In this document: one piece after another, positions 1-33,608 of the stretch
Layout: each line of letters opens with the position of its first letter
Position numbering within the stretch: position 1 is the first letter of the stretch
Virus record (IMG/VR): IMGVR_UViG_3300009285_006090
Coordinates: 1 to 33,608 of that record
Length of the DNA: 33,608 nt
DNA from: a virus
Direction: 5' to 3' (one strand)
The notes under the pieces: generated by a model
What the model was told of the DNA's origin: nothing
The model's input: the letters and a program-made list of their open reading frames with translations, nothing else
Database searches by the model: none
Program-made: the position numbers and the translations under genes

Positions 1-1
1 A

Positions 2-229
2 TGATTCTTTTTTCACGATTAAATTTTGCACCCCAATTAACAGTCCTATCAGCACCCAAATATGGATTATATATAAAGTCGAAAAAGAATTGTATTGCAC
101 TAAAATTCCAATAAAGGCGGCTAAAAGGCCAAGCATGGTGGCTTTTAAAAATGGATCTTGCGCTCGGCGGTAAGCTTTTAAGCCTTGCCAAATCAAAGCA
201 ATTAAAAATAGGAGGACACTTATATAAAG
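2..229 (-). pseudogene. C-terminal fragment of O-antigen ligase/polymerase-like membrane protein (Wzy_C family), truncated at both ends
   Basis: Read on the minus strand from 229 to 2, the frame is open for 76 codons and gives a highly hydrophobic protein with two or three membrane segments and a basic loop (KAYRRAQDPFLKA), then GLLAAFIGILVQYNSFST and IHIWVLIGLLIGVQ. This hydrophobic pattern, ending in a short lysine-rich tail, is what the C-terminus of bacterial O-antigen ligase / Wzy-type proteins looks like (family knowledge from memory, not searched). A TAA stop at 230-232 cuts the frame upstream, no start is visible, and the 3' end runs off the window. It is therefore a fragment of a host-type gene lying antisense to the start of the next entry. 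Such proteins are not expected in a tail operon, so I infer an assembly chimera or a recombination junction near 220-232. Confidence is moderate on identity and high that it is broken. Confidence 0.55.
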
Positions 230-657
230 TTAATTTAGTACAGCCATCAAAACTTGAATCAAATGCCAAGTGTGGAGATTCAAGTAAAGAGACGGGATTG
301 ATTCAAATAAATACAAAAAGAATGGAGCCATTGGATGAATATATCAAGTCTTTTGATGAAAACAATAGTGAAATAAAAATAGTTTATCCAGCAAAACCAA
401 GATTTTGTATGACTGGCTGGTTTCAATTCGGGAGGAGGAAAGATTGGCTTCCAATTCCTAAAGAATTGAAATATTTTTATGGAGATGATTTGCTTATTGC
501 TATTATGGCTCGTAAAGGGTGCAAAGTAGCAAGATTAGTCTCAGATTATGTGTCACATATGGAATCATCTACTGTAAGTAAAATAGTCCCAGTTCAAAAA
601 GCTTTGGAGGAAGAAGGTTTTATTTTTAAACAAATAGTAGAGGGCTTGTTTAGATGA
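151..657 (+). CDS. Truncated glycosyltransferase (GT-A type, C-terminal half) with foreign N-terminus
   Basis: The frame is open for 168 codons. From about residue 80 onward it resembles the C-terminal half of a family 2 glycosyltransferase: a FCMTGWFQFGRR segment, then a YGDDLLI acidic motif, then an HMESST ending that could supply the metal-binding histidine. The donor-binding N-terminal half of such enzymes is missing. The first 25 or so codons lie opposite the O-antigen-ligase-like fragment, so the ATG at 151 is probably not a native start. Residues about 19-55 (KIGGHLYKV...IQIN) look more like the start of a phage ImmA/IrrE-like protein than a glycosyltransferase, but this is a weak impression. 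The stop overlaps the next ATG by four bases (ATGA), so the 3' end belongs to the sugar-gene operon. I treat it as a real gene whose 5' end is lost or rearranged. Confidence 0.5.
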   Translation: MDLALGGKLLSLAKSKQLKIGGHLYKVNLVQPSKLESNAKCGDSSKETGLIQINTKRMEPLDEYIKSFDENNSEIKIVYPAKPRFCMTGWFQFGRRKDWLPIPKELKYFYGDDLLIAIMARKGCKVARLVSDYVSHMESSTVSKIVPVQKALEEEGFIFKQIVEGLFR

Positions 658-1619
658 AAAGGATTCAATTAGATAAAAGGACTGATCTGAAATCAGAAAT
701 TCCTCTTTCATCCCCATATTGTATTTTTATAGACCCCTCTAATGCATGTAATTTTAAATGTAGGTTTTGTATGAATAAACATATAAAACAACCAACGACA
801 ATGAAAATGCATTTGTTTAAAAAGCTAATAGATGATTTAGATGAATTTGAATCACCTATTAAAACGATAAGACTTTATGGATTTGGAGAACCTTTCTTAA
901 ATAAAGATTTTTGTAATATGGTTCGATATGCTAAAAAAAGCTCTAAAGTTTTAGCGGTTGATACAACAACTAACGCAAGTCTTCTTACTCAAGAATTAAT
1001 AGACGATTTAGTTTCTAGTGGTATAGACAGAATTAATATTTCTATAGAAGCAATGAATACAGAAGCGTATAGAAAGTTTACAAATAATTCTAATATTGTT
1101 TTTGAGAATATTATTAATAATATTAGATTACTGTTTGGAAAAAGAAAAAGCACTATTATCTTTATTAAAATAAATGGGGACTACCTTACTAATAAAGAAA
1201 GGGAATTATTTTTGTCCGTTTTTTCTCCGATTTCTGATGGTTGCGATATAGAACATACAATGAATTGTTGGAGAGATACTAATATTGGTGATGTCAATAA
1301 AGAGGTTGGTATATATGGCCAACCATTAAAAGAAGTAATGGTTTGCCCATATGTATTTTATAGTTTCTTTATTCACTCAGATGGGGATGTTTCTGCTTGT
1401 TTTTTGGACTGGAATAAAAAACTAGTTATTGGAGATGCTAAAAATGAAAGGCTAAAATCACTTTGGAATGATAGGTTGATGAATGCAATTAGGAAACTAA
1501 TGCTTAATAAGGAACGTAAAAATCATCCGGTGTGTTATGAATGTAATCAATTAATTGCTGGCTTGCCAGTAGATTTAGATGATTATTCTGAAGATATTTT
1601 AGGGAGAATAAATGGGTAA
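654..1619 (+). CDS. Radical SAM protein with SPASM-type C-terminal domain
   Basis: The 321-residue product has the radical SAM cluster motif CNFKCRFC (Cys32, Cys36, Cys39), which binds the 4Fe-4S cluster that cleaves S-adenosylmethionine. A GFGEPFLN segment follows, matching the GGEP motif of the family. The C-terminal third has a SPASM-like pattern: a VCPY cysteine near residue 231, DGDVSACFLDW near 243-253, IGDAKNERLKSLW, and a final PVCYEC pair near 295-298, which would hold an auxiliary iron-sulfur cluster. SPASM enzymes modify peptides, proteins or carbohydrates; the substrate here cannot be read from sequence. No precursor-peptide gene is visible next to it. Its neighbours are glycosyltransferases and a methyltransferase, so a role in sugar or surface-glycan modification is the best inference. 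Start ATG 654 overlaps the previous stop. Confidence 0.85.
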   Translation: MKRIQLDKRTDLKSEIPLSSPYCIFIDPSNACNFKCRFCMNKHIKQPTTMKMHLFKKLIDDLDEFESPIKTIRLYGFGEPFLNKDFCNMVRYAKKSSKVLAVDTTTNASLLTQELIDDLVSSGIDRINISIEAMNTEAYRKFTNNSNIVFENIINNIRLLFGKRKSTIIFIKINGDYLTNKERELFLSVFSPISDGCDIEHTMNCWRDTNIGDVNKEVGIYGQPLKEVMVCPYVFYSFFIHSDGDVSACFLDWNKKLVIGDAKNERLKSLWNDRLMNAIRKLMLNKERKNHPVCYECNQLIAGLPVDLDDYSEDILGRING

Positions 1620-2799
1620 GGGATGTGTTGCTTGTGGGTGTCTTGAGTATAAGGTTCTTCTTGATTTAGATTGTGGGGGATTTGATAATTCTCCATTATA
1701 TGAAATTGTTATTGTTGCTTCATGCAATGAATGTGGACATATATATAATTTATTAACTGAAAAACAGATATACGGTTTGTATGATTATTATCGCAATGAG
1801 TATAGCCAAGCAAATATTGAATCCCCCAATAAAGCTGGGGATATTCCTGGTAGTTCTAGCATAGATTCTCTTATTAGGTATAATAATTTATATCATGTAA
1901 TTGAAAAAGATATTAAAAGGAGTAGTAATGTTTTAGATGTTGGCTGTGCTATGGGAGGGTTCCTGAATTTTATTTCTGGTTATTGTGATAATTTATTTGG
2001 AATTGATTCGACTCAAAGATTTGTTGATATTGCTAGGCAAAAATTTAAAGATGATAATATTAAATTAGCTAGTGCAGAATTAATTCCTTATCAAGATAAG
2101 TTTTTTGATATTATTTTTGCTGATCAAGTGGTGGAACATTTAATCGACCCCAATATCTTTTTTAAAGAAGCAAATAGAGTTTTAAAAGAAAATGGCGTTT
2201 TGTGTGTAAGTGTCCCGAATGCTTTATATTATAAAGATGTAAATTTCTTTGATTTTTATTTTTTTTTAATGAGGGAGCATGTTCATCATTTTGATTTTCA
2301 GCATTTAATTTCTATTGCTAGTAAAGCAGGTTTTGTTGTTGAGAGTCAAACAACAGCATTTACTAATCTTATAAGTTCTATTGGTAAGTTGCCTAATCTT
2401 ACAATAAAATTTAGAAAAAGTAAAGATTTTAAACCGGAATTGATTGAATCTAAATTATTAAATTTGTCAGTGAAAGAATATATAGAAGATAGCTATAAGG
2501 AGTTGGTTCAATATAAAAAACTGTTTAAGGAAATTTTTGAAAAAGGAGAAGAAATAAACATTTATGGGATAGGGAGAGAATTTCATTATTTATGGAGGAA
2601 TACACTTTTAAGAGAATGTAAAGTAAATTTATATGACGATACTCCAATTAAGCAAAAAATGAAAGTTGCTAGGAATTCTATATTGCCATTAAGTGCATTA
2701 AATTTAAATGCTAAATTAACTATAATAGCCCCATTTGCTCATAAAAGTTTTATGTGTAAAAAGTTAAGGGATTTGGGCTTTCGAGGGGATATTATATGA
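1612..2799 (+). CDS. SAM-dependent methyltransferase with N-terminal zinc ribbon (sugar C-methyltransferase-like)
   Basis: The 395-residue protein has three parts. The N-terminus has CVAC (Cys5, Cys8) and CNEC (Cys38, Cys41), a probable zinc-binding module. The middle is a class I methyltransferase fold with motif I VLDVGCAMGG (residues 107-116), FGID at 129-132 and FADQVVEHL at 169-177. The C-terminus (from about 300) is a second Rossmann-like segment beginning INIYGIGREF and containing an acidic LYDD stretch. This three-part layout is that of the TylC3-type NDP-hexose C-methyltransferases (Methyltransf_13/11/14 families), which methylate nucleotide-linked sugars. The exact substrate is unknown. 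It starts within the last eight bases of the radical SAM gene, so translation is probably coupled. Confidence 0.8.
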   Translation: MGKGCVACGCLEYKVLLDLDCGGFDNSPLYEIVIVASCNECGHIYNLLTEKQIYGLYDYYRNEYSQANIESPNKAGDIPGSSSIDSLIRYNNLYHVIEKDIKRSSNVLDVGCAMGGFLNFISGYCDNLFGIDSTQRFVDIARQKFKDDNIKLASAELIPYQDKFFDIIFADQVVEHLIDPNIFFKEANRVLKENGVLCVSVPNALYYKDVNFFDFYFFLMREHVHHFDFQHLISIASKAGFVVESQTTAFTNLISSIGKLPNLTIKFRKSKDFKPELIESKLLNLSVKEYIEDSYKELVQYKKLFKEIFEKGEEINIYGIGREFHYLWRNTLLRECKVNLYDDTPIKQKMKVARNSILPLSALNLNAKLTIIAPFAHKSFMCKKLRDLGFRGDII

Positions 2800-3458
2800 A
2801 CGTTCACATTTTATGCCCATTTTACCGTAAACATTTATATAAAACTTTAATCTATTATTACGGTAAAATGGGGATTGTTTTTCACCCCATATGTGATTAT
2901 GTAGATATAGAGCCTTTTGAAGAAAATGAATTAGAGTGGGTAGAACCATTTTTATGCCCCCCTCTTAAGTCAGGAGAACAATGCTATATCAAATTTAATT
3001 ATTTTATAGACTCAGAAAAAATTATTATTGATGATTATTATGGGTTTATGGGTGATGATGACATGATAGAAGACGGCCTTATTGATGAATTGAAGAAAAG
3101 GAATAGTGAGGTTATCTATATTTCTAATTATCGTGGGGATACTATTCCTAATGATGGTGGTTGCCCTCATTTAACAGAGCCTCTTATTATTAGGTCCCCT
3201 AAAGATGTACAAGTTAATAATATTGGACTAGGTCAATTTTATGTTAAAGGGAGTATTTTAAAAACCACAAGATTTAATACAACAAATGGGGGTGATGACG
3301 GTAGATTTGCACAAAACCTTTTAAGTTTATGCCAATCTATAGAATTTATGCCAGATTGGTTTACTTTTGGGAACTTTTTTCAGCCTGGAAGACATACGAG
3401 AAAAGATAGGTTTTTAAAATCTAATTGGGAATTGCCGCAAGTAATTAATGGGAATTAA
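2796..3458 (+). CDS. Putative GT-A fold glycosyltransferase
   Basis: The 220-residue product starts with a beta-strand-like MNVHILCPFYRK and has YGFMGDDDMIEDG near residues 84-96. This matches the central aspartate motif by which family 2-like glycosyltransferases bind the metal and nucleotide sugar. A later NTTNGGDDGRF segment is consistent with an acceptor-side acidic motif. Length fits a compact GT-A domain without membrane segments. The gene overlaps the stop of the methyltransferase by four bases (ATGA) and its own end overlaps the next gene by 11 bases, so it belongs to the same transcription unit. Donor and acceptor are not identifiable. The identification rests on the DDD motif and on context. 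Confidence 0.65.
   Translation: MNVHILCPFYRKHLYKTLIYYYGKMGIVFHPICDYVDIEPFEENELEWVEPFLCPPLKSGEQCYIKFNYFIDSEKIIIDDYYGFMGDDDMIEDGLIDELKKRNSEVIYISNYRGDTIPNDGGCPHLTEPLIIRSPKDVQVNNIGLGQFYVKGSILKTTRFNTTNGGDDGRFAQNLLSLCQSIEFMPDWFTFGNFFQPGRHTRKDRFLKSNWELPQVINGN
2816..2872. repeat. Perfect 15-bp inverted repeat inside the start of the GT-A gene
   Basis: CCCATTTTACCGTAA at 2816-2830 is the exact reverse complement of TTACGGTAAAATGGG at 2858-2872, with a 27-nt loop between. It lies 20 nt into the coding sequence. An RNA hairpin here could affect translation of the gene, or it may reflect a protein or DNA site. No poly-T tail follows, so it is not a typical terminator. Confidence 0.8.
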
Positions 3459-4719
3459 TATATTACATATTTCTGTTCATTTAGGCGGAGGAGTTGGAAC
3501 AGTTATTAATAATTGGGTTAAAAATGATTTAGAAAATAATCATACAGTATTGCTTTTAAATGAAAATTATTATGGCGGAGCAGTCTCATATGTTTATGAC
3601 AATATGAGAAATAGAAATGAGAAAATAAAAGAATGGATAGAAAAGTCAGATCTAGTTATTGTTCATTTTTGGAATCATCCATTTTTATTTGAGTTTCTTG
3701 TCAATTTTCAATTTCCTCCATGTAGATTGTGTGTTTGGTCGCATGTATCTGGGTTAAATCCACCATATGTTCATTTAGAAAAATTAGCTTATTTAACAGA
3801 TAGATTTATTTTGTCTTCCCCAATAAGCTTTTTAGGGGATATCAAATATTTTCCCAACAAATTGCTTAATAAAATTTCTATTATATGGACGACAGGAGGG
3901 GTGGCAGATTATTTAAAAATTGATAATAAAGCAAATGAGAGCTTTATAATTGGATATATAGGGACACTAGACTATTCCAAGATATCCCCTAATTTTGTTT
4001 CATTGTGTGAGAAGGTACTTAAAAAGATTCCTGATGCTAAATTTGTTGTTTGTGGTACAGGACCAGATGAAGAAAAAATAAAAAAAGAGGCTTCTGGTAA
4101 AAAATTAGATAAGTCTTTTGATTTTAAAGGGATTTGTTTAAATATTAAAGAAATAATCCCAACTTTTAGTGTTTTTGGATATCCATTAAATAAAAAACAT
4201 TTTGGCACTTGCGAACAAGTTTTAGGAGAAGTAATGGCGGCTGGGGTCATTCCAGTTGTTTTTGATAATCCTGCTGAAAAATATATAGTGGGTTCTGTAG
4301 CTAAAGTAAGCAAAAATTCTGAGGAATATGTAAAAAATATAATTGATATATATGAAAGCCCGATAGAAAATGAAAGAGTTTTATTGTTAAAAGAATGGGC
4401 TAAAGAGCTATATGATATAAATGCGATGATGGCTTCTTGGAATAAATTATTTTCAGATGTTTTAAAATTAAAGAAAAGAAGCAGGCAATGGAATAAAGAA
4501 AAAAAGATATACGATGGATATGAAATATTTTTGGAGTCTATTGGTAAATATGCAGATATTATAAAATCTGGAGATTCAGATAAAGTGAGAAACCTTTTTT
4601 CTTCAAATAATCAATGGTCTTCAAAAAGCAAGGGGAGTGTATTTCAATATATTGAAGCTTTTCCAAATGATGAGAGATTATTGGCTCTTGTTCCTTTGGC
4701 AAAACAAGAGGAGATTTAA
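3448..4719 (+). CDS. Glycosyltransferase family 4-like (GT-B fold)
   Basis: The 423-residue protein has the GT-B plan. The N-terminal domain carries a glycine-rich loop (HLGGGVGTVINNW, about residues 11-23) typical of GT4 acceptor domains. The C-terminal nucleotide-sugar domain begins around FIIGYIGTLDYSK (residue 170), with FVVCGTGPDEEKI near 198-210. The CEQVLGEVMAAG segment near 254 is the usual position of the donor-binding glutamates and of the glycine-rich turn. After about residue 330 there is a charged helical extension of some 90 residues that is not part of the standard fold. The start overlaps the previous gene by 11 bases. It probably transfers a sugar from a nucleotide donor to a glycan or phage component; specificity is unknown. 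Confidence 0.82.
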   Translation: MGINILHISVHLGGGVGTVINNWVKNDLENNHTVLLLNENYYGGAVSYVYDNMRNRNEKIKEWIEKSDLVIVHFWNHPFLFEFLVNFQFPPCRLCVWSHVSGLNPPYVHLEKLAYLTDRFILSSPISFLGDIKYFPNKLLNKISIIWTTGGVADYLKIDNKANESFIIGYIGTLDYSKISPNFVSLCEKVLKKIPDAKFVVCGTGPDEEKIKKEASGKKLDKSFDFKGICLNIKEIIPTFSVFGYPLNKKHFGTCEQVLGEVMAAGVIPVVFDNPAEKYIVGSVAKVSKNSEEYVKNIIDIYESPIENERVLLLKEWAKELYDINAMMASWNKLFSDVLKLKKRSRQWNKEKKIYDGYEIFLESIGKYADIIKSGDSDKVRNLFSSNNQWSSKSKGSVFQYIEAFPNDERLLALVPLAKQEEI

Positions 4720-4722
4720 TAA

Positions 4723-5388
4723 ATGGGAGAAAATAAAAATATGAAATTAGCAATTGGGTTGCCTCTTACTTCTGATCGTGTTCATACACAATTTTTAGAT
4801 AGTTTTATTAAAATGGATAAGCCTGAGTTTGTATATTGTAGACCAATGTTTCCTACTAATTTTACTACTGAAATAGCAATGATTAGAAATGAAATTGTAA
4901 AAATTGCTTTAAGAAAAGAATGTACACACCTTCTTTTTATGGATACTGATCAAGTATATGCAGAAGATACTATTTATAGACTTTTAGCACATAATAAAGA
5001 TATTGTAGGGGCTAAAGTTCATATTAGATATCCTCCATTTATCCCGACTATTTTTAGATTTGATGAAGAAGTTGGAAAACAATATGTAGTCGATGAGGAG
5101 GAATGGACTAAAAGACAGTTGTTAGATGTTGATGCTACTGGCACAGGATGTCTTTTAATTAAAACTGATGTCTTCCGGAATATAGAATTTCCATGGTTTG
5201 AGTTTTCAGTAGATAAATATGGAGAAACAATTGGAGAAGATATCAATTTTTGTAGAAAAGTTAAAAATTTTGGATATAAAATTTATGTTGATACTTCTAT
5301 TAATTGTGGCCATTTAGGAACATTAGAAGTAAATGAATCTACATATTTTATTAATAAATTAATTATGAGGGAGAAAAATGGACGATAA
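4723..5388 (+). CDS. GT-A glycosyltransferase-like protein
   Basis: The 221-residue protein begins MKLAIGLPL after six extra residues, then has HLLFMDTDQVYAEDTIYRLL near residues 65-84. Here the DTD is the metal-binding DXD motif of GT-A enzymes and the surrounding pattern matches phage and bacterial family 2-like transferases. A later GEDINFCRKVKNFG segment supplies the second acidic motif. A histidine in INCGHLGT near 200 is in the position that often completes the metal site. The ATG at 4723 is preceded by a good AGGAGA site; a second in-frame ATG at 4741 is also possible. It closes the sugar-gene cluster and overlaps the holin-like gene by 11 bases. Confidence 0.72.
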   Translation: MGENKNMKLAIGLPLTSDRVHTQFLDSFIKMDKPEFVYCRPMFPTNFTTEIAMIRNEIVKIALRKECTHLLFMDTDQVYAEDTIYRLLAHNKDIVGAKVHIRYPPFIPTIFRFDEEVGKQYVVDEEEWTKRQLLDVDATGTGCLLIKTDVFRNIEFPWFEFSVDKYGETIGEDINFCRKVKNFGYKIYVDTSINCGHLGTLEVNESTYFINKLIMREKNGR

Positions 5389-5581
5389 GCAATTATGGTA
5401 TAAAAGCAGAGGAGTTTATGGTTCTTTAATTTCATTATTAACAGCTGTCGCTAGTGGTAGTCATTATTATTTTTCTCCTGAAGAGCAAAAAATGATTTTT
5501 GATTTAGTAGTTACATTTGGTGGTAGCATAGGTGGCGTTCTTTCTCTTATTGGAAGAATGTTTGCAAAGAAATTATTTTAA
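5378..5581 (+). CDS. Holin-like small membrane protein
   Basis: The 67-residue protein has a charged N-terminus (MDDKQLWYKSR), a first hydrophobic segment (GVYGSLISLLTAVASG), a short loop with EEQ, a second hydrophobic segment (VVTFGGSIGGVLSLIG) and a basic tail ending MFAKKLF. A W(Y)KSR entry, two membrane helices and a GRxxAKK exit are typical of small phage holins of the type found beside tail genes, including the Pam3 gp28-like group; the assignment is by pattern only. Holins form lesions in the inner membrane that release endolysin. The endolysin gene here is about 18 kb downstream at 23528, so the lysis genes are not adjacent and another membrane function is possible. Confidence 0.55.
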   Translation: MDDKQLWYKSRGVYGSLISLLTAVASGSHYYFSPEEQKMIFDLVVTFGGSIGGVLSLIGRMFAKKLF

Positions 5582-5597
5582 ATAATGGAGGTATATT

Positions 5598-6011
5598 ATG
5601 GGTTCATATGTAGGTAAAAATGCAAGTGTGAAAATTGGGACTAATACAGTTGCCCTAATGGGAACTTGGACAATTTCGGGGATTCAGGCGGACCTATTAG
5701 AAAAGTCCGCATTTGGGGACACTTGGAAACAATTTGACATGGGTTTGCTCGATGGAGGCTCAATTTCTTTTGGCGGGCTATATGATGCAACAGACACAAA
5801 TGGCCAGTCTCAATTAAGGACTTATAACCTTAATGGAACTGAAGTAACCACGTTGCGTTTATATATTAATGCAACAAGTTATTGGACTCCAAAAACGGTA
5901 AGTCCTGCAAGCCATGTTTTAATCACTAGCTGGGAAATTTCAGCTGATAAATCAGGGCATCTTACAGCAACTTTCCAAGGAAAAGTTTCTGGAGCACTTG
6001 AGTTAATTTAA
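5598..6011 (+). CDS. Phage major tail tube protein
   Basis: The 137-residue protein is rich in beta-strand segments, glycine and threonine, and starts with the YVGKNASVKIGTNTVALMGTW pattern typical of tail tube subunits of the gpV / TP901-1 class. It also contains a GLLDGGSISFGGLYDATD stretch and ends in a strand with GHLTATFQGKVSGALEL, both characteristic of this fold. Subunits of this kind stack as hexamers to make the tail tube. A GGAGG ribosome site precedes the ATG. It is the first clear structural gene in the window, and the tail module runs from here to the fibres. Confidence 0.8.
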   Translation: MGSYVGKNASVKIGTNTVALMGTWTISGIQADLLEKSAFGDTWKQFDMGLLDGGSISFGGLYDATDTNGQSQLRTYNLNGTEVTTLRLYINATSYWTPKTVSPASHVLITSWEISADKSGHLTATFQGKVSGALELI

Positions 6012-6107
6012 TTTGTCTGTTTGGGGATAGGGTAGCTCCCGACAAGTGAAGAACCTAGACTTCATTTCCCCCATTTTTTAATCTAGGATATCTACTAGGA
6101 GATAAAA

Positions 6108-6818
6108 ATGGAAGAAAATACCTACTGTCTTTGCGGGTGCGGAAGAAAAGCAGATAAAGGGAAAAGATTTGCAAAAGGCCATGCAAAATTTTTAAAAGAA
6201 AATACTTCTCCTCCATTCTGTGCTTGTGGCTGTAACAAAACAACAGAATGGGATAAGTATAAAAATCAGTACAATAGATTTATAATTGGTCATATTGCAA
6301 AAACTGTTTTTATCAAAGGGAGGAAATTTACAGAAGAGCATAAGAGAAATATTGGCTTGGGACAAATAGGGAAAATCGTTTCGGAAGAGACAAAAAAGAA
6401 GTTAAGTGAAAGAAATAAGGGCAATACAGGAGAGAATAACCCATTTTATGGAAGAAAGCACACTAATGAAACAAAAATTAAATTTAGTGAAATTGCTAAA
6501 AAGAGAGTTGGCCCTAAATCTTCTAATTGGAAAGGAGGGATTCATCGCCTTAGCCAACAAATAAGAAATTCTGAAGAATACCAAAATTGGCGATTAAAAA
6601 TATTTGAAAGAGATAATTTTCATTGTACTAATTGTGGAAAATCTAGTAATGGCGATTTGAACGCTCATCATATAAAACCATTTCAACAAATATTGCCTGA
6701 ATATAAGATTAAAACAATGGCAGATGCTTTAAATTGTCAAGACCTTTGGAATATTGAAAACGGTATAACTTTTTGTAAACAGTGTCACATTAAAGCACAT
6801 TCTACTAAGGAGGCTTAA
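6108..6818 (+). CDS. Free-standing HNH homing endonuclease with NUMOD-type DNA-binding repeats
   Basis: The 236-residue protein starts with two zinc-ribbon-like CGCG/CGCN segments (CLCGCGRKADKGKRFAKGHA and CACGCNKTTEW). It then has several NUMOD3-type repeats (GRKFTEEHKRNIG, SEETKKKLSERNKG, NPFYGRKHTNETKIKFSE, SSNWKGG). A C-terminal HNH domain begins ERDNFHCTNCGKSSNG, has the AHHIKP motif and a final ITFCKQCHIKAH. HNH homing nucleases cut a DNA site lacking their own gene and spread by repair. It sits in a 96-nt-plus insertion between tail tube and lipoprotein genes, with no sign of intron or intein halves around it, so it looks free-standing. Its AGGAG site is seven bases ahead of the ATG. 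Confidence 0.88.
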   Translation: MEENTYCLCGCGRKADKGKRFAKGHAKFLKENTSPPFCACGCNKTTEWDKYKNQYNRFIIGHIAKTVFIKGRKFTEEHKRNIGLGQIGKIVSEETKKKLSERNKGNTGENNPFYGRKHTNETKIKFSEIAKKRVGPKSSNWKGGIHRLSQQIRNSEEYQNWRLKIFERDNFHCTNCGKSSNGDLNAHHIKPFQQILPEYKIKTMADALNCQDLWNIENGITFCKQCHIKAHSTKEA

Positions 6819-7243
6819 TGAAAAACTTTTTTATTTCTATAATTTTTATTTTTCTTTTATCTTCATGCGCTTCCATTCAAGAAATTCACCCCATTTGCGA
6901 GAATAGAGTTGATTCTTATATTTGTCAAGTTTTTCCTAATCCATTAGCTGTTGATCTTATTTTACGCTTTGCAAATGTAGAAGCTATTAAAAATGATGTT
7001 TATACAAAAGAGCAAGCAGTAGCAGCTATTAATAATTTAGAGACATTAATTAAAAATTCACACTCATTTTTAGATTTCTTTTTAATTGCCCAAAATTATG
7101 TAGGGAATATGGGACCAGAAATATTTATTCTTGCTGATTCTTTTAGTAGTTTTAATCGGCCAATTCCTATTTCTGAATTTGATAAATATTTGCTATTGGA
7201 GCATTTAAATAGACAGAAGCAAATTATATTATTAATTAATTAA
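6818..7243 (+). CDS. Putative lipoprotein
   Basis: The 141-residue protein has a lysine, a hydrophobic core (FFISIIFIFLLSS) and a lipobox LSSC with Cys17, so signal peptidase II processing and a membrane lipid anchor are predicted. The mature part is helical and has no recognised domain. Lipoproteins encoded in lytic or tail regions can block superinfection or serve as outer-membrane spanins; nothing in the sequence decides between these. The ATG overlaps the stop of the HNH gene by one base and follows a strong AAGGAGG site, so its ribosome site lies within the HNH gene. Confidence 0.6.
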   Translation: MKNFFISIIFIFLLSSCASIQEIHPICENRVDSYICQVFPNPLAVDLILRFANVEAIKNDVYTKEQAVAAINNLETLIKNSHSFLDFFLIAQNYVGNMGPEIFILADSFSSFNRPIPISEFDKYLLLEHLNRQKQIILLIN

Positions 7244-7256
7244 AAGGAGGGATGGG

Positions 7257-7487
7257 TTGCATAAAGTAAAAATTAGGTTAGGGAAGCCAACTGATGGATA
7301 TGTAGAAATTGATGGAAGGCCAATATATTGTAGAAGTATTAAAGTGGAAGCTGATATAAAAAGTTATGCAAGTATTATTTTAGAGTTGGTTGGAGAAGTA
7401 GAGATTGAAGGAGATGCGGCAGTAATTGTTGACGAGACTTCAATAGGGAGTCAATTTAAATCATATAAACATTTTAGGGAGGAATAA
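7257..7487 (+). CDS. Small tail-region protein of unknown function
   Basis: The 76-residue product is mostly beta-strand-like (KVKIRLGKPTDGYVEIDG, SIKVEADIKSYASIILELVG) and acidic. The start is TTG at 7257, chosen because AGGAGGG at 7245-7251 is correctly spaced; the nearby ATG at 7252 leads straight to a stop. It lies between the lipoprotein and the chaperone gene. No function recognised. Confidence 0.7.
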   Translation: MHKVKIRLGKPTDGYVEIDGRPIYCRSIKVEADIKSYASIILELVGEVEIEGDAAVIVDETSIGSQFKSYKHFREE

Positions 7488-7488
7488 A

Positions 7489-7911
7489 ATGCCTTTTGAC
7501 ATTAATGGAGAATTAAATAAAGCAACTCGTTTTTATTGGCCAGAATCAGAAGAGGAATGGGTAGATCTTCGCTTGTCAACTGAAGAAGTAATGAATGAAT
7601 CGCGTAAAAGTGCGGGGATTAAAACTGGGACCAAATATATTTTTAATCCTAAAACCAAGCGAATGGATTCTGTCAATGATGTAAATATTGATGAAGATAA
7701 GATGCAGGTTATTAATGATGCTCTTCTTGATTACCAAATTAAAGATTGGCATATTGTAGATGCTTCTGGCAATGAGATTCCGTGTAATTTAGAGAATAAA
7801 AAGCGGCTTATGTATGGTTCTATTGAGTTTTCTAAATGGATTAATAAAAATATTGGATTGATGCAAGAAGCTGTTGATAAAATAGAGGAAGAAGAAATAA
7901 AAAACTTTTAG
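7489..7911 (+). CDS. Tail assembly chaperone, short form (lambda gpG-like)
   Basis: The 140-residue acidic protein, ending in a glutamate-rich helix (KIEEEEIKNF), lies directly upstream of the tape measure gene, as gpG-type chaperones do. No conserved domain is recognised by eye, so the assignment depends on position, size and a programmed frameshift signal at its 3' end. Tail assembly chaperones bind the tape measure protein and recruit tube subunits. The short form ends at TAG 7909-7911. A fraction of ribosomes is predicted to slip at 7899-7905 and make the extended form described at 7905-8252. Confidence 0.75.
   Translation: MPFDINGELNKATRFYWPESEEEWVDLRLSTEEVMNESRKSAGIKTGTKYIFNPKTKRMDSVNDVNIDEDKMQVINDALLDYQIKDWHIVDASGNEIPCNLENKKRLMYGSIEFSKWINKNIGLMQEAVDKIEEEEIKNF
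7899..7905 (+). promoter_or_regulatory. Programmed -1 ribosomal frameshift site A AAA AAC
   Basis: In the chaperone frame the codons are ATA AAA AAC TTT TAG. AAAAAAC at 7899-7905 is a canonical slippery heptamer read A-AAA-AAC. Slipping back one base gives AAA AAA CTT TTA GAC, and that frame stays open through to TAA 8250-8252. A purine-rich GAGGAAG lies about 10 nt upstream, the spacing at which Shine-Dalgarno-like stimulators act. No strong downstream hairpin is obvious. Position and direction match the G/GT shift of tailed phages. Confidence 0.88.
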
Positions 7912-8252
7912 ACTTCGCAAGGAGGATTCATGAGAAAAATAAACTAAATGTTTCTTGTGAAAACTGTAAAAAAATATATATAAAGATGAATGAAGATCCT
8001 CCTTGTGAAGAATGTTTGCCTGAACTTTGGGAACAAAATAGAGATGCTATAAGAATTTGGAATTGGGTACAGGACCAAAGAATTTATGTTGGAATGGAGG
8101 GAGTTTCAGTTGCATTAAATCATGAATCAATTTGGCGGTTAATTGATGAAATACAGCCAGAAGATAGGCTTGGTACTTTTGAAAAAGTTTTAAAAATATT
8201 TGGCGAAATTCGTACCATTGAAATAGATGAAGAGAAATCGAGAGGGAAATAA
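7905..8252 (+). CDS. Frameshift extension of the tail assembly chaperone (GT-like long form)
   Basis: Read in the -1 frame from CTT 7905, this segment adds 115 residues to the first 139 of the upstream gene, for a fusion of about 254 residues. It begins LLDFARRIHEKNK and contains CENC and PCEEC, two CxxC pairs that look like a small zinc ribbon, followed by a tryptophan-rich helix (WNWVQDQRIYVGMEG). If translation started independently at ATG 7986, the first CxxC would be lost. That ATG has no ribosome binding site, whereas the frame upstream is open back to the slippery site. Both facts favour frameshifting. In lambda, the extension (T domain) contacts the tube protein while the G part binds the tape measure; that role is inferred here. 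Confidence 0.82.
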   Translation, partial: LLDFARRIHEKNKLNVSCENCKKIYIKMNEDPPCEECLPELWEQNRDAIRIWNWVQDQRIYVGMEGVSVALNHESIWRLIDEIQPEDRLGTFEKVLKIFGEIRTIEIDEEKSRGK

Positions 8253-11200
8253 TGCGCCTTGGCGAAATTTATATTGAATTAAAACTTGATGATAGAAAGT
8301 ATCAAGAGTCTTTAAAAAAGCAGAAACAAGCTGCTGTTGAGGCAGTAAGGGCGATTGAATCTGTTAACTCTTCTATGGTTGCTAATCAAAGAAAGCAATC
8401 TGATGAATATAATAAGTTTATTACTGAAAATGATAAGCTTACTAAGAAGATGTGGCAAGAGCGCATTAAAACTCAAGATAAGGCTGCTGCATTTTCAATG
8501 CAAGCTGGAAGAGATCAATATCAAAGAGAAACAAAAGATGCTGAGAATGTTTTAGCTCATAAAAAAGCTATGAACCAGCAGCAATTAAAAGAAGCTCAAA
8601 ATTATTGGAATAATGTTGATAAAATAAATAATCAAATAACTAAGGCCCATGAAGAAAATAATAAAAAAATCCAAAAAATTGAGCAAGATAAAATAGCTAC
8701 TCAAGATAAGGCTGCTGCTGCAATAATGAAATCTAGGCAAGAAGCTTATCAAAGAGAACAAAAAAATTTACAAGAATTCACAAATGTATGGGAAAAGGTT
8801 AAAACTGCTCAACAAAAATTTTTAAGGGATGAAACTCTTGCTTGGAAAGAAAACGCCAGGATAGATAAAACTCGTTCTACTGGTTCTCTTGCAGAACAAA
8901 CAAGAGAAGAGAAAATGAGGTATGATTCTCTTACTAGGGGGATTGAATCGGCTAGAAGGGAATACAATCTTTCTTTGGGACCACAAAAAACTTTTCTTCA
9001 AAATACAGTTGCAATTTCTAAACAGGTTTTAATGGCAGCTCCTGGTTTTGCTATTGCTACGGCTGCTATTTCTGGATTTTATGTAGCATTAAGGGGGGTA
9101 TATAGTCAAATATCATTGGGTTTAAAAGCTAATGAAGAATATAAAGTTAGTGTGGCTTCAATGGCAGCACTAATAACAACATTTTCTAAGCGTGCTCAAG
9201 GTGGGGATATCTCAGGAGCTTTCCGAGAAGCTGTTCCTTATGCTGAAGCATTAATTAAGAAGTTAGAAACTTTAGATGCTAAAACAATTGCAACTGGAAC
9301 TGAATTAAAAATAATTGCCGAGACTATGTTGCAGTCCGGTGTAATAATGGAGATCAATAATAAAAAGCAAGAAGAGGGCTTTATTGCTCTTGCCAGTGCT
9401 TTAAAAATTCTAACTGCTGGGCAAAATCAAGACGTTCAATTACGACAAGAATCTCGTGCCTTGCTTGATGGCCAAGTAAGAGATCAAAATAGATTAATAT
9501 CTTTGCTTAAAAAAGTTGATCCAGAGATACAGAAACATCTAGATACATGGATTAAAACTGACAAAGTGTTAGAGAATATGAGGGGGGTTCTTTTTGGATT
9601 TCTTCCTGCTGTTGATTATCTTCAAGAAACTTGGTCTAGTATTGGCTCAACTTTAGAAACGATACATAGAGTGATTTTGAGGGAGGGGTTTAAACCTGTT
9701 TATGAAGACTTACTTAAATTAACTAAAGAAATTAATGCTTATTTTATTGATGATGAAGGTAGATTAACAAAAAATGCAGAAATTATACAGCATAATATAC
9801 AGAAAGCGTGGGGAGCTATTGTTGTTTCTGTTGAGTTTATTGGAAGGGCATTAACTACTGACATTAATCCTAGTCTTAAAGTTTTTGCCATGTTGGTTGG
9901 AAAAATTGTTGAAGGGTTATCTTATATTGCTATAATAATGACGGAAATTAAAAATTCTGATTTTTCTATAAACCCAATAGAAAAAATGTTTTCTAGTGAA
10001 ACAGGTAGTTTTGTAGCGTCTGTTGGTGATTTTTTATCAGCGGCCTCTAGTCGTTCTGCTGGTCCTGAAGCGATGGCTAAATATGAAAAAGCTAAGGAAA
10101 ATTTAGGGCCTAATGCTCTTAATTTTTTTGAAATGATGTTTGGCATGAGTCCAGACGAGGCGATAACTAGTACTGATAATGAAGTAAAAGGGATAATAGA
10201 TAGAGTCATGACAAGAGTTGATGAATTTAGAAGTAAATATGGATATTCTCCATCAACAGAGGACTCAAAAACACCAAAGAAACCAGAATTAAATCTTAAT
10301 AGACCATCTGATATAAGCAAGGAAATGTTGAAGGGATATAAAGAGATGTTTAGATGGGTGGGGGAAACAAGAGAAAAATGGACTGACCTAAATACATTTT
10401 TACTTCCTTCTCATCTTAAGCAAGTTGCTGAAGTAAAGAAAAAGTATCTTGATTTAAATGATATTATTTTTGACGCTTTGGCTACAGGAATTATTAGCGC
10501 TGAAGAAGCAGAGCGAACACAAACACAATTATTTACCGATATGGAAGGAGCTATTAGGGCTATTAATTATGAAGAATTAAGAGATGCTATTAAAGAAGTT
10601 CGTGAAAATTGGGGGCAAATTACAAATGTTTTTCTAACAGAGCATGAAGAAAAAATTGCGAGTATCCGTAAAAAGTATCTTGATTTAAATGATATTATTT
10701 TTGATGCTTTGGCGGTGGGTGAAATTTCTCCAGAAGAGGCAGAAAGAAGGCAAAATATTATAGGCTCTGCTGAGAAAAACGAGATAAGAGATTTAAATAA
10801 TCAAAGACAACAAGAAGAATTAGATTTAATTAAGAGTATTAATGATGAATATAAAATTACGATGTCTTTAGATGAAGATAGGATGTCTTCTATCATTTCT
10901 ACTCAAGATCAATATCAGAAATTAAGAGAATCCGTTATCGCCCTTTATGATGCAGAAAGAATTACTATAGAGGGAATGGATGAAATGTGGGATAAAATTG
11001 ATAAAATTGAACAAGAAAAATTAGCTAAAATCGATAGCCTTGGTGATAAAATTAAGGGTTCACTAGAAGATAAGATGGTGGAAGCTGCTACCAATATTAC
11101 TAATATTTTTGAAGGATTAAAAGAAACTCTTTCATTTATTTTAGATGAAATTGCTAAGGAGATTGCTCGAAAATTATTTGTGCAAAAGGCTGCTGATGCA

Positions 11201-11512
11201 GTTTCTGGTTGGATAGATAAAGCCGTTGATGTTGTTATTGGTGCAGCTACAGGAAGCTATACTGCTGCGCCGATTGATTCTGTTCCTCTTGATATGGGAG
11301 ATTTTTCTTTGCCCTCTCTTAGGGCTAATCAAGAAGACCAGAATAATACAAGAGAGAAAAAACCAGAACCTCAAAGAGTTGTAGTAAATTATAATATTAA
11401 TGCTATTAATACCCAAGACGGTTTGCAATTTCTTGGGAAACATGCAGAAGATTTAGAAGCTATACTTAACGGTAGATATAGAAAAAATGCTAAACAAGGA
11501 GTATCACGCTAA
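8252..11512 (+). CDS. Tail tape measure protein
   Basis: The 1086-residue protein is the longest in the central tail block and follows the chaperone pair with a one-base TAATG overlap. The first 240 residues are charged, lysine- and glutamine-rich helix likely to form coiled coils, with a repeated TQDKAAA...YQRE motif near residues 75-92 and 150-172. Hydrophobic segments occur near 258-285 (MAAPGFAIATAAISGFYVAL) and 530-555, as in tape measures that later enter the membrane. A 77-residue unit containing KKYLDLNDIIFDALA is duplicated near 730 and 807. The C-terminus has further hydrophobic stretches (WIDKAVDVVIGAATG). Tape measure proteins set tail length and are ejected ahead of DNA. No lysozyme or peptidase motif was seen. 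Confidence 0.9.
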   Translation: MRLGEIYIELKLDDRKYQESLKKQKQAAVEAVRAIESVNSSMVANQRKQSDEYNKFITENDKLTKKMWQERIKTQDKAAAFSMQAGRDQYQRETKDAENVLAHKKAMNQQQLKEAQNYWNNVDKINNQITKAHEENNKKIQKIEQDKIATQDKAAAAIMKSRQEAYQREQKNLQEFTNVWEKVKTAQQKFLRDETLAWKENARIDKTRSTGSLAEQTREEKMRYDSLTRGIESARREYNLSLGPQKTFLQNTVAISKQVLMAAPGFAIATAAISGFYVALRGVYSQISLGLKANEEYKVSVASMAALITTFSKRAQGGDISGAFREAVPYAEALIKKLETLDAKTIATGTELKIIAETMLQSGVIMEINNKKQEEGFIALASALKILTAGQNQDVQLRQESRALLDGQVRDQNRLISLLKKVDPEIQKHLDTWIKTDKVLENMRGVLFGFLPAVDYLQETWSSIGSTLETIHRVILREGFKPVYEDLLKLTKEINAYFIDDEGRLTKNAEIIQHNIQKAWGAIVVSVEFIGRALTTDINPSLKVFAMLVGKIVEGLSYIAIIMTEIKNSDFSINPIEKMFSSETGSFVASVGDFLSAASSRSAGPEAMAKYEKAKENLGPNALNFFEMMFGMSPDEAITSTDNEVKGIIDRVMTRVDEFRSKYGYSPSTEDSKTPKKPELNLNRPSDISKEMLKGYKEMFRWVGETREKWTDLNTFLLPSHLKQVAEVKKKYLDLNDIIFDALATGIISAEEAERTQTQLFTDMEGAIRAINYEELRDAIKEVRENWGQITNVFLTEHEEKIASIRKKYLDLNDIIFDALAVGEISPEEAERRQNIIGSAEKNEIRDLNNQRQQEELDLIKSINDEYKITMSLDEDRMSSIISTQDQYQKLRESVIALYDAERITIEGMDEMWDKIDKIEQEKLAKIDSLGDKIKGSLEDKMVEAATNITNIFEGLKETLSFILDEIAKEIARKLFVQKAADAVSGWIDKAVDVVIGAATGSYTAAPIDSVPLDMGDFSLPSLRANQEDQNNTREKKPEPQRVVVNYNINAINTQDGLQFLGKHAEDLEAILNGRYRKNAKQGVSR
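10439..10704 (+). repeat. 35-bp direct repeat within the tape measure gene
   Basis: Positions 10439-10473 and 10670-10704 are identical over 35 bases and in frame (231 nt, 77 codons apart). They encode KKYLDLNDIIFDAL twice, and protein similarity extends on both sides (EEAER follows each copy). This is an internal duplication of a tape-measure unit, a way in which tail length can change. Confidence 0.85.
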
Positions 11513-12132
11513 TGAGCGGTGCGATCCCTACAACTAAAAATCCTACTAAGATAAAAATATCTAGTTATTATCCTAGTTTTGTTAGTATTTCACATTCTCT
11601 CAAAAGGCAATCGCGGTCTAGAGGAGGCCAAAGATGGCTGATTGAATATGAATATCCACATTTGTCACGGGCTCAATTCTCAGAACTGTATGCTTTTTTA
11701 ATTAAACAAAGAGGACGCTTTGATTCTTTTACATTATCTCCTCCAACAGTAGCTACTCCCCAGGGCTCTATTCCTGGAACCCCATTAGTAATGGGAGCTA
11801 GTCAAACTGGCAGAAGTATTATTACTGATGGCTGGGGGATTAATCAAACAGCAGTTCTTAAGGCTGGAGATTTTATTAAATTTGCTAACCATGCAAAAGT
11901 CTATATGGTAGTAAATAATGGGGCAGTATATTCGTATGACTCTAATGCTACAGGGACAGGAGTGGCGACAATATATATTGAGCCAGCTTTAATGACTTCT
12001 CCTGCCGATAATTCTGCCGTAACTGTTTCTTCTGTTCCGTTCACGGTAGCTTTAGCTGATGATAATTTAGAAACAGATGTTTCTTTGCCTGAGTATTATT
12101 CCTTAAAATTAAGTTTTGTTGAGGTTGCATAA
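11512..12132 (+). CDS. Tail tip / distal tail protein
   Basis: The 206-residue protein lies directly after the tape measure, the place of gpM- or DUF2460-type adaptors. It starts with the ISSYYPSFVSISHSLKRQSR and GGQRWLIEYEYPHLSRAQF pattern and RGRFDSFTLSPP, a conserved layout in phage tail proteins that join the tube to the hub. Residues about 117-165 hold a GDFIKFANHAKVYMV beta module that is also found in the gpJ-like protein. No enzymatic motif is seen. It is linked to both neighbours by one-base TAATG overlaps. Confidence 0.68.
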   Translation: MSGAIPTTKNPTKIKISSYYPSFVSISHSLKRQSRSRGGQRWLIEYEYPHLSRAQFSELYAFLIKQRGRFDSFTLSPPTVATPQGSIPGTPLVMGASQTGRSIITDGWGINQTAVLKAGDFIKFANHAKVYMVVNNGAVYSYDSNATGTGVATIYIEPALMTSPADNSAVTVSSVPFTVALADDNLETDVSLPEYYSLKLSFVEVA

Positions 12133-12704
12133 TGGATAGAGGAGCAACAGCAGCTGTTATAGCTGAATTATTAGCTGATAAATGTCAGCCATGTCATTTA
12201 ATTCAAATTCAATATGATGCCGAAACTATTTATTTAACAGATGCTTATAAAACAATTTCTTGGGGAGGAAATGATTATATTGCTTTAGGCCATTTTATTG
12301 AATTTTCAGATATTGAAGAAAGTGCAAGATTCCAAGTTTCTTCAATATCTGCCTCGTTGACAATTTCTGATGAAAGCAAAGTTAGACTATCTGAATTTCT
12401 TACTTATTCATATATTGATAGATTAGTTTTAATTTATAAAGCTTTTTTATCAACAACAGACGATTCTTTAGTAGCAAATCCATTTTTAATTTTTAAAGGA
12501 CGAATTGATAGCCCGGTTTTAAAAGAAAATCCAGAAAAAGGGGAAAGCATATTATCTGTTACTATATCAAATCATTTTAGCGATTTTGAGAAAGTAACGG
12601 GGAGATTTACTAATCATGAATGTCAACAAATATGGTTTCCCGGAGATAATGGATTTGAATATGCCTCAGAAATTATAAGAGAATTAAAATGGGGCCGGGC
12701 CTAA
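12132..12704 (+). CDS. DUF2163-like baseplate hub protein (gpL-like)
   Basis: The 190-residue protein has features of the DUF2163 / tail hub family: an N-terminal segment in which cysteines precede HLIQIQYDAETIYLTDAYKT, then FIEFSDIEESARFQVSSISA and a beta-rich end with FKGRIDSPVLKENP. In gene transfer agents and lambda-like tails a protein of this type sits between the distal tail protein and the NlpC/P60-type protein and forms part of the hub ring; lambda gpL also carries an iron-sulfur cluster. Cysteines here (CQPCH near 17-21, HECQQ near 166) might serve in metal binding, but this is speculative. Confidence 0.7.
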   Translation: MDRGATAAVIAELLADKCQPCHLIQIQYDAETIYLTDAYKTISWGGNDYIALGHFIEFSDIEESARFQVSSISASLTISDESKVRLSEFLTYSYIDRLVLIYKAFLSTTDDSLVANPFLIFKGRIDSPVLKENPEKGESILSVTISNHFSDFEKVTGRFTNHECQQIWFPGDNGFEYASEIIRELKWGRA

Positions 12705-13129
12705 TGACACCTAAACAAAAGAAACGCTTATTTAAATTTTGTAAAGAAGAATATCAACAACCATTTCAGTGGGGATTTAATGATTGCAATACTTTTATTG
12801 CAAGGGCCATAGATTATATTTTTGAAACTACTTATTCTACGGAAATAGTCGGCAAATATTGGACTCAAAGGGAGGCTATGAATTTTCAATGGCAAAATTG
12901 GGGAAAATATAGTGGGTGTGCAGAAGACAAATTGTTTGAAATTGGAGCTGAAAAAATTGATTATAGATTTAGAGAAAGTGGAGATATTTTAATTGTTAAA
13001 AATCCAAGGTGGGATATGGCTCATTTATTAATTACTCAAAATACTATAATCTCTCCTCATAGATCTCTTGGGGTGATTTGTACTTTAATTAAAAATCCAG
13101 AGAACCATATTTATTGGAGAATTTTCTAA
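12704..13129 (+). CDS. DUF6950 / NlpC-P60-like tail tip protein (gpK-like)
   Basis: The start is taken as ATG 12704, which overlaps the previous stop by one base (TAATG). A GTG or ATG farther upstream in frame lacks a ribosome site. The 141-residue protein has PFQWGFNDCNTFIARA, the DUF6950 signature in which the cysteine lies at the nucleophile position of NlpC/P60 cysteine peptidases, and a later DMAHLLI whose histidine is in the partner position. Such proteins in phage tails cut host peptidoglycan during entry or are structural relatives that lost activity. Position between the hub and gpJ-like genes is as expected. Confidence 0.7.
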   Translation: MTPKQKKRLFKFCKEEYQQPFQWGFNDCNTFIARAIDYIFETTYSTEIVGKYWTQREAMNFQWQNWGKYSGCAEDKLFEIGAEKIDYRFRESGDILIVKNPRWDMAHLLITQNTIISPHRSLGVICTLIKNPENHIYWRIF

Positions 13130-16100
13130 TGCCTCAGGCATTTATTGCTATAGGAACATTTTTATTTGATGTTGGAATAATTAGCTCTTTTACAGCTTCT
13201 ACATGGGCCGCTATAGGGACTTATGTTGCTGGAATGGTAATTTCTTCAGCTTTAAGTTATGCAGCTCAGGCATTATTAACCAAAAGACAAGATTCTATGG
13301 ATAAATCAGATTTTTATGGTTCTTCTATTCTCGTAAATAGACAATCTAATAATGATCCAATTCCAATAATTTATGGGCGTAGAACTGTAGGAGGAACTGT
13401 TGTTTTCGGCCCGGAGCTAAGCGACAACAATAACAACGTCCACATGGTTATTGCTGTCGCTGAAGGAAGAATAAAAGAAATCGCTACAACATATGCAAAT
13501 GATGTAGATATAGAAGATACGAAGTATGGAAGAGACCCTGGCCTATTGGGGGGGAGACGAGTATTTAGCTCTGATTATTATTGGACTTATTCTACTCCTC
13601 CTTGGTCTTTGGTAGCTCCATATAATGTTGGAGAACTTATTGCCTCCCCTATTATTCATTGTGATGGAACACAGGTAAGCACAACAACAGCAACACAAAC
13701 TTTTGCATCTATAGTAGGGACAGATTATTTTATAAAATATTCTATTCAGAATTATGTTTCGGGATCTGTATATATTTCTATTGGAGGAGCTAATTCTACT
13801 TCTAAATCTGCTAATGGGACATTTGAAGAATGGGTAGAAGCCACAACGACAGGGCCTGTAATTATTACTGCTAGTGCTGATTTTGTAGGCGATATTTATA
13901 ATTTATATTATTGGCCAAGAAATGCTTTTGTAACTTCTTGGCTTCATACTGGAGCAGACGACCAGGTTGTAGACAGTACTTTAAATGCACAATTTCCAAC
14001 AAAATGGGATTCTACCCATGCCCTTAAAGGGACGGCCTATGCTTATATAAAAGCCGAATTCGATAGTACTGGTAAAACATTCCCTAGTGGATTACCCACA
14101 TTTACTTTTGATACTTATGGGAAAATTATTTATGATCCAAGAGAGGATTCCACTCATACTGGAGCCAATAATCAAGCTACATTGACTGATTCTACTAAGG
14201 CCTGGACTACAAATGCTTTGGTTGGAGGAGTAGTTTATAATATTACTAAAGGTCCATTAAGAACTGTTTTTGGTATAATAACAGCTAATACCGCAACAAC
14301 AATTACAGCAACGCTTAATAGTGGAGATTGGGATAATGCGGACAGTTATGAGTTAGACTACTGGACACCAAATTCAGCATTATGTATTAGAGATTATTTA
14401 ACCAATACAAGATATGGCAGGTCAATTTCTTCTGACGAAATTGACGATGCTTCATTTATTGTTGCTGCTGATGAGTGTGATCTTTGGCAAACATTCGAAA
14501 ACTTTGGCTATGTTAATAATATTGATGGCTATAGCGCTGAAGAATTTACAATAATTGTAGATGGAGTATCGGCTCATATTGGGGTTGGAGATTTTATTAA
14601 ATTTGCTAATCATAATACTGATTATGAAATTCTTACTATTAATACAGATAAAACACAAATTACTATTTCTCCTAGTTTAACATATTCAGTAGCAAATGAC
14701 CATGCCTTTCACAAACGACAAAGAAAGTATACTTGCAACGGATATCTTGATCCTTCTGAAAATGCTGCTAATATTTTAGATAAACTAACAAGTAGTTGTA
14801 GAGGAATGTTAATTTTTTCTGGGGGATTATGGAAATTAATTATTGATAGAGCAGAAAATTGTCATACTGGAGCTGATAATGCTTCTGTATTAACTGATAG
14901 AACTAAGGCTTGGACCACAAATGCCTATATTGGATATACAATTAATAATACAACTGACAATAGTTCTGGAACTATAACAGCTAATACCGCAACAACAATT
15001 ACAGCAACGCTCTCTGGGGGGACTCAAAATGATTGGGACGAATATGATGATTATGAAATTGTAGACACAAATGGAGATATTATTACTCATTTTACTTTTG
15101 ATGAAGATAATATTATTGGAGATTGGGAAATTTCTTTAGGGAATAAATCAAATACTGTAAATAAAGTAACTGCCAATTTCTTTAATAAATACCGTTCTTG
15201 GCAACCTGATATGGCTCCCGTAGAATCAACGGTTAATAGAGTAGCGGACAATAATTTATTGTTGGAAAGAAAAATTGATTTGCCATATACAGATAATTTT
15301 TATACAGCCAAATATATTGCAACTGTTGATTTAAAACAGTCAAGAAATCAAATAACTTGTAGATTTACTGCTACAATTTCAGGAACCCGTTGCGAAGTAG
15401 GAGATATTGTTTATATTACTCATTCAACCCCTGGATGGGTAAAACAAAAATTTAGGGTCCTTGAAATTAAATTGCAAAATAATGATGAAATTAAAGTTAC
15501 TTGTGTTTGGTATGCATCAAATGTTTATGATCTTGATACAATTACTGTTGCGTCTGATGCCCCTTCTCCTGGATTGTTTGATCCAACGGACGATATCCCT
15601 AAACCAACTGCATTAACATTAACAGAAACATATGTTAGAACAGAGGGGAAATATGTAAATAGAGTAATAGTTTCTTGGACAGCGTCTACTTCAAAATATG
15701 TTGAAGAATATATTTTGCGATATAAAAAAGTTTCTGATGCAGCGACAGAATATCAATATATATCAATATCAGATTTAGATAATATTAAATCTGATATTGA
15801 TGGTTTGGAAATTGGGATATATTATGATTTTGGAATTCAGGCAAAAACTAATTATGGAGCTAGGTCAGAATGGTTAGAAAAATATTTATTAATAGGTGGT
15901 TCTGTAACATCATTAACGGCTTTAGGAATTCCAGATCCAACTTCTCCTAAAGTATATTTTACTGCTACTGATTTAGGAGTCATTGGAACAATAAAATTAG
16001 AAACTGGTTATGATACAACAAGCGGGGCTATTCCAGATGGAATAGCCCTATATTGGGATATTTTTGATTATCAAAACGCTTTAACTTTTTCTGACGGGGG

Positions 16101-16809
16101 AACTGGGACATCATTAACTCTTGCTTCTTCAAGTATTGTTACAACAAATATAAATGATGCTTCAACAAAATATATTGTTGTAACTGGAAGCACAACTACA
16201 AAATTAAACGTTATTTCCGTTAGCGGTTTAACTTTAAATATGAGATTAAACCCCGATAAAGATTTAGTTAGTCGATTATGGTGTCGAACATATAATTCCA
16301 GCAATAATGCAACGCAATGGAGAAAAGTTGTAAGTTGTGATTCGACTTCATTTTATTTTGCAGATACAGACGATGGTAGATTTGATTTAGTCCCAGGTAC
16401 TGGGAAGAATGTGGAATGGGTTGAATTAAATTGGAGTGATTTAAGAACTGCTGCGCAAAGACTATTAATTATTTATAGCGGAAGTAATTATGAAATAATA
16501 AAGTGGACTAATTTAACATGGAATGGATCAAACTGGATTTTAACGGTAGAAAGAGAACTAGAAGGAACCTCCGCCCTTTCAGCGACAAATGCAACAGCTT
16601 ATTTTTGTCCTGGATTAGGTTCTATGTCATATAAAATTCCAAGAACTGATTTTATAGAGAGTGGGGGGGTTTATTATGCTAACCCTAAACTCTTCATTCA
16701 AAAGAAAGAAAACCAAATAGGATATGTTACTTGTTCCACATATATTAATACAATTGAATCATTTCTTCGTGGGAATATCATTCCTGTTACAGATGGAGGC
16801 CCATTATAA
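13129..16809 (+). CDS. gpJ-like central tail fibre / tip attachment protein
   Basis: The start ATG 13129 overlaps the previous stop (TAATG), giving about 1226 residues. The N-terminus is hydrophobic, followed by NPI-type text (NDPIPIIYGRRTVGGTVVFG) and VHMVIAVAEGRIKEI, both hallmarks of the lambda gpJ / GTA ORFG15 family that forms the central tail tip. Two copies of an inserted beta module (HTGAxNxxxLTDxTKAWTTNA ... ITANTATTITATL) lie at about 342-410 and 577-650. A third module shares GDFIKFANH with the distal tail protein. Around residues 825-925 a fibronectin-III-like domain is suggested (VSWTAS, GIYYDFGIQAKTNYG). The C-terminal third is probably involved in host contact. Confidence 0.85.
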   Translation: MPQAFIAIGTFLFDVGIISSFTASTWAAIGTYVAGMVISSALSYAAQALLTKRQDSMDKSDFYGSSILVNRQSNNDPIPIIYGRRTVGGTVVFGPELSDNNNNVHMVIAVAEGRIKEIATTYANDVDIEDTKYGRDPGLLGGRRVFSSDYYWTYSTPPWSLVAPYNVGELIASPIIHCDGTQVSTTTATQTFASIVGTDYFIKYSIQNYVSGSVYISIGGANSTSKSANGTFEEWVEATTTGPVIITASADFVGDIYNLYYWPRNAFVTSWLHTGADDQVVDSTLNAQFPTKWDSTHALKGTAYAYIKAEFDSTGKTFPSGLPTFTFDTYGKIIYDPREDSTHTGANNQATLTDSTKAWTTNALVGGVVYNITKGPLRTVFGIITANTATTITATLNSGDWDNADSYELDYWTPNSALCIRDYLTNTRYGRSISSDEIDDASFIVAADECDLWQTFENFGYVNNIDGYSAEEFTIIVDGVSAHIGVGDFIKFANHNTDYEILTINTDKTQITISPSLTYSVANDHAFHKRQRKYTCNGYLDPSENAANILDKLTSSCRGMLIFSGGLWKLIIDRAENCHTGADNASVLTDRTKAWTTNAYIGYTINNTTDNSSGTITANTATTITATLSGGTQNDWDEYDDYEIVDTNGDIITHFTFDEDNIIGDWEISLGNKSNTVNKVTANFFNKYRSWQPDMAPVESTVNRVADNNLLLERKIDLPYTDNFYTAKYIATVDLKQSRNQITCRFTATISGTRCEVGDIVYITHSTPGWVKQKFRVLEIKLQNNDEIKVTCVWYASNVYDLDTITVASDAPSPGLFDPTDDIPKPTALTLTETYVRTEGKYVNRVIVSWTASTSKYVEEYILRYKKVSDAATEYQYISISDLDNIKSDIDGLEIGIYYDFGIQAKTNYGARSEWLEKYLLIGGSVTSLTALGIPDPTSPKVYFTATDLGVIGTIKLETGYDTTSGAIPDGIALYWDIFDYQNALTFSDGGTGTSLTLASSSIVTTNINDASTKYIVVTGSTTTKLNVISVSGLTLNMRLNPDKDLVSRLWCRTYNSSNNATQWRKVVSCDSTSFYFADTDDGRFDLVPGTGKNVEWVELNWSDLRTAAQRLLIIYSGSNYEIIKWTNLTWNGSNWILTVERELEGTSALSATNATAYFCPGLGSMSYKIPRTDFIESGGVYYANPKLFIQKKENQIGYVTCSTYINTIESFLRGNIIPVTDGGPL
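14278..15011 (+). repeat. 38-bp exact direct repeat in the gpJ-like gene
   Basis: Positions 14278-14315 and 14974-15011 are identical. Both encode ITANTATTITATL in the same frame and lie in the duplicated HTGA...AWTTNA module, so a domain was copied within the gene. Identity at DNA level in the conserved core suggests recent duplication or gene conversion. Confidence 0.85.
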
Positions 16810-19031
16810 TGGCCAATAGAAATGTAGGGACATATTTAATAGGGTTTAGTGCTCAATCTACAAGAAATTCTTCCGTTTTGCCTAGTCCAACTAGTGTAGA
16901 AGAAGTTAGAACAATTATGGCTGAATTTCTTTATAGGCTTGAAAAGGTAGAGTCTCGAACCAACCTTCAGGTTGACAATGATAGGGTTTTAGCAGCCATT
17001 AACCTTACAGATGAAGATGTTTATATTCGTGGGGATAAAATTGCTATTACTGGAGAGGTTTCTTTTTTTGATTGGGTAAGAGATTTAAATGGCAACCCTA
17101 CTGGAACTATAGATCCGTCCTTTACTACTATTATTGGGGATAAAATTAGAACAGGGACAGTAGAGGGGAATGCTTGGTCTGCTTCTGCTGGCATTCAAAT
17201 TGATTTAGATAATGATACGATTAAATTAGGTGGGTCTTCTGCTCCTAAATTTAGTGTTTCTTCTGCTGGGGCGCTAACTTCCACTTCTGGAAATATTGGT
17301 GGTTTTTCAATTGGTGCGACAACTTTAACTGGTGGAACTACTAATATAATATTAGATTCTTCTAATAAAGCAATTAGTATTAATAGTGCAACATATGGTA
17401 GTGATGGAGTACAAATTCAATACAATGCTGGTGATCCTCGGATATATATAGGAGATGGGACTAGTCAATTTTTTAAATTTGATGGGACCAATGTTTCTTT
17501 TTCTGGAACAAATTGCTCTTTAACGGCTGGAGGAACATTCACTGCTTCTAGCGCTTCTATTACTGGGGCTATTAGCACTTCAAACATTACGGCAACAGGC
17601 GGAACTATTGGCAGTTGGATAATAGGAACTGATTTATTAAAATCTACTGCTTCAGGAGCTAGAATTGAATTAAATAAAACTAAATCAAGAATTTCTATAT
17701 TTGATTCTAGTGCTGAAAAAGTTGCAATGGGTTATCTTGATGGATTAGCTAAAAATGCTTCGGGGGGTGGCACTTGGGGAGCTGGAGATTATGGATTTTG
17801 GGCTTTAAATGGAGACAAACTCGTTATTGATGGAGATGCTGAATATCAAGCTGGTGATTGGATAATAAAAAATGATGGGTCATACTTAATTCAAGATAGT
17901 TTAAATAACACTATTATTAGGCTAGGCACAGATACAGGGGAGAAGGGGTTATTTATTTATAATACTTCCGGTACAAAACTTGCTAAGTTAATTAGTGATT
18001 CTATTTATATAGGGACTACTGGAGCATATATACAGTATACTGTTGCCGGAGGGCTAGATATAGTTGGCGATATATCAGCAACTAGCACAGTTAATATATC
18101 GGGCTATTTGGTTGCAACAGGAACTAGTACTCAAGCTCCATACAGCAACTGCTCTATTATAGGAAAGCCAGGAACAACTTCTTATAATGGAGTTTTAGGA
18201 ATGAGTACTAGTGGAAAAGGAGTGATTGGAGCTTCCACTTCAAGTTATGGAGTTGCTGGCTATAGTGATAGTAGTTATGGGGTTTATGGCTTTAGTGATA
18301 CTGGAAGTGGCCTTCAAGCTATGAGTAATTCTGGTTATGGGGTTGAAGGAATTTGTACAGCTAGTGGGGGAATTGGCATTTTTGGATTAACCACAGATGG
18401 CATTGGAGTAAAAGCAAGCCGTTCAATTGGTGGTTCTGGAACAGCATTGGCAATATATGGCCCTATGACTATTGATGCTGATTATGGTACTATTTCTAAT
18501 TTAGATGCAGATCAACTTGATAATAGAGATGCTGGTAACGGGAATGGGAATATTCCTATTTCTAATGGCACTGTTTGCACAAATCTAGTAGCTGATAAAT
18601 TAGATGGCGATTATGATTATGCAGAAGGAACTTGGACTCCTACTCTAGTAACTACAGGTACAGGATTTGACTCTATCACTTATGACACAGGGTATCGAGC
18701 TGGCAAATATGCCAAAATGGGGAATTTTGTTTATATAGTAGGAAGATTAAGAACTGATGCTATAACTGTTGGGAGCGCTAGTGGAAATTTAAGAATTGGC
18801 GGACTGCCATTTACAGCATCAAGTGATGATGGCGATGGGATTGCAATAAGTCGTTCTGAGGCATGGGCCACAAATAATCCTTGTGGAGGCGCTTTTGTTG
18901 ATAGCGGGACAACAATAGATCTTTTTTATCGTTCCGCTGCTAATGGAGCAACATTATCATTGCCTGTATCTGATGCGGCTACAGGAACAGATGCAAATTT
19001 AATATCTTTTTCAGGCTTTTATAAAGTATAA
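16809..19031 (+). CDS. Tail fibre protein
   Basis: The 740-residue protein begins with MANRNVGTYLIGFSAQ and a helical segment (EEVRTIMAEFLYRLEKVESR), then a long glycine-, serine- and threonine-rich beta region. GNIGGFSIG, GTIGSWIIG and repeated SYGVxGYS / SYGVYGFS units resemble the stacked short repeats of trimeric phage fibres. The last 110 residues start EGTWTPTLVTTGTGF, have GKYAKMGNFVYIVGRL and end LISFSGFYKV, a C-terminal domain often seen in phage tail fibres and probably a receptor-contact or trimerisation head. It follows the gpJ-like gene with a one-base overlap. No sign of an esterase or an autocleaving chaperone triad was noticed. Confidence 0.8.
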   Translation: MANRNVGTYLIGFSAQSTRNSSVLPSPTSVEEVRTIMAEFLYRLEKVESRTNLQVDNDRVLAAINLTDEDVYIRGDKIAITGEVSFFDWVRDLNGNPTGTIDPSFTTIIGDKIRTGTVEGNAWSASAGIQIDLDNDTIKLGGSSAPKFSVSSAGALTSTSGNIGGFSIGATTLTGGTTNIILDSSNKAISINSATYGSDGVQIQYNAGDPRIYIGDGTSQFFKFDGTNVSFSGTNCSLTAGGTFTASSASITGAISTSNITATGGTIGSWIIGTDLLKSTASGARIELNKTKSRISIFDSSAEKVAMGYLDGLAKNASGGGTWGAGDYGFWALNGDKLVIDGDAEYQAGDWIIKNDGSYLIQDSLNNTIIRLGTDTGEKGLFIYNTSGTKLAKLISDSIYIGTTGAYIQYTVAGGLDIVGDISATSTVNISGYLVATGTSTQAPYSNCSIIGKPGTTSYNGVLGMSTSGKGVIGASTSSYGVAGYSDSSYGVYGFSDTGSGLQAMSNSGYGVEGICTASGGIGIFGLTTDGIGVKASRSIGGSGTALAIYGPMTIDADYGTISNLDADQLDNRDAGNGNGNIPISNGTVCTNLVADKLDGDYDYAEGTWTPTLVTTGTGFDSITYDTGYRAGKYAKMGNFVYIVGRLRTDAITVGSASGNLRIGGLPFTASSDDGDGIAISRSEAWATNNPCGGAFVDSGTTIDLFYRSAANGATLSLPVSDAATGTDANLISFSGFYKV

Positions 19032-19047
19032 CAGGGAGGTGAAATTA

Positions 19048-19206
19048 ATGAAAGAAGAATTAAAACAAGAAATTGCAAATCTTTTTAACGAAAATCTTGG
19101 GAGTAAATTTACTCCAGCATTAGCAACCGGTTTATTTAGCTTAGTGGTAGCTACTATTGAAAAGTATGAAGAAAAAGAAAAAACCCCTAAGAAAGAGGGA
19201 AAATAA
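19048..19206 (+). CDS. Small hydrophilic protein between the two fibre genes
   Basis: A 52-codon gene starts at ATG 19048 after GGGAGGTGA (19034-19042), one of the best ribosome sites in the window, and ends with TAA 19204-19206 overlapping the next ATG. The product starts MKEELKQEIANLFNENLG, has a mildly hydrophobic middle (ALATGLFSLVVATIEKYEE) and ends in a lysine/glutamate-rich tail. No family is recognised. Placement suggests a fibre assembly or small structural role, which is inference only. Confidence 0.75.
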   Translation: MKEELKQEIANLFNENLGSKFTPALATGLFSLVVATIEKYEEKEKTPKKEGK

Positions 19207-21500
19207 TGGCAACTCTCCAAGAACAAGTCGATACATTAGAAAATTCAGTAATTTCTCTAAGGGCATTAGTTAATGGCGTTAGAGATAAAGGATTGTGGTA
19301 TGCTTTGGTTGGAGACCATGTTCTTTATGGGTGTAAAATTACACAAGGAGCTAGCGCAACTGATCTTTATCTTGCTTTAGAAGGGCAAGAAGCGGGGGAT
19401 TCTTTTCACTTAAATCCAGACATTCAAGATCCAGCTTTAAGACATGAAGAATATCCAAATATCGCATTAATTTATGGAGAAGTATTTGAATCTGAAGATA
19501 TTAATGATGCTTCAAATGATGACGATAATCTTCTTTTAGATGATGCTTCAGGGTCTGTTGGATATGGAAGAAATGATATTGTTTATTTATATGTATCTAA
19601 ATCTGGGCCTGCTTTTGCTATTCAAACAGGAACTAATTCAACTGCCTGTTTTGATGACTTTACAAATAATGGATTAGATACAAAGGCATATCCATCTACA
19701 TATGATGCAACAATTCCTCATGGGGCTATGGCTGTTGCTAGAGTCCATGTCCGATATGGAGATACTGGGATTGCTGATGCTCGAATTGCTGATCTTAGAA
19801 ATTTTACCCCAAGATATGTAGAATCTTCTTCTACTGATTTAAGATATAAATTTTCTACAACAACTACAGATGCTGATCCTGGCGTTGGATTTTTAAGATT
19901 AAATAATGCTGCCGTGGCTTCTGCAACAGCAATGTATATAGATGATTCAGAACTTGGCGGAACTGATGTCCAAGCATTTTTAAGAGTTTTTGATGACTCT
20001 ACAAGTATTATAAATGGCTATATTGTAATTAGATATCTTGATAATAATAATAAGTTTGCAATATTCTCAACATCTTCATTAACTGAAGATACAGGATATT
20101 TTGACATAGTTATTACATATATTACTGGAAATATAACTTCTATTCTTGCAAATCAAAAACTTACTCTCTCTTTTATTAGAGCTGGAGACAAAGGAGACAC
20201 TGGTAGTTTTGGTGGGTCTTCATTTTCTTATCGTTTCAACACAGATACAGTAGATAATGACCCTGGAGCTGGATTAATTAAAGCAAACAATGCTGATTTA
20301 TCTTTAGCTACACAATTAAATATAGATGATTTAGATTATCCAGGAACTGATATTTCTACATATCTTCTTACTTGTGATGATTCTACGAGCACAGTTAAGG
20401 GACACATTAAAATCATTAATACTAATACTCCATCTGAATATGTAATTTATACATTATCTTCTCTTGCTGATCAAGCAGGATATGTAGCAATGACTGTCGC
20501 CTATATTGATGGCTCAGTCACTACATTTACAAACAATAGTGATATTATTTTTACTTTTACTAGAACAGGAGATAAGGGGCAACAAGGAAATCCTGGCAGC
20601 CTTGGATTTCATTATAAATTCAACACAGATACAGTAGATAATGACCCTGGAGCTGGATTAATTAAAGCAAACAATGCTGATTTATCTTTAGCTACACAAT
20701 TAAATATAGATGATTTAGATACGAACGCTGTAGATTTACAAACATTTTGGCCAATTATTGATGATTCTACGAGCACAGTTAAGGGGCACATTATTATTTC
20801 AGGAAAAACAAATCCTGAGAATTTTGTTATTTATAGTATTTCTGCATTATCTGATCAAGCAGGATATTTTACAGCAACAGCTACTTATATTGATGGCTCA
20901 GTCACTACATTTACAAACAATAGCGATATTATAATTACATTTTCCCGCACTGGAGATAAAGGACTTACTGGAAATACTGGCCTCACAGGCGGATTTAACC
21001 TTGATTATCAATTTAATACTGATACTGCCGATACCGATCCAGGAAATGGGTTATTAAAATTTAACAATGCTGATTTATCTTTAGCTACACAATTAAATAT
21101 AGATGATTTAGATGATAATGGAACTGACGTTCAAGCATTTTTAAGAGTTGTCGATGATTCTACAAGCGTTCTTAAAGGTCATTTTCGTTTATTTAGTAGA
21201 ACAACTCCAGCAAATTTTGTAACATTTTCTTTTAGTTCAGCTATTACAGAAGCAGCAGGATATTTTACTTTGCCTTGTACATATATAACAGGAAGTGTAA
21301 CTTCGTTTTCTAATAACGAAGAAGTGGCTATTTCTTTTATTAGAACAGGTGATGCTGGCACTGGAGACGTAAACGGTCCTGGATCATCTGTAGATGATAA
21401 TATAGTAATATTTAATGGAACTGGCGGAAAAACTATTCAAGATAGTGGAATTGCGATAAATAAAATTCAAGAGGCTCTTGTTGTAGCCTGGTTTAATTAA
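19206..21500 (+). CDS. Tail fibre-like protein with four repeated beta domains and collagen-like linkers
   Basis: The 764-residue protein begins with a coiled-coil-like segment (MATLQEQVDTLENSVISLRA), followed by a domain of about 180 residues that resembles the N-terminal part of phage fibre proteins. Then four units of about 128 residues follow, starting near 214, 340, 470 and 600. Each has a Y(R/K/Q)FNTDT...DPG start, NNADLSLATQLNIDDLD, DDSTS...KGH, and an end in RTGDKG. Each unit ends in a short collagen-like Gly-X-Y run (GDKGDTGSFG, GDKGQQGNPG, GDKGLTGNTG). The C-terminal segment (GPGSSVDDNIVIFNGTGGKT) is typical of fibre tips. The repeats are nearly identical in DNA. It probably forms an elongated trimer; the receptor is unknown. 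Confidence 0.78.
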   Translation: MATLQEQVDTLENSVISLRALVNGVRDKGLWYALVGDHVLYGCKITQGASATDLYLALEGQEAGDSFHLNPDIQDPALRHEEYPNIALIYGEVFESEDINDASNDDDNLLLDDASGSVGYGRNDIVYLYVSKSGPAFAIQTGTNSTACFDDFTNNGLDTKAYPSTYDATIPHGAMAVARVHVRYGDTGIADARIADLRNFTPRYVESSSTDLRYKFSTTTTDADPGVGFLRLNNAAVASATAMYIDDSELGGTDVQAFLRVFDDSTSIINGYIVIRYLDNNNKFAIFSTSSLTEDTGYFDIVITYITGNITSILANQKLTLSFIRAGDKGDTGSFGGSSFSYRFNTDTVDNDPGAGLIKANNADLSLATQLNIDDLDYPGTDISTYLLTCDDSTSTVKGHIKIINTNTPSEYVIYTLSSLADQAGYVAMTVAYIDGSVTTFTNNSDIIFTFTRTGDKGQQGNPGSLGFHYKFNTDTVDNDPGAGLIKANNADLSLATQLNIDDLDTNAVDLQTFWPIIDDSTSTVKGHIIISGKTNPENFVIYSISALSDQAGYFTATATYIDGSVTTFTNNSDIIITFSRTGDKGLTGNTGLTGGFNLDYQFNTDTADTDPGNGLLKFNNADLSLATQLNIDDLDDNGTDVQAFLRVVDDSTSVLKGHFRLFSRTTPANFVTFSFSSAITEAAGYFTLPCTYITGSVTSFSNNEEVAISFIRTGDAGTGDVNGPGSSVDDNIVIFNGTGGKTIQDSGIAINKIQEALVVAWFN
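20235..21113 (+). repeat. Tandem repeats within the fibre gene (102-bp exact repeat plus a 51-bp third copy)
   Basis: Positions 20235-20336 and 20619-20720 are identical over 102 bases, 384 nt (128 codons) apart. Positions 21063-21113 repeat the last 51 bases. Further near-identical blocks (the DDSTS and DGSVTTFTNNSD coding parts) lie in the same units. Such identity indicates recent copying or recombination and makes the unit number likely to vary. Confidence 0.9.
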
Positions 21501-21509
21501 GGAGATTTT

Positions 21510-21878
21510 ATGAGTGCTACCCCCAAAAAACATTCTAAAGTGCTTAATAGTGGGAACTCAACTGGGTCTGATTATGATTGGATTATAGCTGGTTCTGATA
21601 ATACACAACAAAGAATATATAGTGCTGTCATTGTAAATAATGATGATGCAACACAAACTATTACAGTAAAAGTACAAAATTATAGTGGGGCATATAGTTC
21701 TATTTTAACAAAATCATATTCTATTGCTGCGGGAGAAACTGATTTTATTTCAGAATTATATGATCAGGTATTAATTGGAAATGCTACTTACCCTGATAAA
21801 GTAACAGTAGCTTTTAACACAACATTGACAAGTACTGATGTTATTAATTGTCTTGCTGGCGCTGTTGAATTTGCATAA
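21510..21878 (+). CDS. Small structural protein, beta-rich
   Basis: The 122-residue product is rich in threonine, serine and asparagine, with beta-strand-like text such as QRIYSAVIVNNDDATQTITV, and no enzymatic motif. The AAGGAG site is well placed. It follows the fibre gene with a nine-base gap, and composition fits a virion decoration or fibre-associated protein. No family recognised. Confidence 0.7.
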   Translation: MSATPKKHSKVLNSGNSTGSDYDWIIAGSDNTQQRIYSAVIVNNDDATQTITVKVQNYSGAYSSILTKSYSIAAGETDFISELYDQVLIGNATYPDKVTVAFNTTLTSTDVINCLAGAVEFA

Positions 21879-21887
21879 GGAGAAATT

Positions 21888-22742
21888 ATGATAGCTAAAA
21901 TGTTTCAAAATATAAAAACACTTGATACTAATGTTGACACTCTTATTTCAAATCAGAGAATATCTACTCCGCCAGTTATTGATCAAATCCAGCAACTTGC
22001 AGCAGCTGCAAGCCATGGAACTCTTTATACAATTACTACTTATACGGGGCAAGGAGTTCTTTGTGCAGTCGGGCAAGTTAATGCTGAATCGTCCATAGAT
22101 TGTTATTTCGATTTAACAATTGACGGAACAAATGAAACATGGGACGCAAATGAAGTTATCAGTGCTAGCACCCCATTTGCTGGAGGGACTAATTCAGTAA
22201 TAATGCCATTTGGGGGAATTAGATTTGATACTAGTTTATTAGTAAAAATGGCAAATGATAATGCAGCGACCCAAAACATCACAGGAGTTTGTGTTTATGG
22301 TATTGGCTCTGTAGAATATAATAGAGAAATAATTATGGCTGGCGAACCAATACCGGCTGGAACTACTTATAAAGAATATTATGGAACTCCATATGTAATA
22401 GATGAAAGATATAATACAGATGTAATGGTCATTACATATTTAACAGAACATGGGTCAAATGCTGGAAATTTATCAACAAGGGTTATTTTTCCTAAATATA
22501 ATAAAGTAGATATTTTAATTGATAAAAATACTGGAAAAATTTCTGGTAGGCTTAAAAAACCAGTATTTAATCTTTCGCCTCATATGCCTCATTTTAATTA
22601 TGAAGATTGTGACGAAGATTGTGAGCAAATAATTGATGTCAATGGCAATAAATATAAAATAAATGTTTTGGGTGGTATTGCTCAAACAAATAAAATCCCC
22701 CCTATTTCTATTAATACAAACAATATTCTAGATGCAAGGTAA
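21888..22742 (+). CDS. Hypothetical virion-associated protein
   Basis: The 284-residue protein starts with a short helical section (MIAKMFQNIKTLDTNVDTLIS), continues into a beta-rich region (SIDCYFDLTIDGTNETW, NSVIMPFGGIRFDTS), and ends with a hydrophilic part containing an EDCDEDCE stretch with two cysteines. The layout, an N-terminal anchor followed by a beta sandwich, recalls phage receptor-binding or decoration proteins, but no family is recognised. It lies in the run of structural genes after the fibres, with a good AAGGAG site ten bases before the ATG. Confidence 0.65.
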   Translation: MIAKMFQNIKTLDTNVDTLISNQRISTPPVIDQIQQLAAAASHGTLYTITTYTGQGVLCAVGQVNAESSIDCYFDLTIDGTNETWDANEVISASTPFAGGTNSVIMPFGGIRFDTSLLVKMANDNAATQNITGVCVYGIGSVEYNREIIMAGEPIPAGTTYKEYYGTPYVIDERYNTDVMVITYLTEHGSNAGNLSTRVIFPKYNKVDILIDKNTGKISGRLKKPVFNLSPHMPHFNYEDCDEDCEQIIDVNGNKYKINVLGGIAQTNKIPPISINTNNILDAR

Positions 22743-22745
22743 ATT

Positions 22746-23114
22746 ATGACATATTCCCCATGGCCCGATGGAGGCCGAATAATTGATACTATAAACTTCC
22801 AAGGCGTAGATTATAATTTACATATTCAAAAAATAACTCTTCCTCCGCAAGTATGGACAATTACGGTTTTTAAAGGGTTGCCGCAAAATAATAGCATTGT
22901 TGGAAGAATTCAAATTGATGCACCGGCAGGGGAGGTAGACGTGTTAAAATATTTAAAAGAATGGTTACAAAAATTATTTGACCAGATAAAGAATTATTTT
23001 AACCCTACTCACCAAGAACCAAAAGAACAGTGGGAAAAAATAGAATACCGAATTCAAGAGTTAAGGTTTGATAAAACTCTTTCTTATCCACAAATTAAAA
23101 TTCCTGGAGAATAA
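22746..23114 (+). CDS. Hypothetical protein
   Basis: The 122-residue product begins MTYSPWPDGGRIIDTINFQG, is beta-like in the first 60 residues and helical in the second half (VLKYLKEWLQKLFDQIKNYF). No cysteine, membrane segment or known motif is seen. It lies between a virion-type protein and a membrane protein. Ribosome site is weak (AAGGT). Function unknown. Confidence 0.62.
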   Translation: MTYSPWPDGGRIIDTINFQGVDYNLHIQKITLPPQVWTITVFKGLPQNNSIVGRIQIDAPAGEVDVLKYLKEWLQKLFDQIKNYFNPTHQEPKEQWEKIEYRIQELRFDKTLSYPQIKIPGE

Positions 23115-23117
23115 ATT

Positions 23118-23531
23118 ATGATAGAATCGCTAATCCCATTCGCTCCTTTAATTGGGTTAGGAGTAAATGCTTTAGTTTTAATTGTTGGTGGTTTTATTAG
23201 TTATGGATATTATAAAAAAGAGAGGGAGCTGACAAGAGAAGAAATAAAAGGTATTAAAAATAAATTCATTAATAGCGAAGGAAGACCTATACTTATGTCA
23301 ATAAATGAGTGTAGGGATTTAAGAAATTCATGCCAAGGAAATTTTAATGAGGATTTAAAAGAATACAAAAAAACTATTTGTTCTAAGATAGAAGAAATAA
23401 AAGCTATAGTGAAAGATGGTGATAACAAAAGGGAGCTGACAAGAGAAGAAACTTCCGAAAAGCTAGAAAGAATTGCAGTATTTATGGGAAAGGTAGAACA
23501 ATATATGAGAGATCGAGAAAAGACAATATGA
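23118..23531 (+). CDS. Membrane-anchored coiled-coil protein (possible lysis-associated)
   Basis: The 137-residue protein has one N-terminal membrane helix (PLIGLGVNALVLIVGGFISYG, about residues 9-29) followed by a charged, largely helical tail with two copies of RELTREE, encoded by a 22-bp exact repeat at 23223-23244 and 23431-23452. One membrane helix plus a coiled tail, directly upstream of the endolysin, fits an inner-membrane spanin or regulator in principle; holins with one transmembrane segment are also possible. Nothing decides between these. Its stop overlaps the endolysin start (ATGA). Confidence 0.6.
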   Translation: MIESLIPFAPLIGLGVNALVLIVGGFISYGYYKKERELTREEIKGIKNKFINSEGRPILMSINECRDLRNSCQGNFNEDLKEYKKTICSKIEEIKAIVKDGDNKRELTREETSEKLERIAVFMGKVEQYMRDREKTI

Positions 23532-23941
23532 TTATTCAAGATTATGCAGATAAAGCTTTTTTAGCTCTAACATTATGGAGGGAAGCTAGAGGAGAATCAA
23601 TAGAGGTTAGAATAGCAATAGCTTTCGTTATTTTAAATAGAGTTAAAAATCCTGGTTGGTGGGGGAAAGATATTATGTCAGTTTTATTTAAGAAATGGCA
23701 ATTTTCTTCTCTTACTGACCCTAAAGATAAGCAATTAACAACTTGGCCAGCTAAAGAAGATAAGCAATGGCAAGAATGTTTAAAAATTGCTTGTGATATT
23801 TTAGATGGCCAAATAAAAAATCCTATCTTCCATGCTGATAGTTATTATGATATTTCAATACCAGCCCCTAAATGGGCAACTCCTAATTCATTTATAAAGC
23901 AAATTGGAAGGGTGCGATTCTATGGAGTACAAAACCATTAG
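23528..23941 (+). CDS. SleB-family cell wall hydrolase (endolysin)
   Basis: The 137-residue protein matches the Hydrolase_2 / SleB fold. It has LALTLWREARGES near residues 12-24, whose Glu19 is the expected catalytic residue, then AIAFVILNRVKNPGWWG, then FHADSYYD and PAPKWA near the C-terminus. SleB-type enzymes are lytic transglycosylase-like hydrolases that cut the glycan chain of peptidoglycan. There is no signal peptide, so a holin would be needed for release. It follows the membrane protein with an ATGA overlap. Confidence 0.82.
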   Translation: MIIQDYADKAFLALTLWREARGESIEVRIAIAFVILNRVKNPGWWGKDIMSVLFKKWQFSSLTDPKDKQLTTWPAKEDKQWQECLKIACDILDGQIKNPIFHADSYYDISIPAPKWATPNSFIKQIGRVRFYGVQNH

Positions 23942-24092
23942 GTATATCTGTCCGGCTTGTAAAACTGAATTCTATGGAATTAAAAAGATATGTCCGTTGT
24001 GTGGCTCAGAATCTATTGAGTTGCCACACAACGGACACTTTATTTTAAAATTAATCCTCCCACTTTTTCCAAGTTTTAAGTTTACTCCTTAA
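23922..24092 (+). CDS. Small zinc-ribbon protein
   Basis: A 56-codon gene whose ATG at 23922 lies inside the end of the endolysin gene, in another frame, preceded by GGAAGGG at a usable distance. Residues 9-31 read ICPACKTEFYGIKKICPLCG, two CPxC pairs that make a rubredoxin-like zinc ribbon. The rest is hydrophobic (HFILKLILPLFPSFKF) and is encoded beyond the hairpin at 23991-24037, overlapping the end of the minus-strand gene at 24051. A terminator stem within its coding sequence is unusual. The zinc motif supports a real protein, but the C-terminal part is doubtful. Confidence 0.5.
   Translation: MEYKTIRYICPACKTEFYGIKKICPLCGSESIELPHNGHFILKLILPLFPSFKFTP
23991..24037. terminator. Bidirectional intrinsic terminator between convergent operons
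   Basis: TGTCCGTTGTGTGGC at 23991-24005 and GCCACACAACGGACA at 24023-24037 form a perfect 15-bp stem with a 17-nt loop. The plus strand runs into CTTTATTTTAAAA. The minus strand, read the other way, runs into TATCTTTTTAATT. Both sides therefore have a T-rich run, as needed to stop transcription from both directions where the two gene blocks meet. Confidence 0.85.
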
Positions 24093-24554
24093 AACTTTAA
24101 TCTCAAAAAAAGTAGATTTAGTAATCTTTGAGATTATTTTTATTGTTTCTGCTACTGTAAACCCTGAAGAAATTAAAACAGTTCCTTGTGTCACAATTGC
24201 TTTTAAAGATTTTGTATTTTCCCATTTATGAATTTTATTTAATTTTTGAGTCAAAAGTTCTATTTCTTCTTTTGTTACTCCTTTTGGTCTTGCTCTCTTT
24301 CTCCTTTTTATTGGCTTAGGAGTTTTTTTAATATATTTAAAAATTGGGATCTGAGGATTGAATACCTCTTTCATCCATTTATCAATTTGTTCAGGAGAAG
24401 AATATAGAGTATTATGGATTCTGACCATGGGAAAACCATAATCAGATACCCATTTTAAAAAAGTTGTAAAAACTGGGGAAACTCCATAATTTTCTTTTAA
24501 ATATTTTTGGATTTTCCTCCAGCTCTTTATTTTTTTACTATCCTCTACTTCCAT
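24051..24554 (-). CDS. Helix-turn-helix DNA-binding protein (possible small terminase)
   Basis: The 167-residue protein starts with IKSWRKIQKYLKENYGV, then TTFLKWVSDYGFPMVRIHNTLYSSPEQIDKWM. This is the winged-helix pattern of MerR/excisionase-like HTH_17 domains, which also occurs in small terminase subunits of the Nu1 type. A basic linker (KRRKRARPKG) follows, then a helical second half (GFTVAETIKIISKITKST). Packaging, transcription control or excision are all possible; no terminase large subunit is in the window to decide. It is the last gene of the minus-strand operon, immediately before the bidirectional terminator. Confidence 0.62.
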   Translation of the reverse strand: MEVEDSKKIKSWRKIQKYLKENYGVSPVFTTFLKWVSDYGFPMVRIHNTLYSSPEQIDKWMKEVFNPQIPIFKYIKKTPKPIKRRKRARPKGVTKEEIELLTQKLNKIHKWENTKSLKAIVTQGTVLISSGFTVAETIKIISKITKSTFFEIKVLRSKLKTWKKWED

Positions 24555-24557
24555 AAA

Positions 24558-24962
24558 TCAATTTGTCAAAAAATCATCTAAATTGTTAATTAAATCCAGA
24601 GTAAAAGAATTATCGTCCATCCCCGCATTAATTGCTAAAATTAATCGCATTGCTTGTTCCAATGAAGCGTTTTTTACAATTTCAAAAGCTAAATTATCAA
24701 CATCTATTTCTACGGAAATTGGTAACATGTTTTTATCCCTCCTGCTTATTTTATCTATATAATTATAGATTCTTGTCCTTTCTATTACAAAGTCTTTCCC
24801 AAGAATATCGCAACATTCTTTAAAGTTTGTTCCTTCTTTAAAAATCCAATCCCAGTCTTCTTTCCAATCAATAAATTCATCATCTATTTGTTCTTGCCTA
24901 TAATAAATAATATTTTCTACAGCATCATTAATTAAAGCTCTAGCTACCTTTTTTAGGTTCAT
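24558..24962 (-). CDS. Hypothetical acidic protein
   Basis: The 134-residue protein is helical and acidic, rich in aspartate and tryptophan (DEFIDWKEDWDWIFKEG), and ends in a Leu/Asp-rich helix (TLDLINNLDDFLTN). No domain is recognised. Its ATG overlaps the stop of the ribonucleotide reductase exon by four bases (ATGA), so translation follows from that gene. Confidence 0.65.
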   Translation of the reverse strand: MNLKKVARALINDAVENIIYYRQEQIDDEFIDWKEDWDWIFKEGTNFKECCDILGKDFVIERTRIYNYIDKISRRDKNMLPISVEIDVDNLAFEIVKNASLEQAMRLILAINAGMDDNSFTLDLINNLDDFLTN

Positions 24963-25917
24963 AATTCACATTTGCCTCCAGAACAGGCAAATTCTTGAAT
25001 TCCTGTTGTTGAATCTTCCTTTTCATATTCTGGCAATCTTTCCCAATTAATATTTTTAGGAAAATTCTGAATTAGTTCTTCATATTTTTCTTTTGTTATT
25101 TCTTCATAAGGTGCATTTTGATAAATATGGTTTGTTTTAGGAAAAAAAGACAACCCCCCTATATAATCCCAATTTTTCCAAATCCAATCTGCTATTGCAA
25201 AATATTCGTTGTCTGTATAATAAATTGTTTGACTTGGGTTGCCTTCGCACCAAAACTCTCTATAAGTTTTCCATAATTCTAATTGTTCTAAAGCATTAAT
25301 ATTATTTGACGTGATTGCATTTTCTGGAGATTTACAATAAAAAGAGAAAATATATTTATCTTGCTCTTCTACATATGGGACTCCCTCGCTTATCATTAAT
25401 TGCGAAAGAGGATCTTTTTTATCTTGTCGAACTCTTCTAATATAGTAAGGGAACATTCTCGGATGTATTCCAGAAGAAGAATTAACCAATAATGATACGG
25501 TTCCACTAGGTTTTATAAGAGTCAATTGCTTACTCTCATTAATTCCTAATTTTGCAGCCCATTCTTTATTTACCTCTTTAGAAAAATTCTTTAAATTTTT
25601 TAATTCTTCTTCTAAATTAACAAATCCATATTTTCTATACCATTTTTTTACAATAATATCGGCCGATGGCTTTTTGCCACCCATAACAAGATGGTCCAGT
25701 ACCCCCGTCAATGAAACTCCAATAAGTCTTTCTTCTTCAGCATTTTTTTTCCAAATGCTTCGAAGATATCTAAAATCTGTAAGAGTTACTTGTAGTGTTC
25801 CCAAAACAGTAGCATATTTTACTTTTCTCTTTAAATCTTCTAAAGTATCTTCTGGTCGAACTACCACTTCAGAAAGACAACAAAAGCCTCCCGAATCTCT
25901 TAAAATTGCTTCGCCGC
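24959..25917 (-). CDS. nrdJ: Class II ribonucleotide reductase, second exon (C-terminal part)
   Basis: After intron removal the frame continues from the split cysteine codon (T|GC) as CGEAILRDSGGFCC, then VVVRPEDTLEDLKRKV and EEERLIGVSLTGVLD. The family is adenosylcobalamin-dependent ribonucleoside-triphosphate reductase (RTPR/NrdJ, monomeric class II), which makes dNTPs without oxygen or a small subunit. The NPCGE cysteine is the thiyl radical carrier (Cys408 in the Lactobacillus enzyme) and GFCC about 12 residues on provides one of the reducing cysteines. The C-terminus ends in ACSGGKCEL, the redox-active pair that re-reduces the active site. A GTG codon at 25924 could start a free fragment, but it would lack the active-site cysteine. 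Confidence 0.85.
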
Positions 25918-26105
25918 CCCACACAATAAGTAATCAAATATAATTCTTATCGTGCGCCAGACTATCGCATCTATTTATGACTAATAGCCCTCTCGCTTAG
26001 TCGTTCACGCTGCTAAATAAAATTATCTAGCTTGCGCCTTGTAGAGTTATATTCCTCGTCCAAGTCAATAAGAGAGGGTTTAAAATCCACACGTTTATAT
26101 GGCTA
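25918..26105 (-). ncRNA. Group I self-splicing intron, about 188 nt, in the catalytic cysteine codon of the ribonucleotide reductase
   Basis: Exon 1 ends AAATCCAT (26113-26106) and pairs with an internal guide GTGGATTT (26090-26083), giving P1 with a U.G wobble at the 5' splice site. The last intron base is G (25918). P3: CCCTCTC (26078-26072) with GAGAGGG (25994-25988). P7: GACTA (26002-25998) within the conserved GAACGACTA, with TAGTC (25964-25960). P8: CTATT (25987-25983) with AATAG (25975-25971). P9: an 11-bp stem, 25956-25946 with 25930-25920. Joining 26106 to 25917 restores Asn-Pro-Cys-Gly-Glu. No ORF inside. This is near the lower size limit for group I introns. Exact splice positions are inferred from these rules. 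Confidence 0.9.
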
Positions 26106-27858
26106 ATGGATTTAGCAGGTAGTCTCCGTCATATTCTCTGCCACAAGATTCTGCTTTTTTCTTTAGAGCATTTTTGTTTACTATTCCTCTTTCTCCAGAT
26201 TTTGAAACATATTGACTTTGCCATTCTTGAGCAAAAGAATCTAAATCTGGCTTTTCGGTATATGCTACAGAATTATTAGCTAATGCTCTTTGTGGATTAA
26301 TTATAAACCAGTCTCCCGTTTTGGCTCTCCTCATACGGTCATCTGATAAATTACTAAAACTAATCATGGCAGCCCTTCTTACACTTCCAACAATTACCGT
26401 TTCAGCAATTTTGCACATTAAATCATGACATTCCAAACTATTAAGTTTTTTCCCAGCTGCGTTTTTAAATAGTCTAATAGTAAATTCAAATAATTTTGCT
26501 AAAGGGAGGGGGCCGGAGTTATGAGAAACAAAACCATTAGCCACAAAATTATGATTCGGGCCTTCCATGCATAAATCATAAACTTTTTCGACCCCTTTAT
26601 ATTTAATAGAAATTATTTTATCAAAAGTTAAATATTTATGAGAATAAGGATCTCCTAATGTCCATTTATTAAAATGATGCCTTCTATGGCATTTTTCATA
26701 TAATGTAGTTAAATTACCCCAATTATTATTGTGTGGATTTTCATCTATATGGTGAACAACTAACCTTACTCCTTTTATATTACAATTTTCACATGTATTA
26801 AAAATTTTTAAGTAATCTCTACATTCTTTTCTCTGCCTTGCAGTTGTATCAGACGCGCTATTTTGGATTTGAGATTTATCATAACAAATTTTACATCGAG
26901 TGGCTTTTTTGGATATAGGCTTCTCACAATCAACACAAATCCCAGTCTTTTTTTCTTTTGAACCATTAACTGCAATTAGATCTCCAACTATAAAATTATT
27001 CAAGAAATCATAATCACCAGTTTCTTTCATAAACCTATGATTATCTGTTGCTTTAATTCTATATCCGTTTTCTGTTAAAATTTCATAAACCGGAGCATTT
27101 CCGTTATCTATCACTGTTAAAACATTATTTCTAAAAAATATTCCATTTTCTTCATCTAAGGATCTTATTTTTACATCTTTAAAATGATTTGGCTTCCCTT
27201 TCCAAAACCCTTGGTTCCTTTCAAGATCATATAATTCTTTTATTGTTAATTCATTATACCCTCTTGTTTTTTTTCTATCTTTATAAACTATTGTGTCTCC
27301 AGTTAGGCAAGCTCTTCCCCCAAAAACTTTTAGTCGCGCCCCTGCTGGTCTAATTTTCGAAAGATCGTATTTAGGGATTTTGCCTACATAAAGCAAACTA
27401 ATTAATTCTCTCAAAGCTGACGCCCAACCAATTTTTGAATCAGCAACTACAATAACTGTATCTGAATCAAAAAATTCTTCTGCCACTTCAGGAAGTTTTG
27501 AAATATATTGTCTCTCAACACTAAATCCGACCCCGCAACCACACATTAAAAGAAAAAAAATCTCATCAAAAACACGAGGACTTGTAACAGCGCAAGAGCT
27601 ACAATTATAACCAGAACAATGATCTCTTTCTAGAGCTTTGCCCGCTGTCATTAAAGCTCTCATGCTCGGCATTACCTCTAACTTTCTGATTGCCTCAATT
27701 GCTTCTTGAAAATCTTCATTTTCTTTCAACCATTCATGCTTACTCTGGAAAAAATTTTTATATCTATTTACTGTTTCATCCCATGTTTCTCTTCGTTTTT
27801 CCCTTTCTAAATACCGTGAATACTTAGAGAGATGAATATATTTTTGAAAATCGTCCAA
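26106..27858 (-). CDS. nrdJ: Class II ribonucleotide reductase, first exon, with intein (N-terminal part)
   Basis: Starts at TTG 27858, fixed by AGGAGG at 27869-27864, five bases away. Residues 1-183 and 448-584 are host enzyme. YSRYLEREKRRETWDETVNR, VMPSMRALMTAG, GYNCSSC and LLMCGCGVGFSVERQ are RTPR signatures, with Cys86 in GYNC probably one of the active-site reducing pair. The intein (residues 184-447) interrupts GGRA|SGPLPL. The exon ends at LLNP plus the T of a cysteine codon. Without RNA splicing, translation ends three codons into the intron (LAI stop), giving a protein without the radical cysteine. The mature, doubly spliced enzyme would be about 639 residues, shorter than the 739-residue Lactobacillus enzyme. 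Confidence 0.87.
26518..27309 (-). mobile_element. Intein with HNH homing endonuclease domain in ribonucleotide reductase
   Basis: Residues 184-447 of exon 1 (264 residues) form an intein: a first Cys in CLTGDTIVYKD (block A), GYRIKATDNHRF (block B, with the TxxH histidine), EKVYDLCMEGPNHNFVANG (block F/G) and a final VSHN before the +1 Ser of SGPLPL. These residues are what class 1 protein splicing needs. Between B and F sits an endonuclease region: paired CVDCEK and CKIC zinc cysteines, CENC, VHHIDENPHNNNWGNL and CHRRHH, an HNH nuclease with its zinc site. It inserts in a conserved GGRASGP motif, a known type of intein site in ribonucleotide reductases. Confidence 0.93.
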
Positions 27859-27867
27859 ATAATCCTC

Positions 27868-28419
27868 CTAAATTGAAATTATTTTAAATGGTCCATGAAC
27901 ACCAGCAGAAAATTTTGCACTTACTTGCAATGCTCTCTTTATTTTCTCTTCAGGCAAAACATATTGATTTACTGTATTTTCTAATATTTCTAATGCCCCT
28001 AGTGCATAAGCATAGCCACAACCGCAAGCAGCCATTTTATTTACATTAACGCCAACCTGAAAATCATTATGGATTTCAAATAATTGACCATTGTAGCCAA
28101 CTAAAAAATCTCCGACAGGAACTTGATTGTCTTCATTTTTTGAATATCCTTTTTCCTTAAAACATTTTATCAGTTCATCAATAAAAATAGAACACATATA
28201 ATCAATAGTTTCTATTCCATGTTGATGATATGGAATTTTAAACGAATATCTTAAAATTTGCCCCATTCTAAAAGAAGTAGTAAATCCAAAAACCATGTTC
28301 TCCTTTTGGAAAACCTTTTCATCTCCTCTGATAACTAAATCCCACCAAGAATTTACTCCAGCGCTATCGCCACCAATATAAACTTTATTCTTTTTTACTA
28401 ATCCAACAATACAAGTCAT
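27868..28419 (-). CDS. Proteasome-like Ntn hydrolase
   Basis: The 183-residue protein begins MTCIVGLVKKNKVYIGGDSAGV. This matches the beta-subunit pattern of 20S proteasome / HslV-type peptidases, where Thr2 becomes the N-terminal nucleophile after Met removal and GDSAG carries the conserved aspartate. Later GDFLVGYNGQLFEI and AACGCGYAYALGALE correspond to the S2-S3 sheet and the GxGxxxALGAL helix of the fold. Phages of several groups carry single-domain proteins of this type; targets are unknown. It lies directly upstream of the reductase gene, and its stop overlaps that gene's ribosome site. Confidence 0.78.
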   Translation of the reverse strand: MTCIVGLVKKNKVYIGGDSAGVNSWWDLVIRGDEKVFQKENMVFGFTTSFRMGQILRYSFKIPYHQHGIETIDYMCSIFIDELIKCFKEKGYSKNEDNQVPVGDFLVGYNGQLFEIHNDFQVGVNVNKMAACGCGYAYALGALEILENTVNQYVLPEEKIKRALQVSAKFSAGVHGPFKIISI

Positions 28420-28430
28420 TAATTATTCCT

Positions 28431-28625
28431 TTAAATTGTTACTTTTTTTAAAATACTTTCTGTTCCTCCAGCAGCATCCATTTGGCTAGTTAAAAACCAT
28501 AATTGCCCACAATGAATACAAAATGAAATTTTAACAATTGTATCAGAAAATTTTAGCCCTTGATAAGGTTTTAAATCTTTCCCTTGTTGGCAACACTCTC
28601 TTTCAATAGTTTCTTTAATTTTCAT
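28431..28625 (-). CDS. Small cysteine-rich protein
   Basis: The 64-residue protein has a CC pair near residues 11-12 and a CIHC motif near 36-39 in SFCIHCGQLWFL, possibly a zinc site. No further domain is seen. It is one of three small cysteine-rich genes in a row on this strand, with a good AGGAG-like site. Function unknown. Confidence 0.6.
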   Translation of the reverse strand: MKIKETIERECCQQGKDLKPYQGLKFSDTIVKISFCIHCGQLWFLTSQMDAAGGTESILKKVTI

Positions 28626-28636
28626 AATATTTTCTC

Positions 28637-28819
28637 CTAATAATTTTGATAAAGATTATCTTCTTCATCCTCGTCTTCGTAATAAAGATTACAATCTATT
28701 TCGCATTCTAATTCATGATTATTTATACAATCTTTACAAAAAACTTCTTCACAAAAAAAACATGTTTCAATTTCATGATAATTTAAAGTCCTCCAACAAT
28801 CATTGCAAAACAGCCTCAT
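28637..28819 (-). CDS. Small zinc-finger protein with RING/ZZ/B-box-like cysteine spacing
   Basis: The 60-residue protein has Cys5 and Cys8, Cys20 and Cys23, Cys28 and Cys31, then His35 and Cys39 and Cys43, in FCNDCW ... CFFCEEVFCKDCINNH. This spacing resembles cross-brace or B-box zinc fingers more than the simple ribbons common in phages. The tail is acidic and tyrosine-rich (YYEDEDEEDNLYQNY), typical of proteins that bind other proteins or imitate DNA. No partner is visible. It is closely packed with its neighbours (2-11 base gaps). Confidence 0.62.
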   Translation of the reverse strand: MRLFCNDCWRTLNYHEIETCFFCEEVFCKDCINNHELECEIDCNLYYEDEDEEDNLYQNY

Positions 28820-28821
28820 TT

Positions 28822-29052
28822 TTATTCTCCATAAATAATAATTTGAAAATTTTCTAAAATTTCATTATATAGGTCCTCTAAAGTCATTTTTTTATTTGTA
28901 TAATTATTGTAGCTTTTTTCTAAAACTAATTTACAATAAGCCCAAGCCATATCTTGTGTCGCTGGGTCTGAATATGGTTGAACACCCTTGCATGCTCTTA
29001 CACACAACTTTAATGAATTTATTAAATTCATCTCTAAAGAATTTTTCATCAT
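28822..29052 (-). CDS. Small hypothetical protein
   Basis: The 76-residue product (MMKNSLEMNLINSLKLCVRAC...) is helical and has a short cysteine-containing segment near the start. There are two adjacent ATGs; the GAGGG site best fits the first or second. No motif is recognised. It lies between the zinc-finger gene and the zinc-ribbon gene at 29062. Confidence 0.55.
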   Translation of the reverse strand: MMKNSLEMNLINSLKLCVRACKGVQPYSDPATQDMAWAYCKLVLEKSYNNYTNKKMTLEDLYNEILENFQIIIYGE

Positions 29053-29061
29053 TCCCTCTAA

Positions 29062-29424
29062 TTATTGTTTTAGACATTTAGAACAACGAACCATAATAAA
29101 CCCACCAGTGCGGCAGACTTTCCCTTTTTGTCCGCAAATTTCACAAGTTCTTCTTGATTTTCGCTCTGCCTCTAAAATTAATTTTTGAATCTCATCAGTA
29201 TAATAATTTAAATAAATTCTTAATTCTCCAAATTTCTCCTTGACTTGAAGTAATTTTAAATCTTTAAATATAGATAATTTCGCAAACAAATCGTCTAAAA
29301 TTTGATACCAACCATCATAACACTCACAACCAAAACAAATTAGAGTTAAGAAAGGAGGGAGATTTATATCTTTGAATAAATTTGGATATTTAGTTATTAA
29401 TTTTCGCTCTAATTCTTTATTCAT
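29062..29424 (-). CDS. Phage zinc-ribbon protein of unknown function
   Basis: The 120-residue protein has a central block (CFGCECYDGWYQILDDLF, then LLQVKEKFGELRIYLNYY), the signature of a protein family repeatedly found in phage genomes without a known role. A C-terminal zinc ribbon follows: TCEIC at 93-97 and RCSKC at 113-117, with a GKVCRTGGF insert. Its role is unknown, but its recurrence in phages suggests a conserved infection function. Located between dUTPase and small cysteine-rich genes. Confidence 0.68.
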   Translation of the reverse strand: MNKELERKLITKYPNLFKDINLPPFLTLICFGCECYDGWYQILDDLFAKLSIFKDLKLLQVKEKFGELRIYLNYYTDEIQKLILEAERKSRRTCEICGQKGKVCRTGGFIMVRCSKCLKQ

Positions 29425-29435
29425 GCTTCATGCCC

Positions 29436-29879
29436 CTATTTAGTTCCTGTGCTCCCCAATCCATTTAATCCCCTCCCCTTTTCAACAATTTTATCAACTT
29501 GCTTTAAAATTACATGGTGTTTTTTAGAAAGTTTTGCTTGAGCAATTCTTTCTCCTTTTTTAATAGGAAATGGATCATCGCCAATATTAATCAATAATAC
29601 CTGGACTTCGTTTACAAAATTGGAGTCGATTGTTCCTGGAGAGTTAAATACAGTAATCCCATATTTAGCCGCCAAACCTGATCTAGGTCTAATTTGCAAT
29701 TCCCAACCATCTTCAATTTGAAACTTCATTCCTGTAGGAACTTTAGTCGGCTTTGTTTCATGAGGATAAATCATGATATCAATTGCTGAGATTAAATCAA
29801 AGCAACAATCTGACTCATAAGCATATTTTAAATCTGGCAAGTTCAAATCAAGTTTTGAATAATTTAAAATCACTGTCAT
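29436..29879 (-). CDS. dut: dUTP diphosphatase (trimeric dUTPase)
   Basis: The 147-residue protein has the five dUTPase motifs in order: SDCCFDL (motif I, about 23-29), IRPRSGLA (II, 63-70), GTIDSNFVNEVQV (III, 82-94), GERIAQAKL (IV, 109-117) and GRGLNGLGSTG (V, 135-145). It hydrolyses dUTP to dUMP and diphosphate, both limiting uracil in DNA and feeding thymidylate synthesis. Two substitutions stand out: Phe88 where motif III usually has Tyr, and Leu141 where motif V usually has Phe, the aromatic residue that stacks on uracil. It lies next to the ThyA-like gene, which uses its product. Confidence 0.92.
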   Translation of the reverse strand: MTVILNYSKLDLNLPDLKYAYESDCCFDLISAIDIMIYPHETKPTKVPTGMKFQIEDGWELQIRPRSGLAAKYGITVFNSPGTIDSNFVNEVQVLLINIGDDPFPIKKGERIAQAKLSKKHHVILKQVDKIVEKGRGLNGLGSTGTK

Positions 29880-29889
29880 ATTTTTTCCT

Positions 29890-30528
29890 TTATATTATTC
29901 CACATTTTATCTTAGCTAATTCTATTTGATAACTGTAAAGATGTAAACCAGAGCTGCTATAATACATTTCACCAACATCTAATTCTGCAAATTCTGCAAC
30001 ATCTCTTTGTAAATAAGCGAGTCCCCCTAAATTTGTAGGGGTTCCAAAAAATAGATCATTACTTCTCCAATAAGAAGTTAAATTTAATTTTTTATTTACA
30101 ACTTTAAAATCTAATACCCTGAGGCAAGAAGGATCATGTATTTTTACATCTTCCGGCCTACCAATTTCAATAGTAGCTTGATTGGTTTCAGGAGTATTCT
30201 TTAACATAGCCATTATAATAAATAATTGTTCAGAAATTCTACTTCCATAAGTATACGACTCATTTTTCTGGATGTCTTTACCAATTATATAATTATAATA
30301 ATATTTTTCAATTGTTTCTAAATTTGTTGGTGCAGGGATGCCATTTGGAACAGTTGGAACCATATCTACCAGAGGCATATTTATTTTTGCTGTTAAAAAA
30401 GGCAATTGAAGTCGATATTCCTCATTTTCAAAACTCCCCTTTTGGATATTTTGTTTATACCCATGTTCTAAGCATGCTTTCAATGCCCAAAACCAAAAAT
30501 CAGAAATTGTAGTGGATTCAATAAACAT
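29890..30528 (-). CDS. thyA: Thymidylate synthase family protein (ThyA-like)
   Basis: The 212-residue protein has the ThyA fold signatures: YTYGSRI (92-98), the catalytic cysteine in DPSCLRVLDFKV (Cys135), SYWRSND (152-158) with the Arg that holds the phosphate, FGTPTNLGGLAYL (161-173) with Asn166, and SGLHLYSYQ (193-201). ThyA methylates dUMP using methylene-tetrahydrofolate. Asn166 is where dUMP-specific enzymes have Asn and dCMP hydroxymethylases have Asp, so dUMP use is favoured. It is shorter than the 264-residue E. coli ThyA and resembles the shorter archaeal-type enzymes. It works with dUTPase and the reductase in dTTP supply. Confidence 0.78.
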   Translation of the reverse strand: MFIESTTISDFWFWALKACLEHGYKQNIQKGSFENEEYRLQLPFLTAKINMPLVDMVPTVPNGIPAPTNLETIEKYYYNYIIGKDIQKNESYTYGSRISEQLFIIMAMLKNTPETNQATIEIGRPEDVKIHDPSCLRVLDFKVVNKKLNLTSYWRSNDLFFGTPTNLGGLAYLQRDVAEFAELDVGEMYYSSSGLHLYSYQIELAKIKCGII

Positions 30529-30545
30529 ATTTATCCTAAAATATT

Positions 30546-30797
30546 TTAAATAAATGTTTCACTTAATATTTCATACATCCAACGTTGGGCTTCTTTGGTT
30601 GATTTCCCACGAAAAGTTTTAGTTAACCCAAGTTCTTGTAAAATATAAGCCATAGTTGCTCCCGTACTATAATTACACATTCCTTTTAATATTGCTTGAG
30701 CAATTAATTTTTTGCGCTGTTCAGTTGTTTCAATTGGTCCAAAATTTGTCCCTTTAAAAGCATTATCTATAGCTAAATCAGAAATTATTAATTTCAT
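30546..30797 (-). CDS. Small hypothetical protein
   Basis: The 83-residue product (MKLIISDLAIDNAFKGTNFG...) is helical, ends in RGKSTKEAQRWMYEILSETF, and has no known motif. The ribosome site is weak (AAGAA). It lies between the ThyA-like and kinase-like genes in the nucleotide block. Confidence 0.6.
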   Translation of the reverse strand: MKLIISDLAIDNAFKGTNFGPIETTEQRKKLIAQAILKGMCNYSTGATMAYILQELGLTKTFRGKSTKEAQRWMYEILSETFI

Positions 30798-30805
30798 TTT
30801 AATTC

Positions 30806-31306
30806 TTAAATAATCTCATTATATTCTAAAAATGTGTTTATAGATTCTTCTAAACGTTCTAATGACCCATTATTAAAAATATAAAAATCATAAATATAAT
30901 TTTCTAATTCTTGATCTGCATGATTAGTCGCCTCTTCATGCTCTGCTCTTTTAATAAACACAGTAATAGTTTCTGGATAACACTTTACCATTCGTTCAAT
31001 TTCTTCTGGTTCTCGAATAAAAAAGAAGATAACTCCCTCTGTTACAAAATTCAATTGTTTTTCCATACTACGGAATGGACCATCCCAATATAAAGAAGAT
31101 AGATCTTTTAATTCAGATAAAGCGTTTCTATTTGTTGGGGTTTTAACACCATTCCAACCTAAAAGCTTTGCTGCTTTTTTAACTTCTTCTACTGAAGAAT
31201 AAGCATAGCTATTTATCCCTTGTCTATTTAAAATTTTACAAGCAATACTTACAAAAGTGTCTTTGCCGCTTTGAGGATAGCCATTTACAATAATAATATG
31301 TCTCAT
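30806..31306 (-). CDS. Deoxynucleoside monophosphate kinase-like P-loop protein
   Basis: The 166-residue protein has MRHIIIVNGYPQSGKDTF, a Walker A motif (GYPQSGKDT, residues 9-17) at the N-terminus, the GxxxSGKD type common to phage dNMP kinases and related enzymes. A later FFFIREPEEIERM segment is like the lid region (REP) of these kinases, and a helical end follows. It would phosphorylate dNMPs in the dNTP supply, which fits its neighbours. No specificity can be read. GAGGGAAA precedes the ATG. Confidence 0.72.
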   Translation of the reverse strand: MRHIIIVNGYPQSGKDTFVSIACKILNRQGINSYAYSSVEEVKKAAKLLGWNGVKTPTNRNALSELKDLSSLYWDGPFRSMEKQLNFVTEGVIFFFIREPEEIERMVKCYPETITVFIKRAEHEEATNHADQELENYIYDFYIFNNGSLERLEESINTFLEYNEII

Positions 31307-31339
31307 TTTCCCTCAATTTTTAAATTTATTTTTCCCATT

Positions 31340-31573
31340 TTAAATAACTTCTACCTCTGACACAATTTCTTTTAGCATAGAGGAAAATTTATCAATATCA
31401 TCTGCGTCAATTGCCCATCTTTCAGTAGAAATTACAATATAAGGTCCGCCTCCTGCGTCAGCAGTTTCTACAGATAAAAATTGAATATCGTCTCCTCCGT
31501 CACAACTATCTTTTAATTGCCCAAAAAGACCTTTAATTTCTACAAGTTTAACATCCTTACTGTAGCTTTTCAT
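31340..31573 (-). CDS. Small hypothetical protein
   Basis: The start is taken as ATG 31573 (MKSYSKDVKLVEIKG), preceded by AAGGGG seven bases away; an upstream ATG at 31600 overlaps the preceding gene and lacks a ribosome site. The 77-residue product is a mix of strands and helices (GGGPYIVISTERWAIDADD) with no motif. Confidence 0.6.
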   Translation of the reverse strand: MKSYSKDVKLVEIKGLFGQLKDSCDGGDDIQFLSVETADAGGGPYIVISTERWAIDADDIDKFSSMLKEIVSEVEVI

Positions 31574-31592
31574 TTTTTTACCCCTTAATATT

Positions 31593-32189
31593 TTATTCAT
31601 GAATTAATATTGCATTACCATCTATGATTTCATATTCTTTATTTCCAATAATGTCCTCTTTATCAGTAATTAAGATTATTTGAATTCCTAAAGTTTTCGA
31701 TAATTCAGAAATCATTTGAGAAGCATTTTTTTGAAATTCATGGCTATTCAAAAAAGAAAAGGTTTCATCTAAAAAGAACAATGACCGCTTATCCTTTTTT
31801 AAACTCCAAAAAGCCACTCTACAGGCAAAATCCATAACATTTAATGGCCCTCCTCCTCCAGACCAAATATCTTGCTTATGTCCATTTTTAATTATCCAAA
31901 CATCCGCTTCCGTTTTATTTCTTCTTGTAACAAATTCAATTTGAAATTTTAAGTCGTCCGGAAAAACAGCACTTAAAGCCATTGTTACTAAATTATTGAA
32001 TTTGTCTTCTAATTTCTTTTGTGTATTCTTAGAAACTGTTTGAATAATTACCCTTGCCTCTAAAGCATTTTTATAATATTCTTCTAGCTCTTTTTTATCT
32101 TCCTCTAGCCTTGTTTGAGACACTAAAAGATAATCCCTTTTAGCTTTTAAATCAAAAAATTTCTTTTTTAAATTTTCAAATTCATCCAT
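31593..32189 (-). CDS. Rad50/SbcC-like ATPase, C-terminal half only
   Basis: Start ATG 32189 overlaps the previous stop (TGATG). The 198-residue protein starts with about 60 residues of coiled coil (KKKFFDLKAKRDYLLVSQ), then has an ABC-type signature SGGGGPLNVMDFACRVAF (110-127), Walker B LFFLDE (137-142) with catalytic Glu142, and a D-loop FSFLN. This is the C-terminal lobe of Rad50/SMC-type ATPases. There is no Walker A, so it cannot act alone and needs an N-terminal lobe in another protein. The H-loop histidine is not obvious (ILITDKED). It probably works with the Mre11-like nuclease encoded at 32457 in DNA end processing. Confidence 0.8.
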   Translation of the reverse strand: MDEFENLKKKFFDLKAKRDYLLVSQTRLEEDKKELEEYYKNALEARVIIQTVSKNTQKKLEDKFNNLVTMALSAVFPDDLKFQIEFVTRRNKTEADVWIIKNGHKQDIWSGGGGPLNVMDFACRVAFWSLKKDKRSLFFLDETFSFLNSHEFQKNASQMISELSKTLGIQIILITDKEDIIGNKEYEIIDGNAILIHE

Positions 32190-32440
32190 CACTCATCTCT
32201 TAAAGTGCTTTTTAATTGATTATATTTTTCCAGTATTTGAACCTTAATTTCTTGTTTCAATTTATTATTATTTTCAACTTTTTTCTTAGCCCCTTCTATT
32301 GTTTCTTCTTGGGATTGTTCAAGAAGAATTCGATATAATTGCTTTCTTTCTCCTTCCTGCTCAGCAACAACCCTTTTGGCTTTCTCAATTTCTTTTTCTA
32401 TCTTATCTAATTCTTGCTTAATTTCATTAATTTCTTGCAT
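32189..32440 (-). CDS. Coiled-coil protein, possible detached Rad50 arm
   Basis: The start ATG 32440 (MQEINEIKQELDKIEKE) is set by GGAG six bases upstream; TTG 32452 is weaker. The 83-residue protein is almost wholly charged helix with heptad character (EIKQELDKIEKEIEKAKRVV, ENNNKLKQEIKVQILEKYNQ). No cysteine hook is present. It lies between the Mre11-like and Rad50-like genes, overlapping the latter. Such a gene could encode a detached part of a Rad50 coiled coil or a scaffold; this is inference. Confidence 0.65.
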   Translation of the reverse strand: MQEINEIKQELDKIEKEIEKAKRVVAEQEGERKQLYRILLEQSQEETIEGAKKKVENNNKLKQEIKVQILEKYNQLKSTLRDE

Positions 32441-32456
32441 TTTAATCTCCAAAATT

Positions 32457-33365
32457 TTAATCTTCTAAAGTTGATAAAACAATATCTTTTACATCAATAT
32501 TTATATTATTACTATCCATAAAATCGTTTAAATTATCAACATACTGAATATCTTCACATTCCGTTTCTTTTATCAAAGTATTTATATATTCTTTTATTTT
32601 TTCAATCTCTTTACTGTCTATCTTTTCTTTTTCAACTTTAGTAAGGTCAAATACTTTTTCAGGAGGTTCAATAGGAATTTTGAATATTTCATAATCTCTC
32701 GATTCAGTATCAAAAATACAACAGCACGGCTCATGATCGATTTGAGCACTTGTCATTCGCATCATTGACCCCAAATTAAATAAATATTGGTTTCTAAACT
32801 GGTCAATGAAATGGTTATGGTTATCTCCGCTAATTATTAAATCAAAATCATGTTGTCTTAATAAAATACTACTCTTGGTATACTCTTCTTGTCCTTCCCA
32901 TAATTTTTCTTTAATAATCATCCTATGAATTACAAGAACGTTGAAAGCTAAAGGATCTTGGATTGCAGGGATAGCTTCTCCAAATGAAGAACCATATATA
33001 TGAACATTATTTACAATATATGGTTCTTCATTTAAAATTGTAATTAAATTAGCCGCTTCTAATATCCCGTTTGGAGTATTGTCAATTGATTTAACAGCAT
33101 GATATAAGCTGTCATGTTGACCCATAACTGTTAAAATTTTGCTATTGCATTTGTTTAGAATTTGGATAACCCTTCTAATAGAAGCTTTTGACGCTTTTGC
33201 TGAATGAAATAAATCAGCCGCTTGTAAAAATAATTCACACTTTTTTTCATTTGCTAGATTAATACACCATTCTAGTTTAGAAAATTGTGTTTCATAATAT
33301 TTATCAATTCTTGTTCGCGGAGGGCCTTCTTTAATATGAACATCGGATAATCCAAAAAGTTTCAT
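32457..33365 (-). CDS. Mre11/SbcD-like metallophosphoesterase nuclease
   Basis: Starts at ATG 33365, overlapping the previous stop (ATGA). A GTG 24 bases upstream is less likely. The 302-residue protein has the dimetal phosphoesterase motifs: GLSDVHI (Asp8, His10), LQAADLFHS (Asp51), MGQHDS (82-86, usually GNHD), VLVIHRMI (His147) and SGDNHNHF (His183, His185). Mre11/SbcD nucleases trim broken or blocked DNA ends together with Rad50/SbcC ATPases. Gln83 in place of Asn is a notable change at a metal-site residue. The C-terminal 80 residues are charged helix, likely the Rad50-binding region. Confidence 0.83.
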   Translation of the reverse strand: MKLFGLSDVHIKEGPPRTRIDKYYETQFSKLEWCINLANEKKCELFLQAADLFHSAKASKASIRRVIQILNKCNSKILTVMGQHDSLYHAVKSIDNTPNGILEAANLITILNEEPYIVNNVHIYGSSFGEAIPAIQDPLAFNVLVIHRMIIKEKLWEGQEEYTKSSILLRQHDFDLIISGDNHNHFIDQFRNQYLFNLGSMMRMTSAQIDHEPCCCIFDTESRDYEIFKIPIEPPEKVFDLTKVEKEKIDSKEIEKIKEYINTLIKETECEDIQYVDNLNDFMDSNNINIDVKDIVLSTLED

Positions 33366-33608
33366 AGTTTTCTCATGCAGGTTGGACACAAATCTAAATT
33401 ATTCCATATTTCAGATTTATTTTCAAGAAACATAGTCAATTTAGATTTTTCTTTTATCCACCTGATTTCATTTTTTTCTATATTTTGGATAATAGTAGAC
33501 ATTTCAATATTAAATTTTTCCATATTAAAAAACTGATTTTTTAAATCCCTTATCTGCTCTACAATATTTTCAACTTTAAAATATTTTTTATTATTCTGGA
33601 TAGATTTT
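33362..33608 (-). CDS. C-terminal part of a coiled-coil protein ending in a CPTC zinc-hook-like motif (partial)
   Basis: Open to the window edge on the minus strand; its TGA (33364-33362) overlaps the Mre11-like start. The visible 81 residues are charged helix of coiled-coil character (YFKVENIVEQIRDLKNQFF, WIKEKSKLTMFLENK) and end LDLCPTCMRKL. CPTC fits the CPxC zinc hook at the tip of Rad50 coiled coils. It could be the N-terminal half of a split Rad50 carrying Walker A, cut at the hook; the N-terminus is outside the window, so this remains a hypothesis. Confidence 0.6.
   Translation of the reverse strand, partial: KSIQNNKKYFKVENIVEQIRDLKNQFFNMEKFNIEMSTIIQNIEKNEIRWIKEKSKLTMFLENKSEIWNNLDLCPTCMRKL

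What the first reader, a model, noticed from the sequence alone, without database searches (positions are those of the whole stretch)
25918..26105. Compact group I intron splitting the catalytic cysteine codon of a phage class II ribonucleotide reductase
The two reductase ORFs are joined if 26106 is linked to 25917, which recreates Asn-Pro-Cys-Gly-Glu with the Cys codon split T|GC. The 5' exon end AAATCCAT pairs perfectly with GTGGATTT in the intron, with U.G at the splice site. P3, P7 (GACTA/TAGTC in the conserved GAACGACTA context), P8 and an 11-bp P9 are all visible, and the intron ends in G. At about 188 nt with no ORF it is among the smaller group I introns. It sits exactly on the radical-carrying residue, so an unspliced message cannot make active enzyme.
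Basis: partly seen in the sequence, partly recalled or inferred. Interest (0 to 1): 0.85.

Follow-up and report, generated by a model that had tools for sequence, protein, structure and literature searches.

The report
Compact self-splicing intron in phage reductase
A 188-base insert cuts a virus's DNA-building-block enzyme gene exactly inside the codon for its key catalytic cysteine; it has every tested mark of a small self-splicing (group I) intron, and relatives of it sit at the same codon in many other, only distantly related, viral copies of this enzyme.

Summary
The insert 25918-26105 (-) splits the Cys codon (T|GC) of NPCGE in a class II ribonucleotide reductase (RTPR, TIGR02505). That Cys aligns with position 408 of solved RTPR 1L1L, its thiyl-radical cysteine. 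The interpretation (compact ORF-less group I intron) is supported, although Rfam's Intron_gpI gives no hit, even sub-threshold; that model does detect a control phage intron.

I found 19 non-redundant relatives at the same codon. Aligned, they show group I P1, P3-P9 and P10 with strong compensatory change (25 of 50 pairs changed on both sides; 0/500 shuffles as good). P10 pairs the intron with the 3' exon in 58 of 60 cells: every TGC-type Cys has G in the intron, every TGT has A. Two further core covariations hold in 101 of 101 related introns.

The introns sit in both TIGR02505 and TIGR02504 reductases. One intron-bearing reductase has an intronless partner 98% identical in protein, with a precise empty site. 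Roseobacter phage CRP-118, an isolate, carries the intron, annotated only as two reductase genes. Elsewhere inteins occupy the same cysteine.

The single intron is ordinary. The recurrent, site-specific, Rfam-invisible lineage is the interesting part. Splicing itself is untested.

The parts
26106..27858 (-). 5' exon of class II ribonucleotide reductase (start codon not settled; interrupted by an intein)
   Evidence: TIGR02505 E 1.2e-36; aligns with 1L1L
26518..27309 (-). 264-aa intein with HNH-like region, at GGRA|CLTGD...VSHN|SGPLPL
   Evidence: Pfam Intein_splicing E 7.9e-16; coordinates; absent from L010-L018
25918..26105 (-). group I intron, 188 nt, no ORF
   Evidence: codon restoration, covariation with 19 relatives, model R1 match 164 bits (window intron was in the training set)
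24959..25917 (-). 3' exon of the reductase
   Evidence: TIGR02505 E 6.1e-38
26106..26113 (-). 5' exon strand of P1, AAATCCAT, U at the splice site
26083..26090 (-). internal guide, GTGGATTT (P1 3' strand)
   Evidence: pairs change together with the exon: AU, GC, CG types at column 7/29
26091..26093 (-). P10 strand in the intron (CGT), pairs with 3' exon GCG 25917-25915
   Evidence: 58 of 60 cells paired in 20 introns, 0/20000 shuffles
26095..26097 (-). in-frame stop TAA near the intron's 5' end
26072..26078 (-). P3 5' strand
   Evidence: 6 of 7 pairs with double changes
25988..25994 (-). P3 3' strand
26038..26064 (-). P4-P5 (P4 26064-26061/26041-26038; P5 26057-26055/26046-26044)
26007..26037 (-). 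P6 and P6a
25998..26004 (-). P7 5' strand with bulged C at 26003 (guanosine site)
   Evidence: flanking pair A-U or G-C without exception in 101 introns
25959..25964 (-). P7 3' strand
25971..25987 (-). P8
   Evidence: 5 of 5 pairs with double changes
25965..25970 (-). J8/7; G at 25966 covaries with the P4 pair 26062/26040
   Evidence: 86 U/G and 15 C/A, no exception
25920..25956 (-). P9, 11 bp
25918..25918 (-). terminal G of the intron

Best explanation
25918-26105 is a compact, ORF-less group I intron in the class II ribonucleotide reductase gene of a tailed-phage-like virus. In the transcript, the last exon bases AAAUCCAU pair with the guide GUGGAUUU (P1). Guanosine bound in P7 attacks after the U of the U.G pair. 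The freed exon end then attacks after the terminal G, with the 3' exon held by P10 (GCG with CGU), joining U to GC to make the Cys codon of NPCGE. It belongs to a lineage of 167-190-nt introns fixed on this one codon in several divergent class II reductases. Shown here: position, helices, covariation, empty sites. Inferred: catalysis, and the route of spread (an endonuclease acting in trans, co-conversion with a neighbouring intein, or reverse splicing).
For: Codon restoration and intronless relatives; 94% of helix cells paired and 25 of 50 pairs doubly changed in 20 introns, 0/500 shuffles, slid controls 35-49% paired; P10 58/60 cells, 0/20000 shuffles; P4-J8/7 and P7 covariation, 101/101; 98%-identical intronless allele L029 against L026; same intron in isolate phage CRP-118; Cys aligned to 1L1L C408; related cores split a tRNA-Asn gene that is whole again once the insert is left out.
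Against: No Rfam Intron_gpI match. No RNA data. Relatives were gathered with patterns that fix parts of P4, P3' and P7, so those columns add little; P1, P5, P6, P8, P9, P10 and most of P3 were free.
Confidence: 0.95

Rival explanations
1. It is group I-derived but no longer spliced in this virus, so the reductase is a pseudogene.
For: No RNA data exist; compact introns may need helper proteins (general knowledge).
Against: Every core helix is intact in the window copy, with perfect P1 and P10 pairing, and both exons are open with conserved active-site motifs.
Confidence: 0.04
2. The two ORFs are translated separately and assemble as a split enzyme, as reported for phage Aeh1 nrdA.
For: Split reductases are known (PMC3653736); a GTG start lies at 25924.
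Against: Neither half would carry the radical Cys; the T|GC split needs RNA joining.
Confidence: 0.01
3. Ribosomes bypass the insert without splicing, as in T4 gene 60.
For: An in-frame stop lies near the 5' end of the insert, at the junction itself in 15 of 20 relatives.
Against: The junction falls inside a codon, and the conserved elements are those of a group I catalytic core, which bypassing does not need.
Confidence: 0.01

Closest known systems
Group I introns of phage reductase genes (T4 nrdB and nrdD, SPbeta bnrdE/bnrdF, Twort nrdE; reviewed in PMC3653736 and PMC3984707)
   Same: Group I introns in phage ribonucleotide reductase genes, near conserved residues; SPbeta bnrdE also has both an intron and an intein.
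   Different: Those are class I or III genes and many of the introns encode an endonuclease; here class II, ORF-less, 188 nt, exactly in the radical-Cys codon. Their insertion sites could not be compared (papers not held).
Group I intron of the Nostoc punctiforme RIR gene (Meng 2007, cited in PMC1995217)
   Same: Group I intron in a cyanobacterial reductase gene.
   Different: That one carries an insertion sequence; its site could not be checked here.
Inteins at the reductase Cys (L027, L028, L030 here)
   Same: Selfish splicing elements in the same or adjacent codon.
   Different: They splice as protein, not as RNA.
Rfam RF00028 Intron_gpI
   Same: Same ordering of P1, P3-P9 by manual comparison.
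   Different: The model does not score this family at all.

Membership tests
Group I intron | 5' exon ends in U paired as U.G with an internal guide (P1) | tested here: met
   20 of 20 U.G; guide and exon change together
Group I intron | Interlocked P3/P7 with P4-P6 and P8 in the canonical order | tested here: met
Group I intron | P7 guanosine site: bulged base beside a G-C pair | tested here: met
   bulged C or A, then G-C; flanking pair covaries 60/41, no exception
Group I intron | Intron ends in G; P10 aligns the 3' exon | tested here: met
   20 of 20 end in G; P10 58/60 cells
Group I intron | GTP-initiated self-splicing | not testable with these tools
   needs RNA
Rfam RF00028 model | score at or above 50 bits | tested here: not met
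   no match; control phage intron scores 106 bits. This is a limit of one model, not a defining feature of group I introns.
Group I subgroup (IA-IE) | subtype-specific model match | not tested
   no subtype models on hand; no P2 or P7.1 seen
Class II ribonucleotide reductase (TIGR02505) | Radical Cys in N-P-C-x-E, C419 equivalent, similarity along the whole protein | tested here: met
   whole-protein cut-off not reached because the exons were scored apart

The most novel reading that the evidence does not exclude
A lineage of minimal, P2-less, ORF-less group I introns, invisible to the Rfam model, has moved repeatedly between anciently diverged class II reductase families (TIGR02505 and TIGR02504) but always to the radical-Cys codon, adjusting its guide to the Cys codon's third base. 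Having no endonuclease of its own, it would move by reverse splicing or by an endonuclease acting in trans.
Probability: 0.55. Interest if true: 0.68.

Novelty: new member of a known kind. Interest (0 to 1): 0.52.

Why it matters
The catalytic-cysteine codon of class II reductase is a meeting point for both RNA-level and protein-level parasites. The 98%-identical intron-plus and intron-minus pair (L026/L029), together with introns matched to Cys codon usage, makes the open question of how ORF-less introns spread testable.

Tried and rejected
Rfam gathering and relaxed searches: no gpI match, so family covariation was used instead. A single-sequence fold finds most stems but cannot show the P7 pseudoknot. 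Two exon-2 queries failed because of a frame error of mine and were repeated. Landthaler 2002 and Meng 2007 are not in the library, so their insertion sites could not be compared. A search for the window's HNH ORF or intein in the other intron-bearing loci found only the window's own copies, so a shared endonuclease was not shown. Flank co-conversion in L026/L029: 5 differences within 11 nt of the junction against a mean of 5.7 per 100; suggestive only, since selection for P1/P10 pairing gives the same pattern. The intron tree has no starred branch; the sister relation of the window intron to L106 is 91/87.

Full report
WHAT IS THERE. The window is an IMG/VR virus record of 33,608 bases. On the minus strand two ORFs match the two parts of one class II ribonucleotide reductase (TIGR02505: E 1.2e-36 and 6.1e-38). 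Joining 26106 to 25917 restores NPCGE, and the joined protein (intein left out) aligns from residue 1 to 639 with viral reductases that have no insert, at about 73% identity for L010-L013. Against the solved L. leichmannii enzyme (1L1L) the split Cys falls on position 408, and the next conserved Cys on 419. C408 is the thiyl-radical residue by established knowledge.

RFAM. The Rfam group I model gives nothing at gathering score or at E up to 10, nor for the relatives L207 and L003. The model works on a control, Staphylococcus phage 110 (106 and 69 bits). The miss therefore reflects the model's range; Nawrocki et al. 2018 (PMC6125680) made the same point and used subtype models.

RELATIVES. An exact core pattern found 8 viral loci. 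Among 80 viral reductase loci, one (L026) has a 172-nt insert at the same T|GY position, and model R1 finds an intron only there. A pattern that includes the P9 start typical of the window intron gives 24 viral contigs. The 23 of these with a readable junction lie at the reductase Cys codon, and the last (L210, cut at its 5' side) has the matching 3' exon. They include reductases of the TIGR02505 and TIGR02504 families with motifs NPCGE, NPCSE, NPCAE and NPCVE; a further intron, in L178, sits in the variant motif NACTE.

STRUCTURE. Twenty non-redundant introns at this site were aligned (A1) and the group I plan was tested pair by pair. Cells paired were 93.8% (35-49% when slid by 1-3 columns; 81.5% in shuffles). 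25 of 50 pairs and 128 cells changed on both sides (0/500 shuffles as high). P3 has 6 of 7 pairs with double changes, P8 5 of 5, P5 3 of 4, P6/P6a 2 of 6, P9 6 of 11, P1 2 of 7. P10, between intron and 3' exon, is paired in 58 of 60 cells (0/20000 shuffles), and the third base of the Cys codon goes with the intron base: C with G 15 times, T with A 5 times. In 101 non-redundant introns of the wider family, a P4 pair (U-A or C-G) goes with J8/7 G or A without exception (86 and 15), and the P7 pair beside the bulge is A-U (bulged C) 60 times or G-C (bulged A) 41 times without exception. The search pattern allowed all combinations. Such contacts fit the known group I core (general knowledge).

TRANSLATION. 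In 15 of 20 introns the first intron bases make a stop codon with the exon's T (T|AA or T|AG); in the window the stop is 4 codons on. [quoted passage not shown] 2014 (PMC3984707) as a possible way to help intron folding and splicing.

HISTORY. L026 (intron) and L029 (none), both from metagenome 3300020045, have reductases 98% identical in protein and differ at 106 of about 1867 exon bases, with a precise empty site. On a reductase tree intron presence needs at least 4 changes. The window's nearest reductases lack the intron, while its nearest intron (75% identical, support 91/87) is in L106, a TIGR02504-type reductase. This suggests lateral movement of the intron between different reductases at one codon, but the intron tree is weakly supported. 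Inteins occupy the same Cys in L027, L028 and L030.

KNOWN OR NOT. Phage reductase genes are the classical home of group I introns and inteins (Dwivedi et al. 2013, PMC3653736), and group I introns prefer conserved sites (Swithers et al. 2009, PMC2814812). A group I intron in a phage reductase is therefore a new member of a known kind. I found no description of this lineage or of its fixation on the class II radical-Cys codon in the open-access papers searched, but subscription papers were not searchable. CRP-118 is deposited with two reductase CDS and no annotated intron.

STATUS OF STEPS. Shown: position, codon restoration, covariation, empty sites, distribution. Inferred: GTP-dependent splicing in vivo, and the route of spread.

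Noticed in passing
window 26518-27309 (-): A 264-aa intein with an HNH-like region interrupts the same reductase at GGRA|S, about 410 nt upstream of the intron; its homing could carry the intron along by co-conversion (untested).
   Followed up: partly
window 6108-6818 (+): Free-standing NUMOD3-HNH ORF among tail genes; a possible trans-acting homing endonuclease.
   Followed up: partly
L027:2916-3998, L028:3430-3997, L030 from 2770 (approximate): Inteins inserted at the same reductase Cys (NPC / CGE) that other viruses fill with the group I intron.
   Followed up: partly
L202 near 2695-2909 and L204 near 494-717 (+); similar layout in L205 (complete genome NZ_CP019384.1): Introns with the same core lie in the D-loop of a tRNA-Asn(GTT) gene of Omnitrophota-type bacteria; leaving out 215 or 224 nt gives a tRNA that ARAGORN accepts. 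A D-loop position is unusual for group I introns as far as I know.
   Followed up: partly
L186, L201, L203, 11 codons downstream of the Cys codon: A second interruption right after the codon for the C419-equivalent Cys (PYQFC|), so two inserts within about 35 exon bases.
   Followed up: partly
L176:4472-4653 (-): A related intron whose best junction reads NPCG|EQ, about 5 nt downstream of the usual site.
   Followed up: partly
L209:1988-2154 (MW202674.1) and about 75 loci such as L003, L007, L099, L113: A wider set with the same core but extra 3' stems (usually ending GTAACA) interrupts other viral genes, for example a P22-like coat gene; some loci hold two or more copies.
   Followed up: partly
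Roseobacter phage CRP-118, OR420741.1 34084-36157: Reductase deposited as two CDS (gp44, gp45) with a 172-nt intron of this family between the true exons.
   Followed up: yes
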